NCBI GenBank assembly: GCA_947063675.1 | Contig: CAMSTM010000010.1 | Span: 1-41,511 of the forward strand | Reading direction: 5' to 3' | DNA length: 41,511 nt | Source: an uncultured Lachnospiraceae bacterium | GTDB taxonomy: Bacteria > Bacillota > Clostridia > Lachnospirales > Lachnospiraceae | Part shown: positions 1 through 41,511 of the stretch, piece after piece | Position numbering within the stretch: position 1 is the first letter of the stretch | How the letters are laid out: each line of letters begins with the position of its first letter | Notes under the pieces: generated by a model | The model's database searches: none | Told to the model about the DNA's origin: nothing | Seen by the model: only the letters and a program-made list of their open reading frames with translations | Translations under genes and position numbers: made by a program

Positions 1-69
1 GAAGTAATGACACTGTTTAATGTCGAGCCGATAGAGAGTAATGCAGATGAGGTGACAAACTATAAATAG
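1..69 (+). CDS. C-terminal tail of an unknown protein, cut by the window edge
   Basis: The first frame is open from base 1 to a TAG at 67-69 and reads EVMTLFNVEPIESNADEVTNYK. Only 22 residues are visible, so no family can be named. It could be the end of a real gene or a chance open frame. A 9-bp inverted repeat follows at 123-150 but has no T-run, so it is not a clear terminator for this gene. Confidence 0.3.
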   Translation, partial: EVMTLFNVEPIESNADEVTNYK

Positions 70-122
70 TCAAGAGGTTTGTGAAAAAAATTGAATTAAT
101 AAAAATGGGTAACTTTAACAGA

Positions 123-150
123 CCATCTGAATACACCGTATTTCAGATGG
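123..150. repeat. 9-bp inverted repeat beside the IS110 transposase 3' end
   Basis: CCATCTGAA (123-131) is the exact complement of TTCAGATGG (142-150), with a 10-base loop. It lies about 25 bp beyond the stop codon of the minus-strand transposase. Neither strand has a U-run after the stem, so an intrinsic terminator is not supported. It may be part of the IS110 end or a protective hairpin. IS110 elements usually lack true terminal inverted repeats. Confidence 0.5.
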
Positions 151-174
151 GCCCAAGTTTCCTTATGTAAGCTG

Positions 175-1350
175 CTATCTGAGCTTTTGTGCGTTAAAGT
201 CTATCCCCTGCTTCTCCAATGCGTAGATGACTCTGACAAGCTTTTTGGCAACGTGGGTGATAGCAACCCTGTGTGGTTTGCCTTCCGCACGCTTCTTGGC
301 ATAATAGGCTGCGAATGTCATGTCGAAACGGATCAGGGGAAGGCAGCAGTTAATGAGGACATATCGAAGCTGTGAAGAGCCATGCTTTACCATCCGCCCT
401 TTATGTGATTCTGTTCCTGAATCATTTATGCCGGGTTCTATGCCGGCAAATGCGAGCATCTGTGCCGGGGATGAAAAGTTTGATATATCGCCGTATTCGG
501 AATAAATAACGGCGGCGGATATAGTGCCAATGCCCGGAACGGACATATAGTGGGGATGTACTTCCCTGATTAGCCGGTTGATTTCTTCTTCAAGTATACA
601 AATCTCTTTAACAAGAGATTTGTATAGCGTAAGCAGGCTGTTGAGTTCTGTGTCAAAGATGGAGTTATTCACACCCACCGTATTGGCGGCCAGTTCTTTG
701 AGCCGCAGGAACTGCTGGGGAGAAAACTTTCCTCTGGAAAGGGAGCGGAGTTTGTCGTAAGAAGCAGAATCCATGCGGGACATCCTTTCAGCCGAGCCAT
801 AGGTTTCAAGGAGATAGAGGGCTGTTTTAGACAGGCGTTCATGGAAGAACGGTTTAAATTCCGGGAAGGTATGATCCAGAACATTTGTTATCTTCACAAG
901 ATAGAAGGAGCGCTGCCGGACCAGCTTGTCCCTCAAGCGTGTTAGTGACTTTAAGGAATAAGCATGGTAAAATCCTTTTGAATGGGGTTTGTATTCAACA
1001 GTCATTAACCAGTGTGCGATGGACGCACAGTCAACAGAGTCGGTTTTGGTACGTCTGAGAGAAGTGGACTTTTTGTATTCCTTGATGAGGACTGGATTGA
1101 TTTCCATGAAGCTGTGGTGGGCGTTCTCAAGGAAAAGTTCCAGATTGAGGGCATAATGGGCTGTAGATTCAAACCCTATTCTTATGTCCTCGGGGCTGGA
1201 GAGGGAACTGAGGGCAGAAAGGAACTGTTCAAAGCCCTGCAGATCATTTTTGAATGTGAACTTTGAAACAACTTTTTGGTCGGCTGCTGACAGAATGCAG
1301 CAATCATGTTTGTACTTGGAAATATCAATTCCAACAAAGTACAGAGACAT
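175..1350 (-). CDS. IS110-family transposase (DEDD recombinase)
   Basis: Transposase/recombinase of an IS110-family insertion sequence, 391 aa from the chosen start, close to the usual family length. The N-terminal RuvC-like half shows the DEDD set: D9 in VGIDISKYKHD, E61 in GFESTAHY, and D104 and D107 in KTDSVD. The C-terminal Transposase_20 part follows, with SVPGIGTISAAVIYSEYGD and then the region with the conserved serine (NDSGTESHKGRMVKHGSSQL). The frame could extend 15 codons upstream to 1395, but ATG at 1350 is preceded by AGGAGGT at good spacing, so I take that start. The gene looks intact and the element may be active. In this family the recombinase is guided by a structured RNA encoded in the non-coding end of the element; see 1378-1553. 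Confidence 0.95.
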   Translation of the reverse strand: MSLYFVGIDISKYKHDCCILSAADQKVVSKFTFKNDLQGFEQFLSALSSLSSPEDIRIGFESTAHYALNLELFLENAHHSFMEINPVLIKEYKKSTSLRRTKTDSVDCASIAHWLMTVEYKPHSKGFYHAYSLKSLTRLRDKLVRQRSFYLVKITNVLDHTFPEFKPFFHERLSKTALYLLETYGSAERMSRMDSASYDKLRSLSRGKFSPQQFLRLKELAANTVGVNNSIFDTELNSLLTLYKSLVKEICILEEEINRLIREVHPHYMSVPGIGTISAAVIYSEYGDISNFSSPAQMLAFAGIEPGINDSGTESHKGRMVKHGSSQLRYVLINCCLPLIRFDMTFAAYYAKKRAEGKPHRVAITHVAKKLVRVIYALEKQGIDFNAQKLR

Positions 1351-1377
1351 AGGTAATACCTCCTGAATAAAATTTGT

Positions 1378-1553
1378 GGCACTGTTGTCTTCCACAGGGA
1401 ATCCGGCTGTGTAATCACGTAAATAGAAACGTCTAAAGAACCGAAGGTTCTGTGCGTTAACAAACTGATCAACAGTAATAGACGAAAAGCTGTGGTCTGA
1501 GTCACCTCGGAACAGTCAAAGCCGTAATAAAATAGATACAGATCCACAGTGCC
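1378..1553 (-). ncRNA. Candidate IS110 bridge RNA in the transposase leader
   Basis: About 290 non-coding bases separate the transposase start (1350) from the next gene (1651). Within them GGCACTGT (1378-1385) is the exact complement of ACAGTGCC (1546-1553), enclosing a 176-nt segment. Inside lies a 6-bp hairpin with a 3-base loop (1437-1442 with 1446-1451). For IS110-group elements such as IS621, a bridge RNA of about 177 nt is encoded upstream of the recombinase, with internal loops that match target and donor. Position, strand and size fit, but I could not identify the guide loops, and the folding is read by eye only. Confidence 0.35.
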
Positions 1554-1609
1554 TAAATAAATATATCAGATAGAGATTGAATTACCCAGAAGAAACTGGG
1601 AGAAAGGAA

Positions 1610-1639
1610 AATCCAATCATTTCCTAACATGATTGGATT
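1610..1639. promoter_or_regulatory. 11-bp perfect dyad just before the two-gene SecB-like unit
   Basis: AATCCAATCAT (1610-1620) and ATGATTGGATT (1629-1639) are exact complements with an 8-base spacer, and end 11 bases before the ATG at 1651. A smaller hairpin, CCCAG/CTGGG, lies at 1585-1600. The position suits an operator or a translational control hairpin for the downstream pair. It could instead be part of the IS110 boundary. Confidence 0.5.
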
Positions 1640-1650
1640 ATACGTGAGAG

Positions 1651-2325
1651 ATGATGTTGAAAGAATATTGGGATGAAATTGAAGGGATTGGCAAAATGTA
1701 TATGGAGAATGAACTGGTAGTCGGAGTAGAGACGGTTTTATTTGCGTGCATAAATGATGAAGGACGCTGGCTGTTTATGACTTATGATTCGGCTGAGGGT
1801 GATTATGTTTTCTGCAAAATAGAGGAAAATACTTTGGTGCAGATGCTAAATAACGAAATCACAATGGAAGAGGCATATAGAAAAGCCGGATATATTGGAG
1901 AGACTTTTATTGATGAAGAAGGAAAAATGAGATTTGACAGGTATGAGACAGTTTCTTTTAGTAGTGAAAGATTACCAAATGAAGGAGCTTATTATGATAT
2001 CAAGTCAGAGTATATAAATCAATATATTTGTGAATTGCAGCGATATTGTGAGAGCAGATATGAAGTTATTGATTATTCCTATGGTGAGGATTCTCTTGGT
2101 GATATATCATTGAACATAACTAGTGCTATTTTAAATGAAGTAGTAATGAACTGGTATATGTCTTCTTTTATTTGTGGAGGCTGTCCAACTACGAATTACA
2201 TAGGAACTGATTACATGGAAACCGAAAATACAGTAGAAGAACTTTTTAAAATAATGATGCCAATCGAATTTGATGTAGATAATGGAAACGGGTATTTCAA
2301 TGATACTGTGAACATGGCGGCGTGA
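1651..2325 (+). CDS. Hypothetical protein, 224 aa, paired with a SecB-like chaperone
   Basis: I do not recognise a family with confidence. The protein is acidic, with no signal peptide or membrane span. The first ~120 residues look like a compact alpha/beta domain (VLFACINDEGRWLFMTYD, then a helix ending EEAYRKAGYIGETF). The C-terminal half is rich in aromatic and acidic residues and includes FICGGCPTTNY around residue 175. The ribosome binding site is weak (GAGAG). Two adjacent ATG codons give alternative starts at 1651 and 1654. Its stop codon overlaps the next gene's region, so the two are very likely translated together. The pair sits between two insertion sequences and is more AT-rich than the metabolic genes, which suggests acquired DNA. 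A toxin, a substrate of the chaperone or a defence effector are all possible but unproven. Confidence 0.8.
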   Translation: MMLKEYWDEIEGIGKMYMENELVVGVETVLFACINDEGRWLFMTYDSAEGDYVFCKIEENTLVQMLNNEITMEEAYRKAGYIGETFIDEEGKMRFDRYETVSFSSERLPNEGAYYDIKSEYINQYICELQRYCESRYEVIDYSYGEDSLGDISLNITSAILNEVVMNWYMSSFICGGCPTTNYIGTDYMETENTVEELFKIMMPIEFDVDNGNGYFNDTVNMAA

Positions 2326-2333
2326 GGAAGAGG

Positions 2334-2744
2334 ATGAAAGATATCAAAAAGAGCAGTTTCCAGTTTTCAAATCCGGAGACGAAGGAATTGGTTTTCAGGA
2401 AGAATCAAGATTTTGATAAGGAAAAGTATAAAGGACTGCCGATTTCGTATAACATTGAGTCTTCTGAAATTGAGGGCAATAGTGCAGAACTGAGCTTAAT
2501 TGTGGAAATTGGAATGGAGGGTCAGGAGACACCCTTTTATCTTAAGATGACAATTTCTTCTGGATTTTCATGGGAAGAAGATGCGGAAAATATTTCAAAG
2601 AAACTGTTAAAACAGAATGCAGTTACGCTTCTCATGGGATATGCAAGACCCCTGATAGCTCATTTGACAGTAGATGCCGGTTACAAGCCTTTAAATTTGC
2701 CTTTTGTGGATTTAAGAGAAGATATCAAGAATATGGAAGAATAG
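2334..2744 (+). CDS. SecB-like chaperone
   Basis: A 136-aa protein whose C-terminal segment, LLMGYARPLIAHLTVDAGY followed by KPLNLPFVDLR, matches the SecB signature (AYAR-LI-SL---GF-PLNLPPINF). The N-terminal part has the alternating beta pattern of the SecB core (ISYNIESSEIEGNSAELSLIV). SecB is a tetrameric holdase that keeps client proteins unfolded. Most Firmicutes lack the canonical export SecB, and their SecB-like proteins tend to be orphan or to serve toxin-antitoxin-chaperone (TAC) modules. The frame opens at a GTG at 2322, but ATG at 2334 has GAGGA at 2324-2328, so it is preferred. That binding site overlaps the end of the upstream gene, so translation is coupled. A role in holding the upstream protein is an inference from this linkage. 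Confidence 0.75.
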   Translation: MKDIKKSSFQFSNPETKELVFRKNQDFDKEKYKGLPISYNIESSEIEGNSAELSLIVEIGMEGQETPFYLKMTISSGFSWEEDAENISKKLLKQNAVTLLMGYARPLIAHLTVDAGYKPLNLPFVDLREDIKNMEE

Positions 2745-3299
2745 TTAATGGGGGAACGACAAACGCATGAATGTCGGATATGTTCCAACCTCTGAAATAC
2801 AGGCTTTTAAATTTCATCAGTTTTTCTATAAATTGGACCGGTGCAAAACTTATATTGAACCGCTTCCTTCTCAATGACATTTTTGTCCCTCGTATTTCTA
2901 TCACTTTCAGCATCCTCAGGCACCACTTCCGGATGACGTTCTGATTCTGCGCCGCTGTCTTATCCAGTGCGGTTATTCGTATCTTCCCTAAATGTCACGT
3001 CCAGATGCCAGTACATGCCCTCCGCCGACCAGTGCCCTCTTACTGCCCGGCTGAACAGTTCAATATCTTCTCCAAGGCTGCTGATATAATATCTGTATTC
3101 TTCTTTCCCTTCTTTTCCTTTCCGGAGGGTCTTCTTTTCCATCCTTATGCTCCTTGGCCCTTTCCAATTTCCTCTCTGGTACATCCGCTCACATCCCCTC
3201 TGGTAATACTCTCTTATCTCTGTCTGTCCATGTGCCTTCTCTACGGTCTTCTTATCGGGTATCCTCTATAATTTCCATCCATTCCAGTAACTGCTCCAT
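2725..3299 (-). pseudogene. ISAs1-family transposase remnant
   Basis: Minus-strand reading begins MEQLLEWMEIIEDTR, the N-terminal start of ISAs1 transposases, with GGAG at proper spacing before the ATG at 3297-3299. It then jumps directly to the C-terminal region: EKAHGQTEIREYYQ, RYYISSLGEDIELFSRAVRG, HW, HLDVTFREDTNNRT. About 200 residues with most of the catalytic core are missing. A second lesion near 2957-2960 shifts the frame between NNRT and LDKTAAQNQNVIRKWCLRML, after which the normal C-terminal segment SLRRKRFNISFAPVQFIEKL follows. The frame then runs through the terminal repeat to a stop at 2725. The gene cannot make an active transposase. Confidence 0.85.
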
Positions 3300-3379
3300 A
3301 TCCATATCTCCGTTTTTATTTTCATTATAACGGAGAACAGGGCTTTTGTTTACAATTTATTTACTCATGCGTTTGTCGT
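2756..3379 (-). mobile_element. Internally deleted ISAs1-family insertion sequence (MITE-like)
   Basis: A 15-bp perfect terminal inverted repeat bounds the element: ACGACAAACGCATGA at 2756-2770 and its complement at 3365-3379. Inside is only the first ~15 codons and the last third of an ISAs1 (IS4-superfamily) transposase. The ~620-bp length compares with about 1.2-1.5 kb for intact members. I found no convincing 8-10 bp target duplication next to the repeats. Such a derivative could be moved only by a transposase supplied from a full-length copy elsewhere. Confidence 0.8.
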
Positions 3380-3448
3380 GTTCTGACACATCAACAGGAG
3401 ACCATAATGCAAAGTAAGGGGTCATATACAATCCCAAAGGAGACAATA

Positions 3449-3490
3449 TTTGCATAATGTAACAAGATGAATATTGTTACATTATGCAAA
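3449..3490. promoter_or_regulatory. 17-bp perfect inverted repeat upstream of lacI-type gene
   Basis: Bases 3449-3465 and 3474-3490 are exact complements (arm TTTGCATAATGTAACAA) with an 8-base spacer. The arms contain AATGTAACA, which recurs near the promoter. The element is AT-rich, lies about 110 bp upstream of the promoter, and has no T-run, so it looks more like a distal operator than a terminator. Confidence 0.7.
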
Positions 3491-3634
3491 AAATGGAATA
3501 TATGTTAAAAAGTATTATAAAATCAAAATAATAAAATAGATTTTAAGCATTTTGTTCAAAAAATAGGTTGACATTAATGAAAATACAATGTATACTGAAT
3601 GTAACATAAAGAAAAAACGTTGAAAAATGTAACA
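3456..3634. promoter_or_regulatory. Four copies of AATGTAACA around the lacI-operon promoter
   Basis: AATGTAACA occurs at 3456-3464, in reverse at 3475-3483 (the two arms of the large dyad), and again at 3598-3606 and 3626-3634. The third copy sits at the predicted transcription start and the fourth just downstream. Four exact 9-mers in 180 bp suggest a protein-binding iteron. Which regulator binds is unknown. Confidence 0.55.
3568..3596 (+). promoter_or_regulatory. Sigma-A promoter of the LacI operon
   Basis: TTGACA at 3568-3573, a 17-base spacer, and TATACT at 3591-3596: a near-consensus housekeeping promoter. The start of transcription would be near 3603, inside an AATGTAACA repeat. The leader to the lacI-type start is about 160 nt and contains a 6-codon reading frame and two dyads. 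Confidence 0.8.
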
Positions 3635-3658
3635 AAATGAAACAAAGGAGGGCGAAAA

Positions 3659-3679
3659 ATGAAAATCGAAGGAACATAA
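3659..3679 (+). CDS. Possible leader peptide MKIEGT
   Basis: A strong binding site (AAAGGAGGG, 3644-3652) precedes ATG at 3659. The frame encodes six residues and ends in TAA at 3677-3679, just ahead of a 12-bp dyad. Its signal is stronger than that of the lacI-type gene downstream. It may be a leader peptide, or a relic of a start codon left by rearrangement. No regulatory codons stand out. Confidence 0.35.
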   Translation: MKIEGT

Positions 3680-3687
3680 GGCGAATT

Positions 3688-3712
3688 ATCTATTTCCTGA
3701 CAGGAAATAGAT
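3688..3712. promoter_or_regulatory. 12-bp palindrome in the lacI leader, candidate operator
   Basis: Bases 3688-3699 and 3701-3712 are exact complements around A3700 (arm ATCTATTTCCTG). A second, shorter dyad (GTCAAAA/TTTTGAC) lies at 3729-3745. The 25-bp palindrome is the right size for a LacI-family operator but lacks the usual central CG. Read as RNA it is a stable hairpin about 50 nt before the start codon, so control at the RNA level is also possible. Confidence 0.5.
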
Positions 3713-3761
3713 ACATATGGTATAATTAGTCAAAATATTTTTGACAAAGGAAGTAAATATT

Positions 3762-4763
3762 ATGGCTAATATTCGTGAAGTGGCGCAAAGAGCAAATGTG
3801 TCAGTGGCAACGGTTTCCAGGGTATTGAATCAAAATGGAAAGGTAAAAGAAAAAACAAGGAATCATGTGCTGGCAGTACTTGAGGAAATGGGATATACGC
3901 GGGAACAAAAACAGGATGTCCGGGAAGAAAAAAAATTAAAGCGTATTCTGGTTTTGCTTCCAGATATAGCCAATCCTTTTTACTCTATAATTGCGCAGGG
4001 AATCTGCGGGGCAGCCCGTAAAAAAGATTATTTACTGATGCTTTGTACTACAGAAAGAAATTATGATGTTGAAAATCATTACATTGATATGCTTCGCAGC
4101 GGAATGGCGGATGGAGCGATAATAATTACACCGATAATGAGCGGAAGCGAATTGGAGAAGCTGTATGCTGAGAAAAATATTGTCAGGTGCTGTGAATATG
4201 AAGAAGATATAAATACGGTTTCTCATGTTTCCATTGACAACTACACGGCCGGGGTGGATGCCGTCCAGCATTTAATCAATATCGGGCATAAAAAGATAGC
4301 TATGATTAGCTGTGATAACGGATTTTTATCTACAGCACAGAGAGAAAATGCTTATAAAGATACTTTGAGGAAAAACAGGATTGAGTTTAAATCACAGTAT
4401 CTTACAAAGATGGAAAGTGATTATGGCTATCGAACCGGAATCCGTTCCATGAATTATTTGCTTAATTTGAAAGAACCTCCGACGGCGGTTTTTGCTGTTT
4501 CTGATATTGTGGCAATCGGAGCTATGCAGGCAATACAGAAAGCAGGGCTGTTGATTCCTGATGATATTGCGGTGATGGGATTTGATGATTTGGACGTGGC
4601 GTCTTTATACAATCCGCCTCTTACAACGATTTATCAGCCTAAAGAAGATATCGGGAGGCTGGCTATGGAATTGCTGGACAAAAAGATTAACGGGATTGAC
4701 ACGGGGTATGAAAGCATATTTCTGGAACATGAACTACGGATTAGAAAATCAACAGTGAAGTAA
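3762..4763 (+). CDS. LacI-family transcriptional regulator
   Basis: A 333-aa LacI/PurR-type repressor. Residues 2-47 form the helix-turn-helix (IREVAQRANVSVATVSRVLN). The rest is a periplasmic-binding-protein-like effector domain with IANPFYSIIAQGI, ISIDNY-type (VSIDNYTAGV) and VMGFDDLDVASLYNPPLTTI. The segment after the HTH, GYTREQKQDVREEKKLKR, lacks the usual N-xx-AR-L hinge helix, so minor-groove contact may be atypical. The frame could begin at TTG 3741, but AAAGGAAG at 3746-3753 serves ATG 3762. It lies 28 bp before the oxidoreductase gene and probably controls the operon to 10988 in response to the imported sugar or a derivative. Confidence 0.92.
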   Translation: MANIREVAQRANVSVATVSRVLNQNGKVKEKTRNHVLAVLEEMGYTREQKQDVREEKKLKRILVLLPDIANPFYSIIAQGICGAARKKDYLLMLCTTERNYDVENHYIDMLRSGMADGAIIITPIMSGSELEKLYAEKNIVRCCEYEEDINTVSHVSIDNYTAGVDAVQHLINIGHKKIAMISCDNGFLSTAQRENAYKDTLRKNRIEFKSQYLTKMESDYGYRTGIRSMNYLLNLKEPPTAVFAVSDIVAIGAMQAIQKAGLLIPDDIAVMGFDDLDVASLYNPPLTTIYQPKEDIGRLAMELLDKKINGIDTGYESIFLEHELRIRKSTVK

Positions 4764-4791
4764 ATATAGTACAAAGTAAGAAAGGAGGGAC

Positions 4792-5835
4792 ATGATTAAT
4801 ATCGGTGTTATTGGCTGCGGAAAGATTGCTCAGGTAAGGCATTTGCCCGAATATGCGAGTCATCCGTCAGTCAGAATATCAGGGGTTTGCGATGCGGAAA
4901 AAGGCCGGGCCGTTGAGGTTGCAGAAAGATATCATACAAAAGCATATGCGTCTTATGAGGATATGTTAACAGATGAAAATGTGGATGCGGTCAGCATCTG
5001 CACTGCAAACCATTCACACTGTGAAATTACTTTGAAAGCTCTGGAGGCAGGAAAACACGTTTTGTGTGAAAAACCAATGGCCGTTACATATGCAGAGTGT
5101 AAGGAAATGGTGGAAACGGCGAAGCGTACAGGGCGTTTTTTGATGATAGGACATAACCAGCGGCTGGCAAAAGCACACATAAAAGCAAAAGAGCTGGTGG
5201 AAAAAGGAGAAATTGGAAGAATTATTACTTTTAAGAGTACTTTCGGGCATTCAGGACCGGAAAACTGGGCGGTTGATAAAAATAATATCTGGTTTTTCAA
5301 TAAATCGGCGGCTTCTTTTGGGGCGATGGCTGACCTGGGAGTTCATAAAACAGATTTAATCCAGTTTCTTTTGTCAGACAGAATTAAGGAAGTATTGGCC
5401 GTAACAGGTACTTTGGATAAAAAGGATAATCAGGGTAATGCTATAGGCGTGGATGATAATGCCATTTGTATCTATAAGCTGGAAAGCGGAATTATAGGTA
5501 ATATAAATGTGAGCTGGTCCTATTATGGAGAAGAAGATAATTCCACTATTTTATATGGTACGAAAGGATGTATGAGAATCTATGACAATCCGGATTATTC
5601 TATTGTAATTGAAAAAGGAAACGGACAAAAAACTCTTTATGCAATTGACAAAATACAGACAAACGACAGGCAGGATAATTCAGGGGTGATTGATTGCTGG
5701 GTGTCATGTCTGGAAAATAAGATTCCCCCGGAAATTTCCGGTGAAGAGGCATTTTATACAATGAAAGCGGTTTTCGCCGCTTTGGAATCGGCCAGGACAG
5801 GACACATAATTTCAGTAGATGGATTGGAGGTATAG
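4792..5835 (+). CDS. Gfo/Idh/MocA-family NAD(P)-dependent oxidoreductase
   Basis: A 347-aa soluble dehydrogenase of the glucose-fructose oxidoreductase / inositol dehydrogenase family. The Rossmann fold begins at once (IGVIGCGKIAQ, glycines 5, 8, 10). EKP lies at 93-95, and the catalytic-type motif G177-xxx-D181-xG-xH185 is present (FGAMADLGVHK). It oxidises or reduces a sugar, polyol or inositol at a ring hydroxyl; the substrate cannot be read from sequence. A strong binding site (AAAGGAGGG) precedes the ATG. It sits second in the operon, just ahead of the binding protein, so it likely works on the imported compound together with the dehydrogenase at 9038 and the isomerase at 10020. Confidence 0.93.
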   Translation: MINIGVIGCGKIAQVRHLPEYASHPSVRISGVCDAEKGRAVEVAERYHTKAYASYEDMLTDENVDAVSICTANHSHCEITLKALEAGKHVLCEKPMAVTYAECKEMVETAKRTGRFLMIGHNQRLAKAHIKAKELVEKGEIGRIITFKSTFGHSGPENWAVDKNNIWFFNKSAASFGAMADLGVHKTDLIQFLLSDRIKEVLAVTGTLDKKDNQGNAIGVDDNAICIYKLESGIIGNINVSWSYYGEEDNSTILYGTKGCMRIYDNPDYSIVIEKGNGQKTLYAIDKIQTNDRQDNSGVIDCWVSCLENKIPPEISGEEAFYTMKAVFAALESARTGHIISVDGLEV

Positions 5836-5838
5836 AGG

Positions 5839-7233
5839 ATGAAGAAGGTTATCGGTCTTATATTGACATTGGCATTGACGACAGGAATGCTGGCAGGATG
5901 CGGAAGCAGTAAAGGAAATACCGGTGGAGAAAGTGCGGATATAAGTGAGAATGTTTCGGGAGGAACTGACGCAGTAGGAGAAGAGGAGCAGGAAGCATCA
6001 GGAGAAAAGAAGAAGCTTATCTGGTTCACGGAGCAAATGGACGATTCGCAATATGCAAAATGGATGAAATATGTTGTTACCCCGTTTAATGAGTCACATC
6101 CTGACATTGAAGTTGAAATATCCGCAACTGCAGATTATGAACAGGTACTTAAAGTCCAGCTGGCAGCGAACGGCGGACCTGACATCTGTAATATGGGCGG
6201 CCCGTCCATAACCAGCGAATATGTTGACGGAAATAAAATCCTGGATTTGACGGAGTATGTACAAAATTCAGGATTGGATAAGAAGGTATTCAAGTGGGCT
6301 TTGGATTCCTGCAAGGTAGACGGAAAAATATACTCGGTTCCCAATTCCTATGAAGCGCTTATGCTTTGGTATAACAAGGATATGTTTGAGGCAAACGGAT
6401 GGAACGTACCGGAAACATATGAAGATTTAAAGTCGGTATGCGAGGATGCGCAGAGCAGGGGGATTATTCCGATTGCATTCGGTACGTCAGACTTTAAGGC
6501 AATTAACGAGCAATTTGTCGGTGTGGCTCTTTGTGCTTATGCAGGGCGCGAAAACGTGAAGAAAGCTTTAAACGGTGAGATGAAGTGGACGGAACCTGTT
6601 TTTCAGGAATCAATTACGACTCTGAATGATATGTGGCAGGCAGGCTGGATAAATGACAAAAAATCCCATGCAATTTCTCAGGATGACGGATATTCATTGT
6701 TCTACAACCAGAGCGCTGCTATGGCGATGACCGGCACATGGAGTCTGGGCACATTTGCGGAACAGATTCAGGACTTTGAATATGGTGCAGTTGCATTTCC
6801 TTCATTAAAGGACGGTGTTCCGCCGACATTGTGTATGGGAGCGGGAGGCGTAATTGCAATCAATGCCAATACAAAATATCCGGATGAATGTTTTGAATTT
6901 ATTAATTTCCTGTTTAATAATGATGAGCTCCAGGCACAGGCAGTAAGCGACGGGCTTCAACCGCTGCCCTACGATATGGACGAGTCTCTCTATTCGGCGG
7001 ATATGAACGAAGTCGACAAGGAAGTTCTTTCTACCCTGGAGAATTCTCAGAATAATCTGGACTCGGCAGGCTTTGTAATGTGGACATACTGGCCGGCTGA
7101 GACAAGGCAGTACATGATGGATAATATTGAAAATGTTTATCTTGGCAATTTAACAGTTGAAGACTATCTGGAAAAGACACAAAGCATTTTTGAAAAGGAA
7201 TTTGAAAGCGGGAAAGTAATTCCGGTATCATAA
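5839..7233 (+). CDS. Extracellular solute-binding lipoprotein of a sugar ABC transporter
   Basis: A 464-aa family-1 binding protein. The N-terminus is a lipoprotein signal with lipobox LAGC and Cys21, followed by a Gly/Ser/Glu-rich linker to about residue 55. Binding-domain hallmarks follow: KKLIWFTEQMDDSQYAKWMK, ANGGPDICNMGG, YSVPNSYEALMLWYNKDMFE, and AAMAMTGTWSLGTF in the second lobe. It starts three bases after the previous stop, with GGAGG overlapping that gene's end. It should capture an oligosaccharide or glycoside outside the membrane and pass it to the permeases at 7298 and 8197. Confidence 0.95.
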   Translation: MKKVIGLILTLALTTGMLAGCGSSKGNTGGESADISENVSGGTDAVGEEEQEASGEKKKLIWFTEQMDDSQYAKWMKYVVTPFNESHPDIEVEISATADYEQVLKVQLAANGGPDICNMGGPSITSEYVDGNKILDLTEYVQNSGLDKKVFKWALDSCKVDGKIYSVPNSYEALMLWYNKDMFEANGWNVPETYEDLKSVCEDAQSRGIIPIAFGTSDFKAINEQFVGVALCAYAGRENVKKALNGEMKWTEPVFQESITTLNDMWQAGWINDKKSHAISQDDGYSLFYNQSAAMAMTGTWSLGTFAEQIQDFEYGAVAFPSLKDGVPPTLCMGAGGVIAINANTKYPDECFEFINFLFNNDELQAQAVSDGLQPLPYDMDESLYSADMNEVDKEVLSTLENSQNNLDSAGFVMWTYWPAETRQYMMDNIENVYLGNLTVEDYLEKTQSIFEKEFESGKVIPVS

Positions 7234-7244
7234 TAAATGCAGTT

Positions 7245-7288
7245 CAGGGGGCTCGTCTGTGCGTGCCTCCTGATGTTTTTAAAGGAGG
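7245..7288 (+). promoter_or_regulatory. Attenuator-like hairpin and anti-Shine-Dalgarno pairing between binding protein and permease
   Basis: CAGGGGGC (7245-7252) can pair with GCCTCCTG (7265-7272), with one G-U pair, and five T follow at 7276-7280, as in a weak intrinsic terminator. The right arm's CCTCCT (7266-7271) can instead pair with AGGAGG (7283-7288), the permease binding site. The two folds exclude each other. Either would lower permease expression relative to the binding protein, a common need in such operons. Confidence 0.5.
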
Positions 7289-7297
7289 TGACTTTAA

Positions 7298-8200
7298 ATG
7301 GGAAAAGCAGGAAGGAAATTCAGCACGAGGCGATGGCTGTGTCTGCTCTTTGTATTGCCTGCATTTCTTTATCATGCGGTTGTGGTTATTTTTCCGTCGC
7401 TTAAGACGGTGTATTTATCCTTTTTCGATTGGAACGGAATCAGTGAGCCGCGTTTTAACGGATTGCAAAACTATATTGAAATGTTTACGGAAGATACGAT
7501 TTTGCCGATTGCCTTTAAAAATACAATGATATGGACGCTTATATTTATCACAATCCCTGTAATACTGGCTATTTTTGTCGCGGTGTGCGCCTCAAAGGTG
7601 AAAAGAACCTCTCTGCAGATGTTTTACCGGACGGTGTATTTTATGCCATATGTTTTATCAGCGTCTATTGCGGGAAAGATATGGTCGAATTTTTACAACC
7701 CGTTTTATGGCTTCAACACGCTGTTCGAAAGATTGGGATGGGAAAATCTGTCACAGGTGCTCTGGCTGGGCGACCAGAAAATTGCCCTGTTTGCAGTAGC
7801 GTTCGTAAGCAACTGGAGCTGGTGGGGCTTTGTGATGGTTCTTTTTATCTCAGCATTACAGCAGGTAGACCCGGCCTTATATGAATCTGCCAGCATTGAC
7901 GGAGGAAGTTCCTGGGATTGTTTTCTTCACGTAACGCTGCCGGGAATTGCGCCGACGCTGGTGTTTGTCATATCTTTGAGCCTGATGTGGTCTATTCTGT
8001 CCTTTGATTTTGTATGGGTTATGACAATGGGCGGACCGGGGCAGGCAACGGAAATGCTGTCCACCTGGATATATAAAAACGCTTTTGTCAGCTATCGGGC
8101 AGGATATGCTAATGCAATTTGTGTTCTTCAAAGCGGTATTGTGCTTCTGGTCTTCTTTGCCAATCAGAAAATCAGGAAAAAAGTGGAGGATATCGGATGA
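7298..8200 (+). CDS. Sugar ABC transporter permease (MalF/UgpA type)
   Basis: A 300-aa inner-membrane permease with about six spans, beginning at residues 13-35. The EAA loop that contacts the ATPase is seen at 194-215 (ALYESASIDGGSSWDCFLHV). The start at 7298 is fixed by AAAGGAGGTG at 7281-7290. The stop overlaps the next permease by four bases (ATGA), so the two are translationally coupled. No ATPase gene is nearby; Firmicutes of this type often use a shared MsmK/MsmX-type ATPase encoded elsewhere. Confidence 0.95.
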   Translation: MGKAGRKFSTRRWLCLLFVLPAFLYHAVVVIFPSLKTVYLSFFDWNGISEPRFNGLQNYIEMFTEDTILPIAFKNTMIWTLIFITIPVILAIFVAVCASKVKRTSLQMFYRTVYFMPYVLSASIAGKIWSNFYNPFYGFNTLFERLGWENLSQVLWLGDQKIALFAVAFVSNWSWWGFVMVLFISALQQVDPALYESASIDGGSSWDCFLHVTLPGIAPTLVFVISLSLMWSILSFDFVWVMTMGGPGQATEMLSTWIYKNAFVSYRAGYANAICVLQSGIVLLVFFANQKIRKKVEDIG

Positions 8201-9030
8201 AAAAAGTAAAAAAGACGGTAACAAAAACAGTAATACATTTCATACTTATGTTTCTGGCCTTGTTTCAACTGTTTCCTTTATTTGTACTTTTTTTGAATTC
8301 ATTAAGGACAGATGTGGAAATTAAAAAATTTCCCATCGGGCTTCCGGCAGCCCCTTCTTTAACCAATTATGTGGAGACATGGATAAAAGGCGGGTATGCG
8401 GTGGCTTTCAGAAACAGTATTCTGGTGGGAGGCTGCGTGATAGTAATAGTGCTCTTTGGGGCAAGCCTGGCGGCGTATGGTCTGGCAAAGCTTGATATAC
8501 CGGGAAAGGCCTTTTTTATCGCATATTTTATGATGGGAATGTCGTTTCCTACGTTTCTGTATATTGTGCCCTTATATTACAATTTCAGTCAGATTGGCCT
8601 GGTGAATACCCGATTGAGCGTTATTATTATTTACTCGGCGGGATATATTCCATTTTCCATATTGCTTATCAGGACTTTTCTGGTTGGGATACCTAAGGAG
8701 CTGGAGGAAGCAGGAAAAATTGACGGGTGCGGTGAAATCGGCGTATTTCTCCATGTAACAGTGCCTTTGCTGAAACCGATTCTGGCTACAGTGTCTCTGA
8801 TTGTTTTTGTGTGGTGCTGGAATGAGTTTTTGTGGTCGAACACGTTTCTTACCACTGACAGCATACGGACTGTGGCTACGCGGTTTTATAAATTTACATC
8901 GGAATGGAGTAAGGACTTGGCAAAAATATATACTGCCGGAGTAATTACACTGGCTCCTATTATTGTACTATATTTAATCTTACAGAAATCGTTTATAGAA
9001 GGTCTGACCCAGGGGGCAGTGAAAGGATAG
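8197..9030 (+). CDS. Sugar ABC transporter permease (MalG/UgpE type)
   Basis: A 277-aa second permease of the same transporter. The first span is at residues 12-34 (FILMFLALFQLFPLFVLFLN), and the EAA loop reads ELEEAGKIDGCGEIGVFLHV. The open frame extends upstream to 8119, but the ATG overlapping the previous stop (8197) gives the standard positively charged N-terminus MKKVKKTVTK and is chosen. It forms the heterodimeric channel with the product of 7298. Confidence 0.94.
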   Translation: MKKVKKTVTKTVIHFILMFLALFQLFPLFVLFLNSLRTDVEIKKFPIGLPAAPSLTNYVETWIKGGYAVAFRNSILVGGCVIVIVLFGASLAAYGLAKLDIPGKAFFIAYFMMGMSFPTFLYIVPLYYNFSQIGLVNTRLSVIIIYSAGYIPFSILLIRTFLVGIPKELEEAGKIDGCGEIGVFLHVTVPLLKPILATVSLIVFVWCWNEFLWSNTFLTTDSIRTVATRFYKFTSEWSKDLAKIYTAGVITLAPIIVLYLILQKSFIEGLTQGAVKG

Positions 9031-9037
9031 GTGGAAA

Positions 9038-9994
9038 ATGAAAGCAGCGGTTTTAAGAGGTGCGGGACATATGGAAATAGAAGAGGTTTCTATTCCCGAG
9101 ATAAAGGATAATGAAATGTTGATTCGGATGCTGGTCTGCGGAACCTGCCTGTCGGAATACCCGGACTGGAAAAACGGCGATTCTATGGGACAGATTCTTG
9201 GCCATGAGCCGGTGGGAATCGTTGAAAAAACAGGGGCGGGAATCAATAAATTTAAACCCGGAGACAGAGTTACAGGCCTGTTTAGAAATTGTTTTGCCGA
9301 ATATACAGTATCCACGGAAGATATGGCTCTGCCGGTTCCGGAAAAGCTGACCGATGAAGAAGCAATTGGCGAGCCATGGTCGTGTCTGGTCAGTGGAGCG
9401 GACAGAACGACTGTGAATATAGGAGATACGGCAGCCGTTGTGGGATGCGGTTATATGGGGCTTGGATTTATACAGCTTTTACGGTTGAAAGGCGCGGCGA
9501 AAATTATAGCAGTTGATGTGAGAGAGGAAAGTCTGGAGCTTGCGAAAAAATACGGGGCTGACGAGGTTTATCTTCCTGACGGGCTCCCAGGCAAATATAT
9601 TGTGGATGAATGGAATGATGAAATGTTTATCCGCGGGGTGGATGTTGTGGCGGAAGTTACAGGCGGAGCAGCCGGTCTGGAGCTGGCGGGGAAAATGGTA
9701 AGACCCCATGGCGTGCTTTCGGTGGTCGGATTTCATCAGAGTGGAGGAAGACGCGAGATTGACATGAAGCTGTGGAACTGGAAGGCAATTACGGTGATTA
9801 ACGCCCATGAACGCCGAAGCTGGAGACAGATGGAATTTATGCGCCAAGCTCTTGCAATGTTTGAAAATCATAAAATTGATGTGAAGCCGATGATGAAACA
9901 TGAATATGCCCTTTCAGAAATCAACAGGGCTTTCCGGGAAATGAAAGAGAAGCCGGAAGGATATATTAAGGGATATATAAGGATAGGAAAATAA
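9038..9994 (+). CDS. Zinc-type medium-chain dehydrogenase
   Basis: A 318-aa MDR/alcohol-dehydrogenase-like protein. The catalytic zinc region shows C34 in VCGTCLSE and H56-E57 in LGHEPVG. The Rossmann motif is VVGCGYMGLG, followed by acidic IAVDVREESLELAKKYGAD. The structural-zinc lobe with four cysteines, expected around residues 90-110, is absent, which explains the short length. Substrate unknown; a polyol or sugar alcohol is likely from the operon. Gap to the permease is 7 bp with AGGTGG as binding site. It may supply or consume the keto compound handled by the Gfo/Idh/MocA enzyme. Confidence 0.9.
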   Translation: MKAAVLRGAGHMEIEEVSIPEIKDNEMLIRMLVCGTCLSEYPDWKNGDSMGQILGHEPVGIVEKTGAGINKFKPGDRVTGLFRNCFAEYTVSTEDMALPVPEKLTDEEAIGEPWSCLVSGADRTTVNIGDTAAVVGCGYMGLGFIQLLRLKGAAKIIAVDVREESLELAKKYGADEVYLPDGLPGKYIVDEWNDEMFIRGVDVVAEVTGGAAGLELAGKMVRPHGVLSVVGFHQSGGRREIDMKLWNWKAITVINAHERRSWRQMEFMRQALAMFENHKIDVKPMMKHEYALSEINRAFREMKEKPEGYIKGYIRIGK

Positions 9995-10019
9995 TTTACA
10001 ATTATGGAGGAAACAGAAT

Positions 10020-10988
10020 ATGAAGCTTGGCGTTATGACAGTGCTTTTGGGAAATATGACATTGAAGGAAACATTGAGTTATCTGAAAAGCTTAGGCGTG
10101 CAGCAGGTGGAAATCGGGTGCGGGGGAACTCCCGGCACATCCCATGCAGACGCGGTGGAATTTATGGAAAATCCGGTATTGCTTCGGGAATTTAAAGAAA
10201 CAATAGCGGAGTCAGGACTTAGTGTGGCGGCGCTTGCCTGTCATGGGAATCCGGTACACCCGAATAAGAAAATTGCGGATGGGTATCACAGGCAGTTTGA
10301 GGCGGCAATCTGTCTGGCAGAGGAAATCTCAGTTAATACAGTTATTGGATTTTCCGGCTGCCCCGGAGACTGTGAGAAATCAGAATATCCTAATTGGGTT
10401 GTGGCTACATGGCCCGATGACTTTCAGAAAATTAAAGAGTGGCAGTGGAATGAAAAGCTGATTCCTTACTGGAAAAGAGAGGCAGAGTTTGCGAAAAGCC
10501 ACCATGTGAGCCAGATTGCATTGGAAATGCATCCGGGATTTAACGTATATAATCCCGAAACGTTATTAAGGCTGCGTGATGCTGTGGGAGATGTGATTGG
10601 AGCCAATTTTGACCCGTCCCATTTATTCTGGCAGGGAATTGACCCGGTTGCAGCCATAAGAGCGCTGGAGGGAGCCATTTATCATTTTCATGCAAAAGAC
10701 ACGGCCATAGATACTTATAACTGCAACGTTAACGGTGTGCTTGATACGAAAAAATTCAGTCAGGTAAAAGAGAGAAGCTGGATATTCCGAACCGTTGGCT
10801 ACGGACACGGCGAAGAGGTATGGAGAAACATATTCAGCGAATTAAGGCGTGTGGGGTATACCGGAGTGATTTCCATTGAACACGAAGACGGTCTCATGAC
10901 GATTAAAGAGGGGCTGGAAAAAGCAATTGAGTTCCTAAAAGCCAATATGATTTTTGAAGATGAAAAAACGGAAATGTATTGGGCATAA
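10020..10988 (+). CDS. TIM-barrel sugar isomerase/epimerase
   Basis: A 322-aa member of the xylose-isomerase-like (AP endonuclease 2) family that includes inositol and ketose epimerases. Likely metal ligands are seen in order: E169 (IALEMHPG), D198 and H201 (FDPSHLFW), H224 (YHFHAKD) and E287 (ISIEHED). Together they form the usual divalent-metal site. GGAGG lies before the ATG. It is the last gene of the LacI operon and would interconvert the oxidised sugar or inositol intermediate. The three enzymes together suggest an oxidise-rearrange-reduce route, but the compound is not identifiable. Confidence 0.92.
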   Translation: MKLGVMTVLLGNMTLKETLSYLKSLGVQQVEIGCGGTPGTSHADAVEFMENPVLLREFKETIAESGLSVAALACHGNPVHPNKKIADGYHRQFEAAICLAEEISVNTVIGFSGCPGDCEKSEYPNWVVATWPDDFQKIKEWQWNEKLIPYWKREAEFAKSHHVSQIALEMHPGFNVYNPETLLRLRDAVGDVIGANFDPSHLFWQGIDPVAAIRALEGAIYHFHAKDTAIDTYNCNVNGVLDTKKFSQVKERSWIFRTVGYGHGEEVWRNIFSELRRVGYTGVISIEHEDGLMTIKEGLEKAIEFLKANMIFEDEKTEMYWA

Positions 10989-11021
10989 TCAACGACTTGT
11001 ATTGGAAAGCCAGATTACCAC

Positions 11022-11050
11022 TTGCCAATAACCGGAAGAAAGGGTAAACT
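11022..11050 (+). promoter_or_regulatory. Promoter of the flavin reductase gene
   Basis: TTGCCA at 11022-11027, a 17-base spacer, and TAAACT at 11045-11050. It lies 52 bp before the start codon of the next gene and separates that gene from the LacI operon. Confidence 0.5.
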
Positions 11051-11102
11051 AAAATCAACAAAAGAGTAAACTACGGCAAAGCGGAAAGGCGGACAATAAA
11101 TT

Positions 11103-11603
11103 ATGAATAAAAATGTTTTTCACAAGCTTTCTTATGGAGTGTATGTGGTAAGCACATGGGACAATGGCAGGCCTACGGGGTGTACGGCGAACAGCGCCAT
11201 GCAGATTACCTCGACGCCGGCTACCATTGCGGTCAGCATTAATCATGACAATTACACAAATAAGTGCATCAATGAGACCGGGAAATTTGCAATTTCCATT
11301 ATGGCGGAGGACTCAACCCCTTCTATAATAGGAACATTCGGCTTCAGGTCGGGGAAAGATAACGACAAGTTTGCCGAGGTGGAATATCAGGTGAGAGATT
11401 ATCTTCCGGTGGTTTCCGATGCCTGCGGCTATATTGTCTGCGATGTGATTGACAGGATGGAAACAGCGACCCATACGGTATTCTTAGGCGAGGTAAAGGG
11501 AGCGGAGCTTTTTGGCGACAGGGAGGCTATGACCTACAATTATTATCATAAGGTAATCAAGGGAAAGAGCCCTAAGAATGCGCCTACCTATATCGCAGAT
11601 TAA
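11103..11603 (+). CDS. Flavin reductase-like FMN-binding split-barrel protein
   Basis: A 166-aa protein of the flavin reductase domain family. It begins with the typical LSYGVYVVSTWDNGRPTGCTA and continues with ATIAVSINHDNYTNKCI and KFAISIMAE. It matches the flavin domain found alone or fused to rubredoxin in anaerobes, where it passes electrons to oxygen-detoxifying or other redox partners. No rubredoxin or flavodiiron domain is attached. The binding site is AAAGGCGG. It stands alone after its own promoter and is not obviously linked to the sugar operon. Confidence 0.9.
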   Translation: MNKNVFHKLSYGVYVVSTWDNGRPTGCTANSAMQITSTPATIAVSINHDNYTNKCINETGKFAISIMAEDSTPSIIGTFGFRSGKDNDKFAEVEYQVRDYLPVVSDACGYIVCDVIDRMETATHTVFLGEVKGAELFGDREAMTYNYYHKVIKGKSPKNAPTYIAD

Positions 11604-11692
11604 AGGATTTATCCGAAAATGATGTTGGACATGCAGACGGGGCTTTGTTATCCGGTGTCGGCGTCTGCTGCGGAAAGTGATATTTGTGATGC

Positions 11693-11750
11693 AAAGAGGG
11701 GTGCTGCTTTGAGTATTTCAAAATTCATGCAGCATGCCTCTTTTGGCATG
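11693..11750 (+). promoter_or_regulatory. Two mutually exclusive hairpins ahead of the S4-domain gene
   Basis: AAAGAGG (11693-11699) plus TGCTGC (11702-11707) pair with GCAGCA (11729-11734) plus CCTCTTT (11737-11743), forming a 13-bp stem with a small internal mismatch. Its right arm overlaps a second perfect hairpin, CATGCC (11733-11738) with GGCATG (11745-11750). The first resembles a weak terminator with four T. The second would disrupt it. The rest of 11604-11763 holds no gene I can support. Confidence 0.45.
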
Positions 11751-11763
11751 AAGGGAAAAACCA

Positions 11764-12531
11764 ATGGAATCAGAAGAATTACTGAAAAAGCGTTTCAGGG
11801 AGCTGGCCCAAAAGTCCTATCAGAATAATCAGTTTACGTTTACAGGATTTTTAAGCCTTGCGGATATGGCCTGTTTTTATGAGCTGGAAAAGGAGCTTTC
11901 CTACATTCCCTGCAGGGCATGGGGCGGGAGCGCGCTTTGCGAGCGGGTAATGCTCCGCTTTGGAAGCGAGGAGGAGTTTGGATATGTGGAGGAATTTCCA
12001 ATCGCATGTATTCAGGCAAGGCCCGCTGCGGAAAAGTTTGCAGATACGCTGACCCACAGAGATTTTCTGGGGGCGCTTATGAACCTGGGGATAGAGAGAA
12101 GTACGCTGGGGGATATTTTTCTGGCGGACAATGCGGGCTATATTTTCTGTCTGGAAAGTATGGCGGATTTTATTATGGAAAACCTAAGCAAGGTGAAGCA
12201 CACTCTGGTTTTGTGCAGCAGAGCGGAGCGCGTGCCCGAACTGACAGACAGGGACAGGCAGGAGATAACCATCCAGATTTCATCGGAACGTGTGGACGGG
12301 GTGGTGGCGAAGGTGTACAGGCTGTCCCGGGGAGACGCTGCGGATTGCTTTCGTCAGAAAAAGGTGTTTGTGAACGGCAGACAGTGCGAAAATAACAGTT
12401 ATCAGTTAAAAAAAGATGATGTGGTGAACGTGAGAGGATTTGGAAAATTTGAATATTCCGGCGGTCAGGGGTTGAGCAGGAAAGGGAAAATAAACGCGGC
12501 TGTTATGGTTTACGGGAAATATCAAAGGTAA
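11764..12531 (+). CDS. YlmH-like S4-domain RNA-binding protein
   Basis: A 255-aa protein with the YlmH layout: an N-terminal RRM-like region (TFTGFLSLADMACFYELEKE), a middle domain (RDFLGALMNLGIERSTLGDI, then FLADNAGYIFCLE), and a C-terminal S4 RNA-binding domain from about 178 (DGVVAKVYRLSRGDAADCF, KKVFVNGRQCEN, DVVNVRGFGKFEY). In Bacillus YlmH binds stalled 50S-tRNA complexes in ribosome-associated quality control and is encoded in the division-gene cluster. Here it is away from that cluster. GAAGGG serves as binding site. Confidence 0.9.
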   Translation: MESEELLKKRFRELAQKSYQNNQFTFTGFLSLADMACFYELEKELSYIPCRAWGGSALCERVMLRFGSEEEFGYVEEFPIACIQARPAAEKFADTLTHRDFLGALMNLGIERSTLGDIFLADNAGYIFCLESMADFIMENLSKVKHTLVLCSRAERVPELTDRDRQEITIQISSERVDGVVAKVYRLSRGDAADCFRQKKVFVNGRQCENNSYQLKKDDVVNVRGFGKFEYSGGQGLSRKGKINAAVMVYGKYQR

Positions 12532-12543
12532 GGAGAATCGGAA

Positions 12544-13461
12544 ATGCTGTTGGAACAAATGATAGTGCTTTTTCTGCTGATGGGAGTTGGATTCCTTTGT
12601 TATAAAAAGTCGCTGATTACAGACGAGATGAGTAAAAAGCTGTCGTCCATTGTTGTGAATGTGGCAAATCCGGCGCTGGTTTTGACGGCGTGTATGGGCG
12701 AAGAAAAAATTCGGGGGGAAGAGCTTATCACAACGGTCGTAATCATGGGCGTGATGTACCCGGCGCTCCTGTTGCTGGGGGTGATTCTGCCTAAGATACT
12801 TAAGGTTGAAAAGAATGCCCGGGGAACTTACAGCGCTATGACGGTTTTTTCCAATATAGGGTTTATGGGGTTCCCGGTGATTACCGCGCTATATGGAAAC
12901 GGCGCGCTTCTCTACGCAACTCCCTTTGTCATTATCTATAATGTCCTGATTTACACCTACGGCGTGTCGTCCATCAGAGGAGATAAAAAAACGGAAAGCG
13001 GGAAGGGTTCGCTCGCATTTAAGGAATTGTTAAATCCAGGTATGATTTCATGTATAATAACATTAATTATATATTTGCTTGATATGAGAGTGCCCGCTTT
13101 TCTGCAGGATGCAGTAACGCATTTGAGTAATCTGACAGCGCCTTTAAGCATGATGATTATTGGCGCGTCCCTTGCGGTAATGGATGTGAAAAGGCTTTTT
13201 ACGGACGGGAAGCTTATTGCTTTTTCTGTGATTAAGCTGCTGCTCGTCCCCATAGCCGGTATTTTCATTATTGCACGGTTTGTGGAAAATCCGGTAATTC
13301 TCGGGGTATGTATGGTAATGCTGGCAACGCCGGTGGGGAGCATGAACGCAATGCTGGCCCAGCAGTATGACGGGGATTACGAGACAGCTTCCAAAGGAGT
13401 TGCGCTGACCACGATTCTGTCGGTGGCGACGATGCCCCTGATAGCGGTGCTTATGCTGTAG
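12544..13461 (+). CDS. AEC-family (auxin efflux carrier-like) transporter
   Basis: A 305-aa membrane protein with about ten predicted spans in two repeats. Family signatures are LLMGVGFLCYKKSLITDEM, VNVANPALVLTA, FSNIGFMGFPVITALYG, and the late segment MLATPVGSMNAMLAQQY. Members move malate, other organic anions or auxin-like compounds; the substrate here is unknown. It follows the S4 gene by 12 bp with AAGGAG and is likely co-transcribed. Confidence 0.92.
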   Translation: MLLEQMIVLFLLMGVGFLCYKKSLITDEMSKKLSSIVVNVANPALVLTACMGEEKIRGEELITTVVIMGVMYPALLLLGVILPKILKVEKNARGTYSAMTVFSNIGFMGFPVITALYGNGALLYATPFVIIYNVLIYTYGVSSIRGDKKTESGKGSLAFKELLNPGMISCIITLIIYLLDMRVPAFLQDAVTHLSNLTAPLSMMIIGASLAVMDVKRLFTDGKLIAFSVIKLLLVPIAGIFIIARFVENPVILGVCMVMLATPVGSMNAMLAQQYDGDYETASKGVALTTILSVATMPLIAVLML

Positions 13462-13480
13462 GCGGCTGCATTAATTTGAA

Positions 13481-13509
13481 TTGACATATTACGACTGCTG
13501 TGATAGTCT
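13481..13509 (+). promoter_or_regulatory. Promoter of the blaI-type gene
   Basis: TTGACA at 13481-13486, a 17-base spacer, and TAGTCT at 13504-13509 preceded by TGA, an extended -10. The -10 hexamer is embedded in a repressor-type dyad (13493-13508), so binding there would block RNA polymerase. Confidence 0.75.
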
Positions 13510-13536
13510 TTAGATAGGGGGACTATTTCAGTAGTC
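13493..13536. promoter_or_regulatory. Tandem BlaI-type operators
   Basis: Two 16-bp dyads of form GACTR-N6-TAGTC lie at 13493-13508 and 13521-13536. The first overlaps the -10 hexamer and the second covers the start of the transcript. The same dyad occurs twice more at 15601-15641. Winged-helix BlaI/MecI dimers bind short dyads of this size and often occupy tandem sites. Assignment to the adjacent repressor is inference. Confidence 0.7.
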
Positions 13537-13620
13537 GTTTTAATGTAAAGAGAACAATCGGAGCAGGGCAGACACAAATTTGAGATTTGAGATTTGGGAT
13601 TTTGCAGAATGGAGATTAAG

Positions 13621-13992
13621 ATGAAATTATTTGATTCGGAACGAAAGGTAATGGAGGTGCTCTGGCGGGAAGGCGGAATTTCTGCCGGGCAGGTGGTAAA
13701 GATTTTAAAGGAAGAAACAGGGTGGAACAAAAACACCACCTATACGGTGATTAAAAAATGTGTGGATAAGGGCGCGGTCAAAAGGGAGGAACCGGGTTTT
13801 ATCTGCAGACCTTTAATTTCCAGGCAGGAGGTACAGGAATTTGAAACAGAGGAACTGATTGATAAAATGTTTGACGGTTCTAAGGAAAAGTTTTTTGCTG
13901 CTTTTTTAGACGGGAAGAAGCTGTCAAATCAGGAGGTTGATTCATTAAAGAGAATGATTGATGATTTAAGCCGGGAAAGGAGACAGGAATGA
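13621..13992 (+). CDS. BlaI/MecI/CopY-family repressor
   Basis: A 123-aa winged-helix repressor. It begins KLFDSERKVMEVLWREGGIS and has the recognition region WNKNTTYTVIKKCVDKGAV. A C-terminal helical dimerisation part follows, with KEKFFAAFLDG where the staphylococcal protein is cleaved by its sensor. Starts at 13594 or 13609 are possible; ATG 13621 is preferred because GGAG lies 6 bases upstream. It overlaps the M56 gene by four bases. The expected circuit is repression of its own promoter and of 15589, relieved when the M56 protease is triggered. Confidence 0.93.
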   Translation: MKLFDSERKVMEVLWREGGISAGQVVKILKEETGWNKNTTYTVIKKCVDKGAVKREEPGFICRPLISRQEVQEFETEELIDKMFDGSKEKFFAAFLDGKKLSNQEVDSLKRMIDDLSRERRQE

Positions 13993-15569
13993 ATTTGATA
14001 CAGATGAGTGCCGCGGCAGGTGTTTTGATTTTGGGCATTGTTTTGTTCCGCTCTTTGTTTATACACCGGCTGCCCAAGAAAGTGATGATACTGCTCTGGG
14101 AAATTGCAATTTTGCGCCTGATGATTCCTTTTTCAGTTCCGTTGCCGATGCCTGCGCCTTTGACAGAAATCAGAAGCCTTATCGTGAGTGAAAATTCCGG
14201 GGAGGCTAAAACGGAAACGTACGGTATTTCGGCCGTGACAGGGGAAGAGGCGATTACGCAGGGCGGCCGGGCCGCTTTATATATTGCAGAGAAATCAGAA
14301 GCTGGTTTAGGGAAGGCGGCGGCAGTGGTTTATCTGGCTGTAACCGTTATTTTGCTGGCGGGTTCCCTTTTTGTTTATACCAGAGACAGCCGTCTGTTTC
14401 GGGAAGGGCTGCCCATGCCGGAGCAGGAGAGGGAAAAATTGCTTGCAATGGAGGGGATAAGGGAAAAAGACGTAAAGGTTTTAGATAAAGTAAGGTTTCA
14501 GATTTCTGACCGGACTGCAACACCCGTAACTTATGGCCTGCTTCGTCCTGCAGTGGTTTTTCCCAAAGGGCAGTATTTAAAAGAGGGAAAAGAGGTGAGC
14601 TTCTGTCTGCAGCATGAACTGATACATATTATAAATCATGATAATTTAAAAAAGCTGGCAGCGCATTTGGCGCTTTGTATTCACTGGTTTAATCCTCTTG
14701 TGTGGGTGATGTATGTTTTGTTTAACCGGGATATGGAGCTTTTGTGTGATGAGACGGTGGTGCAAAGAAATAATGGCTGCAGGCAGGAATATGCGCTTAC
14801 GCTGTTATCACTGGCCCAATGCAGGAATATGGGATTTCAGACAGGCCTGGGATTCGGGAAAAATGCGGTAAAAGAAAGAATTGTAGCGGTGATGACAATG
14901 AAAAAGACGACCTTTATCGGCATATTGGCAACTGTCATTGCGCTGACAAGTGCATTAACGGTGTTTGTTACCAATACTGTTTCTGATACCCGGGATGAGG
15001 CAGAGGCATCCGCAGCCGGGACATATGTCGTGTCAGATACGCCTGAATGGGTAAGCGTTACCTGGAAAGAAACAGCTGCGGAGGCGGCAGAGCAATCCTC
15101 CGTTCTGGAAACACGGGTATATTCAAATAAGGTGCTGCAGTCAGAGGGAGCAGTTTATGTGACAACAGACTCTGAAGTGGAATTATCCGATGCTGTAGTG
15201 CAAGTGCAGGAAGCAGTGTCGGAAGAAGCCGAAGCCGTGGATGACACAGTCTATGAGGGGACAGGGCTGGATGAAGGCATGAAAGAAACAATAGAGGGAT
15301 TGATAAGCGAATTTGAGATGTATGGGTTAAGCGGAGAAGTAAAAGACGACGACTATCAGCTTTATTTTAATGGAGAGCCTGTCTACTTTTTGGCTGATAA
15401 CCAAAAACGGAATGGGGACGGATTTTCAGGAAGAGTGTTTGCAAAAGAGGCAGGTGCAGCAAACGGCAACACGGGAGTGATTACAAAATATAATGACGAC
15501 GGGGTGCTCGTCGGGCTGGTGCAGCTCTCCGAAAAGGATTCCAGGGTTTATGCCCGTTCATATTGGTAA
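13989..15569 (+). CDS. BlaR1-like M56 membrane metalloprotease with an unusual extracellular domain
   Basis: A 526-aa sensor protease. N-terminal spans lie near 7-25, 33-52 and 108-130. The zinc site is H209-E210-L-I-H213 with E250 in RDMELLCDE, and a further span lies at 309-329. The active site is complete. Unlike BlaR1 and MecR1 there is no penicillin-binding sensor domain. Residues 330-526 are instead an acidic, Ala/Glu/Val-rich stretch (about 335-425) and a small terminal domain (QLYFNGEPVYFLADN to the end). The signal sensed is therefore unknown and need not be a beta-lactam. It is co-translated with the repressor. Confidence 0.9.
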   Translation: MNLIQMSAAAGVLILGIVLFRSLFIHRLPKKVMILLWEIAILRLMIPFSVPLPMPAPLTEIRSLIVSENSGEAKTETYGISAVTGEEAITQGGRAALYIAEKSEAGLGKAAAVVYLAVTVILLAGSLFVYTRDSRLFREGLPMPEQEREKLLAMEGIREKDVKVLDKVRFQISDRTATPVTYGLLRPAVVFPKGQYLKEGKEVSFCLQHELIHIINHDNLKKLAAHLALCIHWFNPLVWVMYVLFNRDMELLCDETVVQRNNGCRQEYALTLLSLAQCRNMGFQTGLGFGKNAVKERIVAVMTMKKTTFIGILATVIALTSALTVFVTNTVSDTRDEAEASAAGTYVVSDTPEWVSVTWKETAAEAAEQSSVLETRVYSNKVLQSEGAVYVTTDSEVELSDAVVQVQEAVSEEAEAVDDTVYEGTGLDEGMKETIEGLISEFEMYGLSGEVKDDDYQLYFNGEPVYFLADNQKRNGDGFSGRVFAKEAGAANGNTGVITKYNDDGVLVGLVQLSEKDSRVYARSYW

Positions 15570-15588
15570 TTTCTTTTGAAAAAACGGA

Positions 15589-15641
15589 TTGACAGAATGC
15601 GACTACTGTGATAGTCTAATTGAAAGACTATCACAGTAGTC
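15589..15641 (+). promoter_or_regulatory. Second BlaI-type promoter/operator, upstream of the transporter block
   Basis: TTGACA at 15589-15594, 17 bases, and TAGTCT at 15612-15617 preceded by TGA: the same architecture as at 13481. Dyads GACTACTGTGATAGTC (15601-15616) and GACTATCACAGTAGTC (15626-15641) repeat the operator motif. The arrangement is a copy, in better form, of the blaI control region. It should drive the lipoprotein-permease-HlyD genes. Confidence 0.7.
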
Positions 15642-15652
15642 GCATTTTTTTA
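15596..15652 (+). terminator. 22-bp perfect hairpin with T-run, downstream of the M56 gene
   Basis: Bases 15596-15617 are the exact complement of 15625-15646 around a 7-base loop, and seven T run from 15645 to 15651. For transcripts from the blaI promoter this is a very strong intrinsic terminator. Its arms are also the two operator dyads, and the left arm holds the spacer and -10 of the next promoter, so the element is dual-use. Confidence 0.8.
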
Positions 15653-15713
15653 ACAAGAAAATGGCTTGCGAAGTGCGGACGGGATTGCGCAAAGCAGGCA
15701 AACAGGAGGAAAA

Positions 15714-18113
15714 ATGGCACGGAAAACAGTGAAAAGATTAATAAGTATGGCTTTGGCAGCAGTAATTTTGTTTACCCCGGGTTGCGGGAATTCAAATGAA
15801 GGAAATCTTCCTTTTGCGGAAAATGAAAAAAAGAATGAACAGGGAAACGGTGATTCAGATATCGCTATGGGGCGTTATGAGGAGGAAGAAACTGACCTGT
15901 CAGATAATCTGGCAAATGTCAGGGAACTGAAAAGGTTTTCCGACGGAAGGCTTGTGATTACCGATGCGTCTTCAGGAATATGGGTGTCAAATGACAACGG
16001 AGTTTCGTGGGAAAATGAAAATACAAAGTATCTGGAGGAAAAACTGGCAAACACTTATATCATGGATATGGGAGTGGGAGAAGAGGGGACTTTGGGCATT
16101 ATTTATGATGATTACGAGGATTCGCTGTCTGAAGAAAAGGAAGAGGAGGAAGAAAAGTTACCGGAAGGCGGGGAAGATGAAGATTCAGAAGAATCAGATT
16201 CTGTGTTTGGCCTGTCGCCGGAATGTGCATTAGTAAGGACAGACGGCACAGTAGTTCCGGTTTCTCTTTCTTTGACAGAGGATGAGATGTATGCCAACAG
16301 AATCTGGATGACCAGAGAAGGAAGAGCCTTTGTAACTACCCTTGGGAATATTATTTATGAGGTAAAAGAGGATGGCAGCAGCGAGGAATTTCTCAGGGTG
16401 GAAGGCAGGCCGATGCTGATACAGTTCAGGGATAATATCATGCTGATAGACGGATACGACTTTGAGGCGCCGCTTCTTTATGATATGGAAAAAAAGGAGT
16501 ATGTGGAGGATGGCATCCTTTCGGACTTTGTAAAGAACAATGGGGGAGACAGACAGTTTAACGGCGGAAGCTGGTATGATATCTTTTACTTTTTTGGAGA
16601 AGAAGGAAAGCTGTATCTGGCAGGTGAAAAGGGGCTGTACAGTCATACGGCAGGGCAGGAGGAGATGGAACAGTTAATTGACGGAAATTTGTCCCGCTTA
16701 GGAAGCCCTCAATATGGGATAAAGGGTATGGTGATGTTGGAAAATGACGTGTTTCTGGCTGTTTTTAACAGCGGAAAGGCTGTAAGGTTTACTTATAATC
16801 CCGATATCCCGTCTATGCCGGAGGAATGTCTTAAGGTGTACAGTCTTGAGGAAAGTTATGGAATGCGGACAGCAATTGCTGCCTGTCAGATAGCAAACCC
16901 GAATGTGCGTGTGGAATATGAGATTGGCATGGGGGAAGATAACGGGGTGACCAGAGAGGATGCATTAAAGAAATTAAATACCCGGATTATGGCCGGAGAG
17001 GGGCCGGATGTCCTGATGATGGACGGACTGCCTGCGGATTCTTACATAGAAAAGGGGCTGCTGCATGATTTGAATGAGTTTATGGAAACTGTCTTTAAAG
17101 AAGAGGAGTTATATGAAAATCTGGTCAGGGCGTTTGCACATGGGGAAAGCATTTATATGGTTCCAATGCAGGCGGGGTTTCCTGTTATGCTGGGGAGAGA
17201 GGGTTATGTTTCCGGGATGAAGAACCTTGCGTCTGTGGCGGATGAAATGGAAAAAATACGCAGGGATTATCCGGAGAAAGATATTTTAGGCATATGCTCG
17301 GAGAAAGCGCTTATGAAGATTTTTTCGGTTTCCAGCGAGCCTGCATGGAAAAAAGAAAACGGGGAAATCAACGAGGATGCTGTAGCGGAATTCCTGACCC
17401 AGATGAAAAGAATTTATGATGCGCAAATGGACGGAGTCGGTCAAAGGTGGGTGGACAGGTTTCAGTCAACCAGCGATTGGTACGGGGAGGAGCTTGGAGA
17501 AAACTGGGAATATAATCTTGGACTTTATGGAGTAAACACTTTGGATTATGTGGGAGAATACACCCGGTTTATGGCAGGTATGACTACCTATCCTTACGGC
17601 TATTACGATATTACTTCCGCGGCAAAGACAAAGGGATTTGAAGATACGGTTTTGGCGCCTATGGCAGGACAATGCAGCAATGTTTTTGCACCGGATACGA
17701 TTCTGGGAATTAATGCGGCGTCAGATAAGAAAGAGCTGGCGGAGGATTTTCTGAAGGAATTTATGGGGAAAGAGGTTCAGATGTCATTAGGAGGATTCGG
17801 AATAAATAAGGCGGCTTTTGATGAAATGCTTACAGCAGATAAAGAGGAGAGCGGGGAAAATAATCAGTATGGCTCTGTGGCAATGATTGATGAAGACGGA
17901 ATAGAAGTGCATCTGGACGTATATTATCCGGAGGAAGAAGAACTGAATGTATTGAAAAAATGGATGGAGTCGGCAGATACGCCTTATATTGCAGATATTG
18001 TTTTTGAACAGGCCATATTTGAGGAAGGCGCGGAATATATCCGGGGAAACCAAAGCCTTGAGGAGACGCTTAAGGAGATTAGGAATCAGCTTGCCATTTA
18101 TATGTCTGAGTAA
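15714..18113 (+). CDS. Two-part extracellular solute-binding lipoprotein
   Basis: A 799-aa lipoprotein. The signal peptide ends in TPGC (Cys24). Residues about 60-370 look like a beta-propeller with sialidase/BNR flavour (FSDGRLVITDASSGIWVSND). They are interrupted by a very acidic loop (EEKEEEEEKLPEGGEDEDSE). From about 375 to the end lies a family-1 substrate-binding fold: CQIANPNVRVEYEIG, LNTRIMAGEGPDVLMMDGLP, IYMVPMQAGFPVMLG, and FAPDTILGINAASDKKELAE. The usual binding protein is 400-550 aa, so this is a fusion. ATG 15714 is chosen over an earlier frame opening (15666) because of AGGAGG and the signal peptide. The ligand is unknown; permeases follow at 18156 and 19021. Confidence 0.88.
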   Translation: MARKTVKRLISMALAAVILFTPGCGNSNEGNLPFAENEKKNEQGNGDSDIAMGRYEEEETDLSDNLANVRELKRFSDGRLVITDASSGIWVSNDNGVSWENENTKYLEEKLANTYIMDMGVGEEGTLGIIYDDYEDSLSEEKEEEEEKLPEGGEDEDSEESDSVFGLSPECALVRTDGTVVPVSLSLTEDEMYANRIWMTREGRAFVTTLGNIIYEVKEDGSSEEFLRVEGRPMLIQFRDNIMLIDGYDFEAPLLYDMEKKEYVEDGILSDFVKNNGGDRQFNGGSWYDIFYFFGEEGKLYLAGEKGLYSHTAGQEEMEQLIDGNLSRLGSPQYGIKGMVMLENDVFLAVFNSGKAVRFTYNPDIPSMPEECLKVYSLEESYGMRTAIAACQIANPNVRVEYEIGMGEDNGVTREDALKKLNTRIMAGEGPDVLMMDGLPADSYIEKGLLHDLNEFMETVFKEEELYENLVRAFAHGESIYMVPMQAGFPVMLGREGYVSGMKNLASVADEMEKIRRDYPEKDILGICSEKALMKIFSVSSEPAWKKENGEINEDAVAEFLTQMKRIYDAQMDGVGQRWVDRFQSTSDWYGEELGENWEYNLGLYGVNTLDYVGEYTRFMAGMTTYPYGYYDITSAAKTKGFEDTVLAPMAGQCSNVFAPDTILGINAASDKKELAEDFLKEFMGKEVQMSLGGFGINKAAFDEMLTADKEESGENNQYGSVAMIDEDGIEVHLDVYYPEEEELNVLKKWMESADTPYIADIVFEQAIFEEGAEYIRGNQSLEETLKEIRNQLAIYMSE

Positions 18114-18155
18114 AGAATGAAAATGATGAAAGCATAGCGGAAGGGAGATGGACTT

Positions 18156-19019
18156 GTGGCAAAAAAGAAAAAAAGGTTTTTCTGTGTGTTTGTATTTCCG
18201 GGGCTTTTGGGAATCCTGCTCTTTGTGCTGCTTCCCTTTGCGGATGTGGTGAAGAGGTCCTTTACCACAGCGGTGACAGGACAGTGGAACGGCCTGAAAA
18301 ATTACGGGACGATTTTTCATAATCAGGCATTTGTACTGGCGGTAAAGAACACGTTAAGGTTTACGGGTATCTGTATTCCTCTCCTGGTTTTTACAGGATT
18401 TTCCATTGCCCTTTTGCTGAATGGACTAAAGAGCAAAAAGCGGATAAAGTCCGTATTCCTTTTCCCGCTTGCCATGCCTACCGCTACTGTTGTACTGGTA
18501 TGGAAGCTGGTGTTTTACAGGCAGGGTTTTTTAAATTTATTTCTTTCCCGCCTGGGGGAAATGACAGGTTTGTGGGGGGAGATACATATGGACTATCTTG
18601 GCTCAAATGCCGCCTTCTGGGTTTTGGCCGGAAGCTATATCTGGAAAAACACAGGCTATACGGTAATTTTGTGGCTGGCGGGAATTGGGGGGTTACCTGC
18701 GGAGCTTTCGGAGGCGGCAAAGGTGGACGGTGCAGGAAAATGGCAGCGTTTGCGGTATATAATTCTGCCAAATTTGAGGGGAAGCCTTTATACCATCGTT
18801 GTTTTATCTTTCCTCAATTCCTTTAAAATCTATCGGGAGGCCTATTTGACAGCAGGCGCTTATCCGGATAAAAGTATTTATCTTTTGCAGCATCTTTTTA
18901 ATAACTGGTTTGTAAATCTGGAGCTGGATAAGATGGCGGCGGCAGCGGTGTGCACGGGCGGTATTTTAATGGTGGTGAATTTACTTTTGCAGAAATTGTG
19001 GGACAGGCAGGAGGCATAG
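18156..19019 (+). CDS. Sugar-type ABC permease (first of pair)
   Basis: A 287-aa membrane protein starting at GTG with GGGAG nine bases before. Spans begin at residues 9-30 (FVFPGLLGILLFVLLPFADV), and the EAA loop reads ELSEAAKVDGAGKWQRLRYI. The sequence is of the MalF/UgpA type. It partners the lipoprotein at 15714 and the permease at 19021. As with the first transporter there is no ATPase gene next to it. Confidence 0.92.
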   Translation: MAKKKKRFFCVFVFPGLLGILLFVLLPFADVVKRSFTTAVTGQWNGLKNYGTIFHNQAFVLAVKNTLRFTGICIPLLVFTGFSIALLLNGLKSKKRIKSVFLFPLAMPTATVVLVWKLVFYRQGFLNLFLSRLGEMTGLWGEIHMDYLGSNAAFWVLAGSYIWKNTGYTVILWLAGIGGLPAELSEAAKVDGAGKWQRLRYIILPNLRGSLYTIVVLSFLNSFKIYREAYLTAGAYPDKSIYLLQHLFNNWFVNLELDKMAAAAVCTGGILMVVNLLLQKLWDRQEA

Positions 19020-19020
19020 C

Positions 19021-19914
19021 ATGAGGGTGGACAAAGGTAAAGTAATGAAATTTCTTCGGCTGACCGGAAAGGGACTTAAAAAAGGCGGGGCAGCTTTCCT
19101 GCTTCTTTTTCCGGCTGCGCTGGTGATAAGCCCGCTCCTTCTTTTACTGTCCGGTTCTCTTATGGACAGATTGGAAATGGGAAAATACATAGGCACAGTG
19201 TTTACGGAAGGAACGGAGTTCATCCGCTGGAAGCTGATGCCTGATTATCCTTCCTTTGCAAATTATAAAAAGCTGTTGTTTGAAACGCCACAGTTCTTTG
19301 TCCTGTTTTGGAATTCCATGAAGCTTACATTCTGCATTTTATTGGGACAGCTCCTTGTGGCAGTCCCGTCAGCCTGGGGATTTGCCGTATATCCGGTAAA
19401 GGGAAGCAGCTTTATTTTTACATTATATGTGGTACTGATGCTTCTCCCCTTTCAGGTAACGATGCTGTCAGGGTATCTTGTTTTGAGCCGGTTGTCGCTT
19501 TTAAATACCCATCAGGCAATTATTCTGCCCGCGGTGTTTTCCACTTTTCCGGTGTTTTTATCATATGGGGGATTCAGAGGAATACCGCCCCAAATGCTGG
19601 AGGCGGCAAGGATGGACGGTGCAGGGGAGTTTACCATATTTGTAAGGCTGGGGCTTCCCCTTGGGAAAAGCGGCCTGCTTTCGGCTATGGTGCTGGGCTT
19701 TTTGGAATACTGGAATATGATGGAGCAGCCTATGGCATTTTTGGAGGAAAAAGCGCTCTGGCCCTTATCCTTATATCTGCCGGAAATTACCTGGGATGCC
19801 GCCGGATATGCATTTTGCGCCAGTGTAATCACGCTGATTCCTGCAGTATTTGTGTTTATATCAGGGCAGGATTATCTGGAGCAGGGGATTATTTATTCCG
19901 GGTTAAAAGCATAA
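19021..19914 (+). CDS. Sugar-type ABC permease (second of pair)
   Basis: A 297-aa MalG/UgpE-type permease beginning one base after the previous stop. The EAA loop is MLEAARMDGAGEFTIFVRLG. The first span is at about residues 22-42. The N-terminal loop GTVFTEGTEFIRWKLMPDYP (about residues 59-78) is longer than usual. It presumably forms the channel with the product of 18156. Confidence 0.92.
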   Translation: MRVDKGKVMKFLRLTGKGLKKGGAAFLLLFPAALVISPLLLLLSGSLMDRLEMGKYIGTVFTEGTEFIRWKLMPDYPSFANYKKLLFETPQFFVLFWNSMKLTFCILLGQLLVAVPSAWGFAVYPVKGSSFIFTLYVVLMLLPFQVTMLSGYLVLSRLSLLNTHQAIILPAVFSTFPVFLSYGGFRGIPPQMLEAARMDGAGEFTIFVRLGLPLGKSGLLSAMVLGFLEYWNMMEQPMAFLEEKALWPLSLYLPEITWDAAGYAFCASVITLIPAVFVFISGQDYLEQGIIYSGLKA

Positions 19915-19941
19915 GAATTTGTTGAAGAAGAGGGATGGCGA

Positions 19942-21234
19942 ATGAAGAAGGTTATCACTGGATTTGCAGTTTTTTTGGGATTTATGGTTATCTGCACTTT
20001 GATTTCTAAAAGTGTGTACGCTTACAGGCTCCCCGTGGTAAGCACCTGTGAGCCGGAATCCAAATACATAGAACATAAGGTGCAGGCGGAAGGGATTGTA
20101 GAGGCAGGAGGGGAAAAGACGGTTACCTGTCTGCCGGGGCTGCGGATTGATTCGGTTCTGGTTCATGTGGGAGAGAAAGTTGAGGAGGGAGATGCGCTGT
20201 TTCAGGTAGATTTGGCGGATATAAAGAAACTGATGGAAGAAAAGCAAAACGAAATATCCAGGGTGTCTTTTCAAATCAGCGCAATCCTGGAAAATCAGGC
20301 CGCCAGGGAGCAAAAAAGAGAGCTGGAGCTCGCCCGGGCAAGGGAGGATTATGACACCACGTCGCGTCTGCAGGATACCCAGGTGGGGCGGGCAATGGAA
20401 AGCTATGTCCAGGCGGAAAATGATTTGGAAGAAAACGGGGGAGATGAAGAATTAAAGGATGCGCTTCAAAGCGCCGCTTATGGAGAAGCGGATTCCAAAG
20501 CTGCGCGGGACGAAGCTGTAAAACAGGCGCAGAGAAAGGTGGAGGATATTCTTCTGCCGGAGGATGTTTCGGCAGAACTTGAAACTGCCAGACTGGAGCA
20601 GAGATTACTTTCTGAAAGCTTGCAGGAATATCAAAAGGTTTTAGACAATCAGGGGGTAGTGAGGGCTCCCTTTGGCGGTGTTGTCACTAAAGTGGCAGTC
20701 GGAGCAGGGGAGAGGGTTCCGGATACTGCGGTTATACTTCTATCCGACGAAAGTCTTCCCTGCCAGTTAAAAATCGTACTTGATAAAGAGCAGAAAAAGT
20801 ATATCGGTCTGGGAGAACAGGTTCAGATAAGATTGGAAGGAAAAAGCAGGGAGCTGGAAGCGAAAATAGATTATCTGGCCGAGAGCGAAGGCAGCCCCGA
20901 AAAATATGAGGCCCTTATCATCCTTCCAGAAGGAACCGGAGTACCGGGAATGTCAGGGGTGGTTTCCCGGTCTGAAAACGGAGAAAAACACAGCCTCTGC
21001 CTTCCGGCTGACGCGGTGCATTCGGAAAATGAAAGAAATTATGTTTATCTGCTGAAAGAGCGGGAAGGAATTCTGGGTCAGGAATACTATGTGGATGAAA
21101 TAAATGTAAGGGTGGCAGATAAAAATGATAACTGGGCGGCGGTAGAGGAAGGCGTATTGGATAAGGAAAGCAGAATTATTTTATCTGCTGCGAAGGAAGT
21201 GGAAAAGGGGGAAACCGTGCGCTGGGAGGAGTGA
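19942..21234 (+). CDS. HlyD-like membrane fusion / efflux adaptor protein
   Basis: A 430-aa adaptor. One N-terminal span lies at residues 5-27. A split biotinyl-lipoyl domain follows (TCLPGLRIDSVLVHVGEKV and later VVRAPFGGVVTKVAVGAGER), enclosing a long helical hairpin (about 90-235) with coiled-coil pattern. The C-terminal beta-barrel part is at LPCQLKIVLDKEQKKYIGLG and beyond. Such proteins normally serve MacB-type exporters or secretion systems. Finding one as the last gene of an uptake-type cluster is unusual, and no exporter lies beside it. It begins 27 bp after the permease. Confidence 0.88.
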   Translation: MKKVITGFAVFLGFMVICTLISKSVYAYRLPVVSTCEPESKYIEHKVQAEGIVEAGGEKTVTCLPGLRIDSVLVHVGEKVEEGDALFQVDLADIKKLMEEKQNEISRVSFQISAILENQAAREQKRELELARAREDYDTTSRLQDTQVGRAMESYVQAENDLEENGGDEELKDALQSAAYGEADSKAARDEAVKQAQRKVEDILLPEDVSAELETARLEQRLLSESLQEYQKVLDNQGVVRAPFGGVVTKVAVGAGERVPDTAVILLSDESLPCQLKIVLDKEQKKYIGLGEQVQIRLEGKSRELEAKIDYLAESEGSPEKYEALIILPEGTGVPGMSGVVSRSENGEKHSLCLPADAVHSENERNYVYLLKEREGILGQEYYVDEINVRVADKNDNWAAVEEGVLDKESRIILSAAKEVEKGETVRWEE

Positions 21235-21415
21235 ATAAATATTTCATTTTTTTATATTTTACCTGTCAGTATGTGGTAAAATGGTAAATAATAATGCAAT
21301 CAATCGCGCAATCGGCAGAAAACTGTCTCAGGGCTTTGGACTAAAAGTCCAATGACAATAGAAGACCCGCACGATAGAATAACAGATAGTAAGGGACGAG
21401 GCGCGAGGAAATAAA
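21235..21415 (+). other. Leader region of the 550-aa gene with a small hairpin
   Basis: The 181 bases between the HlyD-like gene and the next CDS are AT-rich at the start and contain TTTACC...GGTAAA and the perfect hairpin TTGGACT/AGTCCAA (21336-21342 with 21346-21352, three-base loop). No T-run terminator and no convincing promoter pair were seen. I do not recognise a known riboswitch. Confidence 0.4.
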
Positions 21416-23068
21416 ATGAGTATTGTAATCAATTTAATAGCTGCTCCCCGGAGAATATCACCGGATAAATGGAAGGAAGTATACGGGGAATCCCTGATAC
21501 TTTTGCAGGCTTATGATTTCATGGACAGGTTTCCGACACAGAGGAACGGCCGGGAATACCATTATGCCGGAAAGAGCCGGGATGTGGAGAACTTTCTGGA
21601 TACAGGTTATCATGGCTGGCGTTCGGTGGGGGATATGCGGACCGGGGACAATACGGAGGAGTTTATTGTTTTTGGCGATATTCATGCCTGTTTGCCGCCG
21701 GAGCAGGAGGAGGACGGGGGCGGCGATATTCTTTTAAGTATTCTGGACGGCGGGATGGGCATTGGTGCGGCGGCGAAGCCGGAATGCTGTGTTAATTTAT
21801 GGGGCGGGCGAACGGAAGGGGAGGACAGCCATATTTATCTGCTGGCTGTGGGCTGCCTTTTCGCGTCCCGTTTTCCGGAAGCGGTGACGGTAACCGGCAG
21901 TATTTCCGCGGGACAGTGCAGAAAAGCAGTAAGATGGGCAAACCGGTATCTGGACAGGGATATTCATGTTCCTGATATCGGAAGTATGGACAGGCTGCTT
22001 GAACGCCTGAAAAGCACGGCTATCCCCCGTGAAAAATTAATGGAGGCTTTTTTCGGGCTGACTATTGAGCCCAGAACACATAATATGGGAGAATATTTGC
22101 GCAGAGAGTTTACAGAGGAAGAAATATCTTCCTATTATAAACAGCGCCTTGCAAAATTCCGCTCAGGCCAGCGGGGATTTGTTTCCGTCTTAAAGGAATA
22201 TCTTGAAATGGGATTTTCCTTTAAGGCGCTGTGCAGGCTGGCGGTATGCGAAAGCGGCGGGCCGAAAGCGCCTCCGGAGGAGTTTATCATACATGTGATG
22301 AATTCCAGATTGTATATAAAAGAAAAGGAAACCGGCGATTTTACAAGGCTTTCAGCGCTGGGGGAGGACGGCGGCGAAGTGGATTCAAAGCGGCAGGAGG
22401 TTGGCAGGATTCTGGGGATGCTCTGCGGGGCGGAAAACAGAAATGTAAACGCGTATTATCCATTGGATAAAATCAGACGGGACTGCCGGGAGGCGATTGG
22501 CGGTTTATGTGATACAGACGGCATCATAGATAAGTTTCTGGCATCCGAAAGAGAAAGTGAAAAAATAAAGGGAGGGCAGGTCAGCCTGCAGGCGCTTCTC
22601 TATGATTTGCCGCACAGCATTTTCCGGCAGGAGGGGGAGAGGTGCGGAGGGGAGAGAGAACAGAAATATGATGTCGGGGCTTATAAGGAACTGGGAAGCT
22701 TTTTCCCCGGGTGCAGTATGAGACCGGAGCTTGAGGCTGATTTACTTAAGAATTTCAGGGCGATTCATCGGTATGCAGAGAAGGAGTTTAAGAAATTCAG
22801 GCTTCTGGACAGAACGGAGCGCGAAAATTATCTGATATCAAATAATCAAAGGGTATTGATTCGCAAAAATATCTGGGACAGAATTTTTGAAAGGATAATG
22901 GAGGATGCGTATATCATACGGATTTTTGGAATTTTTGGCGTAAACACCATGCGGGAAGAGGGCTTTCTTTTTTGCAGGAATGTACTGGCAAGCCTTGATG
23001 CCATAGATTATTTTTGGGAAAGGACGGCGGATGAAATCCAGAGAAATGAAACAGATACAGGAAAATGA
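21416..23068 (+). CDS. Hypothetical protein, 550 aa
   Basis: I recognise no family. The start is supported by GAGG seven bases upstream. No signal peptide or membrane span is present. The N-terminal half contains FGDIHACLPP, LLSILDGGMGIGAAAKP and IYLLAVGCLFASRFPEAVTV, suggesting an alpha/beta domain. The middle (about 230-330) is helical (EFTEEEISSYYKQRLAKFR). The last ~100 residues are rich in basic and aromatic helices (KNIWDRIFERIMEDAYIIRI). Its 3' end overlaps the HTH gene by 38 bp, so the two are co-expressed. A cytosolic role with the HTH protein is all that context supports. Confidence 0.85.
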   Translation: MSIVINLIAAPRRISPDKWKEVYGESLILLQAYDFMDRFPTQRNGREYHYAGKSRDVENFLDTGYHGWRSVGDMRTGDNTEEFIVFGDIHACLPPEQEEDGGGDILLSILDGGMGIGAAAKPECCVNLWGGRTEGEDSHIYLLAVGCLFASRFPEAVTVTGSISAGQCRKAVRWANRYLDRDIHVPDIGSMDRLLERLKSTAIPREKLMEAFFGLTIEPRTHNMGEYLRREFTEEEISSYYKQRLAKFRSGQRGFVSVLKEYLEMGFSFKALCRLAVCESGGPKAPPEEFIIHVMNSRLYIKEKETGDFTRLSALGEDGGEVDSKRQEVGRILGMLCGAENRNVNAYYPLDKIRRDCREAIGGLCDTDGIIDKFLASERESEKIKGGQVSLQALLYDLPHSIFRQEGERCGGEREQKYDVGAYKELGSFFPGCSMRPELEADLLKNFRAIHRYAEKEFKKFRLLDRTERENYLISNNQRVLIRKNIWDRIFERIMEDAYIIRIFGIFGVNTMREEGFLFCRNVLASLDAIDYFWERTADEIQRNETDTGK

Positions 23069-23450
23069 TTCCTGTCTGCCATACTCCGGTATTGATTTGG
23101 AGAAAACAGGCGTTCATCTGAAAAAGCTGATTGAGAGGAAAGGGTATACGGTAAAGGATATTCAAAGCCTCCTTCATTTGTCATGCCCGCAGCCGGTTTA
23201 CCGGTGGTTTAAGGGGCAGGTTCTGCCATCGGTTGACCATTTATATGTCCTGTCGAAGCTGCTGAATACACATATGGAGGAACTGCTCCAGCCCATGGAG
23301 ATTCGGGCTTTTGAGGACGCTAAAAGAAAATTCTGTTTCGCGTCCGATATTATCATAATTAAAAGCGGGCTTATATTAAATACAGCAGCCTGCCGGAAGC
23401 GCAGGCCGCTGGTGATTTACTGGATTACCGTGCAAAAAAGTATTGCGTAA
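23031..23450 (+). CDS. Helix-turn-helix (XRE-type) protein
   Basis: A 139-aa small DNA-binding protein. The HTH spans about residues 25-85 (LKKLIERKGYTVKDIQSLLH, then VYRWFKGQVLPSVDHLYVLS). The C-terminal tail (from ~95) is hydrophobic then basic and does not look like a standard domain; it may be degraded. AAAGGA six bases upstream supports ATG 23031 inside the preceding gene; ATG 23046 is an alternative. It ends 22 bp from the convergent nrdG. Confidence 0.8.
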   Translation: MKSREMKQIQENDSCLPYSGIDLEKTGVHLKKLIERKGYTVKDIQSLLHLSCPQPVYRWFKGQVLPSVDHLYVLSKLLNTHMEELLQPMEIRAFEDAKRKFCFASDIIIIKSGLILNTAACRKRRPLVIYWITVQKSIA

Positions 23451-23472
23451 CTGTCAGCCGTCCTGCCGCTTT

Positions 23473-23985
23473 TCATATCACAAGCTCGGGGCAGCCTTCT
23501 TTTTGGATTTGCAGAAGCCGCTGATTGCTGCTCCCGCAAAATTTCAGACTGATATCATACAAATCTTGGTCGAATTCTCCGTCTACCAGAATATCTATGA
23601 AGCTCAGAAATTCATCCGTCGCCTCGCAGCGGGCTTTTCCGTTTTTGTCAAGCAAATCAGTTTCATAGGTATATCCGGTATAGCACCAGATATTCTTTTG
23701 GGGGAAACGCTCTTTAAACTGCCGAAGGAGGGGCAGGAGCGCCTTCTGATTCGGAATTTCCGCCGGTTCTCCGCCTAAGAGGGACAATCCGCTGATGTAG
23801 CCGGGCTCTATGGATTTTAAAATGGTTTCAATGGTTTCTTCCGTGAACTCCTCGCCGTAGTTAAAATCCTGCGCCTCCTCATTAAAGCATCCCCTGCATT
23901 TGTGGGTGCAGCCGGAAACAAAGAGGCTCGTTCTGACGCCCAGTCCGTTGGAAATATCATAATATTTTATATTCGCGTATTTCAT
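23473..23985 (-). CDS. nrdG: Anaerobic ribonucleotide reductase activating protein
   Basis: A 170-aa radical-SAM activase that installs the glycyl radical on NrdD. The cluster motif CxxxCxxC is C26, C30 and C33 (SGCTHKCRGCF). The SAM-contact motif GGEP lies at 71-74. Length is normal for the family. It lies 88 bp downstream of nrdD on the minus strand. Its binding site is poor (CGGG), which fits the lower amount of activase needed relative to NrdD. Confidence 0.96.
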   Translation of the reverse strand: MKYANIKYYDISNGLGVRTSLFVSGCTHKCRGCFNEEAQDFNYGEEFTEETIETILKSIEPGYISGLSLLGGEPAEIPNQKALLPLLRQFKERFPQKNIWCYTGYTYETDLLDKNGKARCEATDEFLSFIDILVDGEFDQDLYDISLKFCGSSNQRLLQIQKEGCPELVI

Positions 23986-24002
23986 AATTTACCCGTTTTT
24001 TA

Positions 24003-24022
24003 GCGGCGGACTATGCCGCCGC
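24003..24022 (-). promoter_or_regulatory. GC-rich stem-loops between nrdD and nrdG
   Basis: GCGGCGG (24003-24009) pairs with CCGCCGC (24016-24022), and a second small hairpin GCGGC/GCCGC lies at 24051-24063. In the direction of transcription neither is followed by a U-run, so they are probably processing or stability hairpins, not terminators. Confidence 0.5.
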
Positions 24023-24073
24023 CAAAGATTGTCTTTCATGTGTGTGAAACGCGGCAAAGCCGCCGTCCCCGTT

Positions 24074-26236
24074 TTACAGATGCATAACTCTTTCCCGGAT
24101 TTCCTGAGTACGTCCCTGATTCCAGAACTGAGTACCGATATAGCCGCATGTCCGTCTTGCAACATTCATTTTACTCTGGTCCTGATTGCCGCAGGCAGGG
24201 CATTTCCACACCAGTTTTTTGTGCTCATCCTCGATAATTTGGATTTCACCGTCGTATCCGCATACCTGGCAGTAATCGCTTTTTGTGTTCAGTTCCGCAT
24301 ACATGATATGGTCATAAATATGCCGCATAACCGCCATAACAGCATCGATGTTATTCTGCATATTGGGCACTTCCACATAGCTGATAGCGCCGCCGGGCGA
24401 CAATTCCTGGAACTGAGCTTCAAAAGAAAGCTTGTCAAAGGCGTTGACTGATTCGGTCACATGTATATGATAACTGTTTGTAATATAATTCTTGTCGGTC
24501 ACGCCGGGGATGCTTCCAAAACGGTTCTGGAGGCATTTGGCAAATTTGTAGGTGGTGGACTCCAAAGGAGTTCCGTAAAGGCTGAAAGCAATGTTGGTTT
24601 CAGCAGCCCACTTTTTACAGGTATCATTTAAGTAATTCATTACCTTCAGGGCAAAAGGAGTCGCTTCCGAATCCGTATGGGATTTACCGGTCATATAGCG
24701 GACGCACTCGCACAAACCGGCATAGCCAAGGGAGATTGTGGAATATCCGCCGTAGAGCAGCTTATCTATGGTTTCGCCTTTTTTCAGACGCGCCAGGGCG
24801 CCGTTTTGCCATAAAATGGGCGCTACATCAGAGGGCGTACCTTTTAAACGTTCATGACGGCACATCAGCGCGCGTCTGCACAGGGCAAGGCGCTCATCCA
24901 TAATATTCCAGAACTTGTCCATGTCGCCGCCGGAGGAGCAGGCCACGTCCACCAGATTTAAGGTAACCACGCCCTGGTTGAATCTTCCGTAAAATTTATA
25001 ATTGTCTTCTTCATCCTTATATACGGTGAGGAAAGAACGGCATCCCATGCAGGGGTAGCAGTTTCCGTCCTTTAATTTCCTGATGATTTTTTCAGAAATA
25101 TAATCGGGAACCATGCGTTTGGCGGTACATCTGGCGGCAAGCCTGGTCAGCTCCCAGTAAGGACTGTCTTCTGAAATATTGTTTTCCTCCAGAACATAAA
25201 TCAGCTTCGGGAAAGCGGGGGTAATATAAATACCCTGCTCGTTTTTCACTCCCTGAATGCGCTGCTCCAGCATTTCTTTTATAATCATAGCCAAATCGTC
25301 CCTGATTTGACCCTCGGGAACTTCATTCAGATACATAAATACCGTGACAAAAGGCGCCTGTCCGTTGGTTGTCATCAGGGTGAGCACCTGATACTGAATC
25401 ATCTGGACGCCCTGCTTGATTTCGCGTTTTACACGCATTTCCGCCATGCTTGCAACCAGCTCGTCCTTTGCTTCTATTCCCTGGGCTTCCAACTCCTCGC
25501 GGACCTCCCGGCGGAACTTGTCGCGGCTTATCTGCACAAAAGGCGCAAGGTGGGAGAGCGTGATGCTCTGACCGCCGTACTGAGAGCTTGCAATCTGGGC
25601 AATGGACTGGGTGGCGATATTACAGGCCGTGGAAAAGCTGTGGGGCTTTTCAATCATGGCCTCGCTGATGATGGTGCCGTTTTGAAGCATGTCTTCCAGA
25701 TTGACAAGGCAGCAGTTGTGCATATGCTGCGCAAAATAATCGGAATCATGGAAATGAATAATTCCCTGTTCATGAGCCTGCGTCACGTCTTCGGGGAGAA
25801 GAAAGCGTTTGGTAATATCCTTGCTGACTTCGCCGGCCATATAATCCCGCTGCACACTGTTGACAATCGGGTTTTTGTTGGAATTTTCCTGCAGAACCTC
25901 TTCATTGTTGCACTCTAAAAGTGAAAGTATCTGCTCGTCCGTGGAGTTGGATTTGCGGACAAGGGCTCTTTTATAGCGGTAGGTGATATAATTGGAGGCC
26001 AGCTTGTAGGACTGCTGCTTCATGATTTCCGCTTCCACCATATCCTGTATTTCTTCCACGTTGGGGCTGTGCGTCATTTTACGGCAAAGGCGGGTGACGC
26101 TGTCCACGACGTGCCTGATTTGAGATGCGCTCAGGCGGTCGCTTTCCTGTACGGTTGCGTTTGCCTTTTTTACGGCATCTTCTATTTTAACGGCGTCAAA
26201 GGTTACTTCCACGCCGCTGCGCTTGATGATGTTCAT
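24074..26236 (-). CDS. nrdD: Anaerobic ribonucleoside-triphosphate reductase
   Basis: A 720-aa class III ribonucleotide reductase making dNTPs without oxygen. An N-terminal ATP-cone (about 3-93, IIKRSGVEVTFDAVKIEDAV) provides allosteric control. The core includes the typical FHDSDYFAQHMHNCCLVNLE. A C-terminal zinc site has two CxxC pairs (YCQVCGY and KCPACGN), and the glycyl radical motif RTCGYIG carries G698. Start ATG has AAGGAG upstream. It is expressed from the promoter at 26295-26322 and activated by the NrdG encoded downstream. Confidence 0.97.
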   Translation of the reverse strand: MNIIKRSGVEVTFDAVKIEDAVKKANATVQESDRLSASQIRHVVDSVTRLCRKMTHSPNVEEIQDMVEAEIMKQQSYKLASNYITYRYKRALVRKSNSTDEQILSLLECNNEEVLQENSNKNPIVNSVQRDYMAGEVSKDITKRFLLPEDVTQAHEQGIIHFHDSDYFAQHMHNCCLVNLEDMLQNGTIISEAMIEKPHSFSTACNIATQSIAQIASSQYGGQSITLSHLAPFVQISRDKFRREVREELEAQGIEAKDELVASMAEMRVKREIKQGVQMIQYQVLTLMTTNGQAPFVTVFMYLNEVPEGQIRDDLAMIIKEMLEQRIQGVKNEQGIYITPAFPKLIYVLEENNISEDSPYWELTRLAARCTAKRMVPDYISEKIIRKLKDGNCYPCMGCRSFLTVYKDEEDNYKFYGRFNQGVVTLNLVDVACSSGGDMDKFWNIMDERLALCRRALMCRHERLKGTPSDVAPILWQNGALARLKKGETIDKLLYGGYSTISLGYAGLCECVRYMTGKSHTDSEATPFALKVMNYLNDTCKKWAAETNIAFSLYGTPLESTTYKFAKCLQNRFGSIPGVTDKNYITNSYHIHVTESVNAFDKLSFEAQFQELSPGGAISYVEVPNMQNNIDAVMAVMRHIYDHIMYAELNTKSDYCQVCGYDGEIQIIEDEHKKLVWKCPACGNQDQSKMNVARRTCGYIGTQFWNQGRTQEIRERVMHL

Positions 26237-26248
26237 AGTTTCTCCTTA

Positions 26249-26306
26249 CCACATTATATTGTATACCGCCGGATTTTTGGCGAGCATATTTAGTATTATA
26301 CAGTGT
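26249..26306 (-). promoter_or_regulatory. Two NrdR-like boxes upstream of nrdD
   Basis: The segment 26249-26264 agrees with the NrdR box ACACWATATATWGTGT at 13 of 16 positions. A weaker copy at 26291-26306 agrees at 10 of 16. Their spacing of 42 bp equals four helical turns, as expected for NrdR sites. The second overlaps the -10 hexamer of the nrdD promoter. NrdR itself is not encoded in the window. Confidence 0.6.
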
Positions 26307-26322
26307 GAGGGAAAATAATCAA
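26295..26322 (-). promoter_or_regulatory. Promoter of nrdD-nrdG
   Basis: On the minus strand TTGATT (26322-26317), a 16-base spacer and TATAAT (26300-26295) form a good promoter. Transcription would start near 26288, giving a leader of about 50 nt. Confidence 0.65.
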
Positions 26323-26417
26323 GTATGTTCGGTTACATATTGAAAAAAATTATAAATAAAATTTGGAGGGAAAATTTGTGCAAGATTTTGACGCCGCCTT
26401 TTGCCCCGCACATTGCT

Positions 26418-26446
26418 TTGCAGGGGGTGATATGTTATTTTAATAT
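26418..26446 (+). promoter_or_regulatory. Promoter of the HIT-family gene
   Basis: TTGCAG at 26418-26423, a 17-base spacer, and TAATAT at 26441-26446, with transcription starting near 26453. This leaves a short leader with AGGAGGG before ATG 26481. Confidence 0.5.
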
Positions 26447-26480
26447 TATATATTTTGTGAAAAAACAGGAGGGTACAGTG

Positions 26481-26900
26481 ATGAAAGACGAGAACTGCGG
26501 ATATTGCCAGGGCGGCGAACTTTTAGCGAAGTTTGGTATCAAAATCTGTGATTTGGATGTTAGTCAGTTGATTCTGTTCAAGGAGCAGAGCAAGCCGGGT
26601 AGATGTATCGTGGCTTACAAGGACCATGTCAGTGAAATCGTGAATATCAGCGACGAGGAGAGGAACCGCTTTTTCGCAGACGTGACAAGAGCTGCAAAGG
26701 CTATTCATGCGGCGTTTGCACCGGATAAACTGAACTATGGCGCATACGGCGATACGGGATGCCATCTGCATATGCATCTGGTTCCCAAGTACAGGGGACA
26801 GGATGAGTGGGGCGGCGTGTTCCAGATGAATCCTGACAAAAAGTATTTAAGCGAAGCCGAATATGAGGAAATGATTGAAAAAATCAGAAAGGCTTTGTAA
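26481..26900 (+). CDS. HIT-family nucleotide hydrolase/transferase
   Basis: A 139-aa histidine-triad protein. The triad lies in GCHLHMHLVPKY. An N-terminal CGYCQGG may bind metal, as in some HIT proteins. The frame is open upstream to 26325, but ATG 26481 has AGGAGGG at ideal spacing and gives the usual HIT length. Typical activities are hydrolysis of dinucleoside polyphosphates or nucleoside phosphoramidates. Confidence 0.92.
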   Translation: MKDENCGYCQGGELLAKFGIKICDLDVSQLILFKEQSKPGRCIVAYKDHVSEIVNISDEERNRFFADVTRAAKAIHAAFAPDKLNYGAYGDTGCHLHMHLVPKYRGQDEWGGVFQMNPDKKYLSEAEYEEMIEKIRKAL

Positions 26901-26929
26901 AACAATAATTTTTTATGAGGTGAGGAAAA

Positions 26930-27526
26930 ATGGCGAGATATGTCAGGGATTTGGTTCTAAACAAGCCGGATGATTTTGTTTCTTTTATGATGAACGATTA
27001 TCTGCAGAAAAATAAGTTTTCCATGTCAGACTGGAAAGGCGAACCTGCCTACCGGGCGGGAGACGTAATGATGGAGGGCTATAAGTATTTGAAGTGGTCC
27101 TATTCAAACGGAACGCTGCATGTTGAAGCATGGCTGAAAGGAAGTTTTGGCAAGGAAATGGGGCTCACAGGTTTTGTGGCCACATTTCAGAAGAAACCTT
27201 TCAGAGACAGTCTGGAACAGCTTTACAGTGCATTGCAGCAGGATATCTCGCAGGCACAGGGAAGCGGAGGGGCGATTCCGGTTCAGACAGTGGATAACTC
27301 CAGTGCGGCAACAATGGCCCTTGTGTTTGGTATCATCAGTGTGATTCTCGGCTTTATATGGCCTCTTGGCGCGATTATCGTTGCGGTGCTGGGATATTCC
27401 CGTGCAAGGATGGGTTCCGGCTCAAGTAAGGCGGGGATGGCAAAAGCCGGTCAGATTTTAAGCATCATAGGCGTAGTGATTGCGTTTGTTATGTGGGTAT
27501 TAAATATAATCATACTGTTTTTGTGA
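26930..27526 (+). CDS. DUF4190-type membrane protein
   Basis: A 198-aa protein. Residues 1-105 form a soluble domain (VSFMMNDYLQKNKFSMSDWK and VEAWLKGSFGKEMGLTGFVA) followed by a Gln/Ser/Gly linker. The C-terminus has two membrane spans (ALVFGIISVILGFIWPLGAI and ILSIIGVVIAFVMWVLNIII) separated by GYSRARMGSGS, the DUF4190 pattern. Function unknown. The binding site is GAGGTGAGG. It is downstream of the HIT gene and may be co-transcribed. Confidence 0.82.
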   Translation: MARYVRDLVLNKPDDFVSFMMNDYLQKNKFSMSDWKGEPAYRAGDVMMEGYKYLKWSYSNGTLHVEAWLKGSFGKEMGLTGFVATFQKKPFRDSLEQLYSALQQDISQAQGSGGAIPVQTVDNSSAATMALVFGIISVILGFIWPLGAIIVAVLGYSRARMGSGSSKAGMAKAGQILSIIGVVIAFVMWVLNIIILFL

Positions 27527-27560
27527 TTTTTAACGAAGGACGGAAAGTAAGAGGGGAAGG

Positions 27561-28310
27561 ATGTTACGGATAGCGGTATGCGACGATGCTGCATTCTACC
27601 GGGAGACGCTTGCGGAATGTATCAGAGCCTGGGCCGGACTGCATGGCGTAAGGGTACAGGTTGAAAAATACAGAAGCGGCGAGGAGGTTCTGCTTGGCAT
27701 TGAACAGACAGGCGATTTTGCAGTAGTGTTCATGGATATACAACTGGGAGGGATTGACGGTATAGATACTGCCGTCAGAATAAAGGAGCTGTGCGGGCCC
27801 GTGCGCTTTGTATTTGTAACCGGGCATGAGGAATATTTTTGCGAGATGTTCAGCGTCTATCCCATCCTGTATGTTCCGAAGCCAATCGCAAGACTGAAGG
27901 TGTTCGATGTGCTTGACAAGATTGTGGAAGACCAGAGGATATTTTTTGAGAGCTTTCCGGTTAAATATAACAGAAAAACGGTTAACATCCCCTTAGGAGA
28001 AGTCTTTTATTTTGAAAGTGAAAAACGCCGGATAAAGTCTTTTCTCGAAAGAGACAGGCAGTATGTTTTTTATCAGAGCATGAATATGCTGGAGGAAGAA
28101 CTGTCCCTGTGCAATCATAATTTTGTAAGGACTCACCAGTCTTATCTGGTGAACGCCAGGCAGATTGAGCAGTTTAATTCAAAGCGCCTGAAAATGCATA
28201 ACGGAGCCGACGTTCCCGTCAGCCGGGGGCGGCGGGAAGCTGTGGAGCAGGTCTGCAGAGAGCTTTTTATGGGCAAAAAGTTACATGCAGGGGAGTTATT
28301 TGTTACATGA
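27561..28310 (+). CDS. LytTR-family response regulator
   Basis: A 249-aa AgrA/VirR-like regulator. The receiver has D8-D9, phospho-acceptor D59 (VVFMDIQLGG) and K107 (YVPKPI). The LytTR DNA-binding domain runs from about 140 to 235 (VFYFESEKRRIKSF, NFVRTHQSYLVNARQIEQF, DVPVSRGRRE). No histidine kinase lies in the window, so the partner is elsewhere or it is an orphan. It lies just upstream of the polysaccharide cluster, from which it is separated by a terminator, and could control that cluster. Confidence 0.93.
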   Translation: MLRIAVCDDAAFYRETLAECIRAWAGLHGVRVQVEKYRSGEEVLLGIEQTGDFAVVFMDIQLGGIDGIDTAVRIKELCGPVRFVFVTGHEEYFCEMFSVYPILYVPKPIARLKVFDVLDKIVEDQRIFFESFPVKYNRKTVNIPLGEVFYFESEKRRIKSFLERDRQYVFYQSMNMLEEELSLCNHNFVRTHQSYLVNARQIEQFNSKRLKMHNGADVPVSRGRREAVEQVCRELFMGKKLHAGELFVT

Positions 28311-28347
28311 ACGGAATTTCGGCGGAAAAAGAAGTATAATGGAAGTG

Positions 28348-28416
28348 TCAGGGGGTTCTCCCTGATGAAAGCATTTCATATCCTGGGCAGGGGTCAACCC
28401 TGCCTGTCGTCTTTTT
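28348..28416 (+). terminator. Intrinsic terminator after the LytTR gene
   Basis: A first small hairpin TCAGGG/CCCTGA (28348-28353 with 28360-28365) is followed by GGCAGGG (28386-28392) pairing with CCCTGCC (28398-28404) around a 5-base loop. TGTCGTCTTTTT follows. The second is the likely terminator. Confidence 0.65.
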
Positions 28417-28417
28417 G

Positions 28418-28446
28418 TTGTGATATTTCTTTTCGTGTGATAAAAT
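28418..28446 (+). promoter_or_regulatory. Promoter of the polysaccharide cluster
   Basis: TTGTGA at 28418-28423, a 17-base spacer, and TAAAAT at 28441-28446 with TGA immediately before it (extended -10). It lies 45 bp before the first glycosyltransferase gene, right after the terminator. Confidence 0.65.
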
Positions 28447-28490
28447 AGGAAAAGTATCAATTAGCGGTAAGACTGAAGGGGTAAAGAAGT

Positions 28491-29420
28491 ATGAAGGTGC
28501 TCAGCGCAATTGTTCCCTGCTATAACGAAGAAGAGAATATCGTTGATTTTTATCATGAATTTATGAAAAACGAAGCCTTTTTCCGGGAAAAGGATGTGGC
28601 TCTTGAACTTTATTTCATTGACGACGGCTCTAAGGACGGCACAGCGGCAGAAGTGAAAAAGCTGGCCGGAAGGGATGAGCGGGTGCACCTTGTTTCCTTT
28701 TCCAGAAACTTCGGAAAGGAAGCGGCCATATATGCCGGACTTGAGAAGGCAAAGGGAGATTATGTGGTGTTCCTTGATGCGGATTTGCAGGACCCGCCTT
28801 CGCTTTTGCCGGAAATGTACGGATATGTGGAACAGGGATACGACTCGGTGGCAACCAGGAGAGTCACAAGGAAGGGAGAACCGCCGCTGCGCTCTTTTTT
28901 TGCCAGGATTTTTTATCGGCTGATGAAGAAAATTTCCAGGACGGAGATTATGGACGGGGCAAGGGACTACCGGCTTATGACGAGACAGGTGGTTGACGCC
29001 ATTCTTTCCATGGGAGAGTATAACCGATTCAGCAAGGGGATTTTCGGCTGGGTCGGGTTTGAGACCAAATGGCTGGAGTTTGAAAATATAGAACGGAAAA
29101 AGGGAGAGACGAAGTGGTCTTTCTGGAGGCTGTTTCTTTATTCGATAGACGGCATCACGGCTTTTTCCACGGCGCCGCTGGCTTTTGCCGCTTTTATGGG
29201 CGTGCTTTTTTGCCTGGCGGCCTTTGCGCTGATTATTTTTACAATTGTGAGAAAGGCAATCTTTGGCGACCCCACCTCGGGATGGCCGTCCCTTGTGTGC
29301 ATTATTTCGCTGGTCAGCGGCGTACAGCTTTTTTGTCTGGGAATAGTGGGGCAATATCTTGCAAAAACGTATATGGAAGTGAAAAGAAGGCCAATCTATC
29401 TTGTAAAAGAAGAAATATGA
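28491..29420 (+). CDS. Membrane-bound family-2 glycosyltransferase (GtrB/DPMS type)
   Basis: A 309-aa enzyme. The GT-A domain shows IVPCYNEEENI, FIDDGSKDGT, and the metal site VFLDADLQDPP. It ends with two membrane spans (about 229-260 and 270-297). This is the layout of enzymes that load a sugar onto undecaprenyl or dolichyl phosphate. It is the first gene of the cluster. Such a lipid-linked monosaccharide would serve to decorate the polymer or the wall on the outer face, usually with a flippase and a GT-C enzyme, neither of which is seen here. Confidence 0.92.
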   Translation: MKVLSAIVPCYNEEENIVDFYHEFMKNEAFFREKDVALELYFIDDGSKDGTAAEVKKLAGRDERVHLVSFSRNFGKEAAIYAGLEKAKGDYVVFLDADLQDPPSLLPEMYGYVEQGYDSVATRRVTRKGEPPLRSFFARIFYRLMKKISRTEIMDGARDYRLMTRQVVDAILSMGEYNRFSKGIFGWVGFETKWLEFENIERKKGETKWSFWRLFLYSIDGITAFSTAPLAFAAFMGVLFCLAAFALIIFTIVRKAIFGDPTSGWPSLVCIISLVSGVQLFCLGIVGQYLAKTYMEVKRRPIYLVKEEI

Positions 29421-29482
29421 AAGTAACGGAGTTTTCAGGAGTGTCTGCGTGAGCACAGTTTGGCGGGAACGGGGAAACGCAA

Positions 29483-30244
29483 ATGGAAATACAGGACAGG
29501 CTGGTAAGCATTATCGTGCCGGTTTACAATGCCGGACTTTATATAGAAGAGACGATTGCCATGGTCAGGAGCCAGACTTATGAAAACTGGGAACTGATAC
29601 TGGTGGACGACTGCTCAAAGGATGACGGACGGCGGAAAATAGAGGGTCTCTTATCAGAAGATAAAAGAATCAGGCTGATTGCCAAACCCGTGAACGAGGG
29701 CGCGGCCAGAGCGCGGAACACAGGGATAAATGCCGCCGCCGGGCGATACATTGCTTTCCTTGATGCGGATGATGTCTGGCTGCCGGACAAGCTGGAGAGG
29801 GAGCTTTCCTTTATGGAGGACAAGCAGGCAGCCTTTGTGTTTACATCCTATGAGTTCGGGGACGAAAATGCCGCAGGGACGGGAAAAACAGTCCATGCCC
29901 CGGCAGAGCTTGTATATGAGAAAGCCCTTTCCCGGACGGTTATCTTTACCTCCACGGTGCTTCTCGACACAAAGAAAACCGGCCGTGAGATTATTCAGAT
30001 GCCGGAAATTAAAAGCGAGGATACGGCGACCTGGTGGAAGCTGCTTCGCAGCGGGTTCACGGCATACGGGCTTGACGAGGTTCTGGTAATTTACAGGAGA
30101 CCGGCAAAATCCTTATCCTCCAATAAGCTGGAGGCAATAAGAAGAATATGGAATCTCTACAGGAAACAGGAAGGGCTTTCTTTGTGCCGCAGCGGTTATT
30201 ATCTGTTTTTCTGGGCGGTGCGGGCAACCTGGCGCAGGCTCTAG
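29483..30244 (+). CDS. Family-2 glycosyltransferase
   Basis: A 253-aa soluble or peripherally bound GT-A enzyme. Motifs are SIIVPVYNAGLYIEETI, LVDDCSKDDG, GAARARNTGI and AFLDADDVWLPDKL. The catalytic-base region (IKSEDTATWW) is present. It adds one sugar to the lipid-linked repeat unit; donor and acceptor cannot be read. It follows the first glycosyltransferase by 62 bp. Confidence 0.92.
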   Translation: MEIQDRLVSIIVPVYNAGLYIEETIAMVRSQTYENWELILVDDCSKDDGRRKIEGLLSEDKRIRLIAKPVNEGAARARNTGINAAAGRYIAFLDADDVWLPDKLERELSFMEDKQAAFVFTSYEFGDENAAGTGKTVHAPAELVYEKALSRTVIFTSTVLLDTKKTGREIIQMPEIKSEDTATWWKLLRSGFTAYGLDEVLVIYRRPAKSLSSNKLEAIRRIWNLYRKQEGLSLCRSGYYLFFWAVRATWRRL

Positions 30245-30281
30245 GGCTATGGCGGAACTTTAAATACGAGGAGATTTTGGT

Positions 30282-31700
30282 GTGAAACGATTGGAATCCT
30301 TAAAAAGAATCGGAGTGCTTTGGCTCAGCTTCATTGGGGTGCTGATGCAGGCTGCGGTCTATACATATGCCTGGATGAATTACTATTATCCGATTATCAA
30401 TAATTTTAACCGGGGTCTTAAGTTTACGAAAAACGGCCATATTCTGGTAATTTTAATCTATGTGGTGCTGCTGCTTTTTTTCAATAACACCTATGGGGGA
30501 ATGAAAATCGGATATCTGAAAACGGTGGATGTGTTTTTATCTCAGGTCTTTGCGCTTTTTTTCGTGAATGCCATCACCTATGCGCAGCTTTCGCTGATGA
30601 ATAACTGGCTGGTTCCGCTGGATTATTTTGCGGCGGCGACCCTTGTGCAGGTTCTCATTGCAGGGATTTTTACCTGGCTTGGAAACACGGTTTACCGGAG
30701 GGTGTTTCCGCCAAGAGAAATTCTGCTCATCCACGGGGAAAGGGATATTGAGGACGTTCTGCGGAAATTTGAAACCCGCAGGGACAAATACAAAATCACA
30801 AAATGCATGGATATCAGAGGCGGCATAAAGGAACTCCAAAAAGAAATACTGAAAGGGTATGGAGCCGTGATGCTGTGGGATATTCCCACAATGGAAAGGA
30901 ATCTTCTCTTAAAATACTGCTATAGTAAGTTTATCAGGGTTTATGTGATGCCAAAGATTCCCGACGTGATGATAAAGGGCGCGGACCAGCTGCATCTTTT
31001 CGACACACCTATTTTCCTCACAAGGGAATATGCGCTTACCGTCGGACAGCGCACGGCAAAAAGGATGATTGACCTTATTTGCGCGCTTATCCTGTTGGTG
31101 ATTGCATCGCCCTTTATGCTTGTGACGTCGGTTTTTATCAAGTGCTATGACGGCGGCCCGGTACTGTATAAGCAGACCAGATGCACCAGAGACGGGCGGA
31201 AATTTCAGATTATGAAATTCAGAAGTATGCGCGTAGATGCGGAAAAGGACGGAGTGGCGAGGCTGGCGGCCAAAAACGACAGCCGCATTACCCCGATAGG
31301 GAAGTTTATCCGCATGGTGCGTATTGACGAGCTTCCGCAGCTTTTTAATATTTTAAGAGGCGATATGTCCTTTATCGGCCCCAGGCCGGAAAGACCGGAG
31401 ATTATCGAGCAGTATGTGGAGGAAATGCCGGAATTTGTATTCCGCATGAGGGTAAAAGCGGGACTTGCCGGGTATGCGCAGGTTTACGGAAAGTATAACA
31501 CCACTCCTTATGATAAATTAAAACTGGATTTAACTTATATAGAAAACTATTCTGTGTGGCTGGACTTAAAGCTGATGCTTCTGACGCTGAAAATTCTGAT
31601 AAAGCCGGAGAGCACGGAGGGCGTGGACAGTGCGCAGGTGACGGCCATGAAGGCTTTGAAAACAGAGGAGCCATGGGAAAATGAAGATGGAAAAGAATGA
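30282..31700 (+). CDS. Polyprenyl-phosphate sugar phosphotransferase (initiating transferase)
   Basis: A 472-aa WbaP/CpsE-type enzyme that starts the repeat unit by moving a sugar-1-phosphate to undecaprenyl phosphate. GTG start with AGGAG six bases before. The N-terminal half has about four spans (from residue 10) and a cytosolic fold. The C-terminal catalytic domain begins near RTAKRMIDLICALILLVIAS and has GPVLYKQTRC, FQIMKFRSM, RIDELPQLFNILRGDMSFIG and PRPERP. The stop overlaps the next gene by 20 bp, indicating coupling. Confidence 0.95.
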   Translation: MKRLESLKRIGVLWLSFIGVLMQAAVYTYAWMNYYYPIINNFNRGLKFTKNGHILVILIYVVLLLFFNNTYGGMKIGYLKTVDVFLSQVFALFFVNAITYAQLSLMNNWLVPLDYFAAATLVQVLIAGIFTWLGNTVYRRVFPPREILLIHGERDIEDVLRKFETRRDKYKITKCMDIRGGIKELQKEILKGYGAVMLWDIPTMERNLLLKYCYSKFIRVYVMPKIPDVMIKGADQLHLFDTPIFLTREYALTVGQRTAKRMIDLICALILLVIASPFMLVTSVFIKCYDGGPVLYKQTRCTRDGRKFQIMKFRSMRVDAEKDGVARLAAKNDSRITPIGKFIRMVRIDELPQLFNILRGDMSFIGPRPERPEIIEQYVEEMPEFVFRMRVKAGLAGYAQVYGKYNTTPYDKLKLDLTYIENYSVWLDLKLMLLTLKILIKPESTEGVDSAQVTAMKALKTEEPWENEDGKE

Positions 31701-32817
31701 GGAATATTTAAACAGGGGAATGGATTTGAAGCGGCTGGTCCTGTATTTTCAAAAGAGATTCTGGGTGGTTATCATGCTGATTGTGCTGGGGGCCACCTTC
31801 GGGGGCGTTTTTTATCAGGTAATGCGCTCTGTGAAGATGCCTGTGGAGTATAAGGCCGTATCCAAGCTTTATATCAGCTTCGACCACGATGAAAACGGGG
31901 AGGTTTATCAGTATTACAACGGATATACGTGGAACGATTTGCTGGACTCCGACCCCATTGTGGATTTGATAATGAAAGAATTGCCCGGCTATGAGGAGAG
32001 TGATGTGAGGGAATCCACTACGGCGGAAATTCTCTCCGATATCCGGCTTCTCACCATCACGGTGAAGGGCGATAACGAAAAGTTTGTCCGGGAAATCCGA
32101 AACGCGGTGGAAAACGGGCTGAAAGAGTTTGCAAAGGGGAGCGATGAGCTGGAACAGATTAAGGTGATTCGTTCCGCCGCGCCGGAGCGGATTTACTGGG
32201 ACAACAGAACCACCTCCGCCTGTGTAACGGGCGCTGTGTCCATGGGAGTTTTGGCGTTTTTGGTGTTCGGCTTCCATTATGTGACGGATGAATCCATGTA
32301 TGTCCAGGAGGATGTGGAAAAGAAATACGGTATGCGGGCGCTGGGGCTTCTCACAAGGAACCAGAAGGGGCTGCAGCCTTATGCAGGCGAGTTGAAAGCC
32401 AATCTCCGCTATGTTATGGGAGAGAAAAAGACATTTGCCATTGTGGATATGGATAATCACGCGGACGTCCGCGGCCTTGAGCTGGAACGGCTTCTCAACA
32501 GGGAGGAGACGGACATCCTGGGAAGCAGCGGAGGCGCGAAGGAGGAAGAGGACTTCGGGTGGTATAAGGTAAGGACAAAAGAGGTTCAGGAAAAGGGCGA
32601 GTGGGAAATATCCGCTTTCGGGGAGAATATCCTGTCGGAAGAAGAATGCAGGAAAATCAGGGAGCTGGGCGCGGTGATTCTTCTGCTGCCCTTTGGAAAA
32701 GATGTGGGAAGAAAAACCTCACGGATTTTGAGCCTCCTGAAAAATCAGGACTGCAATATTGCAGGGATAATCATCGCCCAGGCGGACGAGGAATTTCTGA
32801 ACAGATACTATGCGTGA
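31681..32817 (+). CDS. Wzz-like chain-length protein with a degenerate BY-kinase-like domain
   Basis: A 378-aa membrane protein. Spans at 27-48 and 181-201 flank an extracytoplasmic domain (51-180), as in Wzz/CpsC co-polymerases. The cytosolic part from about 250 resembles a CpsD-type tyrosine kinase fold: TFAIVDMDNHADVRG at the place of the nucleotide-binding strand, and the closing segment GAVILLLPFGKDVGRKTSRI with IAGIIIAQADEEFLNRYY. No Walker A (GxxxxGKST) and no Tyr-rich tail are present, so the domain is probably a non-catalytic relic or regulator. It would set polymer length with the polymerase at 33713. Confidence 0.8.
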   Translation: MKMEKNEEYLNRGMDLKRLVLYFQKRFWVVIMLIVLGATFGGVFYQVMRSVKMPVEYKAVSKLYISFDHDENGEVYQYYNGYTWNDLLDSDPIVDLIMKELPGYEESDVRESTTAEILSDIRLLTITVKGDNEKFVREIRNAVENGLKEFAKGSDELEQIKVIRSAAPERIYWDNRTTSACVTGAVSMGVLAFLVFGFHYVTDESMYVQEDVEKKYGMRALGLLTRNQKGLQPYAGELKANLRYVMGEKKTFAIVDMDNHADVRGLELERLLNREETDILGSSGGAKEEEDFGWYKVRTKEVQEKGEWEISAFGENILSEEECRKIRELGAVILLLPFGKDVGRKTSRILSLLKNQDCNIAGIIIAQADEEFLNRYYA

Positions 32818-32840
32818 CGGACTTTGGGAGAACAGGGAAA

Positions 32841-33638
32841 ATGAAATTACAGGTGCTGGTGGCGGCGGTAAATCAGGACACAGATACGCTGGCGGAGAAG
32901 ATGAATCTGGAGACGGAGGCCGTTATTGTCAATCAATGCGGGAGTTTTGCTTATCAGGAATATCTGCATAAGGACAGGCGTATCCGGTGCTTTTCCATGG
33001 CGGAGCGGGGCGTAGGGCTTAGCCGCAACACGGCGCTGCTTCATGCGGAGGGAGAAATCTGCCTGTTTTCGGACGAGGATATTGTGTTTGACCCAGGGTA
33101 TGAAAAGAAAGTTCTTGACGCCTTTGAAAAAAATCCCGACGCCGATATGATTACTTTTAATTTCAAAGTAGATGAATCCAGAGCTACTTATTATAATGAA
33201 GCCCGTAAAAGAATCCGTTGGTACAATTACGGAAGATATCCCACCTATGCCGTGGCCGCGAGGCTGGAGGCGCTGCGCAGGGCGAATGTGGGATTTTCCC
33301 TCCTTTTCGGAGGAGGGGCAAGGTACAGCAACGGGGAAGACAGTTTGTTTTTGCACGACTGCCTGAAAAAGGGGCTGCACATATACGCGGATACTGCCGG
33401 GCTTGGCAGGGAGGTTTACCGGGAATCCACGTGGTTTCACGGATACAATGAAAAGTTTTTTGCGGACAGAGGGGTGCTTTACTATCATCTTTACGGAGCC
33501 TTGGCCAGTCTCTTTGCGATGCGGTTTCTGGTTGTTCACGGCGTCCGGGAAAAGAACGGGATGCTCGCGGAGATTCCTTTCGGGCGGGCTTACGGATGGA
33601 TGCGGGAGGGCATGAGGCAGGCGAAGGCGAGGAAATAA
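32841..33638 (+). CDS. Family-2-like glycosyltransferase
   Basis: A 265-aa protein with GT-A features: LQVLVAAVNQDTDTLAEKM at the start, ERGVGLSRNTALLHAEGEIC, and LFSDEDIVFDPGYE in the place of the DxD motif. The acceptor side includes NVGFSLLFGGGARYSNGEDS and FLHDCLKKG. The open frame reaches 32601, overlapping the previous gene heavily; ATG 32841 starts at the family N-terminus and has GGGAG ten bases upstream. It adds a sugar to the repeat unit. Confidence 0.85.
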   Translation: MKLQVLVAAVNQDTDTLAEKMNLETEAVIVNQCGSFAYQEYLHKDRRIRCFSMAERGVGLSRNTALLHAEGEICLFSDEDIVFDPGYEKKVLDAFEKNPDADMITFNFKVDESRATYYNEARKRIRWYNYGRYPTYAVAARLEALRRANVGFSLLFGGGARYSNGEDSLFLHDCLKKGLHIYADTAGLGREVYRESTWFHGYNEKFFADRGVLYYHLYGALASLFAMRFLVVHGVREKNGMLAEIPFGRAYGWMREGMRQAKARK

Positions 33639-33712
33639 AGGGAATTGGAATCCGCGGCCCGACTGGTTTTCGGAAAAGGGCGGCAGAGGTTTGAAGGTGA
33701 AACGAGGAAGTT

Positions 33713-34822
33713 ATGATTGTATATATTTCGGCGGCGGCGCTTACGGTTCTTTTGGGACTGATAGTAGATAATCATTGCAGGACACGGCAGGGCATGCTGA
33801 GCAGGCAGCAGATGCTGAATGCCCTTTGCCTGTGCGGCATTTTTCTTATATTGTTTGCCGTTTCGGCGTGCCGTCTCAATGTGGGAAATGATTACGCCAA
33901 GTATGTGGAATTTATGCATCTGATTCGATGCGACGCGTTTGTCCCCACGGAAATCGGATTTAATCAGATTGTGAAGATTCTTTACGGAATCAGCGGGTTT
34001 GAAAATTATCTGCTGGTTTTTGCTTTTTTTGCCTTTTTTACAATACTATTGTTTTTGACTGCCATTTACAGGCAGGCGGATTCCTTTGCTTTCAGCTTTT
34101 TCCTGTTTATGGCTTTCGGGTATTATTTCCAGTCCTTTAACACGGTTCGGTATTATCTGGCTCTTGCAATAGCGGTGTATGCGATTCCCTGTGTGCTTCG
34201 TAAGGAGTGGGGGAAGTTTCTGCTTCTGGTGCTTCTCGGGGCGACGCTGCATAAGTCGCTTCTGGTGGTGTTCCCTTTATATATTCTGGCTTCCTTTGCC
34301 TGGAAAAAGTGGCAGCTTGCGATAGCGGCGGTATTTTGCACCACCTTCTTTTTTATGCAGGATTTTTATCTGAAGGCAGTGGTGTTCCTCTACCCGACCT
34401 ATGAAGACACGGAATATCTTGAGGGCGGCACCAGTCTGGTGAACATCGTGCGCTGCCTGGCGGTTTTTGTGCTTTCATTGTTGTGTTATAAAAGGTCAGT
34501 GAAGGATAACCGGCGGAACAGATTTTATTTTTACTGCAATCTGGGGGCGCTGGTGATGTATGTGTGCTGCTCTTTCCTTCCGGTGATTTCCAGAATCGGA
34601 TATTACCTCACTGTCACGCATATTTTTTTCCTGCCGGCGCTGCTTTCAGGGATTGAAAATCTGAAGCTCAGGAAGCTGCTCACGGCCGGGGTGGTTTCTG
34701 CGGCCATCCTTTACTTTGGAATGTTTATTTTGATGAAGGCGGGCGGCGACGGTCTTCGGATACTGCCCTATGAGACATTTATGTTCCATGAGATGGTGCC
34801 GATTTTGTCGGATGTGAATTGA
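33713..34822 (+). CDS. EpsG-family polysaccharide polymerase
   Basis: A 369-aa membrane protein with about ten spans. The EpsG signature is visible: CRLNVGNDYAKYVEFMHLI, PTEIGFNQIVKILYG, and FFAFFTILLFLTAIYRQ. The protein polymerises lipid-linked repeat units on the outer face, in concert with the Wzz-like protein at 31681. Start ATG is preceded by GAGGAA. It ends at the edge of the AT-rich gap. Confidence 0.88.
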   Translation: MIVYISAAALTVLLGLIVDNHCRTRQGMLSRQQMLNALCLCGIFLILFAVSACRLNVGNDYAKYVEFMHLIRCDAFVPTEIGFNQIVKILYGISGFENYLLVFAFFAFFTILLFLTAIYRQADSFAFSFFLFMAFGYYFQSFNTVRYYLALAIAVYAIPCVLRKEWGKFLLLVLLGATLHKSLLVVFPLYILASFAWKKWQLAIAAVFCTTFFFMQDFYLKAVVFLYPTYEDTEYLEGGTSLVNIVRCLAVFVLSLLCYKRSVKDNRRNRFYFYCNLGALVMYVCCSFLPVISRIGYYLTVTHIFFLPALLSGIENLKLRKLLTAGVVSAAILYFGMFILMKAGGDGLRILPYETFMFHEMVPILSDVN

Positions 34823-34841
34823 TTGAGGATAGGGAAAGAAT

Positions 34842-34985
34842 ATGACGATATAGGATATTATTGGCAAATTTAATACAACACCATTTTTATTTATCGGCTC
34901 TGGAATATCCAGAAGAAATTTAAATTTACCGGATTAGAAAGGATTGCTGAAACATTTTTATGATTATTTAAAATGGGGAAAGTAA
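34842..34985 (+). pseudogene. Broken 5' end of a SIR2-family gene
   Basis: A start with binding site AGGGAAAG and ATG at 34842 opens a frame interrupted by TAG at 34851, TAG at 34935 and TAA at 34983. Reading through the stops gives DIIGKFNTTPFLFIGSGISR, then RNLNLPD, then KGLLKHFYDYLKWGK. This matches the N-terminus of SIR2-family proteins (FLFxGSGIS-R-Y--LPDWEGLL). The stop at 34935 lies where a conserved Trp is expected, one base from TGG. SIR2 proteins degrade NAD in several anti-phage systems. Only about 50 codons remain. Confidence 0.75.
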
Positions 34986-35212
34986 AAGAATTTTCTGACT
35001 AAAGCGCTTGTAAACAGACATCGTACAGAAAACCCTTTTAAAAATGACTATTCGGCACCTTTAAGTCGCAGTATTTATAAATAAACACCGGACTTGACGG
35101 CACATTATTATTTTTATGCTACTTCATAAAAAGTATACAAGAAAACATATGATTGTAAATAGAAAACGAAAATTATAAAAAATGAGAAAATATATGGGGA
35201 GAATGTGAAGTC
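34986..35212. other. AT-rich non-coding gap in the polysaccharide cluster
   Basis: This stretch is clearly more AT-rich than its neighbours. One frame is open for 27 codons at about 34997-35080 (KALVNRHRTENPFKNDYSAP and on), which may be more of the decayed gene. A weak promoter-like pair (TTGTAA at 35153-35158, TATAAA about 15 bases later) precedes the next gene. No complete gene is supported. Confidence 0.5.
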
Positions 35213-36166
35213 ATGGGGCCTTTTTTTTCCATTATTATCGTTTGCCTAAATCCCGGGGATAAACTTGCGGATACACTGAAAAGTATTGAAAATCAGACCT
35301 TTCATAATTTTGAGGTTATCATAAAGGACGGGCTGTCAGAGGACGGCTCTCTTTCTTATGCCTATAATTTGAAAAGTGTTTGGGAAAAGGAGCAGGACTG
35401 TTCTTTTGGAAAAGCGAATGCCGGAGAGAGCGCCGAAGCCGGGAAAGGAAACGGAGGGAACATCAGAAATCTTACTGTCATCTGCAGAAAGGACGCCGGG
35501 ATTTACGATGCCATGAACCAGGCAGCCGAAGAAGCAAAAGGAAAATATGTTTATTTTTTAAACTGCGGGGATGAATTGGCTTCGGAAACGGTGTTGGAGG
35601 AAATGGCGGAGTTTATTTCCGGGAGAGAGGGGATTTTTTACGGAGATATCAGGGAGCGGCAGACAAGGCAGAGGGTCGCCTCGAATCCTAACATAGACGC
35701 CTTCGCGTGCTACCGCAACGTACCCTGCCATCAGGCATGTTTTTATTCGAGAAAACTTTTGCTGGCTCATCCGTTTGAGACGAAGTACAAAGTCCGGGCG
35801 GATTACGAGCAGTTTTTGTGGTGTTTTTTTGAAAAGAGAAAATGCGCACAGGAGAGCAGGCGGGAAGACAGCAGAGATGCAGACTCCGGTTCCGGTACGG
35901 ATTTCTTCTATAATAATATGATAATTGCGGACTATGAAGGCGGCGGATTTTCCGAAACCGGAGAAAACAGGCGGCTTTCCGCAAAAGAGCACAGGGAGAT
36001 TACCGGAAAATATATGTCTGCCGGACAGCTTTTCAAATTCAGGCTGATTATGCTGCTGACGCTTTCGCACCTTCGGACGTATCTTGCGGGAAATGAAAGA
36101 ACGGCGGGGATATATAACAGGGTGAAAGGATTGCTGTATCGCAGGAAAACCCGCACGAAAGGATAA
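35213..36166 (+). CDS. Family-2 glycosyltransferase (WcaA-like)
   Basis: A 317-aa enzyme. It has SIIIVCLNPGDKLADTLKSI, VIIKDGLSEDGS, RKDAGIYDAMNQAAEEAKGK and YFLNCGDEL, where CGDE replaces the classic DxD, as in other WcaA-like enzymes. Residues 60-82 are a hydrophilic Gly/Ala/Glu insert and another lies at about 212-225; both look like tolerated loops. The first gene after the AT-rich gap. GGGGAGAA is the binding site. It adds a sugar to the repeat unit. Confidence 0.88.
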   Translation: MGPFFSIIIVCLNPGDKLADTLKSIENQTFHNFEVIIKDGLSEDGSLSYAYNLKSVWEKEQDCSFGKANAGESAEAGKGNGGNIRNLTVICRKDAGIYDAMNQAAEEAKGKYVYFLNCGDELASETVLEEMAEFISGREGIFYGDIRERQTRQRVASNPNIDAFACYRNVPCHQACFYSRKLLLAHPFETKYKVRADYEQFLWCFFEKRKCAQESRREDSRDADSGSGTDFFYNNMIIADYEGGGFSETGENRRLSAKEHREITGKYMSAGQLFKFRLIMLLTLSHLRTYLAGNERTAGIYNRVKGLLYRRKTRTKG

Positions 36167-36192
36167 TAAACTTTACACAGCCGGAGAAAATT

Positions 36193-37476
36193 ATGCATAA
36201 AATTTTATGGATTTGCAATATCATGCTGCCCGCAATCGGGCGGGAACTGAATATGCCCTACAGCAACCGGGAGGGGTGGCTTTCGGGGATTTTTGAGAGG
36301 GTACAGCGGGAGGAAGCGCCTTTTATGCTGGGTGTATGTTTTCCGGCGGAACCGGGAGCAGTGCGGAAGTTTTTGATGGGGAGCGTAAGCTGCTATCCTT
36401 TTGCGGAAAATTTAAATACGCCCGAGATATATGACGCCGGTATGGAGGAGGTGTTCCGGGAGATTTTCCGGGATTTTCAGCCGGATATGATTCACATATT
36501 CGGAACGGAATTTCCCCATGCGCTGGCGGCGGCAAGGGCTTTCGGAAAACCGGAGCGGACGCTGATAGGAATTCAGGGGCTTTGCGGGGAGATTGCGAAA
36601 GTTTATATGGCGGGACTGCCGGAAGCGGTGCGGCGGAAAGTGACGTTCCGGGATTTTATCAGAAAGGATTCCATCAGAGAGCAGCAGGAAAAATTTATCC
36701 GCCGCGGAGAAAACGAGGCGGAGGCTATAAGAAACTGCGGAAATATTACGGGAAGAACCCGGTTTGACAGGGAAGGCTCGGCGCGGATAAATTCCGGTGC
36801 AAGGTATTATCCCATGAATGAAACGCTGCGGGAAGCTTTTTACGAGGGGGAGTGGCATTTGGGAAAATGCGAGCCTCACAGCATTTTTCTGGGACAGGGA
36901 GATTACCCTTTAAAGGGGATGCACTTCGTTCTGGAGGCAATGGCGCTGCTTGCAGGGAAATATCCCGACTGTAAGCTGTACGTAGCGGGTAACAGCGTGA
37001 TTTCCCGTAGGACACTGAAAGAAAAATTAAAGCTTCCGGCTTACGGAAAATACCTGCTTTCCCTGATAAAGCGGTACAGGCTGGAAGAATGCGTGGTGAT
37101 GCTGGGAAAGCTGAGCGGGGAGGAAATGAAAGCGCGGTATCTGAAAAGCAGCGTTTTTGTGTGCGCCTCCGTTCTGGAAAATTCACCCAACACGGTGGGG
37201 GAGGCCCAGCTTCTTGGCGTACCGGTGGCAGCGTCTTTGGCCGGAGGGATTCCGGATATGATTACGGACGGCGAGGACGGCCTTTTGTTTCCGGTGGGGG
37301 ACGCGGCAAAACTGGCGGAGGCAATAGAACGGTTGTGGGATACCGGTACGGATGAAAACGGCCTTTGTCTGGCGGAGCGGATTTCCGGGAAAGCAAGGAA
37401 GAGGGCCCGCGAGGTTCATAACGGTGAAACGAATTACCGGCGGCTTTTGCGTATTTATGAGGAAATTATACCTTAA
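36193..37476 (+). CDS. Family-4 (GT-B) glycosyltransferase
   Basis: A 427-aa GT-B enzyme. The N-terminal acceptor domain contains DMIHIFGTEFPHALAAARAF. The C-terminal donor domain has FLGQGDYPLKGMHFVLEAMA, VVMLGKLSGEEMKARYLKSS, and the nucleotide-sugar site VLENSPNTVGEAQLLGVPVA with SLAGGIPDMI. It is retaining by family. GGAG seven bases upstream sets the start. It is the last clear polysaccharide gene. Confidence 0.92.
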   Translation: MHKILWICNIMLPAIGRELNMPYSNREGWLSGIFERVQREEAPFMLGVCFPAEPGAVRKFLMGSVSCYPFAENLNTPEIYDAGMEEVFREIFRDFQPDMIHIFGTEFPHALAAARAFGKPERTLIGIQGLCGEIAKVYMAGLPEAVRRKVTFRDFIRKDSIREQQEKFIRRGENEAEAIRNCGNITGRTRFDREGSARINSGARYYPMNETLREAFYEGEWHLGKCEPHSIFLGQGDYPLKGMHFVLEAMALLAGKYPDCKLYVAGNSVISRRTLKEKLKLPAYGKYLLSLIKRYRLEECVVMLGKLSGEEMKARYLKSSVFVCASVLENSPNTVGEAQLLGVPVAASLAGGIPDMITDGEDGLLFPVGDAAKLAEAIERLWDTGTDENGLCLAERISGKARKRAREVHNGETNYRRLLRIYEEIIP

Positions 37477-37527
37477 CAGACATTAAGCCGGGATTTATAT
37501 ATGAAAAATAAAGAATGGAGAAGAGTC

Positions 37528-38889
37528 ATGTTTAAGAAAATTGATTTTCAGGAAGAGTTTTATCAGAAGCTGCGGGTGTTGGTGCTGCCCATCACAATCC
37601 AGAATTTTATGCTTGCGTTGGTGAGCGCGACGGACGCGGTTATGTTGGGGGCGGTAGACCAGACCTCCCTGTCGGCGGTTTCGCTGGCCGGTCAGATACA
37701 GTTCGTTCTGAGTCTGTTTGTCACCGGAATCGCCATGGGAGCCGGAATCATGGCGGCTCAGTATTGGGGAAAGAAGGACGCAGGCGCCATTGAATCGGTG
37801 ATGCCCATCGCGCTTCGGGCAAACCTGATTTTCAGCGGATTTTTCACGATAGCGGCGGCTTTTGCGCCGGAGCTTCTGATGCGGATTTTTACCAGCGACG
37901 CGGCTCTTGTTTCCAGCGGCGCCATGTATCTTCGGGCGGTTGCGTTATCTTACCTGTTGTGCGGAATCTCGCAGGTTTATTTGATTTTATTGAAAAATAC
38001 GGGATACGCGGCGGTAAGCTCCCGCATCAGTTCCACTGCGGTCGCGCTGAATGTGGTGTTGAACGCTTTATTGATTTTCGGACTTATGGGATTTCCGGCG
38101 CTGGGGATTCGGGGAGCGGCTTACGCTACGGTCTGCGCAAGGCTGGTGGAGCTTATCTGGAGCTACCTGGAAACGAAGCGTCCGGGTCACGTGCGGGTGA
38201 TTTGGGGCGGTATGCTCCGGGCAGTGGACGAGGCTTTGCGTGGTGATTTCTGGCGGTACACCATGCCGGTTTTGGGGGCGTCTTTGGTATGGGGGATTGC
38301 CTACGTGCTGTACTCCGTGATTATGGGACATCTGGGAAGCGACGCGGTGGCGGCAAACTCCATCACAACCATTGCAAAGAGTCTTTTGTCCTGCCTGATT
38401 CGCGGCGTCAGCGGCGGCGCGGGAGTGATGATTGGAAACCTTCTCGGCGCGGGGGAACTGGCAAAGGCAAAAGAATACGGCGGCAGGCTTACCCGGATGG
38501 CGATTGTGGTGGGAATTGCGACCGGCGGCGTTTTGATGCTGATTTCTCCGGTTATCGTCAGGATTGCGCCTCTCAGCGAGACGGCGGCCCATTACCTGCA
38601 GTATATGCTGTTATTCTGCGGCCTGAATATTATGGCGCAGTCCGTAAACACCACCGTTCTGGACGGCATTTTCTGCGCGGGCGGCGATTCCAAATTCGAT
38701 ATGGTGGGAAATGTGGGAGCCATGTGGTGCTTCTCCGTACCGATGGGATTTTTGTCGGCGTTTGTTTTCGGTCTGCCTGTGATGGCGGTTTACTGTATCG
38801 TCAATCTGGACGAGATTGTCAAGCTGTGGGCGGTATATGTCCATTATAAAAAATACATATGGGTGAGGAATATTACGAGAGAAATGTAA
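37528..38889 (+). CDS. MATE-family transporter
   Basis: A 453-aa protein with twelve predicted spans. The N-terminal repeat has VLPITIQNFMLALVSATDAV and GAGIMAAQYWGKKDAGAIES. The middle has VIMGHLGSDAVAANSI and the second repeat GVMIGNLLGAGELAKAKEYG. MATE proteins export drugs or metabolites using Na+ or H+ gradients. The frame begins at 37501, but GGAG seven bases before ATG 37528 supports the shorter form. It follows the polysaccharide genes by about 50 bp; a flippase role is conceivable since Wzx belongs to the same superfamily, but sequence favours ordinary MATE. Confidence 0.9.
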   Translation: MFKKIDFQEEFYQKLRVLVLPITIQNFMLALVSATDAVMLGAVDQTSLSAVSLAGQIQFVLSLFVTGIAMGAGIMAAQYWGKKDAGAIESVMPIALRANLIFSGFFTIAAAFAPELLMRIFTSDAALVSSGAMYLRAVALSYLLCGISQVYLILLKNTGYAAVSSRISSTAVALNVVLNALLIFGLMGFPALGIRGAAYATVCARLVELIWSYLETKRPGHVRVIWGGMLRAVDEALRGDFWRYTMPVLGASLVWGIAYVLYSVIMGHLGSDAVAANSITTIAKSLLSCLIRGVSGGAGVMIGNLLGAGELAKAKEYGGRLTRMAIVVGIATGGVLMLISPVIVRIAPLSETAAHYLQYMLLFCGLNIMAQSVNTTVLDGIFCAGGDSKFDMVGNVGAMWCFSVPMGFLSAFVFGLPVMAVYCIVNLDEIVKLWAVYVHYKKYIWVRNITREM

Positions 38890-38913
38890 TACTTTTATTC
38901 ATACATAAAAATG

Positions 38914-38953
38914 AAAAGGTTCGGGCAGGCTGCGGTTTGTCTGAACCTTTTTT
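38914..38953 (+). terminator. Intrinsic terminator after the MATE gene
   Basis: AAAAGGTTC (38914-38922) pairs with GAACCTTTT (38943-38951), with further pairing inside the loop, and the T-run continues to 38953. It closes the polysaccharide/MATE region. Confidence 0.85.
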
Positions 38954-38983
38954 ATTTCTCAGGAAAGTACGGCCTGTAAAATA

Positions 38984-39092
38984 GATACGAACTTTTGCTC
39001 CAATAAGCCGGTACATATGGAACACCGCGTTTACTGCATTTTTTTGCACGAAATGAGTTTGTTTTGCACAAAAAAAGTTCATATCGTGATAT
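38984..39092. promoter_or_regulatory. Spaced inverted repeat and small dyad upstream of the AraC-type gene
   Basis: GATACGAACTTTT (38984-38996) is the complement of AAAAGTTCATATC (39073-39085) at 12 of 13 positions, 76 bp apart. The right copy runs into ATATCGTGATAT (39081-39092), a small palindrome. Two TTTTGCAC motifs lie between. A -10-like TATAAT is at 39113-39118 but I see no matching -35. The layout suits looping by an AraC-type regulator. Confidence 0.45.
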
Positions 39093-39141
39093 ATTGATAC
39101 CCCTTCTACGGATATAATAATAAAAAATTGAAGGGTGTCCC

Positions 39142-39909
39142 ATGAAAGACAACGAGATTACAATTACAGAAACGCTGGCGGAAATAGAGAAGCACCGTAC
39201 AGAATATGCCATCCAGAGAGAGGAAGAAGAGGAGTATGTCAACCACAGCTACCGGGATGAGCAGATACTGATGCAGGCCATAAAGGACGGAAATGTCAAA
39301 CTGGTGGAGCGGCTTTTGCAGACGCCTATGGCGTTTCCACAGGCGGTTGAAGGAAGTTCCCGCAAAAACGAGGAGTATATGACGGCTATCTGGGTGGGGC
39401 TTGTCGCCAGAGCTGCCATAGAAGCGGGAATTGCATCCCGGGAGAGCTTTCTGGTGAGCGACATTTTCTTAAAGCAGATTGCAGGAGCCATGGACGCCAG
39501 AGTGTATCAGGCAATCAGAAGGCGCGCGGCGCTCACGTATACCGGTCTGGTTGCGGAGTATCGGAAAAACGGTAAAAAAAGAATGTATGTGGGCGAATGC
39601 AAGAATTATATTGCAGTAAACATTTTTAAGCGTATCAGCAGCAGGGATGTGGCTGCTGAGCTGAATCTGAATGTAATCTATCTGGAGCGCATTTTCAAAG
39701 AGGAGGAAAAAATTACAATCGGGCGGTACATCCAGAGGGAAAAAATAAAGCGGGCAAAGAACATTTTAAAATATTCCGACCGCTCCCTCACAGAGGTCGG
39801 CGATTATTTGGGATATTCCTCCCAGAGCCATTTCGGAACGGCTTTTAAGAAAGAAACGGGAATGACGCCCAGACAATACAGGGACTCCAATCATGTAACA
39901 AAATATTGA
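39142..39909 (+). CDS. AraC-family regulator (YesN-type)
   Basis: A 255-aa regulator. The C-terminal ~100 residues hold the two-helix-turn-helix AraC domain (SSRDVAAELNLNVIYLERIF, IQREKIKRAKNILKYSDRSL, VGDYLGYSSQSHFGTAFKKE). The N-terminal part is helical (LVERLLQTPMAFPQAVEGSS) and is not a cupin; similar segments occur in Clostridia AraC proteins next to sugar-transport genes. It is upstream of and in the same direction as the hydrolase and permease at 39928 and 40998 and probably activates them. Confidence 0.9.
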   Translation: MKDNEITITETLAEIEKHRTEYAIQREEEEEYVNHSYRDEQILMQAIKDGNVKLVERLLQTPMAFPQAVEGSSRKNEEYMTAIWVGLVARAAIEAGIASRESFLVSDIFLKQIAGAMDARVYQAIRRRAALTYTGLVAEYRKNGKKRMYVGECKNYIAVNIFKRISSRDVAAELNLNVIYLERIFKEEEKITIGRYIQREKIKRAKNILKYSDRSLTEVGDYLGYSSQSHFGTAFKKETGMTPRQYRDSNHVTKY

Positions 39910-39927
39910 GAAAGGAGAAGGGCCTGT

Positions 39928-40866
39928 GTGAAAAAGTGGAATTATGAATTTGACGTGCCGGATACCAAAAAGGTGCGGATGATTGTCCACACGGACTGCA
40001 AAAACGAGGCGGACGACCAGTTTGCCTTAGCTCATCACCTGATGACGCCGAAGTTCATTATTAAAGGAATTATCGGAGGTCATTTCAATATCAATCCTCA
40101 GGAATGGGGGGAGGGCAATACGGCCAGGGCCAGTGTGGACGAGATTAACAGGGTACTTTCCCTCATGGGAGTTTCGGGGGAGTACAGGGTGGCGGAAGGC
40201 GCCGGATATCCCCTTAAGGATGAGGAAACGCCAATGCCTTCGGCGGGGGCGGAGCTGATTATCGAGGAAGCCATGAAGGAGGATTCCCATCCTTTATATG
40301 TGGCGGCTCAGGGAGGGCTCACGGATATTGCAAGCGCGATATTGATGAAGCCGGAAATCACGTCCCGGATGACAATTATCTGGATTGGCGGGGCGCAGTA
40401 TCCTGAAGGCGGTTTTGAATTTAACCTGATGCAGGACATTGCGGCGGCAAATGCCATCATGAAATCCAACGTGGAGCTTTGGCAGATTCCCATGAATGTG
40501 TATAAGCAGATGGCGGTTTCCCTTGCGGAGCTTCAAAAAAAGGTAATGCCCTGCGGTGAAATCGGAAATTATCTGTTCCGTCAGATGGTGGAATTCAACA
40601 ATAAGCTGGCGCATATTCCACATTGGCCTCACGGAGAAATGTGGGGGCTTGGGGATTCGCCCACAATCGGAGTTTTGATGGAGGAGAGCGAGAAGACGGA
40701 CGTTTTTGACATGATGAGAGCTCCCACCATTGCCTATAAAACCATGAAGTATTCTTTTGACAACAATAACCGGTCGATACGGGTTTATAACCAGGTGAAC
40801 GCAAGGCTGACCTTAGAGGACTTTTTTGCCAAGCTTTCTATCAATTTCCCGCCGGAGCGGCCGTGA
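39928..40866 (+). CDS. Nucleoside-hydrolase-like protein
   Basis: A 312-aa protein with a recognisable inosine-uridine nucleoside hydrolase core. The metal site is MIVHTDCKNEADDQFALAHH, a variant of the DTDxGxDD motif. Other family blocks are LYVAAQGGLTDIASAI and MTIIWIGGAQYPEGGFEFNL, with N and D ligands in the latter. The usual enzyme cleaves ribosyl N-glycosidic bonds; the divergent motif means the substrate may differ. The start is GTG with AAAGGAGAAG about ten bases upstream. It sits 18 bp after the AraC-type gene. Confidence 0.82.
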   Translation: MKKWNYEFDVPDTKKVRMIVHTDCKNEADDQFALAHHLMTPKFIIKGIIGGHFNINPQEWGEGNTARASVDEINRVLSLMGVSGEYRVAEGAGYPLKDEETPMPSAGAELIIEEAMKEDSHPLYVAAQGGLTDIASAILMKPEITSRMTIIWIGGAQYPEGGFEFNLMQDIAAANAIMKSNVELWQIPMNVYKQMAVSLAELQKKVMPCGEIGNYLFRQMVEFNNKLAHIPHWPHGEMWGLGDSPTIGVLMEESEKTDVFDMMRAPTIAYKTMKYSFDNNNRSIRVYNQVNARLTLEDFFAKLSINFPPERP

Positions 40867-40997
40867 GGGAAAGGAGGGCGCATCAGGGAGAGGCTTTACC
40901 GCGTTTTATGAAAAGGTTATAAGACCGGAAAGAAACGTGTAAGTAATTTATGCATTTGCAAAACAATTAACAACAAATCGAAAGGGTGTGGAAAAGA
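40867..40997 (+). other. Leader of the LplB/YtcP-type permease gene
   Basis: The 131 bases between the hydrolase and the permease hold no gene. AT-rich sequence with TTGCAAAAC and short direct repeats is seen, but no convincing promoter pair or terminator. Confidence 0.4.
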
Positions 40998-41511
40998 ATG
41001 GGCAGTAAAGCAAAGAAATTAAAAAGATACTTACCTTTGTATCTGATGTTTCTGCCGGGCGCATTGTATTTGCTGATTAACAACTACATTCCCATGGGCG
41101 GCCTTGTAGTGGCGTTTAAGCAATACAATGTAAGAAGCGGCATATGGGGGAGCCCGTGGAACGGAATTGAGAATTTCAGATTCCTGTTTGCAACTCCCGA
41201 CGCCTGGGTGATTACCCGGAACACAATTCTTTACAATCTGGCGTTTATCGCCATCAATCTTGTGGTAGGAATCGCATTTGCTATTTTTATCTGCGATACC
41301 GTCAACAAGAAGCTGCAGAAGGTATATCAGAGCGCGATTTTATTTCCTTATCTGATGTCGGCAGTTATTATCGGTTACATTGTATTTGCATTCTTAAGTC
41401 AGAGCAGCGGTATTATGAATAATTCAATCCTTCCTCTGTTTGGAAAGGAACCGATTAACTGGGTTTTCGAGGGGAGCAGCGAAGGATGGAGTAAATCTGT
41501 GGATGGAGGGA
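40998..41511 (+). CDS. ABC permease of the LplB/YtcP type, cut by the window end
   Basis: The frame opens at ATG 40998 and remains open to the last base, giving 171 residues. The N-terminus is KKLKRYLPLYLMFLPGALYL, and the next block NYIPMGGLVVAFKQYNVRSG is typical of LplB-type oligosaccharide permeases. Spans lie at about 10-30, 78-98 and 110-135. The EAA loop lies beyond the window. It would be the first transporter gene after the AraC-type regulator and hydrolase. Confidence 0.9.
   Translation, partial: MGSKAKKLKRYLPLYLMFLPGALYLLINNYIPMGGLVVAFKQYNVRSGIWGSPWNGIENFRFLFATPDAWVITRNTILYNLAFIAINLVVGIAFAIFICDTVNKKLQKVYQSAILFPYLMSAVIIGYIVFAFLSQSSGIMNNSILPLFGKEPINWVFEGSSEGWSKSVDGG

Follow-up and report, generated by a model that had tools for sequence, protein, structure and literature searches.

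Promoter dyads conserved in Lachnospiraceae suggest joint control of a BlaI/M56 operon and a solute-binding transporter cassette

We analyzed a stretch of 41,511 nucleotides (the window) from an uncultured Lachnospiraceae bacterium, in which a repressor gene, a protease gene and a transporter cassette follow one another on the forward strand. The gene at 13621..13992 encodes a blaI-type repressor (BlaI) of 123 amino acids with the recognition helix NKNTTYTVIKKC. It matches Penicillinase_R (Pfam PF03965, 1.9e-26) with 93.1 bits, above the gathering score of 22.6, and its sequence also matches the MecI and BlaI structures. The following gene (13989..15569) encodes an M56 membrane metalloprotease (PF05569, 1.5e-39) with the motif HELIH, which is BlaR1-like over residues 3-271 and ends in a different extracytoplasmic C-terminal domain of approximately 90 residues. 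The HEXXH residues H209, E210, and H213 are invariant in 20 sequences.

The four-gene cassette begins with a lipoprotein (15714..18113, hereafter LipoSBP), which has an N-terminal region followed by an extracellular solute-binding domain (SBP_bac_1, PF01547, residues 394-690, by Pfam). Two importer-type permeases (BPD_transp_1, PF00528; 18156..19019 and 19021..19914, perm1 and perm2) were assigned by Pfam and NCBIfam, and their EAA-type loops were read by eye. The last conserved gene (19942..21234) encodes an HlyD/RND-type membrane-fusion (adaptor) protein, recognized by Pfam and NCBIfam and found in the same order in relatives. The earlier note described these genes as an ABC transporter block. 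The block consists of the lipoprotein, permeases and adaptor and has no ATPase gene: the solute-binding protein and two permeases with EAA loops are those of a CUT1-type importer, and no MalK-type ATPase, which such an importer also uses, was found among the cassette genes by Pfam. One MalK-type ATPase was found elsewhere in the genome (at C113), and between 2 and 5 matches were obtained in each of five relatives (E ≤1e-40). A Pfam scan of the N-terminal region of the lipoprotein gave nothing credible; a stretch within it looks Asp-box-like, as an impression only. The gene at 21416 belongs to no Pfam or NCBIfam family, and the comparison of 40 loci, with flanks of varying length, lists no match to it.

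The pattern GACTR-N6-TAGTC (GACTRNNNNNNTAGTC) is found in four exact copies, as first noticed from the letters of the DNA: dyad 1 (GACTGCTGTGATAGTC, 13493..13508) and dyad 2 (GACTATTTCAGTAGTC, 13521..13536) lie before blaI, and dyad 3 (GACTACTGTGATAGTC, 15601..15616) and dyad 4 (GACTATCACAGTAGTC, 15626..15641) lie before the lipoprotein gene. The earlier description needs correcting: the individual copies are nearly palindromic, and those of a pair jointly make up a larger inverted repeat. In copy 1 (GACTG...TAGTC), one arm position is broken (one mismatch on the minus strand). Allowing up to one mismatch, 10 strand-wise matches were counted in the window; 100 shuffled windows averaged 1.72 matches, with at most 7, and none reached 10. 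A scan of the whole genome (3.7 Mb), the check that had been suggested, listed all four sites along with an exact copy at C13:15929, but showed that the bare 16-mer is not rare, as a reversed control pattern matched 10 times on each strand, compared with 4 times for the dyad pattern. The weight therefore rests on pairing, promoter position and conservation.

Both pairs coincide with the predicted TTGACA-17-TAGTCT elements. In the blaI promoter (13481..13509), TTGACA (13481-13486) is followed after 17 bp by TAGTCT (13504-13509), and in the transporter promoter (15589..15617) the same elements lie at 15589-15594 and 15612-15617. In each pair, the first dyad (dyads 1 and 3) sits in the spacer between TTGACA and TGn-TAGTCT, the -10 hexamer being preceded by TGA. 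These -10 elements are weak by consensus, as TAGTCT agrees with TATAAT at 3 of 6 positions, and a consensus promoter scan of the window reported neither the blaI nor the transporter promoter; both are assigned because of conservation. Among 44 promoters in the window and its relatives (21 of blaI, 22 of LipoSBP, two of which are repeats of the same place, and one of perm1), the hexamer 17 bases past TTGACA/T is TAGTCT or TAGTAT in all 44. TGA precedes it in all but four, which have TAA (blaI of L059 and L136) or TGG (blaI of L133 and LipoSBP of L055). The second dyad, where present, begins 22 to 29 bp past the first, which places it at the expected transcription start region. Three blaI promoters (L059, L062, and L136) have the first dyad only. 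Since the first dyad lies inside the promoter, it would not be transcribed from that promoter, and this geometry, together with the three promoters that have a first dyad only, is more in keeping with a DNA operator than with an element of RNA.

The promoter-dyad combination is conserved in relatives, for which 330 bp upstream of each gene were scored for TTGAC and a dyad. It is present at 22 of 23 blaI loci scored: in all 20 orthologs (at least 79% identity, 20 genomes of the genus of the window), 17 of which also have the second dyad, and in two of three blaI-family genes at 58-63% identity. LipoSBP was scored at 43 loci, three of them second copies of the same place, leaving 40 distinct loci. 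At 50% identity or more (type-A), 19 of 20 loci have the promoter-dyad, always with two dyads; it was found at none of the 20 loci with 44% identity or less (L076 has one lone dyad without a promoter). The type-A exception is L064 of genome G015, which also lacks a BlaI ortholog. Shuffled upstream stretches predict 0.40 of 23 blaI loci and 0.85 of 43 LipoSBP loci with a dyad. The promoter-dyad was found upstream of perm2 at 0 of 41 loci, of the adaptor gene at 0 of 40 and of perm1 at one of 42; in that genome (G013), the LipoSBP gene is absent, perm1 directly follows the M56 gene, and the paired dyad is kept before perm1. In three genomes, blaI-M56 stands apart from the cassette, at a distance of approximately 10 kb in G009, with several genes between in G032 and on a different contig in G035, and the dyads are kept at both places. 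A further scan of 80 loci from named genomes, including Parablautia intestinalis D8-82, P. muri D42-62, Bacterium 1xD8-48 and many Lachnospiraceae MAGs, found the promoter-dyad at 19 of 20 loci with at least 50% identity versus none of 60 below; these are largely the same genomes as in the first set, and L159 is the sole clearly new type-A case.

A wider regulon was sought in the 37 genomes of the genus set. A strict pattern gave 25 sites in 20 genomes (reversed control, 0) and a relaxed pattern 45 sites in 24 genomes (reversed control, 14); both patterns were taken from promoters already seen, so that recovery of those promoters is by design, and the information comes from the control counts and from how few sites lie elsewhere. 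Of the 45 relaxed-scan sites, 22 precede blaI-family genes, 20 precede LipoSBP or perm1, and three are elsewhere. Across the same genomes, the BlaI ortholog and a dyad-bearing cassette occur together in 18 and are both absent in 15, with two genomes having only the one and two only the other (Fisher 1.7e-6, kinship ignored). The cassette dyad occurs without a BlaI of at least 79% identity in G031, which is 78% complete, and in G025, which is 96% complete and 8% contaminated; blaI with its own dyad occurs without a dyad-bearing cassette in G030 and G016.

The operator type also follows the recognition helix. We compared 46 BlaI-family genes with their upstream DNA, not counting L014 or L006, the latter having no match at the BLAST cut-off. 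Genes encoding the helix TTYTVIKKC are preceded by the 16-bp dyad in 24 of 24 cases (23 with TTGAC in range). Sister paralogues with TTYTLIKRC have it in 0 of 14 and instead a shorter 13-bp dyad of the type AGACTGTAGTAGT in 13 of 14, a count made, with no shuffle control, in the same sequences from which the motif was read. Eight genes with other helices have neither dyad. The genome itself has nine Penicillinase_R matches, one of them barely above the cut-off, with eight M56 genes beside them, and the matching of helix to operator suggests how its eight BlaI/M56 pairs could stay mutually insulated. A second BlaI in this genome (C3:37466) is 61% identical to the first and has the same recognition helix and related dyads, e.g., ACTACCGTGATAGT. 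The transporter dyads might therefore be bound by another repressor, such as this paralogue, or by both proteins, in which case the neighboring BlaI would not be the sole regulator; G025 and G031, which keep the operator without a close BlaI, point in the same direction. However, a second BlaI with the same helix (E ≤1e-30) was seen in two of the 20 genomes with a dyad-bearing cassette (G000 and G022), while the adjacent-type BlaI is present in 18 of them, and we consider such an arrangement unlikely.

The dyad pair before the transporter also resembles an intrinsic terminator. Dyads 3 and 4 lie in a 20-pair hairpin (15598-15644) followed by seven T residues (15598..15651, forward strand), placed to end blaI-M56 transcripts, and the 57-nt RNA folds at -36.3 kcal/mol (z -11.4); the blaI-side pair folds at -27 kcal/mol (z -7.2). 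If the pairs were mainly terminators or RNA hairpins for the upstream transcript, their shared sequence would reflect duplication instead of a common repressor. Across the 44 promoters, 12 to 14 of 14 positions of the second dyads, where present, can still pair with the first, G-U included, and the blaI-side pair is likewise followed by six or seven T residues in L055, L057, and L134. On the other hand, a T-run of at least 6 past the LipoSBP pair is seen in the window and three nearest relatives (L046, L047, and L048) and at no other locus compared. In G032, the gene upstream of LipoSBP is divergent, leaving no co-directional transcript to end, and yet the pair is kept. The three blaI promoters without a second arm keep the first inside TTGAC-N-TAGTCT, and BlaI paralogues with another helix are preceded by a different dyad. 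We rejected a pure terminator as the main function, given the conservation of the promoter-dyad and the limited T-runs, and judge this explanation improbable; termination looks secondary, a second role in the subclade of the window, because of the restricted occurrence of the T-runs past the LipoSBP pair.

In the M56 protein, Pfam found no penicillin-binding or transpeptidase domain, with no hit of any kind in residues 330-526, and S. aureus BlaR1 and the BlaR1 structures match the protein over residues 3-271 only, suggesting by sequence an M56 partner with no detectable counterpart of the penicillin-binding sensor domain of BlaR1. Wall-active antibiotics are thus not the obvious inducer. The repressor and the protease share their families with BlaI and BlaR1, but a classical sensor of beta-lactams with a transporter as its incidental output is very improbable and was rejected on this ground. 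When the last 100 residues of the M56 protein were used as a query, matches were found in 20 of 37 genomes, exactly those with a BlaI ortholog. Four further matches, in four of these genomes, lie in divergent M56-like proteins (G008 and G019) and, weakly, in lipoprotein-like proteins (G028 and G022), the latter two standing after regulator and kinase-like genes; these identities come from reading the sequence. Because of these matches in other protein types, the C-terminus thus appears to be a small mobile extracytoplasmic domain, with no sign of a penicillin-binding fold. If so, other M56/BlaI pairs may sense something else too.

The closest experimental precedent that we found is BlaI_1845 of Clostridium thermocellum, for which a GACTAT half-site was determined by DAP-seq and EMSA, the operon of the repressor itself being preceded by four sites arranged as inverted pairs (PMC8457756). 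As described there, BlaI_1845 and BlaI_0696 share with the present system half-sites of GACTAT or GTCTAT, a pair of inverted repeats in each promoter (four protomers), autoregulation shared with a BlaR1 gene and a very small regulon. Their reported targets differ, being the own operon with two hypothetical genes (one a putative peptidoglycan-synthesis homologue) or a sensory operon and a hypothetical gene, and the portion of PMC8457756 considered describes no solute-binding transporter. The repressor belongs to the same superfamily as CopY/TcrY (TIGR02698), to which it scores 66.3 bits, below the NCBIfam equivalog cut-off of 121.95. CopY controls a copper ATPase, and the operators of BlaI-BlaR1 and MecI-MecR1 are of the TACA-TGTA type. 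Unlike CopY/TcrY, BlaI here has an M56 partner and a solute-binding transporter as its predicted output. The BlaI-BlaR1 and MecI-MecR1 systems of Staphylococcus and Bacillus licheniformis are alike in the repressor family, the M56 protease and the logic of a sensor that cleaves the repressor (PMC9834060), but differ from the window in the penicillin-binding sensor domain, the operator (here GACTR-N6-TAGTC) and the output (here probably a transporter). The earlier statement that known BlaI systems control beta-lactamases, PBPs or copper genes was too narrow, since a mycobacterial BlaI is reported to repress Rv1303, which is co-transcribed with ATP synthase genes (PMC12565901). A literature search of titles and abstract openings found no BlaI/M56 pair controlling a solute-binding transporter.

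The proposal that this repressor controls both units is supported by the computed evidence. The conserved promoter-dyads at both units, their retention where the genes are separated, the matching of recognition helix and operator, the co-occurrence and the clostridial GACTAT half-site together argue that BlaI very probably represses both the transporter and the operon in which it is encoded. Proteins of a type known from penicillin resistance, a repressor and a membrane protease, appear to control a nutrient-type transporter instead. We regard as likely a two-operon proteolytic switch of BlaI, the M56 protein and the transporter, which in the past took the place of a two-component system. BlaI dimers would bind the paired dyads at both promoters; with the first dyad across the -35/-10 region and the second at the expected start region, blaI-M56 and the transporter operon would both be kept silent. 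The zinc protease would be activated by an extracytoplasmic signal that acts on the C-terminal domain, which is not a penicillin-binding domain by sequence, and would then inactivate BlaI, so that transporter and sensor are made together. The cut may be made before the Phe of AAF: A94-F95 of BlaI is aligned with Asn101-Phe102 of MecI, with Phe kept and Asn replaced by Ala. The cleavage site of S. aureus BlaI and the autocleavage site of BlaR1 (Ser283-Phe284) are given in PMC9834060. If correct, this scheme takes the BlaI/M56 proteolytic switch beyond antibiotic resistance, into transport by Lachnospiraceae of the gut.

The four-gene cassette also exists as a paralogue in many Lachnospiraceae, including a copy at C18 of the same genome. 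At the type-B loci with genes listed (L163, L158, L184, and L223), an OmpR-type regulator and a histidine kinase, assigned by Pfam for L163 only, are encoded on the other strand; in L223, which belongs to G015, two other genes stand between them and the cassette. We counted a TTAGAGA-N-TTAGAGA direct repeat in the 1300 bp upstream, a pattern chosen after reading the sequences and counted with no shuffle control. It occurs at 18 of the 20 type-B loci L064-L083 and at five of 12 further loci, and at none of the 20 type-A loci. In a permease tree (51 rows), the 21 cassettes with BlaI dyads group in a single clade (97/91; recovered in 99% of 200 bootstrap trees), and the nearest branches outside it (L072/L079 and L064) bear TTAGAGA repeats. 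One BlaI-dyad clade among dyad-free cassettes, with TTAGAGA on the nearest outside branches, suggests a single switch from two-component to BlaI/M56 control as the simplest reading; judging from the tree and the promoters, this replacement of an OmpR-type system would have occurred once, in the ancestor of the clade. G015, of a sister lineage, has kept TTAGAGA repeats, with two-component genes close by and no BlaI ortholog, and would make this a clean case of regulator exchange before the same operon. More tentatively, and less likely than not, two unrelated means of sensing the cell surface, a histidine-kinase two-component system and an M56/BlaI pair, may have been exchanged before the same transporter, itself an unusual hybrid of importer permeases, a solute-binding lipoprotein and an efflux-type adaptor; the M56 protein would sense the envelope state or a ligand through its small mobile domain, a version of which is also present in lipoproteins next to two-component genes. 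The two-component-linked paralogous cassettes, such as those of P. intestinalis (L163) and Kineothrix alysoides (L158) and the copy at C18, share the LipoSBP-permease-permease-adaptor order with the cassette in the window, but differ in having regulator and kinase genes (L163, L158, L184, and L223) and TTAGAGA repeats, not BlaI dyads. Three of these four loci also have an extra small lipoprotein-like gene.

At two places in same-genus genomes (L221:1064-1727 on G022:C106 and L222:1477-2139 on G029:C106) a small secreted-looking protein is encoded downstream of a paired dyad of the GACTR-N6-TAGTC type, the predicted BlaI operator. The two proteins share 44-45% identity with the C-terminal portion of another M56 protein, the one in a paralogous BlaI/M56 pair at locus L111. 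The L221/L222 protein could be a soluble copy of a sensor domain placed under the same operator. Weak matches to the C-terminal domain of the window's M56 protein were observed in two lipoprotein-like proteins, at L227:2957-3850 (E 5e-6) and L228:2785-3678 (E 5e-5). Regulator and kinase-like genes are located upstream of both; all of these genes were named by reading the sequence.

The blaI paralogues with the recognition helix TTYTLIKRC (L111:9035 and L119-L131) constitute a second BlaI subfamily in the window's genus, with short dyads of their own. A short dyad of the type AGACTGTAGTAGT precedes 13 of these 14 genes, and a second, inverted copy is present at 10. Contig C3 of the window's own genome carries a second BlaI/M56 pair (L085:7452-8997) with related dyads and the same helix as the window's BlaI (TTYTVIKKC); a glycosidase-like gene, judged by reading the sequence, follows this pair. 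One more BlaI/M56 pair is located at L085:10836-13367.

Directly 3' of the window's transporter cassette lies a 550-aa ORF (21416-23068), which has no match in Pfam or NCBIfam; in the comparison with 40 loci from relatives it had no counterpart among the matches listed. The paralogous type-B cassette at L066 (G030:C19) contains two solute-binding lipoprotein genes in tandem.
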